This document shows, in pieces, positions 1 through 64,000 of a stretch of DNA of 64,000 nucleotides (positions within the stretch are counted from its first letter, which is position 1; each line of letters starts with the position of its first letter). Source of the stretch: Ashinkailepas kermadecensis (lineage: Eukaryota > Arthropoda > Thecostraca > Neolepadidae); assembly GCA_034440615.1 (NCBI GenBank), contig JAOTOM010003652.1, forward strand, positions 110,020-174,019, in the 5' to 3' direction. The notes beneath the pieces were generated by a model that worked only from the letters and a program-made list of their open reading frames with translations, ran no database searches and was not told the DNA's origin. The position numbers and the translations under genes were made by a program.

Positions 1-1136
1 CCAAAACTTGCCTGAAAAATATGATAGCAGATATCTCGTACCATTCAGTTACGTTACTGGAGCAACCGGGCGCTGAGCGGGCGCAAACAACGCAACTATT
101 CGTGCGGGAGAAGGAAATTATGTCAGAAGTCTACGGCACCACGAGTGACGTCATGCATGTCAGGGCAGAAGAACCTCTACCAATTGAAGAAAAAAGTATA
201 AAAATTTGGTCAGAATGTTTTGTTGAGGTGACGTATGGTTCGTGAATATGCATAAACCACGTAAAAGAGACCTGAGTGAGCTCGGTCTCTTCTCAATTGG
301 CTACTTGACGGTATATTCCAAACAATCCAACATTTAGTAGCACATTTCAGCTTTTCAGGCCAATCCGTTTCAGCTTTTCGGACACTTCAACTTATTTACC
401 TATCTCACTGACATACTGTCAATGACACTGTCCCTCGAGGGACACTGTCCCTCGTCCTCCGAAACAAGGATGCAGCCATGTCACTTCTTCATGCTGCAGG
501 GGCCCTGTTGCCGTCAACCGTGCCAGCGATCTGGCAACACTAGTTTCATCCCATTGGCCAGGTTCAAGTTGCCCTGAACAAATCAGCAGCTTCCCTTCTG
601 TGAGCAAGAGCTGACGGCAACGCTGTTAGCACCAATTGCGTTTTTCCTTTCTGATATGAAAGCAGATGCGTATATATTCATGGCGCGCTGGGAAATGTTC
701 ATCTACATGAGGTGGCTTCCGTGAATGTTGGGCTCGAGATTGATGACGGGCATAACTTTGAAAATGGAAACCTAAGCCTCATATTGGAGCAGGTTTCTGC
801 TAAAGTAATTAGTAATTACCCTTAGCTGAACTGACATGGCTCTCAATCAAGATACATGGGCGCAAATGCCGTTCCGGCATATATTAATAGCTGGTGAGCA
901 GTGAGTTTGAAGTCTGGACTCGACTGGTGAGTGGTGACTGATGTTTTTTAATCTGGGGTGCTCTACATTGTATTACAAAATATATTCCTGATGAAAAGAA
1001 GGGCAACAATTGTCAAAGATTAAAATCCGGACTGGCACCAATCATGATCAATGCATTAAAAACCCTACCATTCTATCCTTCTTTAGGTTCTCTATTATCT
1101 AGGCCTTTAAAGCATCAAAGCATCAAACCAGCTGGG

Positions 1137-1314
1137 GGGGGGTCGGTAGCTCAGTTGGTAGAGCGTCAAACTCTTGATGGCTAGATTGTGGGTTCGAATC
1201 TCACAACCGACGGCATTACCGAGTCCACCCGCGACCAATCGGCGTGAGAGGCTGACGACGCTATGTAACCTAGCGGTTGAATGCGTCGTAAAAGAACCCA
1301 AGGTTCTTCTTCTT
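1137..1314 (+). mobile_element. tRNA-derived SINE, full length, with 16-bp TSD
   Basis: A tRNA-like head starts with an A box (TAGCTCAGTTGG) and has a B box (GGTTCGAATCT). It is followed by an unrelated body ending in a GAACCCAAGG segment and a short TTC-repeat tail. A perfect 16-bp direct repeat, CATCAAACCAGCTGGG, flanks the body at 1121-1136 and 1315-1330. That is the signature of LINE-assisted retroposition. The body shares the block 'accaatcggcgtgagag...gcgacgct' with the copies at 1.5, 36.7 and 54.1 kb, so these form one family. Confidence 0.9.
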
Positions 1315-1517
1315 CATCAAACCAGCTGGGAACAGTATAGATATTGGCTTGACATTCTTCTCCAATGTGCACAGTAATGACCTGAAAATACTAGCTTCGT
1401 CTTGAAGACTTTCCCGCATTGTCATTCAACAAACTTTGACGAAAATGATGGTTGTCCATGCAACCATCGACAAAAACATGGCATTGCTAAATCAACTTCA
1501 AACAATGCGTTGCAACA

Positions 1518-1680
1518 GTAGGAGTCGCGGTGGCTCAGTCGGCAGGACATTCGACCATTGATCGTAAGATCGCAGGCTAGAATTCCGCATTTACCGAGTC
1601 CGCCCTCGCCCAATCGGTTGGCGACGCTGTATGGCCTGACAGTCGGATGCGAGGTAAAATAACCCAAGGTTCGTCCCATG
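1518..1680 (+). mobile_element. tRNA-derived SINE, diverged copy
   Basis: The A box is GTGGCTCAGTCGG and the B-box region is degenerate (GCTAGAATTCC). The body carries 'gcccaatcggttggcgacgct' and ends in 'aaaataacccaaggttcg', as in the copy at 1137-1314. The flanks 'ttgcaacagtag' and 'ttgcgatactag' could be a decayed target duplication. It is older than its neighbour. Confidence 0.75.
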
Positions 1681-2039
1681 TTGCGATACTAGTCGCGTGC
1701 CGCATATCGTGACATTTAGCCGGGCCAGAGCCATATTCTCCCGTTCGATACCTGGTGAAACCAACTGAAGATGTTGGGCTTGATTCCAGTTGCAAATCTT
1801 ATTGTTGAACGCTGTATGTCATGGATGTGTTTCAGCTATAAAACGATATCATCGATGAGCTGTCGTTTTCGGCAATTAGCATCCCAGAAATGTTGGAAAT
1901 ATTTGCAGATTCATCATCAAATATTTCAATGCATATGATAATACTGGTTGACATGGGCTTCATTCACAGGCTGCATGATGATTTATCATCATTGTTTTTT
2001 GCAATGTTTATATTAACTTGACGAAAAATCTACAACGAA

Positions 2040-2500
2040 CTGACAGACCGGTTGAAAGACCGGTCAAAAAGCCCGCCAATTTGTACCAGGCTTTCTGGCC
2101 GGGCTTTCGGTCGTTGCACGTGCTGCCTCTGGCGTGCACTGCCGCGGAATCCCACGGGGCGGCAGCGGTGCCGGTGTCACGGGAGCGCCGAGGCCCGCCG
2201 CACGCACCTTTCCGTCCGGGTGGGTGGGCCGGCCGGAGCCGGCAGTTGACCGGCCGGTGCACGGCTGCTGCACTCGGCTGCCGGTGGTGACTGCCGGCAA
2301 AATGGCGGCCCGCCGGGTATGCGGCGGCGTGCTCTCCAGCCAAGGTCTCGGAACTGGCTGCGGGTCAGCGGCGGCGGCCGCGCTGCTCGCCCCAGTCAGG
2401 CTCCGGCGGCGGCGGCGTCTGCCGCTGCGTACTGGCCGCTGTGGCTGGGCGGTCTCCGGGCTGGGGTGGGAGGTAGTGCGGCGCCCCAGACAAGTCTATG
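2040..2500. other. GC-rich, CpG-rich island in intron
   Basis: A sharp rise in G+C with many CpGs sits between AT-rich flanks; it contains the stretch 'aaaatggcggcccgcc' near 2298. It could be a CpG island or internal promoter, or only GC-rich intron. There is no support for coding: open frames run in several frames on both strands, as expected in GC-rich sequence. Confidence 0.3.
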
Positions 2501-3080
2501 GTTGATTTGAAAATCGCTTCTGAACTATGTGCAAAATTACGTCATAATATTATCCTGTGTGTGCCAACTGCAGTCAGTTCAGTTGTGCGAATATCCTTGT
2601 ACCCGATGATGGTTCCGATGGACTTTAATGGTGGGGAGCTGACTTGCTATGCTCGCATTCTTTCACCGTCAGTCGGAGAACAGAATAGTAGACCATGGCT
2701 GGCCATTCTACCACATTACTTCAGAGCCTCCTCCAACACGTTAAAATTGCCAGGGTCGTGTCCCCGCCCCTTCCCCACACACATTCTTGACCCCCCCTGC
2801 CCACTCAAGTCGCATTTCCCATTAATTAAGCATCAACGGTGTGGAAGGGGAGGATCGAAAGACTTGGATTTGTGCCATTGTAGTCTATTGTAGCGACGGC
2901 CCGGACAGACCTTGACTTGACGAAGTCCTGTGCACCACTGTTGCAGCGAAAATAGTCTGCAGCACGTAATTGTAAAACCAGAACCGACAGCACCATTTAC
3001 CAGCACAGGTTGCACCGGTTTGGCCGCGGTGACCGTGAGCGGGAGGGGCGTCCGTGGTGAGAGTCCGGCGTATATTGCAG

Positions 3081-3178
3081 GACAACAAAAACCTGTACAT
3101 CGTGCTGCCGTACGTGTCGGGCGGCGAGATGTTCTTCCACCTGCGCCGGCTGCGTGCTGCCACCAAGCGCGGCTTCCA
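3081..3178 (+). CDS. PKA-C: PKA-C alternative exon 3a (variant hinge and helix D)
   Basis: This 98-bp exon runs from acceptor ...tattgcag to donor GTAAGG (3179). It encodes 32 residues plus two bases, beginning DNKNLYIVL and containing YVSGGEMFFHLRR. It aligns with residues 112-138 of mammalian C-alpha. The ribose- and substrate-binding Glu127, Phe129 and Arg133 are kept. It differs from the canonical exon by Pro at 121 (normally Glu, in the adenine-binding hinge), Ser at 124, Phe at 130, and a basic five-residue insertion after helix D (LRAATKRGF). Codons are GC-rich, like the constant exons. It enters in phase 0 and leaves with two bases, the same as exon 3b. Joined to exon 4 it reads ...GFH-ESHSRF. 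A pseudoexon is possible, but the intact frame and both splice sites argue against it. Confidence 0.85.
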
Positions 3179-3199
3179 GTAAGGCTGCGTCGACGGCTA

Positions 3200-3715
3200 C
3201 CGCCCGCACACAATGTTCGGGTGTCCGGCTGTCCGACAGGGTGTCCGGCTACCGCCCGCAGTGTCCGGCTACCGCCCGCAGTGTCCGGGTGTCCGGCTAT
3301 CGCTCGCACGTACTGTCCGGGTGTCCGGCTACCGGCCGCAGTGTCCGGCTCTCCGACAGGGTGTCCGGCCATCGCTCGCACTCACTGTCCGACAGGGTGT
3401 CCGGCCACTGCCTGCACACACTGTCCGGGTGTCCGGCTACCTCCCACACAAGGTGTCCGGCCGTCTGTTCGCTGTTGGACGTGTCGGAGGTACGCTGGAT
3501 GGTACCGATGTCCGGTGCGGTGTCCACTTGCGGATTGGTGTTGTCCTCATCAAGTGTCCGGCGGTATGTACGGTTTGGTGTCCAGGGTGTTGTCCAACGT
3601 GTTATCCCGGTATTGTCCTGCGTGTTGTCCGCGTGCTGTCCGGGTGTTGTCCAGCGTGTTGCCGGGTTTTGTCCGCGTGTTGTCCACGTGTTGCCAGGTG
3701 TTGTCCGGGTGTTGA
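3200..3715 (+). repeat. TGTCCGG minisatellite between exons 3a and 3b
   Basis: About 15 degenerate units on the core 'gtgtccggctaccgcccgca' occur from 3215 to 3460. They are followed by a related 'gtgttgtccgcgtgttgtcc' array at 3580-3715. The array fills most of the 611-bp intron separating the two alternative exons and starts about 35 bp after the 3a donor. Confidence 0.85.
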
Positions 3716-3789
3716 CAAGATATCGGGGTGCATGTTCGACGACTGATGTCAGATAACGTTGGCTCACACGGGCGTCCCGTCTGTTTCAG

Positions 3790-3872
3790 GATGCTTCGAA
3801 TTTGTACATGGTTTTAGAATATGTGCCCGGTGGAGAGATGTTCTCCCACCTTAGGAAAAGCGGCAGGTTTAG
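3790..3872 (+). CDS. PKA-C: PKA-C alternative exon 3b (canonical-like hinge and helix D)
   Basis: This 83-bp exon lies between acceptor ...tctgtttcag and donor GTAAG (3873). It encodes 27 residues plus two bases: [20 protein letters not shown], then LRKSGRF. It matches C-alpha residues 112-138 without gaps, with hinge Glu121-Tyr122-Val123 and Glu127, Phe129 and Arg133 all present; the gatekeeper is Leu instead of Met120. The split codon joins exon 4 as Ser139 (GRFS-ESHSRF). Codons are AT-richer than in every other exon of the gene (TTG, TTA, GAA, TAT, TTT), although the protein is the more conserved of the two versions. Its acceptor has a better pyrimidine tract than that of 3a. Confidence 0.95.
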
Positions 3873-4239
3873 GTAAGCTGGATATGCACGATCGCATGAC
3901 ACGCAATCTTCATCTCTGACTGCATGCCAACCTCCCCTTGCTGTCAATTAACCTGTGGTTCGCTGTATGCGTGATTTCTGGGAATGGCTGACGAACTGTG
4001 TGAATTTTTTTCCAGTTGTAATCTGGCTAACCGCATGGCTGTCTTGCGTTCATGGCTAGCTGAGCACAATATCTGCATCAGTGGCATGCGTGCACGCCGT
4101 GGCTCCAACATGCATAGCACTTGACGATGAATCGTAGGTGTAATTGTCATGCAACAAGGTGGTGGGTCAGATACTGTAAGTCGGCTACTTCTCAATGAGG
4201 GCGACAGTCGCCTTGTTGGATGTTGCGCACGAGTTCGGC

Positions 4240-4460
4240 GTGGCGGCGGGCGGCCGTGCCGCCTGCCCGCTGTAGGCCCACCGCCTGTCCGCTGTAGGCC
4301 CGCCGCCTGCCCGTTGTAGGCCCGCCGCCTGCTCGCTGTAGGTCCACGGCCTGCCCGCTGTAGGCCCGTCGCCGGCCCGCTGTAGGTCCTCCGCTGTAGG
4401 CCCGACGCCAGCCCGCTGTAGGTCCGCTGTAGGCCGGCCGCCGGCCGCCGCCCGCCGAAC
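4240..4460. repeat. ~20-bp GC-rich minisatellite
   Basis: Roughly ten degenerate units on the core 'gcccgctgtaggcccgccgc' lie in intron 3. The flanking 4460-4700 is GC-rich and unremarkable. The long minus-strand frames here are repeat artefacts. Confidence 0.85.
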
Positions 4461-4719
4461 ACGCCGCACGCCGGCCGCTGGCACGTGCCCGTGCTGACGG
4501 CGCCGGCGGCGGCGGCGTGTTGTTTGGCCGCCGGCGTCGCGTGGGATCGGGTGGCACGACACTGATGGATGTGGCGGTGCGGCGCACCGTCTGGCTCGCC
4601 TCCACAAGGCTGGGCGGCGGCGCTGACTGTTGGTGGCGCGCCGCACGGCTCTGTGTTCACACCGGACGGCCTTGTCAGTGCAGCGGCGTGTCGATGTGGG
4701 ACACGGCGCGTCTCAAGCG

Positions 4720-6551
<1,832 letters not shown>

Positions 6552-6894
6552 TCTCTCTCCGTCTCTCTCTGTCTCTCTCTCTCTTTCTGTCTCTTTGTCG
6601 CTTTGTCTCTTTGTCTCTATCTCTCTTTGTCGCTTTGTCTCAGCGGTCTCTATGTGTTCAGTCATATATCCGATATCCGCATGACCTCCATGTGACCGGC
6701 CTGGCCTCCGCGCGCCCAGTAACACGATGTGACGAGCGGTGGCGGCACTGCTCAGCTGTTGCCTGTTTTTGTCGGCCGGCCGCGGCGCAGGTGTATTGAT
6801 TCTGCGGAGGCCCGTCCTCAGATTGACCGACGATCGCTGCCGGTTCAGATAGGTGGGCTGGGTCGGACCCCGCGAGGACGGCCGCGTCGAGCGG

Positions 6895-7255
6895 CCCGGA
6901 CGGATGGGCTGCGTCGGGCCAGCCCTGGGAGGTGGGCTGCGTCGGACCCAGATAGGTGGGCTGCATCGGACTCAGGGAGGTGGGCTGCATCGGACCCAGG
7001 GAGGTGGGCTGCGTCGGCCCCAGAGAGGTGGGCTGCGTTGGCCCCAGAGCGGTGGGCTTTGTCAGACCCAGGGAGGTGGGTTGCGTCGGACCAGCCCTGG
7101 AAGGTGGGCTGCGTCGGACCCAGGGAGGTGGGCTGCGTCGGCCCCAGAGAGGTGGGCTGCGTCGGACGCAGGGAGATTGGCTGCGTCGGACCCAGGGAGG
7201 TGGACTGCGTCGGACCCAGAGAGGTGGGCTGCGTCGGACCCAGGGAGGCGTCGGA
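6895..7255. repeat. 24-bp minisatellite in intron 3
   Basis: About 15 units on the core 'aggtgggctgcgtcggaccc' with period 24 (some shorter). Because 24 is a multiple of three, both strands stay open and give 250-300-codon frames; these are not genes. Confidence 0.9.
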
Positions 7256-7259
7256 CGAG

Positions 7260-9010
7260 CCTGCTGATAGTACGGCGGCAGAGGACCGCCGGCGCACCCC
7301 GTACGCTGCTCCGGCGGTTGTTTGCTGCCTCTCCAGTATGGAGTCCCATTTGCGGCGCACTGTTGTGTTTGCGTCGCATTGGGGAGCGTCCGGGCGGTGC
7401 GGCCAGATCGGGGCGGCGATGCCACGTCCGAGCGACGGTCGCCCTGAGATACGGCTGTTTTCGTGGATCGGAGGCGGCGGCGTCGTCGTGTGGGAAGCTG
7501 GCCGACGCTGCCTGTGTCGTGTCGGAGTGGCGCCATGTTTGTCGCGCGTCGGTTCCCTCTGTACGCGGCGGCCTAGGCTTGCCTTCCCCGTAGCTGTGTG
7601 GAAGAAAGTGTGGCTCCTCGGAAGTGGCGAATTGTGAACATGAATTGTGGAGCGAACACGCATCAACTGTGACAAACTCGAACGATTTTGGTCGAGACGC
7701 CCTAAAACTCAAGTAACTAACTAACTCGAGCGAAGTTGGGGAAGGGGCAGCAGCACGCATTCGAATCAGGTTTGCCGATGAAGGAAATTCCGGCCTGTGT
7801 AGAAAAATGTACCTTCTGCATAGGTTTGCGGAATTTATCTTGACATGCCTGCTGTAAATGTGCATAGAGCATAGAAGGTGCATCTCCCTCGTAACCTGCA
7901 ACGATTCTCATGGCTGTCCACAACGCTTCTGACAACAATTGTGAGAATTTAGCAAAGGATGGAAAATGAAATGGATATTTCTCGACTGCGTTTGTGTAGG
8001 TCATCAAGCTGAAAATTTAAGATCCGAGGTGTGCTAACTTTTCCACAGTGTTGTGGCGAGTGCACCAGCTCATTTGTGTCCAATCTAATTTGAATCCGGC
8101 TTGAAGCACTTCATCGCCACGTGAGCCCAACCTCTTGCGGGACGCCCGCATTGATTATTGTCTCGAAGTCAGTGCAGCGTGAAGCAAAGTCGGTGAATCA
8201 GAGTCGACTGGGGTATGCGTGCGTCGTTAGCGTGTGCGGGTCCGAATCCACTGCGTGATGTGTTGGCCAAGTCCGGTGGCGAGATCTACTACGGCCACAG
8301 TTTGAGCCGTTATCAGGCGGAGAGTGTTGCTGTCGTCGACGCGCCGGCCGTAATTAAGCTGGCGTGCAGCACGCGCGGGCGTAGGCAGATAGCCTATCGA
8401 GCCATGGCGCCGCCGCCTGTCTTGATGACGTTGACGAATGGACGTCGTGATCTGAAGCCGAGGCACATCGCCGCACGCCCGCGGAACATCCGGGGGTGTG
8501 AAGGCGAGAGTGTCGACTGTGTGTGAAGTTGTTCCGTCAGTTCGTTCGACGCCGATGGGTTAACGTGGAGACGTGTTGTTTGAGTGGTTTGACGCAGTGC
8601 CCCGGTGCGCCTATGGAAAACTGACTATTGTGACGAAACTGGTGTCGCTAGGCAACTCTGCCTCCGCCGCACTTCCACCGGTCGTGGGGGCTCAGCAGCC
8701 GGCATTGCAGATGTCGCGTGCGTGAGAGCTGTTTTTGTCGTTGCTTAGGGAGCCGTGCGCCGTTGAAGGTATCCTTGTGAATGGCGTGAATGGTATCCTT
8801 GTGAATGGCGTGCTGAGTGAAGCTGACTGGTGGTGCGTCTGTGGCCCTAGTGGAATTGCCGCAGCCTGGCTCCAGTAGAACTGTTACGGCCTGTGGTTCC
8901 AGTGGAACTGCACGGCCTGGTCCCAGTGCAGCTTCTACGGCCTGGCCTCAGTGCAACTTCCACGGCCTGGCCCAGTGCAGCCGCCACGGCCTGTAGCGCC
9001 AGTGGAACTG
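7260..9010. other. Intron 3, no gene seen
   Basis: GC-rich to 7600, then mixed sequence. The frame at 8215-8526 lies in a moderately GC-rich unique stretch but resembles no known protein and has no clear splice context. At 8850-9010 a loose 'ggcctggccccagtgcaact' repeat leads into the next minisatellite. Confidence 0.45.
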
Positions 9011-9029
9011 CCACGGCCTGGCGATAAGT

Positions 9030-9400
9030 GTCGGCGTCACCAATCGACGCCGAGCGGTGTCGACGTCACCACTCGACATAAGAGGTGTCGGGCGTCACCA
9101 CTCGACACTGAGCGGTGTCGGCGTCACCACTCGACACTGAGCGGTGTCGACGTCACCACTCGACACTGAGCGGTGCCGACGTCACCACTCGACATAAGCG
9201 GTGTCGACGTCACCACTCGACATAAGCGGTGTCGACGTCACCACTCGACACTGAGTGGTGTCGGCGTCACCACTCGACACTGTGCGGTTTCGACGTCACC
9301 ACTCGACACTGAGTGGTGTCGGCGTCACCACTTGACACTGGGTGGTGTCGGCGTCACCACTCGACACTGAGCGGTGTCGACGTCACCACCCGACATCGCC
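9030..9400. repeat. 29-bp minisatellite in intron 3
   Basis: About 12 units with cores 'gtgtcggcgtcaccactcga' and 'cactgagcg'; a few units carry 'cataagcg' and are 28 bp. The flanking 9400-10280 is AT-rich unique intron. Confidence 0.92.
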
Positions 9401-10459
9401 GCTGTCTGCCGTGGCCGTTCGGGGTCCCCCGGGCCCCGAACGGAAGCTGGCCTTAATATGTTCATGCAATACTCGTGTCTGAATGTCTACTTGGGGCAAG
9501 CTGATTGACAGGTTTTCATAAGCTGGGGGTCGCGTGGCAATGTCATGGTTCGGAGATTCGCTGAATTTATCACGCTTAGTGTTTGCTGTTCTGAAAGAGT
9601 ACGCGGGCACAAGACAGCTTAGTTTCATGTCATTTTTTTGCATTGGGTTGGAGATTGATTTATGCCGGCGTACCGGGTTGGAAAATTAAGTCTCAGAACA
9701 CCACCAGAGTGGAAAATGTCCTGTCAAATTGGCTATGCAGTATAATTGTCCAGCTCGGAATCGATGTAGAACCGAAAATAGACTGAAAAATCGCAACGTT
9801 GATATGAATGAGGTGGGTGATGTTTTTGGTCATTAGTGCTGTCGCCTGATGGGATGTTAGGGAAATTCTTCAATTTATTTAGCATTGTCATGCATCTGGA
9901 ACCAGTGGGCACAGATTAAATGAAGCAATGTTTCAATTAAAATAGTGTTTTTGTGCGCTAAATGATCTACCATGGTCGATGCGCCCAATAACCCTAAAAA
10001 AGGTGTTTCTGTGCATATCAATGTGTGTGTAAATGCATGCTGTTTGGGGCTATATATCATAACATTTCTAAACTTGTAGCTGTATTGCTGAGTGTTTTAT
10101 AGATGCCTGCAGTTTTGGCTGCTTAATAATTCCAGTATTTTGACACGCAGTTTTGTTTATAGGTTCATCCACCCTATGGCACGCTTAGCGTTCCCGCTTT
10201 TCCAATATGATGCCGACAGTGTCAGATAATTAAAGGTTAATCAGCTCGCTAATTAAGAGCACAAATTCCATCTGCTGGGGAGCTGATGTACGGCAGTGCC
10301 GTCCCTGTTACCAACACGCTCCAGCGTCAGCGCTCTCTACTCATGGAGGCACGCCGCCGACGACCTGGCCGTGGTCGGTCTGAAGGTCGATCGGCCGGAT
10401 CGGCTGACGGTGCGCCCGGGCGTGCCATTGGACCCGAGTGTCGACCCGGCTCTAGGTCA

Positions 10460-10760
10460 CCCTCCATTGTCCAGTGTTTCGGTGGCGGCGCCACCGGTCT
10501 CGGTGAAGTCACCATCGGTCTCGGTGCAGCCGCCATCGGTCTCGGCGAAACCGCCACCGTTATCGGTGCCACCACCGGTCTCTGTGCATACTGCCGCCAG
10601 TCTCGGTGCAGCCCCCATCAGTATCGGTGCTGCCGCCACCTGTCTCGGTACTGCCGCCAGTCTCGGTACTGCCGCCAGTCTCGGTCCAGTCACCGTCAGT
10701 CTCGGTCCAGGCACCACCAGTCTCGGTGCCACCACCGGTCTCAGCACCGAGACTGGTCGT
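10460..10760. repeat. ~18-bp minisatellite in intron 3
   Basis: About 16 degenerate units on the core 'tcggtgccaccaccggtc'. The period is near a multiple of three, which opens frames on both strands. The segment 10770-11570 that follows is unique intron with no recognised feature. Confidence 0.85.
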
Positions 10761-11584
10761 GACCAGTCTCGCCCTCCCGGCGGAGCGGCGTGGCCAATGC
10801 TCAGAGAAATCACTGCGTGTTGTACACAATAACCGGATAGATTCAAGTGCGTGTGTTCCAGATGCCGCACACTGCAGATGTGTGTGTAGGTCTACGTAGG
10901 AAGGGAGGCTTAGTTTTTAGATTCAAGTGAATGCAAGCCGTTTTTCTCTATTTTGCTCAAAAACACATTTTGTTTGCACTACCATATATTTGCGCATTCC
11001 CATACGCGACGCCCGCTGGAAAGGTCAAGCTGTTGGATTAGCTCTAAACTGAGAGGCTCTTCACAAAACCGTTAGTTTCCACCCGCTGGAAATCGATCCC
11101 AGCTGAAACGTGTGCCGCCGGGAACGTGGAAACTTTTGAAGTTGTTAATTTGCAGTGAGGACGTGGCCCAAACTGGAACTCCCGTGTATATACCAAAAAC
11201 GTGTGTATGGCCCGACCTCACTCTCGCACTTTTAAGACATGCATCGTGTGGCGGCTGCAGCGTTTTCAGTCATGCTTCCTCCATTCGGTACTAGTCGTTT
11301 CCTTTAACTTCCGATCCTACTAGCTTCCATCGCAACATTGCCTCCGAAGTACGCGCAAGTTTCGCGTGCAGAAAGGATTCTGCGGCAGCATGCCCAGCGC
11401 CTCACAGCTGGATACTGAGTTATATTGGCTGGAGGGTCGGTCGGAATGTGTCCCAGGCACAGTTAGATGACGTGATAGACCATTGGCGTAAGGTCGTGTG
11501 ATGAACAGCTGCCTGGAATTCATATAACTCGGTGCACAGCAGCTCATCAAGTTGGTTGTGTTCTGTCCCGGCGTGCGCTGTACT

Positions 11585-12675
11585 GAAGCGGATCGCGACG
11601 TATGGTCGGCAGCTGGGGACTGGACCGTGTCGTATGGTCGGCAGCTAGGGAACGGACCGTGTCGTATGGTCGGCAGCTGGGGACTGGACCGTGTCGTATG
11701 GTCGCCAGCTAGGGAGCGGACCGTGTCGTATGGTCGGCAGCTAGGGAGCGGACCGTGTCGTATGGTCGGCAGCTGGGGACCTGACCGTGACGTATGGTCG
11801 GCAGCTAAGGAGCGGACCGTATCGTATGGTCGGCAGCTAGGGAGCGGACCGTGTCGTATGGTCGCCAGCTAGGGAGCGGACCGTGTCGTATGGTCGGCAG
11901 CTGGGGACTGGACCGTGTCGTATGGTCGCCAGCTAGGGAGCGGACCGTGTTGTATGGTCGGCAGCTGGGGACTGGACCGTGTCGTATGGTCGGCAGCTGG
12001 GCAGCGAATCGTGTTGTATGGTCGGCAGCTGGGGACTGGACCGTGTCGTATGGTCGGCAGCTAGGGAACGGACCGTGTCGTATGGTCGGCAGCTGGGGAC
12101 TGGACCGTGTCGTATGGTCGCCAGCTAGGGAGCGGACCGTGTCGTATGGTCGGCAGCTAGGGAGCGGACCGTGTCGTATGGTCGGCAGCTGGGGACCTGA
12201 CCGTGACGTATGGTCGGCAGCTAAGGAGCGGACCGTGTCGTATGGTCGGCAGCTAGGGAGCGGACCGTGTCGTATGGTCGCCAGCTAGGGAGCGGACCGT
12301 GTCGTATGGTCGGCAGCTGGGGACTGGACCGTGTCGTATGGTCGCCAGCTAGGGAGCGGACCGTGTTGTATGGTCGGCAGCTGGGGACTGGACCGTGTCG
12401 TATGGTCGGCAGCTGGGCAGCGAATCGTGTTGTATGGTCGGCAGCTGGGGAGCGGACCGTGTCGTATGGTCGGCAGCTGGGCAGCGAATCGTGTTGTATG
12501 GTCGGCAGCTGGGGAGCGGACCGTGTCGTATGATCGGCAGCTGGGGACCTGACCGTGACGTATGGTCGGCAGCTGGGGACTGGACCGTGTTGTATGGTCG
12601 GCAGCTGGGCAGCGAATCGTGTTGTATGGTCGGCAGCTGGGGAGCGGACCGTGTTGTATGGTCGGCAGCTAGGTA
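11585..12675. repeat. 32-bp minisatellite with a 416-bp higher-order repeat
   Basis: About 34 units of 32 bp with cores 'gtatggtcggcagctgggga' and 'ctggaccgtgtc'. Marker variants repeat in the same order 13 units (416 bp) apart. For example, the rare 'gggcagcgaatcgtg' unit lies at 12000 and again at 12416, and the block 11626-11872 recurs at 12042-12288. Confidence 0.95.
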
Positions 12676-12899
12676 GTGGCGGTCGTAGCGGCCGTAGCGC
12701 ACGGGCGTCGTGTGGCAGTTGGCTGACGGTGCGGCCGTGCATGTCAACCACGCCCTGACGGTCAACACCACTCGACCCGGTTCCTGTGGCCGTGTCGACC
12801 CGGTCGGAGGAGGCGACGTTCAGTCGGCCGGAGCAAGCTCTGAAATGTTCCATCAGGGAGTAGCCGCGGCGGACGTGGTGTGACGCGGACGGCCCTGTG

Positions 12900-13660
12900 G
12901 GTGTGGTGTTACCGGGGATGTGGTGGGGAATAGTGCTGTGGGATGTCATGATGGGGATTAGTGCGGCGGGGATGCCACGGTAGGGATCAGTGCAGCGGGG
13001 ATGCCATGGTAGGGATAAATACAGCGGGGATACCATGACATGGATTAGTATGGTGGGGGTACCATCATAGGGATTAGTGCGGAGGCGATGTCATGGCAGG
13101 GTTCAGTACAGCGGAGATACCATGGTGAGGATTAGTGCGGCAGGGATGCCATGGTATGGATTAGTGCGGCGGGGATGCTATGGTAACGCCTGGTATGACT
13201 GGGGTACATTGTAAGGACTTGTGTGTTGGAGATCTGGTCAGGTTTAGTGTGGCGGGGATGGGGATGGCGTAATGTATCCGGGACGGCATGATGAGGATGG
13301 TATGACGGGGATGGCATGGTGAGGAGGTTGTGGCAGGGATGGCGTAATTGTATGGCGCGATCTGGGATGTTAAGCTGGTGACTAGTGTCGTGGGGACAAC
13401 GTGGTGATCGTGGTGTGGCGATGGGGGGGGGCGTAGCGGTGACAGATGTATCCCGAGACTGGCAGCAGGGACTGGTGTAGCGGGGAGGAGTGGTAGCGGC
13501 GACTGATGTAGCTGGGAACACGGCAGCAGGGACTGGTGTAGCGGGGAGACGCAGTAGCAGCGACTGATGTAGCCCGAGACATGACAGCAGGGAGTTGTGT
13601 AGCGGGGAGGAGTGGTAGCGGCGACTGATGTAGTTGGACACAGCCTGACGGGGAGCGGTG
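12900..13660. repeat. Two degenerate tandem repeats (~28 bp and ~61 bp)
   Basis: At 12940-13190 units with the core 'ggggatgccatggtagggat' recur about every 28 bp. At 13440-13650 about three units of ~61 bp carry 'cggcgactgatgtag' and 'cagcagggactggtgtagcg'. Both lie in intron 3. Confidence 0.75.
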
Positions 13661-13881
13661 CAGCGCAGACGATGTGCGGTGGCGGTGGCCGCAGTGGTCA
13701 TGCGAGGGCCGCAACACATGGTTCGTGTCGGCCCACAACTGGCACGCAGCAGTGATCTGCGTAGCAGCGGCGACAGCGGCGGCGGCCAACCGGACCCCAC
13801 TGGACGGTCTGGGGGCCATCGCCCTCCCCACTCCCATCCCCAACCGGTACCCACATCCGTGTACGGCCCCCCAATGGATGG

Positions 13882-14755
13882 CCTGGTGGTCCTCGCCCCC
13901 TTGTCCACCCCACACACAGCCTGGTGGTCCTCGCCCCCTTGTCCACCCCACACACAGCCTGGTGGTCCTCGCCCCCTTGTCCACCCCACACACAGCCTGG
14001 TGGTCCTCGCCCCCTTGTCCACCCCACACACAGCCTGGTGGTCCTCGCCCCCTTGTCCACCCCACACACAGCCTGGTGGTCCTCGCCCCCTTGTCCACCC
14101 CACACACAGCCTGGTGGTCATCGCCCCCTTGTCCACCCCACACACAGCCTGGTGGTCCTCGCCCCCTTGTCCACCCCACACACAGCCTGGTGGTCCTCGC
14201 CCCCTTGTCCACCCCACACACAGCCTGGTGGTCCTCGCCCCCTTGTCCACCCCACACACAGCCTGGTGGTCCTCGCCCCCCTTGTCCACCCCACACACAG
14301 CCTGGTGGTCCTCGCCCCCTTGTCCACCCCACACACAGCCTGGTGGTCCTCGCCCCCTTGTCCACCCCACACACAGCCTGGTGGTCCTCGCCCCCTTGTC
14401 CACCCCACACACAGCCTGGTGGTCCTCGCCCCCTTGTCCACCCCACACACAGCCTGGTGGTCCTCGCCCCCTTGTCCACCCCACACACAGCCTGGTGGTC
14501 CTCGCCCCCTTGTCCACCCCACACACAGCCTGGTGGTCCTCGCCCCCTTGTCCACCCCACACACAGCCTGGTGGTCCTCGCCCCCTTGTCCACCCCACAC
14601 ACAGCCTGGTGGTCCTCGCCCCCTTGTCCACCCCACACACAGCCTGGTGGTCCTCGCCCCCTTGTCCACCCCACACACAGCCTGGTGGTCCTCGCCCCCT
14701 TGGCCACCCCACACACAGCCTGGTGGTCCTCGCCCCCTTGTCCACCCCACACACA
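13882..14755. repeat. 38-bp minisatellite, highly homogeneous
   Basis: About 23 nearly identical 38-bp units with cores 'cctggtggtcctcgccccct' and 'gtccaccccacacacag'. Only a few variants were seen: an A near 14119, one extra C near 14280 and a G near 14702. It gives overlapping frames of 300-570 codons on both strands, none of them a believable gene. The homogeneity suggests recent expansion or gene conversion, or an assembly-sensitive locus. Confidence 0.97.
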
Positions 14756-14954
14756 GGCGGCCGTCGAGAAGTTCACCCTGGTTTTGTCTGTTGGCTTGCC
14801 GTTCTGCTCCTCCACTCCCCTGGCTCTCACTTGCCCATCAATAAATGTGTTATCGTTGTTTCGTTGGTTGGCCTGTCGTTCTGCGGCCTCCGTCATCGGA
14901 AACCCGTCCAGAAGTATATTCCGTACATAGTTCGGAAATGCCCGTACTTCCTGG

Positions 14955-15205
14955 TCAATCATTGTGGATATATTAAAAACTATGTTGATCTTCAAGATCC
15001 GGGAACGACTCAATGTTAAACAAAAATTATAAATATATATTGTGACGTTTCGGCCATAGGCCATTGTCAAACAATCTTGTTTGTTTGACAATGGCCTATG
15101 GCCGAAACGTCACAATATATATTTACAAGTTTTTTCTAACATTGAGTCGTTCCTGAATCTTGAAAATCAACATAGCTTTTAATATATCCACAAATAAATA
15201 TGTTC
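14955..15205. repeat. Large palindrome (transposon-like inverted ends)
   Basis: Two perfect 44-bp arms (15031-15074 and 15081-15124) flank a 6-bp spacer. Beyond them homology continues outward, imperfectly, for another ~70 bp on each side (14955-15030 and 15125-15200). The inner arms carry GGCCATAGGCC, GACGTTTCGGCC and the reverse complement. The string GGCC-TAT-GGCCGAAACGTC is like the terminal sequence of Penelope-like elements, as far as I remember. The structure ends about 100 bp before exon 4. Confidence 0.85.
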
Positions 15206-15307
15206 CGCTGAACAGTGTGCCGCTTCGCCCGTGAGTTGCCCGTTCGTGTAGCGTGCGCAGCCCGTGTGGGTGACGTGTGTCTGACCATTGGACGCTGGTC
15301 TCCGCAG

Positions 15308-15434
15308 CGAATCGCACTCGAGATTTTACGCGGCGCAGATCGTGCTGGCGTTCGAGTACCTGCATTACCTGGATTTGATATACCGGGACCTCAAGCCAGA
15401 AAATCTGCTCATCGACAACCAGGGCTACATCAAG
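15308..15434 (+). CDS. PKA-C: PKA-C constant exon 4 (catalytic loop)
   Basis: 127 bp between acceptor ...ctccgcag and donor GTATGG (15435). After the split Ser139 codon it encodes residues 140-181, from [13 protein letters not shown] to IDNQGYIK. It contains the PKA-type catalytic loop YRDLKPEN: Arg165, Asp166 (catalytic base), Lys168 and Asn171 (magnesium ligand), plus Glu170. Changes from mammalian C-alpha are few (for example Tyr for Ser in EYLHSLD). It ends in phase 0. Its last 14 bases and the donor form the first unit of a 31-bp tandem repeat, so near-copies of the splice site follow in the intron. Confidence 0.97.
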
Positions 15435-15575
15435 GTATGGCACCGACGACTAGGGCTACATCGAGGTACGGCACCGACGACTAGGGCTACATCAAGGTAC
15501 GTCACCGACGACTAGGGATATACCAAGGTGCGGCACCGACGACTAGGGCTGCGTCAAGGTACGGCATGCACAGTC
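15421..15575 (+). repeat. 31-bp repeat duplicating the exon 4 5' splice site
   Basis: Five units with period 31 start at 15421, 15452, 15483, 15514 and 15545. The core is 'agggctacatcaaggtacgg' followed by 'caccgacgact'. Each unit copies the exon end (GGCTACATCAAG) and a GT donor; the second to fifth have ggtacg, ggtacg, ggtgcg and ggtacg. Degenerate related sequence continues to about 15690. Use of the second or third donor would shift the frame (31 or 62 nt added). The fourth (93 nt) keeps phase but crosses an in-frame TAG. Confidence 0.95.
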
Positions 15576-15699
15576 GGACTGCACTAAGCACAGCATCGAT
15601 AACCGGGGCTACCGCATGGCACAACATCGGTAACCACGGTTGCGGGTTACATCGACAGCCTGGGCTACATGAGAGTGCAGATTGTCAGCTGCCGCAATA

Positions 15700-16100
15700 A
15701 TGAGGAAGAGGTGCCAGGACTTGGTGAAATCCTGGTCTGCGAACAGAAGTACATGCTAGACACTGCGTTATTGCCATGACAACCAATAACTGGGATCGAT
15801 ATCGTCGGTGCACGGCATCAGATTTTGCGTGGTTGGCAAACTCGCGGCCACCGTTCCATGGATCCGTGGTGGCGGCTATCAGGCAGTTGCCGAACCTATG
15901 GTTAGAAAGCATTTCTACGAGGGCGGGAAGATGGCGTACATTGACTGGGACACCTCGCCGACAACAGGCGGACATATTTCCGTCTTGAAGTGCGGCAGGT
16001 GATGCTTGTCCGACTGTTCCCTCCTGCGCCCATGTCCAGTGGCAGCTGTGGGGTGTGCCGGTGAGTTTGTTGTGCGTGTGGCGGTGCCGTGCGTGCCAGG
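15700..16100. other. Intron 4, no gene seen
   Basis: Unique mixed sequence between the splice-site repeat and the next minisatellite. Short open frames here (for example 15808-16002) have no recognised similarity. Confidence 0.4.
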
Positions 16101-16104
16101 CGTC

Positions 16105-16312
16105 CGACGTCGGCCGTGCTGTGGTCGGTGCCGACCTGGTGCGGTGGCAGCCACGGCGTGGCCGTGCTGTGGTCGGTGCCGACCTGGTGCGGTGGCAGCC
16201 ACGGCGTGGCCGTGCTGTGGTCGGTGCCGACCTGGTGCGGTGGCAGCCACGGCGTGGCCGTGCTGTGGTCGGTGCCGACCTGGTGCGGTGGCAGCCACGG
16301 CGTGGCCGTGAG
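16105..16312. repeat. 48-bp minisatellite in intron 4
   Basis: Just over four near-identical 48-bp units with cores 'ggccgtgctgtggtcggtgc' and 'cgacctggtgcggtggcagc'. 48 is a multiple of three, which explains the open frames on both strands. Confidence 0.95.
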
Positions 16313-16734
16313 GGATCCTGTCCTGGAGCTCGGCAGAGATCCAGCAGTTCAACACAGGTGGTGGCGGCGGCGCCGCTCATGCGACGGTGGGCTCACTGAG
16401 CTGCCACTGTGACCTCAGCGTCGGACGTGGCACGCGGTGGGTGGCAGTGTCGGGGCCGTGTTGCAGACATGGTGTTGACACGGTGTTGACACACTGATGA
16501 CACGCTGATGACACGCTGATGACAAGCGCCGGTCGTGGCGGCCGCCGATCGAAGGGGACCGCGCTCTGGACGGCATTGATCTGTTATTGGCGTGCGCGTG
16601 TCGTTGGTCGACCGTCGTTCGACCCGACCCGACCCGACCCGCCCGGATCTGACCCGATCTGGCCCGACGCAGACTACTCCAGCCGTGTACTGCGGCTGCT
16701 ACGGCCTTCTATTCGTCAGCGACTGATTTGTCCG

Positions 16735-17300
16735 CCTCGCCCACCACCGCCTCTGCCCTCATCCACCACCGCCTCAGCCCCCCATCCACCACCACCGCCG
16801 CCTCCGCCCCTATCCACCACCGCCTCTGTCCTCTCCGCCCGCTCGTAGGTTTCTGTCCTCACCACCCTTCGGCCTCTTTCGTCACCACTCCCCTTCCCTG
16901 TTTCCATGGCGCCTCGTCTCTGTCCTCCCCGGTACTTGGCCTCCGTCCTCCCCGGTACTTGGCCTCCGTCCTCCCCGGTACTTGGCCTCCGTCCTCCCCG
17001 GTACTTGGCCTCCGTCCTCCCCGGTACTTGGCCTCCGTCCTCCCCGGTACTTGGCCTCCGTCCTCCCCGGTACTTGGCCTCCGTCCTCCCCGGTACTTGG
17101 CCTCCGTCCTCCCCGGTACTTGGCCTCCGTCCTGCCCGCTACTTGGCCTCCGTCCTGCCCGGTACTTGGCCTCCGTCCTGCCCGCTACTTGACCTCCGTC
17201 CTGCCCGCTACTTGGCCTCCGTCCTGTCCGCTACTTGGCCTCCGTCCTGCCCGGTACTTGGCCTCCGTCCTGTCCGCTACATGGCCTCCGTCCTCCCCTA
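16735..17300. repeat. Pyrimidine-rich tract and 23-bp minisatellite
   Basis: A 'caccaccgcctc' C-rich stretch (16735-16840) precedes about 16 units of 23 bp on the core 'cctccccggtacttggcctc' (16915-17295). The first ten units are nearly identical; later ones switch from 'ccccgg' to 'gcccgc' variants. Confidence 0.92.
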
Positions 17301-18105
17301 TAATTGGCCTCAACGCTCCCCGCTTCTCTGCTGCGCACCTTCTGCTCCTCTGCTGCAATTCCCGATGCAATATTTAGATTGGTATTTGGTATCACGTAGT
17401 CCCTTGCTGATAGCTGTATGCAACGCCTGGGCACACCGTGTGTGAACATGCAACTCTGGTCAGTACATGCCGCTTATGTATCGCCCTCGTGGGCTTCGGT
17501 TCCGCGACATGGAGCAGTATGTGAGATAAGTTATGGTACCATTTTCAGAAGCGTCACACTCGTGGAGATCGCATGGAATAGATGCAGTCCACAGGGCCTC
17601 CTCTAGCATGTTAACTGTTAATCATCCAAAGACGAAGACCTGAAGCGATGCATCGGATAGCCGTGTAGTCCCCCCCCCCACGTCCCCAACTTGTTTAGTG
17701 GCGCAACGCCTGGTGGTGAGACAGTCTTAAACTCTGGCCTGCTTCAGACCTATGCTTGCTACAGCTTGCGAGCTACAGCGTAAGACCTATGCATGTGGAG
17801 TTTCCGTTGTGGCACTTGTGCAACGCCTTGTCCCAGTCCCGATTTCTGGGTCTGGTGAAGATGGGACAGCTCTGGCGACAAATTGAGGTCATTCGTTCGC
17901 TGCTTGCACTTTCGGCATCTCCGTAGCCATTCAGTGTGGGGGAGTGGCGACCCCGTGAACAGGGCAGCTTAGCACGCAGTGCCCCAGTTACCTCTTCGCT
18001 TTGAGACGGTGCTAATGGTGATGTCGTCGAAATATGAAATATATATGCCATCAGAGATACAGTGGCATATGCATGTCATGTATGGAGACCCATGTTTTAT
18101 GTAAG
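17300..18105. other. Intron 4, no gene seen
   Basis: Unique sequence of mixed composition; no exon, RNA gene or transposon was recognised. Confidence 0.5.
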
Positions 18106-18109
18106 GAGG

Positions 18110-18725
18110 GTGCTGTGGTGTCCATGCAGTGTGTTGTAGTGCTGTGGTTGCCTTGCAGTGCAGTGTTGTGGTTGTCATGTAGTGTAGTGTTGTGGTTGTC
18201 ATGTAGTGTAGTGCTGTAGTTGTCATGTTGTGTGATGTAGTGTTGTGGTCGTCATGTAGTGCAGTGTTGTAGTTGTCATGTGGTGTAGTGCTGTGGTTAT
18301 GTAGTGTGGTGTAGTGATGTGGTTGTCATGTAGTGCAGTGTTGTAGTTGTCATGTAGTGTAGTAAAGTGTTGCGGTTGTCATGTAGTGTAGTGCTGTGGT
18401 TGTCATGTAGTGTGGTGTAGTGATGTGGTTGTCATGTAGTGTAGTGCTGTGGTTGTCATGTAGTGCAGTACAGTGTTGTGGTTGTCATGTAGTGTAGTGC
18501 ATTGTTGTGGTTGTCATGTAGTGTAGTGCTGTGGTTGTCATGTAGTGTGGTGCAGTGTTGTGGTTTTCATGTAGTGCTGTTGTCATGTAGTGTGGTGTAG
18601 TGATGTGGTTGTCATGTAGTGCAGTGTTGTGGTTGTCATGTAGTGTAGTGCAGTGTTGTGGTTGTCATGTAGTGTAGTGCAGTGTTGTGGTTGTCATGTG
18701 GTGTAGTGCTGTGGTTGTCATGTAT
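18110..18725 (+). repeat. ~24-bp GT-rich minisatellite
   Basis: About 25 degenerate units on the core 'gtggttgtcatgtagtgtag' (variants gtgcagt, gtgatg). In the sense strand of intron 4 the RNA would be GU-rich. Confidence 0.9.
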
Positions 18726-18729
18726 CGGT

Positions 18730-20200
18730 TACGTACTTGCCGGTGATCTGATGATGCCCGCACACCAATAGGTGGGTGGCAGTTGTGCCACGTCGCACCG
18801 CGCGCCCGGGCCGGTGGTCCCGTAGCGCGACGATCCCACAGCTCTACCAGCCGGTGCGGGACGGGTGGGTCTCTCCGTGCGCCGACCTTGGAGCGGGTCA
18901 GATCGCCGACGGAAGCGGGCCGCCGCCTTCGCGCCGATCCGATCGAAAGGCCATTAGTTTGGCGGTGCGACCATGTTGGCGGTGGGCGGCGGGCGCGGCC
19001 GGCCAGGTAGTGATGGCCGCCGGTCGCCAGTGATCGATCATTTGTGAAATAGGGTGGAGTGTACCGCTTTCTGAACGCTGAATCGACATCGTGCATCTTG
19101 GGGGTGTTTGTGCAGTCGCATGCCTTGCTTCTCACGGCATCTCGTTTATTAGCATCGTCTCACCACAATTGACACAGGAACACTTTGTAACACAAATGCA
19201 CGTAAAGGAATTGCATGTGATGTGATGTGGTACCAGTTTGTAGTATAGGTATGTTCGATAGTTATCGTTAATATTGGTATCCCTCAGTTAGATTCATCTG
19301 GAAGCAGACGAAAAGCTACAATCATCAGTATGCTATTGGCTGAAAATTGAGCTTGGATTCGACATCCTATAGTGCTCGTTTCGACATCTCGCACCTGACG
19401 AAAGACCATTATTTTGACACTGGCCGGCACCACTGACCATGCGAAGGCCGGATCCCTCGCTCTCTCCCTCTTCCTCTCACTCTCACTCTCCCTCTCCCTC
19501 TCCCTCTCCCTCTCCACCATGCGCCGGCCTGATCGGTCTCGGGTCTCACCTGTCAGCTGGGTTCGGCTGATCTGTCTCTCTCCGCCGGCCTGATCGGTCT
19601 CTCTGTCTCTCTGTCTCTCTGTCTCCCTGTCTCTCTCCTCCCTCTATCCTCTATCGTCTATCTCCACCATGGGACCGTGACGCTGGGACCTCGGCGCCTT
19701 GCTACGTCCCGGTGGCGCAGCGGTACCGCCGCTCGTACAACAGACGCGCTCGTGCGCTCAGTGTCGCGCGGCGACGCGCCAATTGGGCCGGTGAGGACGC
19801 AACCTTGGGCCGCTTTTGCCGATCTTCCAGGCGATTGGTTGTGGTCCGGCCGCACCCCGCCGCACCCCGCCCCACTCCGCCCCACTCCGCCCCACTCCGC
19901 CCTGCCGCCGCCGGCCAAATCACATGTGCGGCGAGCGAGCTTCGAACCTGCTCGCTTCGGGCGCATGTGTCGGTTTGCGTCTGTGCGCTTTGTGCCGAGG
20001 TGGCGACGCCGTGTTGTGGTCGGCCGGAGTGGCTCTGGGCTGGTGTGTACTTTCTGGTCATTTTCGCTAATTGTTGTCTCGACTTTTTCAACTCAACCTT
20101 TTGTTCTCAATTTTGTTTTGGGGGAATTGCTGCATACGTTTGCAGTGATTTTCAATCAACTCGGTTCAATGTGTTCGCACAAAAAATAGAAGTGAATAAT
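18730..20200. other. Intron 4, GC-rich and CT-rich unique sequence
   Basis: GC-rich at 18730-19020, AT-rich at 19030-19440, CT-rich low complexity at 19450-19660 (tctccc and tctctg runs), then GC-rich with a small 'cgccccactc' repeat at 19860-19905. Open frames here occur in several overlapping frames and are not supported as genes. Confidence 0.45.
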
Positions 20201-20274
20201 GTTCGGAGAGGGTAATGTCCTGGATGATAAGCTTCCGGGACAAGGCGATGTTTGCAGCCCCGGTGCGGCTGTCG

Positions 20275-20305
<31 letters not shown>

Positions 20306-20404
20306 GGCACGTGCGGCCGCCACCGTGCACCGGCACGGCGGCCCGGTTCGCGCCGCTTTCACCGTGACGGTGGTCAGGTCGGGTCGGCCACGGCGGGAGA
20401 GGCC

Positions 20405-20757
20405 CGCTCCGATGCTCAGATGCTTCCTCCGTTCCGATATGGTCCCGCTCCGGTATGGCCACCGCTCCGATATGGCCACCGCTCCGATATGGCCACCGCT
20501 CCGATATGGCTCCGATGCTTCCTCCGCTCCGATATGGCCACCGCTCCGATATGGCCCCGCTCCGATGCTTCCTCCGCTCCGATATGGTCGCCGCTCCGAT
20601 ATGGCCCCGCTCCGATATGGCCGCCGCTCCGATATGGCCCCCGCTCCGATATGGTCGCCGCTCCGATATGGTCGCCGCTCCGATATGGCCACCGCTCCGA
20701 TATGGCCACCGCTCCGATATGGTCGCCGCTCCGATATGGCCACCGCTCCGATATGAC
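20405..20757. repeat. 18-bp minisatellite in intron 4
   Basis: About 19 units on the core 'ccgctccgatatggccac', with inserted 'ccgatgcttcct' variants. The period is a multiple of three, giving ISERRPYRSG-type frames that are not genes. A short GGC run (20270-20300) precedes it. Confidence 0.93.
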
Positions 20758-21309
20758 ATCCGCCTTCGCTCTGAGGAGGCCTCCGTCTCCGCTCCAGCAT
20801 GCGCCGGCGACCGCCTGCGCCGTGAATGGGCAGGCTGGGGGGGGGGAAGACTGCTGGTGAGGTCAGCGCCGGCCGTCTCGACCTCTAAGTCAGCTCGGCC
20901 AGACACGACGGTCGTCTGTGATGGCGGTGCGTGCTGGAGGTCGGGCCGACGGTACTGGACCGCGTGCCCCGCCGCCAGGTCAGCCGTCCGGTCCGAAGTG
21001 TGTCCTTGTGCTGCTGTCCGGTCTGCTGAGTGATCCGCCGTCCGATCTGGTGTCGGCCCACGCCGCCCGGCATATCTGATCGGTCTGGCCGGCATGGTGC
21101 GGCCGGCATTCAGCCGGGTCGTGCCGTCAGTTGGGACTGGATCTGGCCGGTCTGGCCGGACCCGGGCGGCGGCGACGGGACGGGCGGCTAGGAGTGGCCG
21201 CTGCTGGTCGGCCAGCGGCCGGTTCAGATGTCGGCGCCGGCTGGGCGGTCCGATTCGAGCAAGTGGATGATGGTCGCCTGTTGCCTTCCGCACACACTGG
21301 TCGGTGGTG

Positions 21310-21940
21310 TGTCAGGCGGTGGTGTGCGGCCCGTGTGTGGTCCTTGTGTGGCTCGTGTGTGGTCTGTGCGCGGTCCTTGTGTGGCTCGTGTGTGGTCTGT
21401 GCGCGGTCCGTGTGTGGTCCGTGTATGGCTCGTGTGTGGTCCGTGTATGGCTCGTGTGGGTGATCCGTGTGTGGCCCGTGGGTGGTCAGTGTCCGGTCCG
21501 TGCGTGCTAATGCGTGGTCCGTGCGTGCTAATGCGTGGTCCGTGCGTGGTCCATGTGTGGCTCGCGTGTGGTCGGTGTGTGTTGTGAGCGCTGACAGTGC
21601 CACCGAGCAACTTTGACTGCGGACTATCTGACCCCCAGTCGATGTCTGGTCAGTTCGAGTTCAGCTGGGTCCACCCTCCATCGATCTTTTCTTCCTCATT
21701 AGTTTTTGGTCGGCCCTCGATCGGTCAACAGTCGGTCATCGACTGGTTCTCAGTCAACCCTCGGTCGGTCCTCGATCAGTTCTCAGTCGGTCCTCGGTCA
21801 GCCCTCGGATCAGCCCTCGGGTCAGCCCTCGGGTCAGCCCTCGGTCGGTCCTTGTTCAGTTCTCAGTCGGTCCTCGGTCGGCTTTCGGTCAGTCCTCGGT
21901 CGGTCCTCGGGTCAGTTTTCTGACGTCAGTTGCAGTCAGT
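21310..21940. repeat. Two degenerate minisatellites (GTGTGGTCC and TCGGTCCTC)
   Basis: At 21310-21590 units of ~22 bp with the core 'gtgtgtggtccgtgtgtggc'. At 21700-21930 units with the core 'cagttctcagtcggtcctcg' and a perfect 'ccctcgggtcag' triplet. Both are intronic. Confidence 0.85.
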
Positions 21941-22317
21941 CGCTCTGCTGTAGCACGTTCCTCGTTCAGCCGTGTGCGGTACTTCGGTGATCGCTCGTTC
22001 AGCCTTCGGTCGATCATCAGCTAGTCCACGCTAGACGTTCGACGAGATATCGGCCATCGGTCGCTACGCCCTCGACCAGTGTCTCGACGCTCCTCGACGG
22101 ACCGCAGGCCGGCCGTGTGCGGTTTTCCCCGGTCTCCGGTCAGTCTTGGGTTGGGGGGGTCGGTGCTTGCTGTTGGGGCTGGTTTCAGGCAGCCGCCTGG
22201 CGAGCGGGGCCGATCAGCTGGTGGCGGCGCCGTTGTGCAGTGTGCAGTAGCCATTTGCGCCGGTGCACGGTCAGCCCACGCTCCCGCCAGCGGCCGGCCG
22301 GCGGGCCGACGCGACGG

Positions 22318-22500
22318 CACGGCTCGGCACGGCACGGCACGGCACGGCACGGCACGGCACGGCACATTATAGCGTGACCTGCACGTCTGACCGGACTGAA
22401 CTGTGTGACAGTACATCTTAGTATGCCACAGAACGGCACGGCACATTATAGCGTGACACTGCACGACTGACCAGACTGAACTGTGTGCCAGTACATAAAG
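22318..22500. repeat. (GGCAC)n run and 64-bp direct duplication
   Basis: About nine GGCAC units (22319-22365) run into a segment beginning 'ggcacattatagcgtgac'. The segment is repeated about 81 bp later (22352-22414 and 22433-22496) with a few mismatches. Confidence 0.85.
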
Positions 22501-22690
22501 ACATAAAGGTTTCTGGCAGCTGGTTCCAATGTTCTACTACCCTGTTGGTGAAGAAAGACTGTCTTAACCTTGTCCAGCTGTGATTAACTTTAATTTTGAA
22601 TTGATGACCTCTAATTGCATCATTTCTGTTAAATTCACACATTTCCATGAGATATCCCTGTTCCTGACCATGAACAAATTGAAAGACCTC
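22497..22690 (-). mobile_element. LINE 3' tail (CR1/L2-like), 5'-truncated
   Basis: The minus strand encodes the C-terminal reverse-transcriptase tail RGHQFKI...FFTNRVVEHWNQLPE, the usual 'NRVV..WN.LPE' ending of CR1/L2-type LINEs. It ends in a CTTTATGT-type repeat at about 22497-22515. It lies tail to head next to the larger LINE fragment. Confidence 0.8.
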
Positions 22691-24980
22691 ATAAAGTCAT
22701 AAAGTGCTAAGGCTTAATAAGAGCCACAGGGGTTAAGCCTATCTAGAAAAGGTACTAGAAATGTACATACTCTCACCCCAATCAATCTCTTATCTCAAGT
22801 TCCTAGGGAGCTAAATATCCCAGCCCATCTAGCACAATTCACTTGCTATTGCATAACACACTCAACAATTACAAACTCCTCCCGTCATACCCATTGTGCT
22901 ACCATAGACAATCTCATCAGTATCACATCCCGAAGGAAGGTGCTGAATCCACTGCTAGGTACACCCTATATAAAGTTATGAAGCGTTTAGACTTAATAAG
23001 AGACCCAAGGGCTCATCCAGTTCAGTCTGTAAATGGAAGATACCATAAGCCTGGTAAAAAGACCCACCCCAACCATCCCACATTCTGAAGAAACCAGTCC
23101 CCCAATATCCCACACACTTATCAATACTTATCTACCCTACCTATCCAGCCCTATTCCCCTGAGCTCTCTTAACACATGTGGATTGAATGCCTTATCAATA
23201 ATTTTCCAACTGCATCCATGCCTGCTGAAAGGGGTCTGTGTCGTGCACACTTTCTTAACATAAATATCACCCCATCCATCACAAATTAGAACTCAAAAAC
23301 AAGATTGTCCTGTCTAAAAATTTGTCCACCCTACTTTTATATACATTCAATGAGGAACTCCCCACAACATCAGCAGGCAGCCCATTCCACTGATCAACAA
23401 CCCTTTGACCTCAATGAGATCTCCCCGCAGCCTTCTGTATCTAAGTGAAAACATATTCAATTTCTTCAATCTTTCCTCATATGCCAGGTTGCTTATACCA
23501 TTAACCATTTGTGTTGCCCTCTTTTGTACTCTCTCTAAAAGCCAACAATCTTTTTCATAACTAGGGGACCAAGCTTGGACACAGTATTCCAAATGCGGCC
23601 TGACATATGCACAGTAAAGCTTCCTGATGATTTCCTTACCTTTGTATGATACATTCCTATTTATTTCCCCAAGCATTCTTAGTGCCTTCTTCCTGGCTTC
23701 TTTGGTCTGTTCTGATGCCCCCAATTTTGTGTTCAAAATAAAACCTAAGTCCTTCTCATGCTGCATCACAGATAGTACTTGGCCACCCATCAGGTATGGA
23801 GCCTGCATATGCTGCCTACCTACATGCATGATTTTGCACTTACTAAAGGCCTCACTAAAGTCAAGATATGCTACATCAACCTGATTTCCCTGATCAAATT
23901 GTTCTGTAGCAAAATTCAAGAAGTCCAAGAGATTTGTGCGACACGATCGCCCTTTTCTAAACCCATGTTGAGTATCTTGAATCAATCTGTTTACTTCCAG
24001 AAAACTAACTATTCTATCCTTGATAATTGATTCAAGTACCGTGCAGACTAGGGATGTGAGGCTTACTGGCCTATGGTTTTCAACTTTCCTTCTTTCTTGA
24101 AAATAGGAACTACATTTGCCCTCTTCCAATCTGTTGGAATTTCATTTTGTGAAACTGATCTATTATTATATTAAGTGGACAACAAAATATATAATATTTT
24201 ATATACAAAATATTGTATTAAGTGGACTTGCCAGTTCCTTTTCAGCTTCCCGCAATACCCTAGCATAAGTTCCACCAGGTCCTGCTGTCTTGTTTGGCTT
24301 TATTTTCCTGATATAATTGAAAACAACATCACTATCAATGAAATCAATATCGTTTATCTGATCACCTGTCACTGAACTGTGGTGTACAGTTGGCAGATTA
24401 GTCACATCTTCCAATGTAAACACTGATTTAAACTGCTTGCTCAGCTCCTCAACCATCTCACCATCCTCACTCAATATGGTCCCATTTACTTCCAGTGGAC
24501 CAATTGTGCTTGAAACTTTACTTAGCTTGTAGAAACTAAAGAACTTTTTACTGCCCCCATTACAGTTCCTAGCCAAATCCAGTTCTTTTGCTCGCTTTGC
24601 TGCTCTGGTTTTCTGCTTTACAGCATCTCTAGCTTTTTGATAAGACCTTAGATTTACGATATTTGAAGCTTCCTTAAATACTCTAAATGCATCTTTCTTA
24701 GCCTTAATTGCTTTCATCAAATCTGGTGTAAGCCATGCTGGCTTTCCTACCCTTCTTTTGCGCCTTTGCTTTTGGGGGACATGTCTAATCTGAATTTCCC
24801 TGAAGTAAGATTTGAACTCTTCCCACATTTCACAGGCTAAATCAAAGAATTCTTCTTCCCATTTTATGGCACTTAAAGCCTCTCTCATGCAGTCAAAGTC
24901 TGCCCTGTTAAAATTTGGAATCTTTGCCAAATTATCCTTGATTGTCCCTGCTACTTGTGCCTTGAATCTCACTATGTTAT
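22690..24980 (-). mobile_element. CR1-like LINE, internally deleted reverse transcriptase
   Basis: Minus-strand frames at 24199-25023 and 23347-24129 read as a CR1/L2-clade LINE. In order: the linker after the endonuclease (KPAWLTPDLMKAIKAKKDAF), RT motif region NKTAGPGGTYARVLREAEKE, RPVSLTSLVCTVLESIIKD, HGFRKGRSCRTNLLDF and VDVAYLDFSEAF. It then jumps directly to SKCKIMHVG, so the part carrying the FADD active-site box is missing. The C terminus continues with ALRMLGEINRNV and KLYCAYVRPHLEYCVQAWSP, and after a frameshift with a 'WNGLPADVV' ending near 23390. The 3' tail has two ACTTTATG units at about 22690. It is 5'-truncated, contains a small AT insertion at 24180-24216, and cannot be active. 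Confidence 0.92.
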
Positions 24981-25039
24981 CTTGGTATGCCACAGAACGT
25001 TGATGGTGAAGGAAATACACCATTTTCTAAAAGCATGTG

Positions 25040-27190
25040 CTCAAGATAAACAGCTCATTCTTCAGACAACCAGAAATGACGTAATGAGAATCATTCGGTT
25101 GGAATTTCTGCGAAGCATATGGGCAATTTCAATCATTGTTCTAATGCAGAAAGAAATGAAATGCAAATCACCAGTTTGATAGCAATACATACATTTGCGG
25201 TCGTTTGTACAATTTCAGCAACTTTATGATTCCTTCCCCTCGGAAATTGGAACTCAAATGCGCAAAACTGAATGTCAACGTCCCATGCATATTTCTCATA
25301 TGGCGATAATATCACTTTTATTTGGTGGCTTCGTCCACCTTTTATTTGCTGAATGGTTACGTGTTGCACCGCAATTGCATCCGCATCATTCGAGCATATC
25401 ACAACAAAATCTGTCATGATATATATGCATTTGCAATGGTTATTGCAACGGTAATGCAAATGGTAATTGCATTCGGGTCACGTGTGATTGAGGGTTGTGT
25501 AATTGCGCAGTGTTGGTCTATATGGGTGAGCTGTGATTGGTAAAGGAGTTGGCGCGCCGTTCAAAGTGACTACAAACGACATTAAAATATTCAGGACTTT
25601 TTGTCGCCTTATCTCTGAATATTTTCTTACATTTTTCGGGTGACACGCGTTTAGCCCTAACTCTCCCGAGGTATTTGTTTTTCATACCGCAAATGGCCAG
25701 TAAAGATGCATTCATTTCTCTTAGTCCGAGAACTGCCGGAAGGTATGGAAAATTATTCCTCCCCTCTCGTGCTTTTCTAGGATGGCAGTCGAACGTGTAG
25801 CGCGATCGCGCTCAAATTTGGTATACCGTCTGACAATTGAATACTGGATCTTCTGATGGTCCAATTTTTGTCTGTGGACCCACAGCCATTGAGTTGGACT
25901 AGGTCAAAGTCAGGTCGCCGGTTTCGAAACGTGTCAATATTAGGGTGTTTTTCCATGAGTTGCCAATTTGTGTTTTCAAAGATGCCAAAACATCTCCATG
26001 TCGCTGTGTAGGTATTCGTCCAAAAATAGTAATAGTTTTGGTGACCTCAGGTCGGGTTAGGAGGTCAGCTCAAGGTCAACACTAAATGCTTGATTATATG
26101 CTTCGAATTTCCAGCATAGCAATCATAGTGCACAATCCGAACTACATGTGATAGAGCGCATTATCTTCTGTAGTGTGCAACGTTTGAGGTCACTATCACA
26201 TTAGGTCGAGGAAGCATGACCCAAGATATGTACCCGTATCTATCTACAGAAATAGTCAATGGTCGTCATCCCACTGATGGTCATTTTTTTCGGAAGCTAA
26301 ATGATATCACATGCTCCTGTTACACCAGCTGACATGTCTTGTACGTGTATTTTATTTGTACCTTTTCAAGGTCAGCATAGGTCAGTGACCCAGGTCATTT
26401 GGGCTGGCCTGAGTCCATCCTCTGTTTGCAGACGATTGACATCAATGTCTTCAACGTTGGATTCGAATTCAGGACTGTTTTTCTGGCACCAATTGTGCCA
26501 ATTACTGCCAAAATTAAACGAATATGACGTCGTTCATCCAAGGTGAATGACCCAGGTGACCTAGTATGATCATATGGAAGCAAAATTCAAACGCGCCGAC
26601 GTAGTCGACGTGCCTAACAGCACCTAATCCACCACCACCACCACCTGGTATGATCCACTTTAACCTTTTTGCAACAAATTGTTTTCTATAGTGGTTTGAT
26701 GTGCTGAATTCGAATCCATCGCCAGTTTTTACCCCAGAAATGCACAAATTATATAAGTTGATATGGTATGCACGTGTGCTCCTGAAAGTAGGTGACCTTG
26801 CCCGGCCAAATGTTACCACGTGACATTTCATCAAGTCTGTGCGCCATGTGTTGCGGCGCATCTTTCCAAGTCCAATTGACTTTGTTTTATCGCTTTGTCG
26901 TTCACAATTTGAAAGTTATGGTACTATTACATTCGAACGCTAAACAATTATGTTGCTTTCCGCGCCTCCTGCGTGTGACCTTGATATGTAAATCAAATTT
27001 TGATGTGTTCACTAGATGTGTTCTCAGCTATTTATGCCAAGCGTCACCCGAACATGCCATTTTGTTAGCAACTGTGAGTGGAAAACCGGCAAATTACACT
27101 GGTCGGTTGGCGATACCTCGACTTTAACCTGTTCGACCCGACATGAAATGTCAACGGTGATTGCGGACAAAATGTATTCACACCACTGAA
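25040..27190. other. Intron 4, AT-rich, AGGTCA-rich unique sequence
   Basis: No exon or known transposon was recognised. From 25890 to 26560 there are many AGGTCA/TGACCT half-sites, including AGGTCA-4-AGGTCA at 26369-26384 followed by another AGGTCA at 26392. A CCACCACCACC run sits at 26630. Confidence 0.45.
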
Positions 27191-27194
27191 CAGA

Positions 27195-29600
27195 TGACGA
27201 CTGACGCTACACGCCGCCGGAAACTGAGAGAGCAACACTGCCTTTCTCGACACTGTGCCGCGTGTTGTGGGGATTGGAGCCGTCGGCGCCGACCGGGTTA
27301 CTCAACTGGAGAGATCAGTTACCTGGCAATCGGCGGCCGACATCTGGTGCCGCCGTCGAACCAGCCGATTGGCGCCGTCGCCGCTCGCTCCTATTCCCGG
27401 CGCCGCCGACGCAGCTAATTGGTGACGTCATCGGACGGGTCGCAATCGACTGGCCGGCTGCGGCGGGCCGCGCTCTCGCCGCCTGCCCGACGGCGCGTCG
27501 ATGCCCGTCGGCGTCGGCTCAGAACCGGAGCCGATGCCGCCTGACTCGTCAGTAGCCGTGACGCGTGAATTGAGCCGGCGCAAGGCTGGCAAAAGCCGGT
27601 TAAAACCGGTTGCGGCCATGTCGGAAGCTTGAGCGGGTTGTCGCCGGTTAATTTCCAAGTTCTCACGTCTTGCTCGGACACACGTTTCGTAGCGTACGCT
27701 TCCTACGCGTTTATAGGCCGGCAGCATGTAAAGTGTTTGTCAAAATGGTTTCGAACGAACAGCCAGGTTTTGTTCACGTCATAGTAATAGAGATATACCC
27801 GGGCATGTGTTTCACTGATGTTAGAATGAAATAAAAAGGCACGGTCAAAGCCCTGCCTTGGAGCGGGAGCGGTGTGGGAGTCGCGAGCTGGGAGTCGCGA
27901 GTTCAGACCGACTCGTGGCCGGTGTTATTCTATGTAGACATGCCCGGCACCACCAGGACACAAACAAGCACTTTTCTTCAGCGCACCCAAGAGGTGCCCA
28001 CCTGCCGTCCTGGTCCCGTGGTGGTCAATGCTTTTTCTTTTTCGGAAACTGAAATCCGAAAATAAAAATTAATATCTGCATTTGGAGGGTTTTTTGGTCC
28101 TCTTGGTCCAACCAGCCCTACCTCCTGCCCCATACATTTTAGTTCAACTCTACCCTACCCCACCCCCGCTTAACAAGAAAGGAAAACGCGACCATCCCAA
28201 GCCCCACTTGAGATACCTGCAGCGCCTCGGACTGACTGTCTTGGTGATGATGTGCCTGGAAGGCACTCTTTCTTAATCTTCGGCCGATTGGTTTGCAAAA
28301 TGTATGTTTCAATACTCTGTGGTGCCCATATATGTACGGAGATATTTTTAACCTACTGCCAGTCATGCTCACAACTGCGAAGTTCTTGAAGTTGACACGC
28401 TGACGTTTTAACTAGTTGCGACTACGGAGCCGGTAGAATACTTATAGCCGGCTGGTTTTAGCCACAGCTTAAACTTGTTGAAACTACTTGGCAGCACTAA
28501 GTTGTGAGCCCTGAGGCGGTGTGAATACTGCACCATTCGGTGCACACCGCCGCGCCAGTGTGCACGTTTTGCCGGAGGTGGAGGCGCCGGGCAGACGCCG
28601 CCTCAGCACCGGTCCGGCCCGTGCGGCCCGGCACCGCTCCGATTTCAACACCCCAGCCCTCCAGTCGAGCGGACGGCCACCAGTTCCGGCTGCAGCCGAG
28701 CCAAATGGGCGCCGGCGATCACCTGACGTGAGGTGCTGGCCACGACAGGCGACGTGAAGGACTGCCAGGTCCGCTGCCCGGCAGGCAGATGTGACAGATG
28801 TGGCAGATGTGACGGTCCGCGTGCTGAGTGAAGGGCGATGTGGAGAAGGGAGAGGATGTGATGCTCAGCCGCAGGCAGGCGTTCAGCCGGCACCCGGACA
28901 ATTACCACTGCAGCAAATGCATGTGGCCTGCGGGACGGTCGTTCGTACCGCTCACGCCGTCTCGTGACTGTGCACGTGGGTGTGCACGTGTGCACATGAT
29001 GCCTGCACGTGTGCAGACATCCAAGTGCACGGTTCGGCTGCCTGAGACTCGTCTGGCGCCTGAGCGCGTGCTTCAGCTCAGAAGTCAACAACGTGCTGGT
29101 GTATTGCCCAGTGGTGTGTGGACTCAAGCTGTCAGGCAAACCCAGGAAGTAATTATCCGATGCCGGTCCGCGCAGACCGCCGAGCCCGCGTTGAGCCAGG
29201 GTCTAGGCCATCGTAGTCTGGGGTGGTGAGTTGCGGCGAACGAACGTCGCACAGCGAGCAAACGGGTATACCTCAGCCCAGCTATGTCTTTTTGGCCTCA
29301 AAATGCGACTTCCAGCCGTTCGTGGCGCTCGGGAACGCTTGGTGACGCACATGCTCTGAAACACTCTGAAACACTTGGTGATGGCGTATTTGTAGGTATT
29401 CGTGTAACCGTGCTTTCCCTGTCAGGGCACGGTTCGGTATTGTTACGTGCGTTGGCTGTTTTGGCTGGGCGGAACACGGCATGCCACTTGTAGGCAGGAT
29501 AGCGCTGAAACGGATCTGACTGCGAACCATGGGCCCTTCTCGAACCCAGACGATGCGGCATTTCAGAAGAAAGGTCGGCTTTGTTTCGTCTTCCAGTGAT
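27195..29600. other. Intron 4, alternating GC-rich and AT-rich unique sequence
   Basis: GC-rich islands at 27230-27600 and 28510-28780 alternate with AT-rich parts; an AATAAA stands at about 27830. Several short open frames exist on both strands, but none has recognisable domains or a convincing exon structure. Confidence 0.4.
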
Positions 29601-29624
29601 CGGTGGGAGTTCGTTTGCATTGTA

Positions 29625-30060
29625 TTATGTCGTGTGGGTTCGGTTGTCGTGTGTGTGCTGTGGGTTCGGTTGTCTGTGTGTTGCATTGTGGGTTCGGTTG
29701 TTGTCGTGTGTCGCATTGTGGGTTCGGTTGTCGTGTGTGTCTGCATCGTGGGTTCGGTTGTCGTGTCGTGTGTCGTGCATCGTGTGGGTTCGGGTGTCGT
29801 GCATCGTGTGGGTTCGGGTGTCGTGTCGTATGTCGTGCATCGTGTATGTTCGGGTGTCTTGTCGTGCATCGTGTGGGTTCGGGTGTCTTGTCGTGCATCG
29901 TGTGGGTTCGGGTGTCTTGTCGTGCATCGTGTGGGTTCGGGTGTCTTGTCGTGCATCGTGTGGGTTCGGGTGTCGTGTCGTGTGTCGTGCATCGAGTGGG
30001 CTCGGGTGTCGTGTTGTGTGTCGTGCATCGTGTGGGTTCGGGTGTCGTTTATGAATTTCT
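29625..30060. repeat. ~29-bp GT-rich minisatellite
   Basis: About 14 units with the core 'cgtgcatcgtgtgggttcgg' and linkers 'gtgtcttgt' or 'gtgtcgtgtcgtg'. The THTMHDKTPEP-type minus frames are artefacts of the array. Confidence 0.92.
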
Positions 30061-30198
30061 GTGGATGTGCCTAGCAGTGGATTCGGCACCTTCCTTCGGG
30101 ATGTGATGCTGATGAGGTTGTCTATGGTGGCACGATGGGTGTGATGGGAGGAGCTTGTGATTATTGAGGGTGTTAGGCGGTAGCAAGTGAGTGGTGTT

Positions 30199-30350
30199 AG
30201 ATGGGCTGGGATATATAGCTTCCTAGGAACTTGGGATAAGGGATTGATTGGGGTGGGAGTATGTACATTCTAGTACCTTTTCTAGATAGGCTTAACCCAG
30301 ATGGGCCCCTGTGGCTCTTATTAAGCCTTAATACTTTATGACTTTATGAG
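30199..30350 (+). mobile_element. LINE 3'-UTR fragment, same family as at 22.7 kb, opposite strand
   Basis: About 150 bp matches, in inverted orientation, the segment at 22690-22835. Shared blocks include 'gattgattggggtg', 'gtaccttttctagatagg', 'cttattaagcctta' and the terminal 'actttatgactttatga'. The repeated ACTTTATG tail marks the 3' end of the same CR1-like family. Confidence 0.85.
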
Positions 30351-30446
30351 TGGGCTCGGGTGTCGTGGGTGGCTGCCTGTCCGAACATTATTTTGTCCAC
30401 ACAAGGACCTATTGTCAGTAAATGGCAGGGCCCCTTTGCTTGAGAG

Positions 30447-31353
<907 letters not shown>

Positions 31354-31645
31354 TGACGAGCGTCGTATGGAAAATTGGCCAAGGGTGGCTTAAAGTGTGC
31401 AACGTCGGATATTTGGAAAGTGCATCGTATGAAGTACCTGTGGTGAGACATAAAAAAATGTGCCATTTATGCAACCACATATTCCGAAACGATGTGAACT
31501 GTTCTTCCTCTATAGACATTTATTGTGTTCCGAGTCTCCCCTCCCCACCTCCCACAAAAACAATGTAATTTATGTTCCGGTAATCGTGACCTTTGGCTCC
31601 ATCAGTTTCCCTAGTTCTCGCATGCAAAACTACATTGTCAACCCG

Positions 31646-31911
31646 GTATTGTGTCCGTGAGAGAGCAGTCTATGGCTGAGGTGCTCGTCTCCGCCGAAGG
31701 TTGTCCGGTCGGGTATTGTGTCCGTGGAGAGCAGTCTATGGCTGAGGTGCTCGTCTCCGCCGAAGGTTGTCCGGTCGGGTATTGTGTCCGTGAGAGAGCA
31801 GTCCATGGCTGAGGTGCTCGTCTCCGCCGAAGGTTGTCCGGTCGGGTATTGTGTCCGTGAGAGAGCAGTCTATGGCTGAGGTGCTCGTCTCCGCCGAAGG
31901 TTGTCCGGTCG
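31646..31911. repeat. 67-bp minisatellite in intron 5
   Basis: Four near-identical units start at 31646, 31713, 31779 and 31846, with cores 'gagagcagtctatggctgag' and 'gtgctcgtctccgccgaagg'. The second unit lacks one base (66 bp). Confidence 0.95.
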
Positions 31912-32099
31912 AGTCTCGCCCGTCACGACCAATCGGCTTGGGGTGGGGGGAGGGGGCGGCGGGCTTGTCGACGCTGCATGACCCCAAACGGTCGACACAC
32001 CGTGAAGTCAGTGGCCACCACGACTGCGACCTTCATCACTGTGCCCGCCCGCTGCCCCCTGCCGTCCGCCCCGTCAGCTTTGTCGTGACCGTGCCGCAG

Positions 32100-32222
32100 G
32101 GCTACAACAAGGCGGTGGACTGGTGGGCGATGGGCGTGCTCATATACGAGATGGCGGCCGGATACCCGCCCTTCTTCGCCGACCAGCCAATCCAGATCTA
32201 CGAGCGCATCGTGTCTGGAAAG
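32100..32222 (+). CDS. PKA-C: PKA-C constant exon 6 (helices F-G)
   Basis: 123 bp between acceptor ...gtgccgcag and donor GTGGGC (32223), phase 0 at both ends. It encodes residues 214-254, [20 protein letters not shown] through IYERIVSGK. Asp220, which anchors the catalytic loop, and Glu230 (YEMAAG), which contacts the substrate P-2 arginine, are present. The only changes from mammalian C-alpha are Met for Leu in WWALG and Arg for Lys in IYEKI. A 15-bp minisatellite begins at the donor. Unspliced read-through would add VGFPTPG and stop. Confidence 0.98.
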
Positions 32223-32226
32223 GTGG

Positions 32227-32512
32227 GCTTCCCCACACCTGGGTGACACGCGTCCGGCTTCCCCACGTCCGGCGTCCCCACGCCCGGCGTCCCCACGCCC
32301 GGCGTCCCCACGCCCGGCGTCCCCACGCCCGGCTTCCCCACGCCCAGCTTCCCCACGCCCAGCTTCCCCACGCCCGGCTGTCCCACGCCCAGCTTCCCCA
32401 CGCCCAGCTTCCCCACGCCCAGCTTCCCCACGCCCGGCTGTCCCACGCCCAGCTTCCCCACGCCCAGCTTCCCCACGCCCAGCCTCCCCACGCCCGGCTG
32501 CTTCCTGCACGC
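32227..32512 (+). repeat. 15-bp minisatellite directly after exon 6 donor
   Basis: About 19 units on the core 'cttccccacgcccgg' (variants cgtcccc, ctgtccc, cccagc). It starts within the first bases of intron 6. The period is a multiple of three; proline-rich and tryptophan-rich frames result on the two strands and are not genes. Confidence 0.95.
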
Positions 32513-32519
32513 CCAAACG

Positions 32520-33445
32520 AGCGTAAACGCCGCAGGCATGCTCGAGTGAGGTCATATAGATATAACCCTACGCTAACACCGAAATGACACAAATGACATG
32601 AATGAAAATACGAAGCAGGTCCGCGAAGTATGTACCGTCCCAGAGATTGGCTCTCAAAGTCGTAGTATAAGCTGCGATTTGCCGCTCTACTCGGCCTGTT
32701 GGGTCACATGAAAGGTATGCCGTTGGCGAGAAGGCCATGGAAGCATTTTCAGTGCAATGGGCGCGCACAAAGATGCCATGCCCTGTAGCACTGTTTACCC
32801 AGCCAAACGGCACGTGGAGAAGTGTTTCCTGGACATTACTGGTGATACATGAACACGGAGACTTGAAAAGGTGAGATGAAGCGATCATCCCCTTCAATAC
32901 TTTGTATGCAAACAACACAACGCACTGTACGTGTCTTGCATTCTCGTAGCTTAAAACTGGCTGTGTGTGTGCATTGCTTACTCATTGTAAAATCAGTGCT
33001 CGGTAAGCACATGAAGTTCGCATTGCATCGACTCACATGTTATGTTAAATGTGCACGCTCACCCACCCATAACAGACAGGAACTTACACGCACACGCGCA
33101 CATGTCGCATGGTCGCGTGCTCACACATGTAAATACGCACGGAGCACACAGCTGCTGCCACCGTGAAGTGGACTGCGGTCGGAAGGCAGGACTGGGAAAG
33201 ACACCGGCCGCCACTCACTTCAGGCGACATCTGGAGGTCCTACTGTGGTATCGCTCATCGCGGCTTGCCGTCAATTCTGCAGGAGCTAACTAAATACTAC
33301 ATGATAGTCTGAAAACCGACACTGAAAGCTGAAAGGAGGAGCCAAGCGTTAAGCTAAGCGCTGCGGCATATGTCTCAATGATGCCGCACGTGTCGATTCC
33401 CTCGCCCACCCAACCGACCGGCCGTCTCACCACGTTGTGTTCGCC
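32520..33445. other. Intron 6 remainder, no feature seen
   Basis: Unique, moderately AT-rich sequence up to the exon 7 acceptor. Nothing recognisable was found. Confidence 0.5.
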
Positions 33446-33450
33446 GGCAG

Positions 33451-33615
33451 GTGCGTTACCCGTCACACTTCAGCTCAGATCTGAAGGACCTGCTGCGGAA
33501 CCTTCTGCAGGTCGACCTCACCAAGCGGTACGGCAACCTCAAGAACGGTGTGAACGACATCAAGGGCCACAAGTGGTTCGCCACCACCGACTGGATAGCC
33601 ATGTACCAGAAGAAG
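33451..33615 (+). CDS. PKA-C: PKA-C constant exon 7 (helices H-I, start of C-tail)
   Basis: 165 bp between acceptor ...tcgccggcag and a GC donor (AAG|GCAAGC at 33616), phase 0 at both ends. It encodes residues 255-309: [40 protein letters not shown], then [15 protein letters not shown]. Arg280 of the large-lobe salt bridge and the DWIAxYQ element entering the C-terminal tail are kept. Changes are conservative (Tyr for Phe in the VRFPS and TKRFG motifs, Met for Ile at WIAIYQ). This exon must choose between two terminal exons, and it has the only non-GT donor in the gene. Confidence 0.98.
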
Positions 33616-33621
33616 GCAAGC
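33616..33621 (+). promoter_or_regulatory. GC-type 5' splice site of intron 7
   Basis: The exon ends AAG and the intron begins GCAAGC. This fits the strong GC-AG donor consensus (AG|GCAAG), and no in-frame GT donor is near. GC-AG introns are about one percent of metazoan introns and are often linked to regulated splicing; here it precedes two alternative acceptors (34923 and 35562). Retention would add [12 protein letters not shown]... and stop after 24 codons, at 33688-33690. Confidence 0.9.
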
Positions 33622-34164
33622 CCCAGCTGCACGGACCTCTCTGACCTCTGGTGGTGGTCTAATTTCCTTCTAGTCGAGCGGTGTTTTTGAGTCGAACTGG
33701 ACCTCTCTGAACTGCATGGTGCCACCTGTCTGCATTATGCTGAGTTTCTGTTCCTGTGCCACCGAAGCGACGGTTCAATAGTGTACAAATCGCATGCCTT
33801 TCTGACTCTACACGCGTTTCTGTTTCTATTCAGTTTGCTTGGACATGGTTTTCTCGCAGTGCCGGATGCCTTTGTTGTAGATGGTCTCTCTTTCTGTTTA
33901 GTGCCGCCGCCTGTGCTGCCCGTACGAATCCGACCGCTCTAATGCCGCTTCTCTGCTGCCATCTATGTCCGCCAGCATCGCCCCCTGCCTACTCCAGACC
34001 ATGCCGGTTCACACCCGCGGTCCCCGGACACACCTCACGAGCCACACCTTGACGGCTGCTCACCGTCTCGGAACAGAGCGCGGGCTGCTACGCGGCCACC
34101 ACCTGCCTTCCACTCTCGGAACAAATGAGATGGCAGCTCGTCTGCTTGTTGGCAGTTCCTGTTG

Positions 34165-34475
34165 CCCGGTTCAGTTGCACTTCACTCTAACTTGGCCCAC
34201 TCAACCTGGTTCAGTTGCACTTCACTCTAACTTCGCCCACTTTGTCCGGTTCAGTTGCACTTCACTTTAACTTGGCCCGCTCTACCTGGTTCAGTTGCAC
34301 TTCACTCTAACTTGGCCCACCCTACCCGGTTCAGTCGCACTCCACTCTAACTTGGCCCACTCCATCTGGTTCAGTTGCACTTCACTCTAATTTGGCCCAC
34401 CTACCTGATTCACATCACTCTAGCTTGGCCCACTCTACTTGGTTCAGTTGCACTTCACTCTAACTTGAGCCACCC
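34165..34475. repeat. 40-bp minisatellite in intron 7
   Basis: About eight units of 40 bp with cores 'gttcagttgcacttcactct' and 'aacttggcccactctacctg', more degenerate toward the 3' end. Confidence 0.92.
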
Positions 34476-34499
34476 TACCATACCATAATTTCATTTGCC

Positions 34500-34768
34500 A
34501 CGTCCTACCCCGCGTCTACCCTGACCCGCACTACCCTGCCCTACCCTGCCCTGCCCTGACCCGCACTACCCTGCTCTGACCCGCACTACCCTGCCCCGCC
34601 CTGACCCGCACTACCCTGCCCCGCCCTGACCCGCACTACCCCGCACTACCCCGCCCTGACCCGCACTACCCTGCCCTACTCTGACCCGCACTACCCTGCC
34701 CTACCCCGCCCTGACCCGCACTACCCTGCCCTACTCTGACCCGCACTACCCTGCCCCGCCCTGCCCGG
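34500..34768. repeat. ~20-bp C-rich minisatellite upstream of exon 8a
   Basis: About 14 degenerate units on the core 'ctgacccgcactaccctgcc'. It is pyrimidine-rich in the sense strand and ends about 150 bp before the exon 8a acceptor. Confidence 0.9.
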
Positions 34769-34922
34769 ACCTGAACGTGCCGGCAGTGCGGGCTGGCCGG
34801 GCCGGGCGGCGGCTGGCTGCGGTGCCCGCGCCCGCTGCGGTGGTGGGCCGGCTTGAGCCGCGGCACGTTGGTGGCGCGCCCGCTCGGCGGCTGAGCCGCT
34901 GACCCTGTCGACGCACGCATAG

Positions 34923-35054
34923 GTGCCGGCGCCGTTCCGACCGGCGCTGCGCTTCGCCGACGACACGTCCAACTTCAACGCCTACGAGGAGGACCCGAAC
35001 GTGGTGCGGCAGGCCGCCGAGCTGCTCTACGCTAGGGAGTTTGCCGACTTTTAG
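34923..35054 (+). CDS. PKA-C: PKA-C alternative last exon 8a (variant C-tail)
   Basis: 132 bp from acceptor ...cacgcatag to stop TAG. It encodes 43 residues beginning VPAPFRPALRFADDTSNFNA and ending REFADF. It aligns with C-alpha residues 310-350. Kept: Phe314, the DTSNF segment with Phe327, Tyr330, the acidic EE, and the terminal hydrophobic motif FxxF (Phe347, Phe350). Lost or changed: the Ser338 autophosphorylation site (region now PNVVRQAAELLYAR), the EKC segment with Cys343, and Lys317-Lys319. It is two residues longer than 8b. Strong GC codon bias matches the constant exons. The intact frame, acceptor and preserved ends argue for a working alternative exon and not a decayed copy. Confidence 0.9.
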   Translation: MPAPFRPALRFADDTSNFNAYEEDPNVVRQAAELLYAREFADF

Positions 35055-35561
35055 CCGCCGGCACGCTGACCCGTGAGCTAGGGGCGGCTGAGGACGGCCC
35101 GGGGCGGTCCGGCCGGTCGCGTGACGCTCGCTGCACCGCCAGTCAGTACCGTGACGGGTTGTGACGGTGGTGAGGTGGTGACGACCAGAGCTGTCAGACT
35201 TATTGCGGTGAATGGTGTCAAATTGTATGGTTTCGCTGACTCGTCAAAGCTGTGTGAATATCTAGTGTAGTTGAAACCTGGTATGTCATGGAATTTTGAA
35301 AGCAATGTTTATCTAGTTCAGTGTATTTAGCGAAATCATTTGACGGTATATGCACACTACTGCGCAAATTCGCGACCAAGAAGGTGAATTACGAATATGA
35401 GGCCAAAACGTCTCCAAAGCATCCGTTCTGAGAGTGATGTCGTTTGCGTCACAACCCTGGCATCGATAGTTGCCGGTGGTGAAGCGGCCAGCGTGTTCTC
35501 AGCCCCGACAGCTCGGTCCGAGTCCCGGAGTCTGTGAGTCTGACGGATTCGGCGTCCACAG
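35055..35561 (+). other. 8a 3'UTR / intron before 8b
   Basis: The GC-rich start (35055-35190) gives way to AT-rich sequence. No AATAAA or ATTAAA was found, so 8a transcripts may use a variant poly(A) signal or run on through the 8b region. Confidence 0.5.
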
Positions 35562-35687
35562 GTGGAGGCGCCGTTCATCCCCAAGTGCAAGGGCCCCGGC
35601 GACACGAGCAACTTCGACGACTACGAGGAGGAGCGGTTACACGTGTCCTCCACCGAGAAATGTGCCAAGGAGTTCGCCGACTTTTAG
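35562..35687 (+). CDS. PKA-C: PKA-C alternative last exon 8b (canonical C-tail)
   Basis: 126 bp from acceptor ...ggcgtccacag to stop TAG. It encodes 41 residues, [20 protein letters not shown], then [20 protein letters not shown] and F, aligning without gaps to C-alpha 310-350. The nucleotide-gating FDDY (Phe327, Tyr330), the acidic EEE, a serine at the Ser338 position (HVSS), Cys343 and the C-terminal FxxF that docks on the N-lobe are all present. It is the default mature tail. The 507 bp between the 8a stop and this exon show no strong poly(A) signal. Confidence 0.97.
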
Positions 35688-36500
35688 CGGCCGCCAGGCG
35701 CCGCCGCCGCCGCCGACCGATCCAAGTGCCGTGTGCGTGCGCGGGTGGGTGCCAGTGCGCGGACGCTGTCGGACCTCCCGTTCGGACGGCCGGCCCGGGC
35801 GCCGGTCCGGCCGCTCGGCCGCCGCAGACCCCTCAGCCGTGCCCCCCCCCCCCCTCCACGCCCGGCCCTGCCCGCCACCCACTCCATCATTATGCTATTT
35901 TCTGTGTAATTACTGGGTTTTATATTGGCGGCGGTCGACGCGGGCGGGCGGGGCGCGTGCGTGTGTCGGTGTGCCGGTGTGCCGACGCGGCGCACCGGCC
36001 ACCTGCGCCGTCTAGCAGTTTGATTTGTGGTTATGCATTGTGCGCCATGCCGCCGTAGAGTCTACATACGGTATTGTTGTACAAACCCAGCAGCTGACCT
36101 TAATCTCATCGGATGATTTGGCGGCGCGACGTGGCGCGCGCGAGCTCGCGCGCAGTGGCCGCCCGACGGGCGGCCGGATAACTAGCGGCGGCGGCCGCCC
36201 GGCCACCGGTGGGCGAGCTGCGTTGTATGCATGGTGCGGGCGGGTCTGTGTCAGTGTGCCGGCCCGTGTCGCGCGCCGCTCTCCATGGCTGTGTGTGTCA
36301 GCGCGGCGAGGCGTCGCCGTCGGCCCCGGGCGCCGCGCGCAGCCGCCCGCCTCGGATGCAGGGGTTGTTCTCGAGTGGACAATATGGGACGCGTCTATAT
36401 TCGTTCGTCAGTGTTCATTGTTTGTAGTTACAGCTGCGTTCATATTTTGTGATTTGTAGTCCGGAGATTTTCATTAATACATTACGGTATATTGAGAATC
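35688..36500 (+). other. Probable 3'UTR of PKA-C, GC-rich
   Basis: It follows the 8b stop, with high G+C to about 36360 and a C run at 35839. An AT-richer end has TCATTAATACATTA near 36470, which includes the weak poly(A)-signal variant AATACA. The true transcript end cannot be fixed from sequence. Confidence 0.45.
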
Positions 36501-36657
36501 GCTGCAGGAGGCGTGTTCGTGGCGGCTGTCCGGCGATGGCATGCACTGCGCGATATGCTCGGCTGTAGACAACTCCGACTCCCGACTCGGGCGTAGAATG
36601 TGGATGTACGGGACGCCGTTGGCCTCTTCGGTCTTGGCTAAATAACAGTCGGTTTGA

Positions 36658-36801
36658 TAGGCTGCCCGTCTCACAATCGAAGGATTGTGGGTTCGAGTAT
36701 TACCTGTCGCTACTCTTCGCCCACGGCCAATCGGCGTGAGAAATTGGCGACGCTACGTGACTCAACGGTCGATGTGTTGTAAAACCAATAACCAACCAAC
36801 C
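36658..36801 (+). mobile_element. tRNA-derived SINE, 5'-truncated, with TSD
   Basis: It starts inside the tRNA-like head (tctcacaatcgaaggattgtg), has a B box (GGTTCGAGTAT), the shared body 'ggccaatcggcgtgagaaat', and ends in repeated CCAA (accaaccaaccaa). A 14-bp target duplication, AACAGTCGGTTTGA, lies at 36644-36657 and 36802-36815. Same family as 54016-54171. Confidence 0.92.
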
Positions 36802-36819
36802 AACAGTCGGTTTGACATC

Positions 36820-38760
36820 CTGTTAAAGGGTCCTCGACTGGCAGACTTAGCCGACGTACTGCACTGAAGCTACTAGATGTGACCAACAATCGATCCTGGT
36901 AGAGACAAAGGGGTCAGATGTGTGTTGTAGGCAACGCTCATCCGAAGCTTCGCGGATGACGTGCTTTTCTCTACATATCCTTTGTATCCAGTGCTCCTTT
37001 GTGGCTCAGAAACACCCGCTAATGACCAGTGAACTGGCCAATCATAAAGTTTGGCAGTGTTCTGTCCCCTGTAATGATCTCTGAAGAAATATCCCCATTG
37101 TTTGAAAATGTAGGTTTGATTCCCAGATATTCCATGGTAAGAGCATGTTTACCTTACCTTACTTGAAATCTCGCCTTTTCGGTCAAATTCGCCACTTCAG
37201 ATTGCTTTGTTGTTCAGTTTTGGAAAAGATAAGGTGCCTACGTACCGTCGCCGTCTGTTTTATTCTGTCTTTCGCAAAATGACTGCAAACCGATATTTTC
37301 ACCGACCGTTCATGTGTTTTAAGGCCTACGATCCTCCACCAATTCGGGCGATGGGCGAAATGCGACGAGGGCTACTGCCCAACAAGCCCTCTTCTTCGGC
37401 TACCTCACTGCCTTCTGCAAACCCAGCCACGGGCACCATCTTATGAAAATCATGATGGAATAGGTATTGGTCAGGAGGAAGAATAACTGAAGGGGCACGC
37501 CCATAGGGTCCCATGCTTCAACATGTATTTGGAGCCGGGCTAACATTGAGGAGCCCCGCCCCTCAAGGGGATATAAATTGACCCCCATGGTCATTGACAT
37601 CGACAGGCATTTGAAAGATGAATGGCTTATGTAAGCAGGTTAGCTGGCCTGTCTATTGCCTACCACAAGCACGGGTCCAAATGGGAGAGGGCAGTCGTCC
37701 ACCGCCATAGTCTCCAAGGGCAGAGCGCTGCCGCCCCACCCCACCCCCTGAGATCCTCTGTGCTGCGTCTTAACCTTGCCTTGCCTCCCTGCACATGCTG
37801 CCTCTCCGGAGTTCCTTCGCCCTTGGGAGATTTCTGGAGCTGTGCCAGAATAAGAACGCATGCATTTTCGCAAAAGCGCGTAGCTAAATGTAGCCCTGGG
37901 GGTTTTTAGATTTCACCTCAGCCCAGCGCAAAATTGTTGCAAAGAATACTAAAATTAAATCATTTCTTGGTTTGAAAGGGGCTCCAGCGTAAATTTCATA
38001 CCGCGGCCGGCCCCGACCCCACTTAAGGACTGCCCGGGACAAACCCATGGCTCCACCCTTCGCTTTCGTGTGTGTGCGCGCTCGCACACGGAAGCAAAGG
38101 ATGTGTGTGTGTGTACTAGGATGATCTTTTTTGACATTTTTGTCTGGGATCCATGATTTTCTGACGTAAATACTGGGCGCTGAATGATCACGCTTTTTGT
38201 CGAAGCGCACTTAAACTCAGATAACTAACTAACCGGACATAAATAGACGTGGGATTGTGCTTAGTGCAAATAGATCATTGATCCATATTTCAAAAATATC
38301 TTGATATTAGTGCTAAAACATGGCACATAGAGGTGAGTGGGTGTTTGATATGCATGCCGGTTTTTGAGTACTTTAGTCTTGTTATACGAGGACGAAAACC
38401 GAGACTGCTTGGCACGTAGTTGTGCACTTTGCCCATAGGTGGCAGCACCAGCGCCGCGATGAAGCAGTAGAGGAGCATGGGACGGTTATGACGGTTGATG
38501 TACGCAAATTGGTAGGTATCGGATTGAAGCATTTATCATAGATTAACCCTTGATCTAAATATTTTATTACTGGTCTCATAACACCAAAATATAATACCAG
38601 AGGCGAAATGATCGACGCAGACGTTATCAGTAACCATGTATGCATCGTTCGGCGAATGGTCAAGATGAGCAGCATTCTGATAAGTATGGGAAAATTATCC
38701 GCATGCTCACAATTGAAAAATCGATGTCACAATACTGATGTCACATACCTGTATATATAG
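36820..38760. other. Intergenic, no gene seen
   Basis: Mostly unique AT-rich sequence. At 37490-37580 and 37720-37770 there are G/C-run-rich segments like the MITE-like repeats further right ('tagggtcccatg' is shared with 40.75 and 61.45 kb). A GT run stands at 38100. Confidence 0.45.
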
Positions 38761-38779
38761 AGTGGTAGATCCAGAAGGG

Positions 38780-39490
38780 ACATGGGGTCATACCCCCTCC
38801 CCTTCGCCCCGAAGGGGCCCACGCGGGTCGTCAAACACGTGTTTTAACATAGGTCGTGGTGAAGCACACAAGGCGTTTTGCGTTCAAGGGGGCCTCCAGA
38901 CGATCTGTGAGGGATGAGGGGCGACATCAAAGGTCCCTGGACCGACGAAAGGTGCCCCAGGCTAACGAAGAGGGTCCAGGACCGATGAAGAGTGCCCGAG
39001 TCAAATGAGAGTGCCCGCGAGCACACGATGAGGGTCTCTGGCTGTGCCAACATGCATAGCTTCTAGACCGACGGATGCGCCTCGGGTCATCGAAAGGGTC
39101 CAGGCTGAGAGGACCCAAGCCGATAAATGACATCTGACCTAATAGAAGGTCATACGTTTCGAAAGAGGGGCCTCCGACCTGACTGAAAAGGTCCTGAGCC
39201 GTTAAAGAGACTCCTGAGCCGATGGAGAGAAGCCCCTCGCCGCCGGACAAGACTCTGAGCCGGCGATGAGGCACGAGCCAATATGAAGGGTCCCCGGACT
39301 GGCGAAGGGACCCAGGCCGATCAAAGGGCCTCTAATCTGATGGAAGGGGCCCAAACTTTTGAAAGATGGGACACGGCCTGACGGAAAAGACCATGGGTCG
39401 TTAAGGAGGGGCTCTGAACCGATGAACTGGGTCCCTAATCGCCGGACAGGACTCCAGGCCGTCAAAGAGGGCCCAGAGCCACTCACTCGA
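38780..39490. repeat. Degenerate ~25-35-bp repeat ('gaccgatgaa...ggtcc')
   Basis: Loosely periodic sentences of the form 'gggtccaggaccgatgaaga', 'ggcccaaactttt', 'gagccgatggaga' fill about 700 bp. The same vocabulary recurs at 56.6-56.95 kb. The origin is unknown; it behaves like an old minisatellite. Confidence 0.6.
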
Positions 39491-40195
39491 GATGAAACCT
39501 GTCGAAACGGACTTCATTATCATTGGCTCCCGGCAAAACAGAAAAGCTATAGATTTCCAGTTGAAAATTTCAGATGCCAAACCATCACGGGCCGTTAAGC
39601 TGCTTGGGTGTCTTCATCGATCCCGTTCTACAGCGGGACAGGGGGCACACTTCGCACAAATCGCCAGGAGATGCAACTGCCTGTTTATGTTCATGTAGTG
39701 GCTCTGTCACCACTTCACGAAGGACACTCAAATTTCTGATTCAATCGCACGGATTTCCGCATATCACTTGTTGCATTTCGGTCCGAGAAGGGGTATCCAA
39801 GGGTCAGCTACAGAGAGCAAAAAATACTTATCAACCTCGCAGCCAGAATTGTCACGGGAACACTCGCTGGAAACACATAGGTCCGGCTTTGGAGCCCCTG
39901 GGGTTGCGCAGAATCGAGCGCCTAGTGGAGAGGCAGGCGGATGTCACCAAAGTATTTTTTTTTATCGTGCTACACATTGGCTCGGGCCGTCAGGTTCCAC
40001 GTGAAATGTTTTCAGCCCGCTCCGAGGTGTCCCGGCGCGTTACCCGATCGACTCTGAAGCTGCCGAGACGCCGGCTAGCATGGACGCAGAGTTTTATATT
40101 CCAAGCCGCTTCCTCTTTGAGCCAGCTTCCTCCGGCCGTCTCGGGCTGTCGCTCCATGTCAGTTTTTAAGTCGGCTGTGCAAGAGATCAAGTAAT
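39490..40195 (+). mobile_element. LINE 3' part (CR1/L2/RTE-like), decayed
   Basis: Two + frames together read as a non-LTR reverse-transcriptase C-terminus: AVKLLGC shifting to LGVFIDPVLQ, then LQRAKN...IGPALEPLGLRRIERLVERQ, SRRVTRSTLKLPRRRL and FIFQAASSLSQLPPAVSG, ending SVFKSAVQEIK. The pattern 'LQRAQN..L..L..LP...R', 'SLWNSLP', 'VFKSAL' is the standard C-terminal half of such elements. Frameshifts show it is dead. Confidence 0.85.
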
Positions 40196-40659
40196 GTGTC
40201 TTGTCGTGTTAACTAATTGACCAGGTAGTTCTACAAGGTAATCCAAGTATGAATGGACCAGGTAATCTCCGTGGTCGGATCCTTGTACAGATCATTACAA
40301 AAAGGAATGCAATCTAAATTGCAAAACGAAATATCTAAAAAGAGATCAATTGACATCATACAGAGCTAAGCTATGCGATACAATTGCATTTCGACGGCTA
40401 AGTACCAACATTACAACTACAAAACCAGTGCCGTGTGATCAGCAATATTTGTATGCATATAAGCTGTGGGGACATCAGACAAAATAAATAATTAGATTAA
40501 CAGGATATGGTCTAAAACGAAAACTTCCACCGATTTTTCCCTGTATCAATTCTAAAAAAAAGAGCTGCAGTATCTGGCAAGATTGCAATTTGCCCGTTAA
40601 GTGCTATGCCATCCACAAAAACATTACCACGTGACAGGCAATGCTTCAACCACGGATGT

Positions 40660-40810
40660 TGATTTCTGAAAATTATTTGGGGGGGGGGCGCCAAATACAT
40701 GATGGCAATGGGCGGGCCCAAATTGGTTGGGGTGGGGGACGCTCAATAGGGTCCCATGTTAAAAGTTGAAATCATTTGGCGGGCAGAGCCGACTTTAAAC
40801 CACTTACCCA
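40660..40810. repeat. Interspersed repeat, copy also at 61.40-61.52 kb
   Basis: The blocks 'tagggtcccatgttaaaagt' and 'tgaaatcatttggcgggcag' correspond to 'cagggtcccatgttaaaagt' and 'tgaagttattgggagggcaa' at 61.45 kb. G runs flank both. No coding capacity; probably a MITE-like or SINE-like element. Confidence 0.65.
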
Positions 40811-41112
40811 CTCAAAAGAAGAAAGAACAACACCCTTGGTTTCAATGCATATTGGACTGAGCGGACATCCAGCAAAATTTTCATCTTGGTAGTTAACAAT
40901 AGGAGGGTTAAGGCAAACGTTTTCACTCAATTCCTATGTGTACATACATGCATCTTCAGATGCCTTCCTTCAGATCATAAGCGCTTCGTGCCATATCGTA
41001 TTTTGGCATTTAGTAGGTAGTATTTAAGAACACGAATACCGTTATATGGAAGAAACTTTGGACGCTCATCCTCAAACTTCATGCGCCACTGCGCGTGTTC
41101 ACTGGCGCGCAT

Positions 41113-41185
41113 TGCAATTTACGTGTGATAGCAATTTGCAATTTACGTGTGATAGCAATTTGCAATGTACGTGTGATAGCAGTGA
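41113..41185. repeat. 24-bp tandem triplet
   Basis: Three units with core 'gcaatttacgtgtgatagca' then 'attt'; the third has 'atgtacg' and 'gtga'. Confidence 0.93.
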
Positions 41186-41189
41186 CAGT

Positions 41190-43190
41190 CTAATTAGTAC
41201 AATAACCTCTTTCAGCGACAGACAGCTTCAATCAAGCTCGACAGACGACAATTCACCAGGCCATCCCACATCTTGATATACAACCACTCATTGGTCAACA
41301 TACGTCTCAATTGCCACATCTTCATACGTTAGTTCTTTGGCCACCATACATATCAACGTTCACTTCATAGTAACTCAACATTCACAGGGCCACCGTACGT
41401 CTTATCGGTCGCATCTTCATACATCATCTCAACCTCTTGTTAAACGTCCAGACATTCATGGGGCATTAGTGTTCACATCAACATACAATTAAACTTCCAC
41501 ACCGACCGGTCTTCAAGTACTCTACGACTTTCATCTCAAGCGACTACATCACAACAGACAACCAACGACTCTCAGTCAGACTCGTACGTACCTCCAGTAT
41601 CGAAGAACTGGACAGAGACGGCCATCGGCCGCCCTCTCCCGCTGAGCTCCGTCTCACGACTCCTTGCCAAAGCCCTCGGCTCCGCGCCAGCTAAACTCGA
41701 CAGCCAACGCCCATAGCACCATGCCAGGCAGTCATGTGACCTAGCCCGCGACACGTCAGATGTGAGAGCGTCGGTCGTACGGCCCGGAACAATCGATAAC
41801 AATGCTCGTAGCCGGTGAACTTTACCGCACCGGCGGGCGCGCCGTCTCTCTGAGACATCAGAGACATTCCCAGAGCTCTGGTAGCAACCAGAGCTCGACC
41901 GCCCGTGGGAACCACTGCTGACTCGGCGTGCACACAGGCACCTGATGGCTGAGCTCAGCTTAAGACCGGACACGTCGCCTGACACGAACAGTTACGCCGC
42001 ATGGTAACATATGGTCTGACGACGCAGCGTCTGACAATAGCGACACATGACTACCGCTCAGCTCACGGACAGCTGACATCCGACATTCACAGACACATTG
42101 ACATTCGTCCAGCAGTCACCCATTATTATATGTCACCATTACATTCATAATCTATACACACATCCAAGACATAGACGTACACTTGTCCTTACGTGCCTGA
42201 CACCACACCTGATATCACGGACACATTCGACGTCATACACACTTGATATCACAGATGCACTGACACACCTAACATTGGCCACGGGGCTTGACATCTGTCA
42301 TACCTGTCATCCCATACACACACATTGCACAAAAGACAGTAGCGACGTAGGGTCGCCACAGTGACAGAGGCCTGTCATATCACAGTCATACCGCTATCAT
42401 ACCACTGTCATGTACACACACCTGCCAGACTGTGGTTCCCAGAATAGACTTGTTAACATTTATCATCCATGACGGTCACATCACCCACTGACATTCATAT
42501 TCTCATCACCCCAGACATTTCATCATCTGAAGACGGCGGCGGCCGTGCATCGAGGTCCCGTCGTCAGACGGCGGCAGTACCAGGCCCATATATCTGTGCA
42601 CATTGGCCGGAAATGGGGAGGGGAAACATTAGCCGTTGGCCTCGCCGGCGGTCGGCGACATGCCGACTAAGCAGCTCGGCCCCGGAGTATGGTATCTGCC
42701 GGAACCTGTCGCGACATACAGTGGGGAGGGGCTAAATTTATAAAATCAGTGTTCTGAAGACCAACTCCGTTGCAATTTACGGGTGACCGTACTTCAATTT
42801 CAAGGCGGCGAGTAAAACATGAAACCTGGACCTGGTTTCGGAGCAAGTTGACAGTGTGGCCGTCAACACTGCCAACGCGGCCTATGGCCAATCAGAGATC
42901 GAAATGTGATGTCATGCTTGATAATTCAGCATGTGTCTGCTCTGTTGCATTCACCAATCGATGCATTGGGGTCGAATACAGCTGTCGAGTATAAAGCCTC
43001 TCCTGCTCTGGTTGGCTGGAGGCCGTGTTGACAGAAAGCCTTTCAAATGGGTTCGAACTAGAGAGAATGGGTTCGAAATATAGATGTAGCCTTGCATGAC
43101 GCATTCGTTATACACCATTTTTATAGTATCAAGAAGGCTATCATTTATTGCCATATCCGAAAGAAGGAATGAAGAATTGCACATACAGAA
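41190..43190. other. Intergenic, no gene seen
   Basis: AC-rich unique sequence (41280-42500, many 'cacatc' and 'acattc' words) surrounds a GC-richer part at 41600-41960. The minus-strand frame at 41572-41985 (137 codons) has no recognised domain and is probably chance. Confidence 0.4.
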
Positions 43191-43204
43191 ACTTTTTTTA
43201 CCAT

Positions 43205-43430
43205 GCAACTTATGCCCTCAGTGGCTCAGTTGGCTAGAGCGCTGGCCTGCATTGGTCTCCCCTGCCCTGGCAACACAGGGTTCGAGTCGCTACGCGCGCT
43301 CGCATTTGTCCCCCGGATGGGAGGGTCAGTTGGCAGCTGGTCCGATAAGGCCGGGGACGAACTGCCGGGCAGCCGTGTAGGTGCATTGACGGCACGTTAA
43401 ACTTTCGGTCAAAATTATGCCGTTGAACTG
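43205..43430 (+). mobile_element. tRNA-derived SINE, second family
   Basis: The tRNA-like head has A box AGTGGCTCAGTTGGCTAGAGC and B box GGGTTCGAGTCG with an enlarged variable region. The body differs from the CCAA-tailed family and ends around 'cacgttaaactttcggtca'. No clear target duplication was seen. Confidence 0.75.
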
Positions 43431-43676
43431 AAATTCGTGGACCGGGTGGTGGGGCCAGGGTTCACGCAACAAGCTCTGCTTAGCAATGTGTGACCATGGC
43501 TCATAAAGCCACCTTCGCAGGAACTCTGATCAAATTTATTAAGAAAAACAAAAACATACGTCTTTCATGAGTATGTATCGAACCATGCGACAAACAATTA
43601 TTGGGGGTATAATCCTCCCAATCTGACGGCTGGAGTGGATGCATCCCTTCATCCCCCGTTGTGGCGGAGTCAAAGC

Positions 43677-43870
43677 GAATACAGGGGCGGATGAGGGATT
43701 TGTCACCGTGGGGGGACGCGTCCGGAGGGACGCCACTTTGCCTTGCCAGGGGCGCCTCTCCCTGCAAAAAAAAAATTGAGGGAGTGGTGCACTCGAGCCT
43801 TCCCAGAGGGGCGCCACCTTCCCATGTGGGAACATCCCCCAGTGCCCCCTCTTGTATCCGCATCTGTGGG
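43677..43870. mobile_element. MITE-like element with short inverted ends
   Basis: It opens ACAGGGGCGGAT and closes ATCCGCATCTGT, imperfect 12-bp inverted repeats. The interior is rich in 'ggggacgc', 'ggggcgcc' and an A run. Related G/C-run vocabulary ('ggagggacgcc', 'cttcccgaaggggtgcc') occurs at 52.08-52.37 kb (opposite strand) and 60.36-60.59 kb. The transposase family is unknown. Confidence 0.55.
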
Positions 43871-44099
43871 AATATGCATATGTGTTACAAGTTAACGGAC
43901 ATCATTGATACAACGAATGGCATAGCATCTTACAGTTATGATGTTATCTGACGTCACACAATTTGATTGGTGCCGATAAAATGATCAACAAAAATCGAAT
44001 GCATTGCTGAGTAGTTTCTTTGAAATATTCGGCATTTGGGCATTGGACGGCGCCTCTGTGTAGGAGAGTATATTGACTCGATAAGCCGGGTCCGTATCG

Positions 44100-44290
44100 A
44101 AACATCCAAAAATCTAACATCCAAAGACGAAAAGTCCAATTACGAAAAGTCCAAGAACGCAAAGTCCAGGAATCATAACGTCCAAACACCGAAGGTCCAA
44201 AGTAAATAAAGTCCAAAAAACCGAACATCCAAGGATCGTAAAAGTCCAAAGACCGCAGGTCCAAAACCGCAACGTCCAAGATCCAAATAT
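44100..44290. repeat. Degenerate ~17-bp repeat ('aaaagtccaa')
   Basis: About 11 units built on 'cgaaaagtccaattacg' with varied spacers: 'acatccaaagacg', 'acgtccaaacaccg', 'aggtccaaag'. It is AT-rich and not in a gene. Confidence 0.8.
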
Positions 44291-45798
44291 CAAGAAGTTC
44301 AACAATAGTTGGCGTGCTCTCAACAAGGCGGAATAATTGCCGCCTTTATTGAAAGTATGCTCAAGGCAGTAATGGGAGCTTTTCTCTGTATCAACAGATG
44401 GCAGGACCTTCCAATAGATACAGTGTAAGGTGGTGAAACAACTAGTTGAACGTGTTTGAACTGTTGCGGTTTTAGGGGATGGGGAGGCTGGCGTTTTCAT
44501 GCCTGTAAGGGAGGTTCAATATTGCCTGGAAGCAAAGTAAAAAATGTGAGTGAAGAAGGTAAGATCGTAAGCGATCATCGAGTCGGGACTTTTGAACCGG
44601 ACCAAGGTGTTGACACGCTTTTGGAAATTAATGATTGTTTACGATCATGAATATGGAGTGGCTTATCGCATTATATCTGCAATTAATCAGGTATAAGTGA
44701 TTAAAGACTACGGAGTCATTCTTGTTTGTGATGTTTAAAATCGTGAAAGGATTAGCTGATGTTAGCTTAATGATGTTCTGTTCAGGGCATCACTGGGAAA
44801 TTTGTCTTAAAAGGTGGTTTTTTAATACATTTTTCTTCAGAATGCCATGTTTCTGAAGGTGATTAAGATGATGGGACCAGACCACTTGTTTTCTGTGCAA
44901 ATGCTTACTTTTCATGTTGTGAGCAAAATAATGCCAAAAAGAGGCTGAGATAGGTATCATAGCATAAAAAGACATGTTTTAAAAAAAATCCAGCATAACC
45001 TAGCATGACCTAGCCTAGCCTACCTTTGGATAAAAAATACTCCAAAAATAAAATTAGACAAGTGTGAAGGAATTTATTTTCTGAAAATAATATAAATTAA
45101 AAATAGAAACCTAACCAATACCCTGCATGGAGGGATGTCAATTCGGTGTTCAGAAAGTGGCCCATATCCATGTGTAATGACGGAGCGAGCGGGTGACGTA
45201 TCGTGCTTGTCATAAGGCAACCTGCACAGAAGGATGCATAAATGCTTATGATTTTACCTCCATATACTACCTTGGTCTCAACTATGTTTTCTCACACACT
45301 GCGATACATGCATTTGTTGTGCTGCGTAGTGGTAGACATGTGTCATACTGAAGTTGCAATTGGCATAGCCATCTGTAATGACATTCTTTTCTTGTTAGTT
45401 TTGCAGTGGGATGCATGTATTTGTAAACTAGTAATATTGTAATATAATTATTTAAGTAGGTTACCACCAAACTGTGTTCATCACAGTAATATGTCCTTCA
45501 TACCTCTAGTCTGGATGCATTGTTCATTCAAGGAAACCAATGAAGAATATACCTGCATTTATTTGAATTATGACTGTATTCATGTTTTTAAAAAATGCAA
45601 TGTTGCAGTATATAATTATGATTGTGTTTTCCAACATGTCAATGTATTAGCCAAATACTCCATTTTCTAGGCATTGAAGACAGCATTGGATGCAAGATCA
45701 GCAATGAGCTGGCACCATCTATGCTTACTATAAAATACTTTTGATTCCTAATCATCTGAAACAATGTAGGGCATGAACACAGACTCAGTAGGCATGCA

Positions 45799-45978
45799 GT
45801 GGTGGTGGTTGTGACTTTATGACAAACTCAGCAGCTCAGGCCATATGGTGTCGCCTGCCTCTCACCCTGGCAGGAAGGTTGGATGCCACGGGAAATTGAA
45901 CCCCGTACCTCTGGCTCTCCAGACGCTCAGCTTAACCACTGAGCTAACGATGCCCTGAAGTCATGTCAGTAGTCATCG
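45799..45978 (-). mobile_element. tRNA-derived SINE, third family, minus strand
   Basis: The reverse complement has A box TTAGCTCAGTGGTTAAGC and B box GGGTTCAATTTCCC, then 'cctgccagggtgagaggc', 'gccatatggcctgagctgct'-type body and 'gtcataaagtcacaaccacc' end. It matches the copy at 51.1 kb. Flanking GTAGGCATGCA at 45788-45798 and 45979-45989 may be the target duplication. Confidence 0.85.
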
Positions 45979-46799
45979 GTAGGCATGCATGATGGCAGGT
46001 TCACTGACTGGGTGGCATTACAAGGGTGCAGAATATTTTTGAGTAAGACCTTTTCCACTCAGAGGCACCTTCAGCTAAAAAAATGTATTGATAGTGGCAG
46101 AGGGGAGGGATGGGTGCAATCGAGCTTCCCACATGCCAGAATATTTTCCATTTGGAAAAGTGACTGGCTAAATAAAACTGCTATGTGGGGCTAGGGATGC
46201 ACACAGCCTTCACAGAGATGTGCCTTTGCCACCTGGTCAAGGTCAGGGTTTTGGGATGCAATTGTGAGATTATTTATGTGACTGTAGTTATATATATGCC
46301 ATGATGTATTTGTATAAGTATATAATGTTGCATAACATCCGACCATCAGTGATGTCACTCAATGGTTGGTAGTGGCCCAGGATCTAGCTGACAGCTTCCA
46401 TTGTTTGGAACAGAATGCTAAGAACCGGAGTCTGGTGTGTTTGGTGTATAACCTGTTGGGTTGAACACCATATGTATGATGTTTAACTTCTGGGGTTATA
46501 TACAATATGTATGGTGTGTGTCCACAGCCATATCATAATATAAATATTTATGTAGATAACCACCAAACTGAGTTAATCACAGGAATCTGTCTTCTCTATA
46601 CCTCTTGCCTGGATGCATTGTTCATTTGAGGAATTTGAATTCAACAAATAGCATTGTCTGCATTTATTTGAATTATGACAACTGTATTCATGTAAAAAAA
46701 AGTTGGTGTTTTACCACATAATCATGATTGTTTCAAATTGTTTCATGTATTAAGCAAATACTAAAGTGAAGCAAGTGTAAGACAGTTAAATGTTAACAT

Positions 46800-47035
46800 G
46801 TTTTCAGTCAAGAGTAGTTGATCAATGGAATGGTATGCATGGTGATGTGAGTCTTCCTTTGAATGTGTTTAAAAGTAGGGTGGATAAATTCCTGATGTGT
46901 AATGGGGAGATGGAAAATTGGGTAGATGAAGTGGGATAGATATAGGTGAGTCATGTGTGTGTTATGCATGACTATTGGTTGTGTAACTTTGTATGCTTTT
47001 CGGAGGGAACATGCCCCCTCCAAATGTTTACTCTG
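46800..47035 (+). mobile_element. CR1-like LINE 3' end, 5'-truncated
   Basis: The + strand reads VVDQWNGMHGDVSLPLNVFK then SRVDKFL, the C terminus of the LINE at 22.7-25.0 kb (there DQWNGLPADVV...SRVDKFLDRT). It is followed by AT-rich 3'UTR-like sequence. The upstream part of the element is missing. Confidence 0.82.
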
Positions 47036-47537
47036 TCCTAATAATCACCACATTTAGCATGGAACACAATGTGGTATGCCACTCAATCCACTCGAGTCCT
47101 TCATGTGTCATGCCATCCCAACCATTTCAGAAACACCTATGATGTATTAGTTGCAATCATGTGTGCTATTAGATCAAGGCATGTACTATGGGTGATCAAG
47201 TGCATGGGGCTTGATATGCTCTTACCTGTTTCTCTCATCTGGTTGGCTTCCCATATTCTCAAGTTTCACATCACCCAAGAATGAGTCCTGCAGCCTATCA
47301 AGGAGAGCCTGTATCTGCAGGTATGCCAGTCCCCTACATTAGATAATAATAAAGTCATCAGACTGACAGGCAAGCAACAGGAGCTGGAAGATGTTCCTCA
47401 AGCATAATATAAATACTTAGAATGATAGCATATAGCCACTGTATATGCTAATAAATAATTGTCACACAATATTTCTGATGCAAGTTCAGCAAAATTAAAT
47501 GCAGAAAAATAGAGCTACAATTATAAGTTTGATTAGT

Positions 47538-47586
47538 ATGCCTCAACGGTCGATGTGTCGTAAAACCAATAACCAACCAACCAATC
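47538..47586 (+). mobile_element. SINE 3'-end fragment
   Basis: 'ctcaacggtcgatgtgtcgt' then 'aaaaccaataaccaaccaac' matches the last ~48 bp of the SINEs at 36.7 and 54.1 kb. The tRNA-like head is absent. Confidence 0.88.
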
Positions 47587-47806
47587 ATGGTTATTTATTC
47601 ATTATGTTCACACATCAACAATGTTGCGGAAAGCTGTACTGAGTATTGTCGAATTAAAGACGATTATACAAAGTAACCAAGTGCTCATATGAAGTAAGAT
47701 AGGATCACAAATCTGTCATTATATTTATATTTCGAGCATGTCCCTTCTTCAGAGACTGAATAAATACGCAGGTACATTTTATGCACATGATTTTACATTT
47801 ATATAA

Positions 47807-47934
<128 letters not shown>

Positions 47935-47999
47935 GTCATCTACCAATATTGACGAAATCATCATCTAAGTCCCAGTATCGACCATATTTAAATGGGCAT

Positions 48000-48240
48000 T
48001 GTAACAAGTACGTATGATACGAGAATAACGAGAGAGAGATAAGAGTAATAATATTCGTCGCTTCGCTAGACACCCTTTCTATACATCTACCCTATACATC
48101 TATGCACACATATCCATGATACGTCAATGCTCTCCAAGTGTTCGGGCGGTGGGGGGTCGTGCCGATGGGTGATTACGGAGCGAATAAGTCGGCGAGTGCA
48201 GGTGGTGTCTGTACAGTATCGTATTGTATAGGGAACTGGT
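48000..48240. other. Unique AT-rich segment
   Basis: It lies between the AT microsatellite and the GIY-YIG remnant, probably the degraded 3' flank of the Penelope-like element. Confidence 0.35.
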
Positions 48241-50234
48241 TTTATGAGGGTCCATGAAGCATTGTGTTTAGGGGAGACTTTTTGTTCCTGGTTTCAATGG
48301 ATTCTGCAATTTTTAGTTCTGTCATGTCTTCAAATCCGCAAGATTGTGCTGCTGAGCGTTGTTGGAGTCATGGTGTTTTCGGGGTGATTTATGGGGAAAT
48401 GCTCTCCAAAAGGGGTGTTTTTCGTTTTGTTCTTTGCATATCTGATGTGTTCCATGTATCTGTCCCTAACCATGCGTGCTGTTTCCACAATATAAGTTAT
48501 GAGTGCTGTCCCTTAGGCGCAAAGCTCGCACTTAATTTTGTACACCACATTTTTGGTGTAACATCTGTCTTTGAGACAGGCCAAACAGCATTGGCACGCT
48601 CTATTGCCTGCAAGGCATGGTGGAGGGTCGAGGGCAGATTTAGTAAATGTCTCCGAAAGTGTTTTTGCGCTTTTCCAGGCTACGCGCATTGAGTGTGGAC
48701 CTAGCGATGGCTGTGGCTATCTTTTTTTTTGTCAGAGAATCGTCGATAAATGCCAAACTAATTTATGTGGTGTCTGCGGATCCATGTGAGCTGGATGCGT
48801 TTGTATCGTGGGTGTATTGACTTGTCGCGCGACGTCTGCATTTAGCATTGTGTGTCAATACTCGAAATTGTGTTATTCTGTATCATGCTATGAGGATAGC
48901 CATTGGATAGGAAAAGACATTGGATTTTGTCGATCTCTTTTTTGGGGCGCGGCCTTATCAGAACCTAGACGCATTGCTCTCAGCAATTGAACATACATAA
49001 CGGAACTTTTAGTTTGGATAGGGTGAGCCCATTTGTATGGGAGGATAATAGGAGCTGCCATCGGTTTAATGAAAAGTTATGTTGTATTGGTCAGGTCACT
49101 GTTGACCGTTAGTGTCGAGAAAGGAAATTTGGCTGTTGGTAGACTGATCGCTTCTCTCTATGGTAAATTTTAGCCTGGGATGGAAGCGGTTCATGTCTGC
49201 TGATGCGGAACTGTTCGCGAACTTCAGTAAGATAATCTACTGTGTCTTTTAGATGGACTGGTACAAAGATGAAAAGCTGGGAAACGAGTTTCTCTAGGAA
49301 CCAAGTTTGTTTGTCCAAAGGGTCGCCACATGCCGAAACTGTAGGTCTGAGGGCACGTCAGGTTTGTGGGTTTTAGGGAGGCCATAGAGTTCTGCTGTGC
49401 GGGAGGAATTTGGTTTGATAGCTATGACAATTTTGCATGGGATCTTTCCTGCATTCTTTCGATAATCATTTTCTTGATAGTCGCTTCCAAACGTTTAGTC
49501 GGGTTCGTCCCTATGTGTTCATATTCTAAGATGATTTTCGAAGCCTTTTCTATATAGGATTCCCGTGTCATGAGAACAAAACCTTTTCATTTATCCGAGC
49601 GTTTTACGATGACGTTGGGATCTTTGCGCAACGTTTTGAGAGCCGTTAGTTCGTCTTGTGAGTGGTTTGACTGGTACGATTGACTGGTACGATGGTTTTT
49701 GAAAATGCTGATGACTTTCCGTTTTAATGATCTAAGTGCTGACTAATAAATAGCAATACTAGTTTGTGGTGCCATCCTTGTAGTAGTATCACTGAATCTG
49801 GGCGCTAAATGTGGTACTGTGTGATGGGCTGTCTGTGTAGTGTCAGTGTGGGACTGTTGGTGGTGGGTGCTTTGTGTGGCAGATGTATCGGTCATTGCTG
49901 GTTGTGAGTGCTGTTGTTGACCACGCTTATTGTTCATTTCCTTCTTCCAACGTAGTGCAAAGGCTCCCCTTTCCAAACCTATTTCTACCTGCCTTATGAC
50001 ATGCCGATTAATGCTACGAATGAGGGCGAAATTGGGCTCTTTGCTAAACATTTCAGACACATTTGGAATAGCTTGGCCTGTGAGATCAAGCAACTTAGTT
50101 TTATCATTTGACCTATCAACTATGAGTGTGTCTGGCGGTGTAAAGGTTAGCGTGTCACGTCGTTGCTCTGGAGCAAGTGGTGCAGTGCGCTGGGCGGGGT
50201 AACAACCAGAGCCGCTGCTCATGCATCCTATGCA

Positions 50235-51090
50235 CAGCGAAAAACATCACATTTAAAATGTGTGATCTGCCTGTATGCCTGTCTGTGTCTGTATGATGCG
50301 ATTCACGTAACTCAGATACCTTGCCCTCGAGCGCGCATGGTGCTCTACATGTTCAGCTGGGCGAGCTTCAACCCGACGAGCCGTAGGAGACTCAGTAGAT
50401 TTACTAACTGACCTGTCGACCACCGCAGGAGGCAACAAACATCCTTCTGTGTGTTGCGATGACTTCGCCCGGTGGGGTGAGGTTTTTCCTCTGTTCGACG
50501 TATTGGCGAAAGTTCAATCCGCGAATTCATCCGAAATTTCAATGAGTTCAGTCAGGGTGGCCCTGTGTTTTGTACAATAATGTTTTTCGGCAATCTGAGT
50601 TTATCCAGCAAGAGCGTCATCTTGATTAGCAGTGATGGCACGGTGTGAGTTCGGTCTATAGTTAGCCTGGTTTTGGTAGCTATATTAATATGCTCGTTTT
50701 GACCTTGTATTGCCGTTCACACGGTGCTCGTTAGGTCAGTACGCGTGTCAAAGTGTTCAGAGCACGAATTAAAGTCGCTGTTACTAAATCAGAACTACGT
50801 GGCACGGCGACCAGTGGTCCATGGTCGAGTACCTTTGACAAATTATATGGTTGGGCGTTTCTGAGCGGAAGGTGTGAATGCGCATTTGTGTTGCGAAGTC
50901 TTCACAACTCTCACTATGCTGATGCCCACAGACATCGATCTCCCGACGGAACCTAACGAAGGCCAATCCAGCAAAAGAAGGAAGTGTGTTGGATGTGATC
51001 GTGCGGACGGCGGCTATGCTGGTTGTGATGCCTGTCGCGTGACCGACGGCTGGTTGCATTCCCCGGCAGTTGGCCGGTGCACCTCTGTTG
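50235..51090. other. Intergenic, possibly the element's 5' flank
   Basis: Unique mixed sequence; the minus strand up to about 50.6 kb could be a degraded upstream part of the Penelope-like element, but no motif supports it. Confidence 0.35.
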
Positions 51091-51091
51091 C

Positions 51092-51256
51092 AGATGGCGC
51101 CAGCAGCTCGGTGGTTAAGCTGAGCGTCTGGCATGCCAGAGGTAGGAGTTCGATTCCCCGCGGTGAGCGCCCTTCCTGCCAGGGTGAGAGGCAAGTAACG
51201 CCATATGGCCTCAGCTGCTGATTGCGTCGTAAAGCCACCAACCAACCAACCAATCG
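51092..51256 (+). mobile_element. tRNA-derived SINE, third family, with 11-bp TSD
   Basis: A box CAGCTCGGTGGTTAAGC and B box GAGTTCGATTCCCC; the body has 'cctgccagggtgagaggc' and 'gccatatggcctcagctgct', ending 'gtcgtaaagccaccaaccaa'. ACCTCTGTTGC flanks it at 51081-51091 and 51257-51267. It is the + copy of the family at 45.8 kb, and its CCAA tail matches that of the first family. Confidence 0.9.
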
Positions 51257-52083
51257 ACCTCTGTTGCGTGGCATTCTTGACCTTAACGTCGGTTGTTTTT
51301 TTGGGCTTAGGGGCACATCGACTGCTTCGGTCATACAGCGCCCATTGACCTCGATGTCGCGCGTGTCTGTTCTGTCCGTGCCCACGCTGGTTTGTAATAA
51401 AAACAGTAGCATGAAGTTCGGAAAGCTTTTATTTCGGCAACGTCTACAACTTTAAAAGTACAGCTCCCGGGGCCGGTCTTCAAATGTTCCCCGGCAAAAA
51501 TGGCACCTCGCATGTCCGCGGCCTGCGATGAACACCGTCGTAATGCAATCCACACATCCTGCTCCGTGGAAGCAGGGCAAAATCACTCCTCTTCGGACGG
51601 TTCTCGACCATGCCCTAAGGCACACCGCACATCACTGAAAAAAGCATTCGATCAACAAGCGCAAAACCAAAAGTGCCCATCTAAACCAATGTTATCAGCA
51701 CAACGCCTTGCTGACGCCGGCATAACGAGTGAAGCATGCTAGCGTGGGACCGTGGAGTAAAGCCTGTAAATCGTCAACGAACGCTTTGCAATTGATCCAT
51801 CATCTACAGAACAATGTATTACGGGTGCTGTTTCGCTGGTTAGCAATGTATTGCCAACAATGTATTCATCTTATTGCTGGTGGTCGAACTACATATAATC
51901 GCGTGTGTGCGTGGCTTCATTCTGGTATAAATTACTCTTGACAAATCTAAATGAACTTCAAGAGCCTATTGCCATAGTTATATGTTATTGAAGGCATATG
52001 TTGAATATCTATACCGACAAGTATAGATGTTATAGATATTAACAGGTATAGGTTGAAACTGGAGCGGATACAAGTGGCACGAT

Positions 52084-52375
52084 GGGGCATGTGCCCCTCA
52101 CCCCTATGAGAAGGTGCCCCCCCCTGGTCGGGAAAAAATGCCGCTCTTGGAAAGCTCGAGTGCATCCCCCTCCATTTGTTATGTGAAAAGTGCCCTGAAG
52201 CGACAAGGCACCCCTTTGAAGTGCATAGGCGCGCCCTCCTCACCCATCGAATTTTTCAGCCAGGGTCTTCCCTTCGAGAGAAAAAGGAGCCCTCCTGGAA
52301 GGCCCACGTGCCCCCTCCCCTCGCATTTTCAGCCAGAAGCGCTCCCCTCCCATGACAATGACTGGATTCCCCCTT
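52084..52375. repeat. G/C-run repeat, MITE-like, inverted relative to 60.4 kb
   Basis: 'atttttcagccagggtcttc', 'cttggaaagctcgagtgcat' and repeated 'ggtgcccc' correspond in reverse to blocks at 60.36-60.59 kb ('ctggctgaaaaattccag', 'ggttgcactcggtccttcc'). No coding capacity. Confidence 0.65.
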
Positions 52376-52949
52376 GATTGAAGATACAGGTTGCGCTTTC
52401 CATGTCGGCTTTCTCCAGTCAAAGATTCTCGCACAACACCATCCGAGGGATGCTGCCTTCGGGAGGCCGAGGCAGGCTGGGCAACGTTCAATGGTGTCCA
52501 ACATGACTTCCGGATGTCAATGGTTTAACTTCTCGGTCAAATTATACGTCGGCATTTCGAGAAGTTTTCAGTTGGTATACCGTCCAATGGCAATCATACA
52601 GTACATGTGGCCAGATAACTACAACCAAATAATGTCCAGCATTCTTTCGGCTATAATATTGCCCAAAGTATGCTTAAACTGGATAATTATATATGTCGGA
52701 CTGGTCAGATCAAGCGAATTTCGTCCCTCGCTTGCAGTCTATGCGGTCGTATTGCGCCTTTGTGTTAGTGCATGCGTGACTAGTTTTGCGAATCGTACAA
52801 ATATTACTGCATCCTCATTCCACAACAGTCTCGACCATACTTCTAGTTGTCCCTCTCAGCTCTCGCACTATATCGCGATTTCTTGCCCCGTCCTTCCTTA
52901 TCTATCAATATCTCTATTTGTCCGTCAATCTTTCTTTCTGTCCTGCTCT

Positions 52950-53550
<601 letters not shown>

Positions 53551-53579
53551 TCTTCTTCTCTGTCTCACTTCTCTTCTCT

Positions 53580-53732
53580 CTCTCACTCACTCTCTCTCAC
53601 TCACTCACTCACTCACTCACTCACGCACTCACTCACTCACGCACTCACTCACGCACGCACTCATGCACGCACGCACTCATCATGCACGCACGCACGCACT
53701 CACTCACACTCACTCACTCACGCACTCACTTT
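53580..53732. repeat. (ACTC)n / (ACGC)n microsatellite
   Basis: A tetranucleotide run of 'actcactcacgc' type directly follows the CT/CTCTGT tract. Confidence 0.95.
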
Positions 53733-54015
53733 GGATAACAGGTGACTAAAGAGTTGTTAGTCCAATGCTGCTCATGCAAGCAACGTCATATGCGTGTAGT
53801 TCACATTCACGGATATTCGGGATGCACTTCCCCCGTCCATCGCTCCATCGACACACATCCACAAAAGCCAGCTTATCGTCTCTTCAGTTCCAGCATATAC
53901 CATATGACCGGATTCGTATATGACCGGATTGCTATCCCATCCCGCACCAACTTAACTCCTGTTGCTCGTCATCCGACAGGTGTCCTGGTTGGAGCTGTCC
54001 TTCAACGCCTTCTGG

Positions 54016-54171
54016 GGGGAACGAGTGGTCTAGGGGTAAGATGCTCGTCTCACAATCGAAAGGTTGTGGGTTCGAGTCTCACCTGTCGCTACTCTTCGCC
54101 CGCGACCAATCGGCGTGAGAGATTGGCGACGCTACATGACTCAACGGTCGACGTGTCGTAAAACCAATAAC
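54016..54171 (+). mobile_element. tRNA-derived SINE, near full length, with 13-bp TSD
   Basis: The tRNA-like head has A box GTGGTCTAGGGGTAAGATGC, an anticodon loop that reads CTCACAA (CAC, valine-like by resemblance) and B box GGTTCGAGTCTC. The shared body 'ccaatcggcgtgagagattg' and an 'accaataacc' tail follow. A 13-bp duplication, CAACGCCTTCTGG, lies at 54003-54015 and 54172-54184. It is the best-preserved member of this family in the window. Confidence 0.94.
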
Positions 54172-54479
54172 CAACGCCTTCTGGTTCCGCCTGCAAGTGA
54201 TTCAATTAGTTTCAGCCAAAGTACGAACCTGTAAAATCGGAATGGACGCACGACACTTCAAATAAATGTTCTTAATATGTATGTAGGGTAGGCCAGTAGA
54301 CAATCAAAGGTGAACAAATTACTAAATGATCTCGTCAATGATAATTTGAGATGAGGAGATGAATAGTAAAGGATCCTTGCAAGTTTAATTCCTCTATGAC
54401 CAGGCTCCGGGCGCAACAATGGTTGGCGCCAGCCGACGCCGTTCGTGATTAAAGTCGGTACTGTGAGTCGAAAAGGTTG

Positions 54480-54881
54480 TTATGCATTGTAGTGCGGATA
54501 CCAGTGTAGCGTTTTCATTCTCTCTTCAGCTTCATGAATGACCATCCTGTAAAGAATTCGAAGTGGTATATCCCCTCCAACTACAAGTCTACCAGTAAAA
54601 GGGAAAAGGCAGATGACTGCACGTAGTGGTAAAGCGTTAGGAAATACAACTTGTTCCCCAAATGCTAAAGTACAGTCATGAAGGTCCACTGACTTGATGT
54701 CCATCGACTGACATTTGCTTAATTGGTCAATCGTTCCAAGCCATTGGAGAAAGCAAGTTCCCAGCCGCAAGGCAGATATTATAACACTTGTTTTCATGCA
54801 CACTAAAGCAGCAAGCAAGAATGAAGCAACATAAGCGACTATGCCGAACATTTTATGTTTCAAGGACATCGGCCATATCAA
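54480..54881 (-). CDS. Hypothetical ORF, 133 codons, unrecognised
   Basis: A single open minus-strand frame in non-repetitive sequence. From the third Met (MFGIVAYVASFLLAALVCMK) it begins with a hydrophobic stretch like a signal peptide or membrane anchor. A mixed hydrophilic region with four to five cysteines and the end MKTLHWYPHYNA follow. I recognise no family. Length alone does not rule out chance, and no promoter or poly(A) signal was assigned. It is listed because, unlike most long frames here, it is not in a repeat. Confidence 0.2.
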   Translation of the reverse strand: MIWPMSLKHKMFGIVAYVASFLLAALVCMKTSVIISALRLGTCFLQWLGTIDQLSKCQSMDIKSVDLHDCTLAFGEQVVFPNALPLRAVICLFPFTGRLVVGGDIPLRILYRMVIHEAEERMKTLHWYPHYNA

Positions 54882-54899
54882 GATTGTGACTGATGATAC

Positions 54900-55740
54900 T
54901 GTGATAATGCTCGATATGTTGTGGAATGAATGGCGGATGAAGGAAAGAAAATGTGATTATGTTGTAGTTCATCTGGCTCTTTCATCTTGGTGGACACATG
55001 GAACTATTCATATATTATACATTCACGTTCATAAGTTCTCATACTATACCTGCAATGCGTCCAATGACAACGCTGAACGCAAACCGTGCTCCATTTGTCT
55101 TTGCCGTACTTACGCAAATTTCAAACATGACTACCGGGTTCATGTTGCATTTTTCGCTTTCCTACTTGACTACTACAACACCGGGTGACCGTTATCTATG
55201 TAAGATTAACTCTTCATGCGCACTTCATTGTGAACCTTGTTGAAGAGCCGCAAGGTACAGCAGTGCCCATATGCTGAGGAAGGTCACCAAGCGTAATTTT
55301 GACACAAAACACGAGTTTATTTTTACAACGGTAGCATGTTTTCAGTGCGGCGTCACTTAGACAGCATGTGCCAATCAGATGGAAGTTTTGGTTTCCGTAT
55401 CTTCGTGTAGCAGATGGGACACCCTGAGACAGGGACACTCATCTTTCGTCGTATGCTGCTTTGGCAAACTAAGTACCTCTGGGAAATTGGCGGTGGTGCG
55501 GTGGCGAAATAATGTGTACCTCGCGCCACGTTTTGACAAGAGATCTCTGGAGTTTACTGCCTGCAGAGCGACAAGCATGTGTTTGTCACAAAACATTTGT
55601 CGAAATAAAATATATATGTCTATGCAACAGGAAATAAAATATAGGATCAGAATATGCCAATGCATTTCCTAAGAAATACTGCTGATTATGCATACCTTGG
55701 CTGAATAAAATGGTAAAATTATCTCTGAATTCCGTTGCGA
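54900..55740. other. Intergenic, no gene seen
   Basis: AT-rich unique sequence; short frames on both strands, none recognised. Confidence 0.45.
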
Positions 55741-55798
55741 TGATGCATAGACTTGCGCATCAAATATAAATCAAAATTTACCATTGCACATGTATCAC

Positions 55799-56117
<319 letters not shown>

Positions 56118-56579
56118 GCATGAAAAGTTTCAACATATCCATAATCATTGTGCAATTGTTCAGTCAAATAGCACCTTGCCTTCTTGCAGGCAACAATTTT
56201 TCATGCCTAAATACTCTTATAAAAATAGATTATTCATACATTGCGGTCACTGAGTTTTCGCATCGAAACTCCGCGTGAGGAAGTATATTATCGTTGCCCA
56301 ACCTTACCTATAAGACCAATAGGTTTCAGTTCAGTCTGCGTGTCATGGTCGTCTCGTGCGGAATGTTTCGCTCGCCGTATTGAAGATGATGAAAAAGTAT
56401 CTGGATCAGAAGCTTCTTCATTCAGTAGATAAAACATATCACCGATTATAGTCGTGCACTGCGATACGTTTCGTTCTAACTTAAGACATCACCAATCTAC
56501 GTAACCACAAATATAGCGATATATTGAAATACATTGTTTACACTGCTTAAGATTATAGAAAACTCGTGCTACCAGCCCA

Positions 56580-56960
56580 ATGCACTTTCACTGATATGCA
56601 ACGATTGAGGTACCCTCGCGGGCCCCTCAAGGAGTCGGTGCAGGGAGCCGATAAGGCCCCCTGAGCCGACGTGTATGGCCCCTGGACCGACGAAAGGGGC
56701 CCCGTGCTAACGGAAAGGGTTTCGGACGGAAAGGGGTCGATGAAGAGACCCCGAGTCAACGGAGAAGCTCTCAGGAATATATTGATGGCCTTTGGCTTGA
56801 CGAACGTGTAGAGTCGTCTGTGACGACGAGGGTGGGGGGGGGGGGCTAGTTGTCAGAGAGGACCTCTGGCAGTCAAAAAGGGCCCTTGGACCGACGGATG
56901 GGGGACCCGGACAGAACATGCAGAGCCACTCGGTAGGTCTTCTATGCAATCTAACAAGTA
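56580..56960. repeat. Degenerate repeat, same vocabulary as 38.8-39.5 kb
   Basis: 'ggcccctggaccgacgaaag', 'gaccccgagtcaacgga' and 'gggcccttggaccgacgg' recall the repeat at 38780-39490. A 10-base G run lies at 56835. Confidence 0.6.
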
Positions 56961-57409
56961 AGCCAACAGCCTGTTTGGTAATCAATCAGGTGAAATGTAA
57001 TCAACAAACCAATCAATTTGGCAATCAATCTGAAGTAATCAAGCAAGTGAAGAACTTGGAAATTCTACCATTGTAAGCAGAAACGTCACCAGAAATTGTC
57101 CAAGGAGGGGGCGGATTTTGCAAAGAATACCACGACTACACCAAATGTGTAATGTCCTCGGAATTTGGCCACTTTATTTCAAAAGGCACCGTTATGCTTT
57201 CGAAAGAAAGTAGTTTTCAATTTTACTTCGTTCAAATCTTCATGGGTGGGCCGGATCGTCCGATCCGCTCCCACCTCAAGTTGTATGCAAGCATGGCACC
57301 GTCATCAACCAGGAAAGCATACCGACTCAGCAAACATCTAGATGCAGCATGTCAAAAATGCATTGGACAATACGTAGCTTCAGTAGTCGGCAGGTAAGTA
57401 ATCGCTTCT

Positions 57410-57780
57410 GATGGCCCGTAGACCATCGTAATGGTCCGTACACACTCGCAAAGGACCGTACATGTTCGTCAGGACTCACAACACTCGGAAAGGCCCGTAG
57501 ACGTGCGCAATAGCCCTTAGACCCTCGCAGGGACCAGTCAACGTTCGTCGTAACGGTCCGTAGGTCTTTGTAAGCGCCCGTAGACGTTAGTAAGGGCCCG
57601 TATAAATCAGTAAGGGCCCGTGGATATTCATAGGGGCTCGCAGGCATTCATGAGAGCCCGCAGAAGTTAATAAGGGCCCGTGGACGTTCGTACGGATCCG
57701 TATAGGTACGTTCGTAAGGGCCCGAAGAAGTTTGCAAGGGTCTGCAAACCTTTGTAACGGCCCGTAGAAGTTATGGGCCC
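57410..57780. repeat. ~22-bp repeat ('aagggcccgtagacgttcgt')
   Basis: About 15 degenerate units such as 'taagggcccgtggacgttcg'. The last 35 bases of the window (63966-64000) carry the same units, so another array probably continues beyond the right edge. Confidence 0.8.
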
Positions 57781-58689
57781 GACAATAGCCTCAGTAGCCA
57801 TGAGGAGCCCTGTTGGCCTTTCTATCCCCGCCATGGTGATCCAGAAGTACGAGCTCACCTTACGACGGCTTTACCAACTACCGGGTTGCATTTCGGCCGA
57901 AGGCTCCGTCGTAAATATCTCCAAGTACGGGCTCGCAGACGTTCTCAGGGACCTAACAGCCTGGGTGGAACAAGGAAAGGATTCATTGACGTCTTAAACC
58001 CCTACGCCCCTGTCCTCCAGGGCTCTGGGTCATGGGCATAACCACTGGAGGGGCTTGGGGGGACATGTCCCCCCCCCCAACTTCTGACAAGTGGCGATTT
58101 GTCCCCCTCAATTTCTTTCGTGTCCCCCAAGCCTCAGCTACCTGAGCATGATCGCCGTAAAATTATGCTTAGTAATTTATAAAGTAAAAACATATAAGCA
58201 AGATAATCACAAAATTTCCGAGTGGTAAATCATTAAACGTTTGAAATTTCTGCTTCCAGGCCATTCTTGAATAACATGAACCGTGGCCATCTTGTGACTT
58301 CGATTGGGTGGAAAATCGTGCCTTGCGAAGGAACAAATTTACATTATTGCAAGGCTTTATACGTCTTAGGTTGCAGTCCCCTGCACATACACCGGATATA
58401 TCTTGAACAAACGTGATTCTGGATATCCTTGGGTATCTTCAAGACCATAGAGGAGAGTCATGGGCAGCCTTAAGCACGTACGTCAAGTTAACGGGGTATT
58501 CGTATTCGCATTCAGCGACGAGTTCGCCATGGAGTCAGTATTGGCATTGGCATTCAGCGACGTGCTTATGATCGTTCGAATAAATTACCACAAATGCTTC
58601 GGTTTGTACTACGCTGGAACTGGAACGGTTTGTACTACGCTGGAAGCCACTACATAGGTCTTACATGACCACTTTAAGGTAAATGTCCA

Positions 58690-59960
58690 ACGCAAACCGG
58701 GTTCTTCGGTCGCCTCCCACTTTTTTCGCTTTCATCCTAACCTGCCCAAATCTGGTATCAAGCGTTAGCCTGTGGTGAACAATCGTGTAACATTTCAAAC
58801 CGGTACATGTCTAGGTAAAACTTCAAGGCAAAAGGTTAGCTTGATTTATTAGATGGCGATATTGAAGCGATATCGACCGAACGCGAGCTTCGGTTGCTAT
58901 CGCTCCAATTTCCATCAAATGGCCATCGTTCGACGTGTCTTGTTATACGGTATTAGAAAGCTAAGCAATCGAATTGTTTTTCAATGGCAAAGGCGAAGCT
59001 GATCGGCTCAATTTTTTTCCGTTTTCGCTCAAACCTATCCAAATTTGGTATCAAGCGATAGCTAGTGGTTAACACTCGAGTCAAACCGGAACATGTCAAG
59101 GTCAAAGGTTTGATTGAGTTCTTCAATGACTTCGCGTTTCGTCGCTATGGTTCACATTTCGGGAAATGGATGCCATTCTACATCGTTTGTTGTGCGGTAT
59201 CAGAAAGTTGGTGATTCCAAACAATCTCGACCGGTCAAAATTCAAGTTGGTTTCTTCGGTCGCCTCGCTTTTTTTCGCCCAGGCCTACCCAGATCTACTA
59301 TCAAGCGATAGCCCATGGTGAACCCTCGAGTAACATTTTGAAGCCTGGATATGTCAAGGTCAAACATCAAAGTCAAAGGCTAGGTTGAATTCAATGGCTA
59401 GTTCAATTTGCACCAAGTGGGTGGCATTCGACGTGCCTTGTGCCATGTTATAATGTTACGAAATCGAACTAATTTCAAAGATCAAAGGTCAAACCGATTT
59501 CTTCGGTCGCCTAGCATTTTTTTCGGACTAACCTACCACATCTGGTATCAAGCAATAGCCCGTGGTGAACCACGAGTAACATTTCATGTCGGGACATGTC
59601 GATGTCAAACCACAAGATGGAAGGATAGCTTAAATTGCTCGAAGTCCTCGCGCCTCGTCGCTATGTCTTCGATTTGCATCAAATTGGTGTTACTTGACGT
59701 GACGTGAGGTACTCTAGCAAACTGTTCAGAAATCACCTTAATTTTCAAAGTCAAAGGACGAAATCATTTCTTCAGCCGCCCGAGTTTCTTCGTTTTCTCA
59801 CAAGGCTGCCCATGTTTGCTATTAAGAGATAGCTCGTGGGCAACCCTCGAGTAACATTTCAACCAGGGACATGTCAGGTCAAGCCTCAGGGCTAAGGGTT
59901 AGTTTAGATGCTTCATTCCTCACGTTTTGTTTTCGCTATGGATTAAATTTGCATGTTGTG
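58690..59960 (+). repeat. Diverged ~250-285-bp tandem satellite, about five units
   Basis: Recurring blocks keep the same order: 'ttcttcggtcgcct', a T-rich run with 'ttttttcgc', 'ctggtatcaagcgatagc', 'gtggtgaac', 'gagtaacatttc', 'gacatgtcaaggtcaaa'. The 'catgtc' block recurs at about 58806, 59092, 59350, 59597 and 59868. Units are strongly diverged, so the array is old. Confidence 0.88.
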
Positions 59961-60119
59961 GGTGACATTCGACGTGGCTTGCCGTATGTTATCAGAATGT
60001 TCATATATCGAAATAATTTCGAAGGTGTCGAAGGTCCGGTGTGTGTACAATGATCCAGTGTAATAGGAATAGAAGGATCAAATCTCTTTATGTTTGCAGC
60101 CGTTGTGATAGGAGGCACT

Positions 60120-62330
60120 CATATCATATGTGACTCGTAATCTGCTTCGTCGCAACCTGCTCGGACGGCGCTATCATCGCTGGTTTTTATTTACACTCTC
60201 ACATTGCTGTTCCGAACATATAAAAGATAGAACTTTTCAACTTGTCTGCTTTCCTCTTAAAGGTTCAATGGAAGTTGTGAAATTTGCAAGAGAAGTCACA
60301 CTTGAATGCGCACTATTTTATAACCAGCCGGAGTTCATAATCGCGAGAGAGCAATCTTGTAATCAGGGATGGATCAAGGGATTGTCACGGGGGCACTTGT
60401 CTGGAGGGGCGCCATTTCTGTGGAGCGGCGCCACTGCGAAAGCACCTGGAGGGACGCCCCTGGCTGAAAAAAAGAGGGGATGGGTTGCACTCGGTCCTTC
60501 CCGAAGGGGTGCCTTTCCTTCCAATAGGGTGCCTTTTTCTTTCATAGGGACGCCTCTGGCTGAAAAATTCCAGCGGGTACACTGAAATCAAGCATGGGAA
60601 AGGTTATTGTATTCCTATATTTACTACAATAAAGCCATCGTCGAATATTTTCTTGTTTTTTTCCTGCTACAAGGGGGCAACGTTTAACGTACTTTCAGCG
60701 TTGCTATGCATTGATTTTGAACACGGGCTCAACACATACGACATAAACCTAGATGTTCATAGGCAGTGATAAGGAGTGAAACTTGCTAATTTTGGCAGAC
60801 CATTTTGTCCCCAAAATGTCATTTTAACAATGGTAAATCTGAAAACCAGAAATTGAAAATGAAGTGGCTAAAATACAAGGATTTTCTTTTTTTTGGGGGG
60901 GGGGCTACCACTCCATCCTGTTTAAACTTCCCGCGTCCCTGGTTTGTTCCCCCCCCTCAATTTCGAAACCGTGGCTGCACCCATGCTCTGGGTGTTACCG
61001 CAGTCCAAAATCCATAGTGATCAATTGTTCCATGTCGACAGGAGTCATGCGTAGCCAGCTCGCTGTACGGCCAATACTATGTGTCCGACTGAGGCACGCA
61101 AGGCAGGAACAGCATACACCCGTATTTCTCCCTTCACGGCTACAGAGCAAGTTGTCACGTGACGACCGCAGATGCAACTTACTGCCCGTTAACACTGGAC
61201 CGCGGTCATCCTCTAGATATGTTGTGACGGAACGCCTGAAAGTGAAGCGGTGCAGCGTACCTTCCAATGGTGCTGTGAAGTGGCACAGTCCATTTTCCCA
61301 ATGACTATCCATGTCAAACCCTCCGTGGAAGACAATTTGAGAACGGATTGCACCTACCATAGGCATAGGTTTAGGTTTCTGAAAATTATTGAGAGTGTGC
61401 AATACGCGAAGGTAATGGGTAGGCCCAAATGGACTGAGGGGCATAGCACACAGGGTCCCATGTTAAAAGTTGAAGTTATTGGGAGGGCAAGACCAATATT
61501 GTGTTGGGGGGTGGGGAGGTAGTGCCCTCCCAAAAGCATACAAAGCTACATCCTGGTGCCTACATGATGCTGGTGAGAGATCGGTCGTACCTTTATGTTC
61601 GACATGATGAGTTAGCTGACTGCCACCTGTTGTGGTGCACAAAAACATCTTGCCACTTTCTGGTTTCACTTTGTAATCAAGTCCACCATGCTTCTATCTA
61701 ACACACCCGACGGCCCCGACAGTGCGCCCGCGGCACTAGGGTTGGTGGCGGTACTCTCACGTGCACGACGACTGGAGTACATTGTACCCATGAGCTGTGC
61801 ATTCCAGCTGTTCTAACTACACAAAATCTGGCTCAGCAGAGTTCGTCCAGCTGAGTCAACCAGATACACCGTCTATACATTACAACGCACGACTCCAGAC
61901 AACTGAGGTGCAGGTCGTTGAAAAGCTATCTGCAGCTCTGATCCTAACTACACCCAGGCTGTTACGATCGTACTTTTCCATAGTTAACACAAAAATAATG
62001 CGCCCAGAATACATTAAGGGCTGCTACTCGGGGCTCAGCTCACATCAGCAACAGGGATCCACTGGCAGGTCGCCATGTCTTGATATCGTGCCAATGTTTT
62101 GTTGACGATCGAACACGTTAATATCGGTCTGTCCAGGTAGTTTCCTTAATGATGTTCTGTCGAACCTTGCATTGTTAATCGTGACGCTGGTGCATTTCAC
62201 GTCGCACTGATTTTATTGCATGCAAACTCGGTAAACATAGCGCCATATAACGGTACCGCCCTATAAACGGCTCTCGGCACCACCCGCAAACAACACCCGC
62301 CCCCCTTATTTTGCCCCACCACCACCTCCA
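60120..62330. other. Intergenic with interspersed repeats
   Basis: At 60360-60590 there is a G/C-run, MITE-like repeat (see 52.08 kb). At 61400-61520 there is the 'agggtcccatgttaaaagtt' repeat. The minus-strand frame at 60995-61444 (149 codons) is non-repetitive but matches nothing I know. Confidence 0.5.
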
Positions 62331-62395
62331 TTATGAAATGGAAATGGGCATGCATCAAAAAGGATAAAACTGCGGGCTGCGATCGAAGCGGGAGC

Positions 62396-62490
62396 CCTGA
62401 TGGCCCCGCCGATGGCCCCGCCGATGGCCCCGCCAATGATCCCGCCGATAATCCCACGAATGGTCCCGCCTATGACACCGCCGATGGCCC
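62396..62490. repeat. 12-bp repeat ('gatggccccgcc')
   Basis: About seven units of 'gatggccccgcc' with variants 'aatgatcccgcc' and 'tatgacaccgcc', giving DGPA/GGAI frames on the two strands. Confidence 0.88.
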
Positions 62491-63014
62491 AGGAATAGTA
62501 GTGACGAATAGAGGAACAGTCCGACCGTTCATTCCGACCACTTATTATACCGACATCAATCCTATAGCACTTTGGCAAAAAATGGAATAACTTGGGAAAT
62601 TTTCCCCATAGAACTGGGGGACAGTTGTGAAAAGTTTCTTCAGAAAGTTCCTTCATCCGTGGCATGGTTTCTTTACTTAAACAAGAAGAATTCAAATGTT
62701 CACTTTGCAGACATACCTATGCTGTATTTTATACGCAAATTGATACGTAGATTAATGGCACAGCAAGAGCACACTGGGGCAGAGCTTGAGTGCATTTCAC
62801 ATGGACGTATTATGGCATTCTGGTACCAAATGCCATTTCCGTTCTCGTTCCTGTTGTGGTTTCAATTCAGGTTGGCCGTGTTAAATACGTTCTGCCCTGA
62901 TTCCCCTGCCAGCGATGTTGATATGCAGATCCCGAGACATCAGCCTCCAGTTGGCCAGTTTCCTGTTATTATAGCTGGCTGGTTCTAAGTCAGGAATCAA
63001 CCATAGATGGCCTG

Positions 63015-63048
63015 TTGGACTGATACCTATAAATAGGTATCAGTCCAA
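63015..63048. repeat. Perfect 34-bp palindrome
   Basis: TTGGACTGATACCTAT is followed by AA and its exact reverse complement, giving 16-bp arms and a 2-bp centre. There is no uridine tract after it; its role is unknown. Confidence 0.97.
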
Positions 63049-63049
63049 T

Positions 63050-64000
63050 ATACCGACCAACGACAGAACAGCCGCTCAGGCAATCATCTGACATAGTCTC
63101 TGTTGACAAACATCCACGTGTTGTGCCTATTAAACCAATCGCTATATCCGGTTATTCCCGGCAGTCACAGTCAGAACTCAGCCATGACTTCACGAAACAT
63201 ATTGCCAATCGGCATCTAGTGGGTCAACCCTTGAAATCGGTTAATCAATCCCGTTGCCTGTAATTATGCGGTTTCTAGTGGTTAAACTTGTTGTTAACAT
63301 GGTTTTGATCGTATTTTCAACCACATATAACTATAGGCCATCCATTTGGGTTTCCACACGAAGTGTCACAATTCATTCATCAGCAGCACGGGATTAATGG
63401 AAAAGTTCTAGGCTGGATTGAATTCATGGTTCAGGAGAAGGAAACAAATGTAGTGTGTTTCCTTCGCTGGATAAATGGATACCAATGGATCACATGGAAC
63501 AATGGATATCGATCTGAATGGAAGAATCTTGAATGTTGTGCTCACGTTCCAGGTCTTCTCTCTTTATAATCTTTGTGAAAAACATTGAGATAAGGCTGAG
63601 GAAAATGCTGCTTAAATTTGCTCATGATATCAAGCTGGTAACAATGGCTACACAGCCGGTCCCCTGAATGGATCCGGCCGGTCGGTCGGTCCTCCAGTCG
63701 GCGGCCTATTTGAGGCCGGCCGGCCGGCCGGCCGAGCGATGCTTCGCCTGTGCGCTTATCAGTGAAGTGGGGTCATTAGCAAGTGATAACACACATGCCA
63801 AATCTGACGTCCCAGGGTGTGCGGTGCAGAAGGCAAGCTTCAGCAGGACGAGGGAGAACAGAATGATAATTTGCACCTATCGCCACGTTTCGACTGGAAA
63901 AACTCTAAACTGTAATGCATGCAGGCTAACTCAGGCGTTTGTAAATACCCCGCAAACATGCATATTAAGGGCCCATAGGTGTTCGTAAGCGCCCGAAGAC
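63050..64000. other. Intergenic to window end
   Basis: Unique AT-rich sequence, then a GGCCGG/GGTC-rich patch at 63667-63740 and the start of a 'gggcccataggtgttcgtaa' repeat at the right edge. No gene was recognised. Confidence 0.5.

Follow-up and report, generated by a model that had tools for sequence, protein, structure and literature searches.

Alternative internal exons, used one at a time, are reportedly present in the gene for the PKA catalytic subunit (PKA-C) of Aplysia, and PKA-C isoforms are said to have been described by Palmer et al. (1999) in an arthropod, the tick Amblyomma americanum. According to the consulted part of PMC3625193, human PKA genes have alternative first exons, one PKA-C gene was found per species in the animals concerned, and the layout of exons 2 to 10 is conserved across chordates, sea urchin and Daphnia. 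For JNK, the choice between exons 6a and 6b is tissue-dependent, as stated in the consulted part of PMC8329584. As a type, alternative PKA-C exons are known, and databases already contain the barnacle isoforms discussed here in the form of automatic predictions; the literature searched yielded no account of a PKA-C hinge-exon pair.

The window, that is the whole 64,000-nucleotide stretch C3155:110020-174019 of Ashinkailepas kermadecensis, includes the 3' portion of a gene for the PKA catalytic subunit, here gene A; the assembly searched comprises 907.7 Mb in 4,689 contigs. Two adjacent exons of this gene, both on the forward strand and open in frame 0, encode versions of the hinge and helix D: the alternative upstream exon 3a (98 bp, 3081..3178; AG/GACAAC...CTTCCA/GTAAGG, with slashes at the exon borders) and the canonical exon 3b (83 bp, 3790..3872; AG/GATGCT...GTTTAG/GTAAGC), separated by a 611-bp intron that is mostly minisatellite (3179..3789). 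Both are entered in phase 0 and left with two bases over, and the splice sites agree with the lengths and phases that the earlier note had assigned to them. The same note held that taking both exons or neither would shift the frame; joined in silico, either arrangement leads to early stops, in gene A as well as in the second gene described below, so a working message must contain exactly one of the two.

The homology of the two exons is clear. Joined to the next exon, 3b aligns to solved structures of PKA-C alpha over residues 112-182 (E=7.8e-37). With 3a in its place, the match has E=4.6e-29 and is interrupted by a gap of five residues past residue 135; over their first 23 residues, 3a and 3b are 69.6% identical. 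In the search of its own genome, gene A 3a gave a strong match at its own locus only. These adjacent homologous exons of equal phase, which in both genes disrupt the frame if included together or skipped together, have the features of a mutually exclusive pair, and we consider 3a/3b confirmed as a real homologous, frame-linked exon pair. From this arrangement we infer that gene A would use 3a and 3b one at a time. Chance was ruled out by homology, by the intact splice sites and by the fact that records of other barnacles contain both versions as well.

Gene A is a PKA-C gene by its closest solved relatives, which are PKA-C, and by its complete kinase domain (Pfam, E=2.9e-67), and it possesses Glu127, Arg133, YRDLKPEN and DFG. 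Where 3b encodes Glu121, Pro124 and Ser130, 3a encodes Pro121, Ser124 and Phe130 and retains Glu127 and Arg133, exactly as had been claimed before and as is read from the translation. The five basic-rich residues also claimed for 3a stand only as a five-residue insert: as aligned it reads RAATK, with two basic residues of five, and further Arg and Lys lie on both flanks.

The remaining exons of gene A were located by tblastn, in a search that began at the C3155:75293 exon, and their borders were read from splice sites. Three earlier coding exons lie upstream of the window on the same contig (C3155:75293-75354, 76730-76858 and 95409-95507). Downstream of the pair, all on the forward strand, are the common next exon that follows 3a or 3b and carries YRDLKPEN (127 bp, 15308..15434), an exon with DFG and the activation loop (96 bp, 31111..31206), and two further PKA-C exons of 123 bp (32100..32222) and 165 bp (33451..33615), the latter with a GC donor (AAG/gcaagc) where its gene B counterpart has a GT donor. 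The resulting series of 62-129-99-83-127-96-123-165 bp plus a last exon, nine exons in total, fits the layout of exons 2 to 10 given in the consulted part of PMC3625193, in whose numbering 3a/3b would be exon 5.

Gene A has two last exons on the forward strand. The alternative one (34923..35054) encodes the C-tail VPAPFRP...YAREFADF followed by a stop and resembles the tail of the Amphibalanus record P0122 (33 of 43 residues), and the canonical one (35562..35687) encodes VEAPFIPK...FDDYEEE...EFADF and a stop. The FDDY tether packs on the nucleotide pocket region shared with the hinge; in the alternative tail it reads FNAY, with Phe and Tyr retained, and from FNAY to the end there is no Ser or Thr here and one Ser in Amphibalanus. 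Since two hinge exons are combined with an alternative last exon that changes the C-tail, up to four kinases from gene A are possible. Alternative tails also occur, among the matches listed, in records of two crabs, a damselfly, a springtail and Priapulus. Six alternative tails of other animals, used as queries at E<0.1 for an alternative last exon of gene B, recovered its canonical last exon only.

Minisatellites with many different units fill the introns of gene A from 3194 to 34776. At 15413-15566, the end of exon 15308-15434 recurs together with its donor in about five copies of a 31-bp unit. AGGTA is found at 15432, 15464, 15494 and 15556, so that decoy donors lie downstream of the true donor; their use would shift the frame, since each step is 31 bp. 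The end of exon 31111-31206 occurs again in the intron, at 31230-31265, with GCGAGT instead of the GTGAGT donor. A reverse-transcriptase fragment (RVT_1, E=1.7e-7) on the reverse strand at 23350-24141 is probably an intronic remnant of a non-LTR retrotransposon. ARAGORN detected no tRNA in the window, and Rfam gave two tRNA-like matches (1142-1212 and 54024-54084), perhaps tRNA-derived SINEs.

The own-genome search revealed a single other PKA-C gene, gene B, on contig C3065. It carries its own pair with proper splice sites, 3a (83 bp, C3065:137548-137630) and 3b (83 bp, C3065:138021-138103), in the same order and with the same frame logic, separated by an intron of 390 bp. Between the two genes, exons e2-e7 without the hinge exon differ by dS 0.90 and dN 0.03, and the 3b exons by dS 1.0 and dN 0.03 (nine synonymous and two nonsynonymous differences). 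The 3a exons differ by dS 0.58 and dN 0.40, an amino-acid change per site more than 10 times that of the rest. Any 3a compared with any 3b, within or between genes, is saturated (pS 0.97-1.09), with the qualification that a GC3 of 0.85-0.91 in 3a vs 0.52-0.56 in 3b distorts the dS comparison on 27 codons. Because 3a and 3b are saturated, whereas the dS between the two 3a exons is close to the gene average, the duplication of the exon appears to predate that of the gene.

Two features of base composition and divergence stand out in the A/B comparison. The GC3 of 3b is markedly low in both genes (0.56 in A, 0.52 in B) compared to 0.60-0.95 in the other exons. The canonical last exons (35562-35687 in A, C3065:153145-153270 in B) differ by a dS of 0.21 vs 0.90 for the rest, perhaps through gene conversion or synonymous constraint.

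We searched for both 3a types in other species, whose records are automatic gene models. Gene A 3a retrieved three proteins, all from Amphibalanus (P0121-P0123; P0121 and P0122 begin inside the kinase), in which 32 of 33 residues are equal and the junction GFH/ESHSRF is the one predicted for splicing 3a to the next exon. Among these gene A records, X2 has the canonical tail and X1 the alternative tail, both with 3a, and the third is full-length, lies on another contig and contains X2 whole. Exon 3a, for which the earlier note had proposed a search among related PKA-C proteins, is thus intact in a close relative, neither absent nor frame-broken. Gene B 3a is equal to the Pollicipes version at 28 of 28 residues and to the Amphibalanus gene B record P0003, which has an extra N-lobe stretch, at 27 of 28. 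Both hinge versions occur among the Amphibalanus gene B records, the 3a one being P0003. In Pollicipes, searched with the gene B exon (best 120 of 572 matches listed), predicted isoform X2 carries the 3a version and X1 the 3b version, and the two differ only within residues 188-209, all in the hinge exon.

In a midpoint-rooted tree with 6 of 25 rows left out, genes A and B grouped with Amphibalanus A, Amphibalanus B, Pollicipes and two environmental rows (support 100/99), and Pollicipes was placed with gene B (83/79). No Pollicipes gene A was present among the matches to gene A 3a; it may have been lost in Pollicipes, or the gene duplication may be younger. Given that gene B 3a is identical to that of Pollicipes and gene A 3a is the odd one, most of the 3a change probably fell on the gene A copy, and the near-identity with Amphibalanus would place a stasis after it.

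Among the animal proteins retrieved, the hinge/helix-D segment of PKA-C, a reference kinase, is nearly invariant. In 231 exon copies from 228 retrieved proteins, position 121 is occupied by E in 219, by D in 8, by P in 3 and by Q in 1, and position 130 by S in 227, by F in 3 and by A in 1; as the searches favored proteins similar in their hinge words, this count is not a census. The spacer past residue 134 comprises four residues in 226 copies and nine in 3, the first versions of the isopod and mite models discussed below being unscorable. The copies with P, F and the nine-residue spacer are the three Amphibalanus gene A records; Pro121 with Phe130 was found in 0 of the 228 other copies, and the five-residue insert in 0 of the 226 other scorable ones. 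A natural, conserved Pro121 with a helix-D insert offers a ready experiment on the role of this segment.

What these changes could do to the kinase can be approached from known contacts. A ligand in the adenine site is bonded by the main chain of hinge Glu121 and Val123 (consulted part of PMC13167742), and Arg133 hydrogen-bonds the P-5 backbone of the substrate, with Glu127 pairing with the P-3 Arg (consulted parts of PMC11728977 and PMC3219626). ATP binding is probably kept in the 3a isoform, since the hinge bonds are main-chain ones, Pro121 still has its carbonyl and Val123 is unchanged. We expect upstream substrate preference and the binding of PKI or R subunits to be altered more than nucleotide binding, as Phe130 and the insert change the surroundings of the retained Glu127 and Arg133. 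The earlier proposal of altered nucleotide, substrate or inhibitor binding is therefore weak in its nucleotide part, and helix D with the insert near Arg133 would be the better candidates. The predicted structure of the Amphibalanus 3a isoform (mean pLDDT 58, 54-row alignment) is too poor for a functional reading.

As to how exclusion might work, the donors of the exon pairs (gtaagg, gtaagc, gtaacg and gtaaga) are U2-type by eye, and exclusion by U12/U2 incompatibility was rejected because they are unlike the U12 consensus in the same visual comparison. Exclusion by a very short intron was ruled out by the introns between the pairs (611 and 390 bp). With introns of this length and ordinary donors, neither steric hindrance nor U12 competition explains the exclusion, and frame loss followed by decay would be the simplest account. 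The pyrimidine fraction of the gene A acceptors is 0.50 for 3a vs 0.67 for 3b, and in gene B it is 0.72 for both; the weak 3a acceptor of gene A says little, since two other gene A exons also have 0.50 and gene B 3a is not weak.

The reading that we prefer, with a probability of roughly 0.7 for the whole, is an old duplication of the hinge exon, a later gene duplication, an either-or use of 3a and 3b, and a 3a that alters helix-D contacts. A tandem duplication of the 83-bp hinge/helix-D exon would have produced the upstream 3a and the downstream 3b, and the whole PKA-C gene would have been duplicated afterwards to give two barnacle genes. Each message would take 3a or 3b, presumably in a tissue-dependent manner, and messages with both or neither would be frame-shifted and lost to nonsense-mediated decay. 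The 3b message would encode canonical PKA-C. Gene A 3a, having changed much after the gene duplication, would yield a PKA-C that has Pro121 and Phe130 and is longer by five residues where helix D ends; this kinase may hold ATP through the hinge main chain and meet the P-5 region, PKI and perhaps R subunits differently through helix D and its loop.

The alternative that survives best, although we regard it as unlikely, is a division of labor between the genes, in which gene A would nearly always use 3a and rarely its 3b, gene B would supply the canonical form, and a specialised kinase gene would have 3a as its constant hinge and not as a splice choice. It would account for the Amphibalanus gene A records, all three of which carry 3a and none 3b; however, that search used words from 3a, leaving 3b records out of its reach, the gene B listing covers the best 120 of 572 matches, and gene A 3b is intact and constrained, with the nine synonymous vs two nonsynonymous differences from gene B 3b given above. 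That gene A 3a is a decaying copy with no working product would fit its fast amino-acid divergence from gene B 3a (dN 0.40), but the lack of a stop, the good splice sites and the 32 of 33 residues kept in Amphibalanus make this very improbable. Misjoined pieces or haplotypes, conceivable in an assembly of 4,689 contigs, are hardly credible given that gene B, which lies on a different contig, and the Pollicipes and Amphibalanus proteins show an equal order, and that the A and B introns between e3 and e4 fail to align. A haplotig, in particular, was ruled out by the A-B dS of ~0.9, the non-aligning introns around the pair and the presence of both 3a types in other species.

Returning to the preferred reading of an exon duplication followed by a gene duplication, there is a hint that the hinge pair may be older than barnacles. 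Fused automatic models of the isopod Armadillidium (P0004) and the mite Tyrophagus (P0124) contain a divergent hinge exon followed by the canonical one. The two kinds of tail are also fused in the mite model, and the isopod residues that come next to the first hinge version do not agree with a GT donor in the same position. When the isopod version was used as query, the mite was the only other case of this hinge type among the best 120 of 520 matches listed. Fused bivalve and nematode models also ranked high, and the nematode model P0001, which repeats an identical stretch, is probably an artefact. A wider picture, tentative and rather doubtful at present, would make the alternative hinge arthropod-old (barnacle, isopod, mite) and combine it with the alternative C-tail as 2x2 modules around one nucleotide pocket; the burst and stasis of 3a in the barnacle gene duplicate might then have produced a new substrate or inhibitor selectivity, for instance a kinase weakly held by PKI or by one R class.

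Compared with known systems, the barnacle locus resembles molluscan PKA-C genes in that an internal kinase exon exists in two versions. Four bivalve PKA-C models (P0005, P0006, P0007 and P0008) have the YRDLKPEN exon twice in tandem, in differing versions, an alternative pair of the next exon that gene prediction has fused. The doubled exon in the bivalves is thus the one after the hinge, whereas in the barnacle it is the hinge exon itself, and the YRDLKPEN exon is present as one copy in each of genes A and B. The pair also resembles exons 6a and 6b of JNK (MAPK8/9), which are mutually exclusive exons inside a kinase domain; there, exclusion relies on interlocked U12 and U2 splice sites, as described in the consulted part of PMC8329584, whereas the donors of the barnacle pair are U2-type by eye. 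The hinge-exon pair represents a route of PKA diversification other than the alternative first exons of the human genes.
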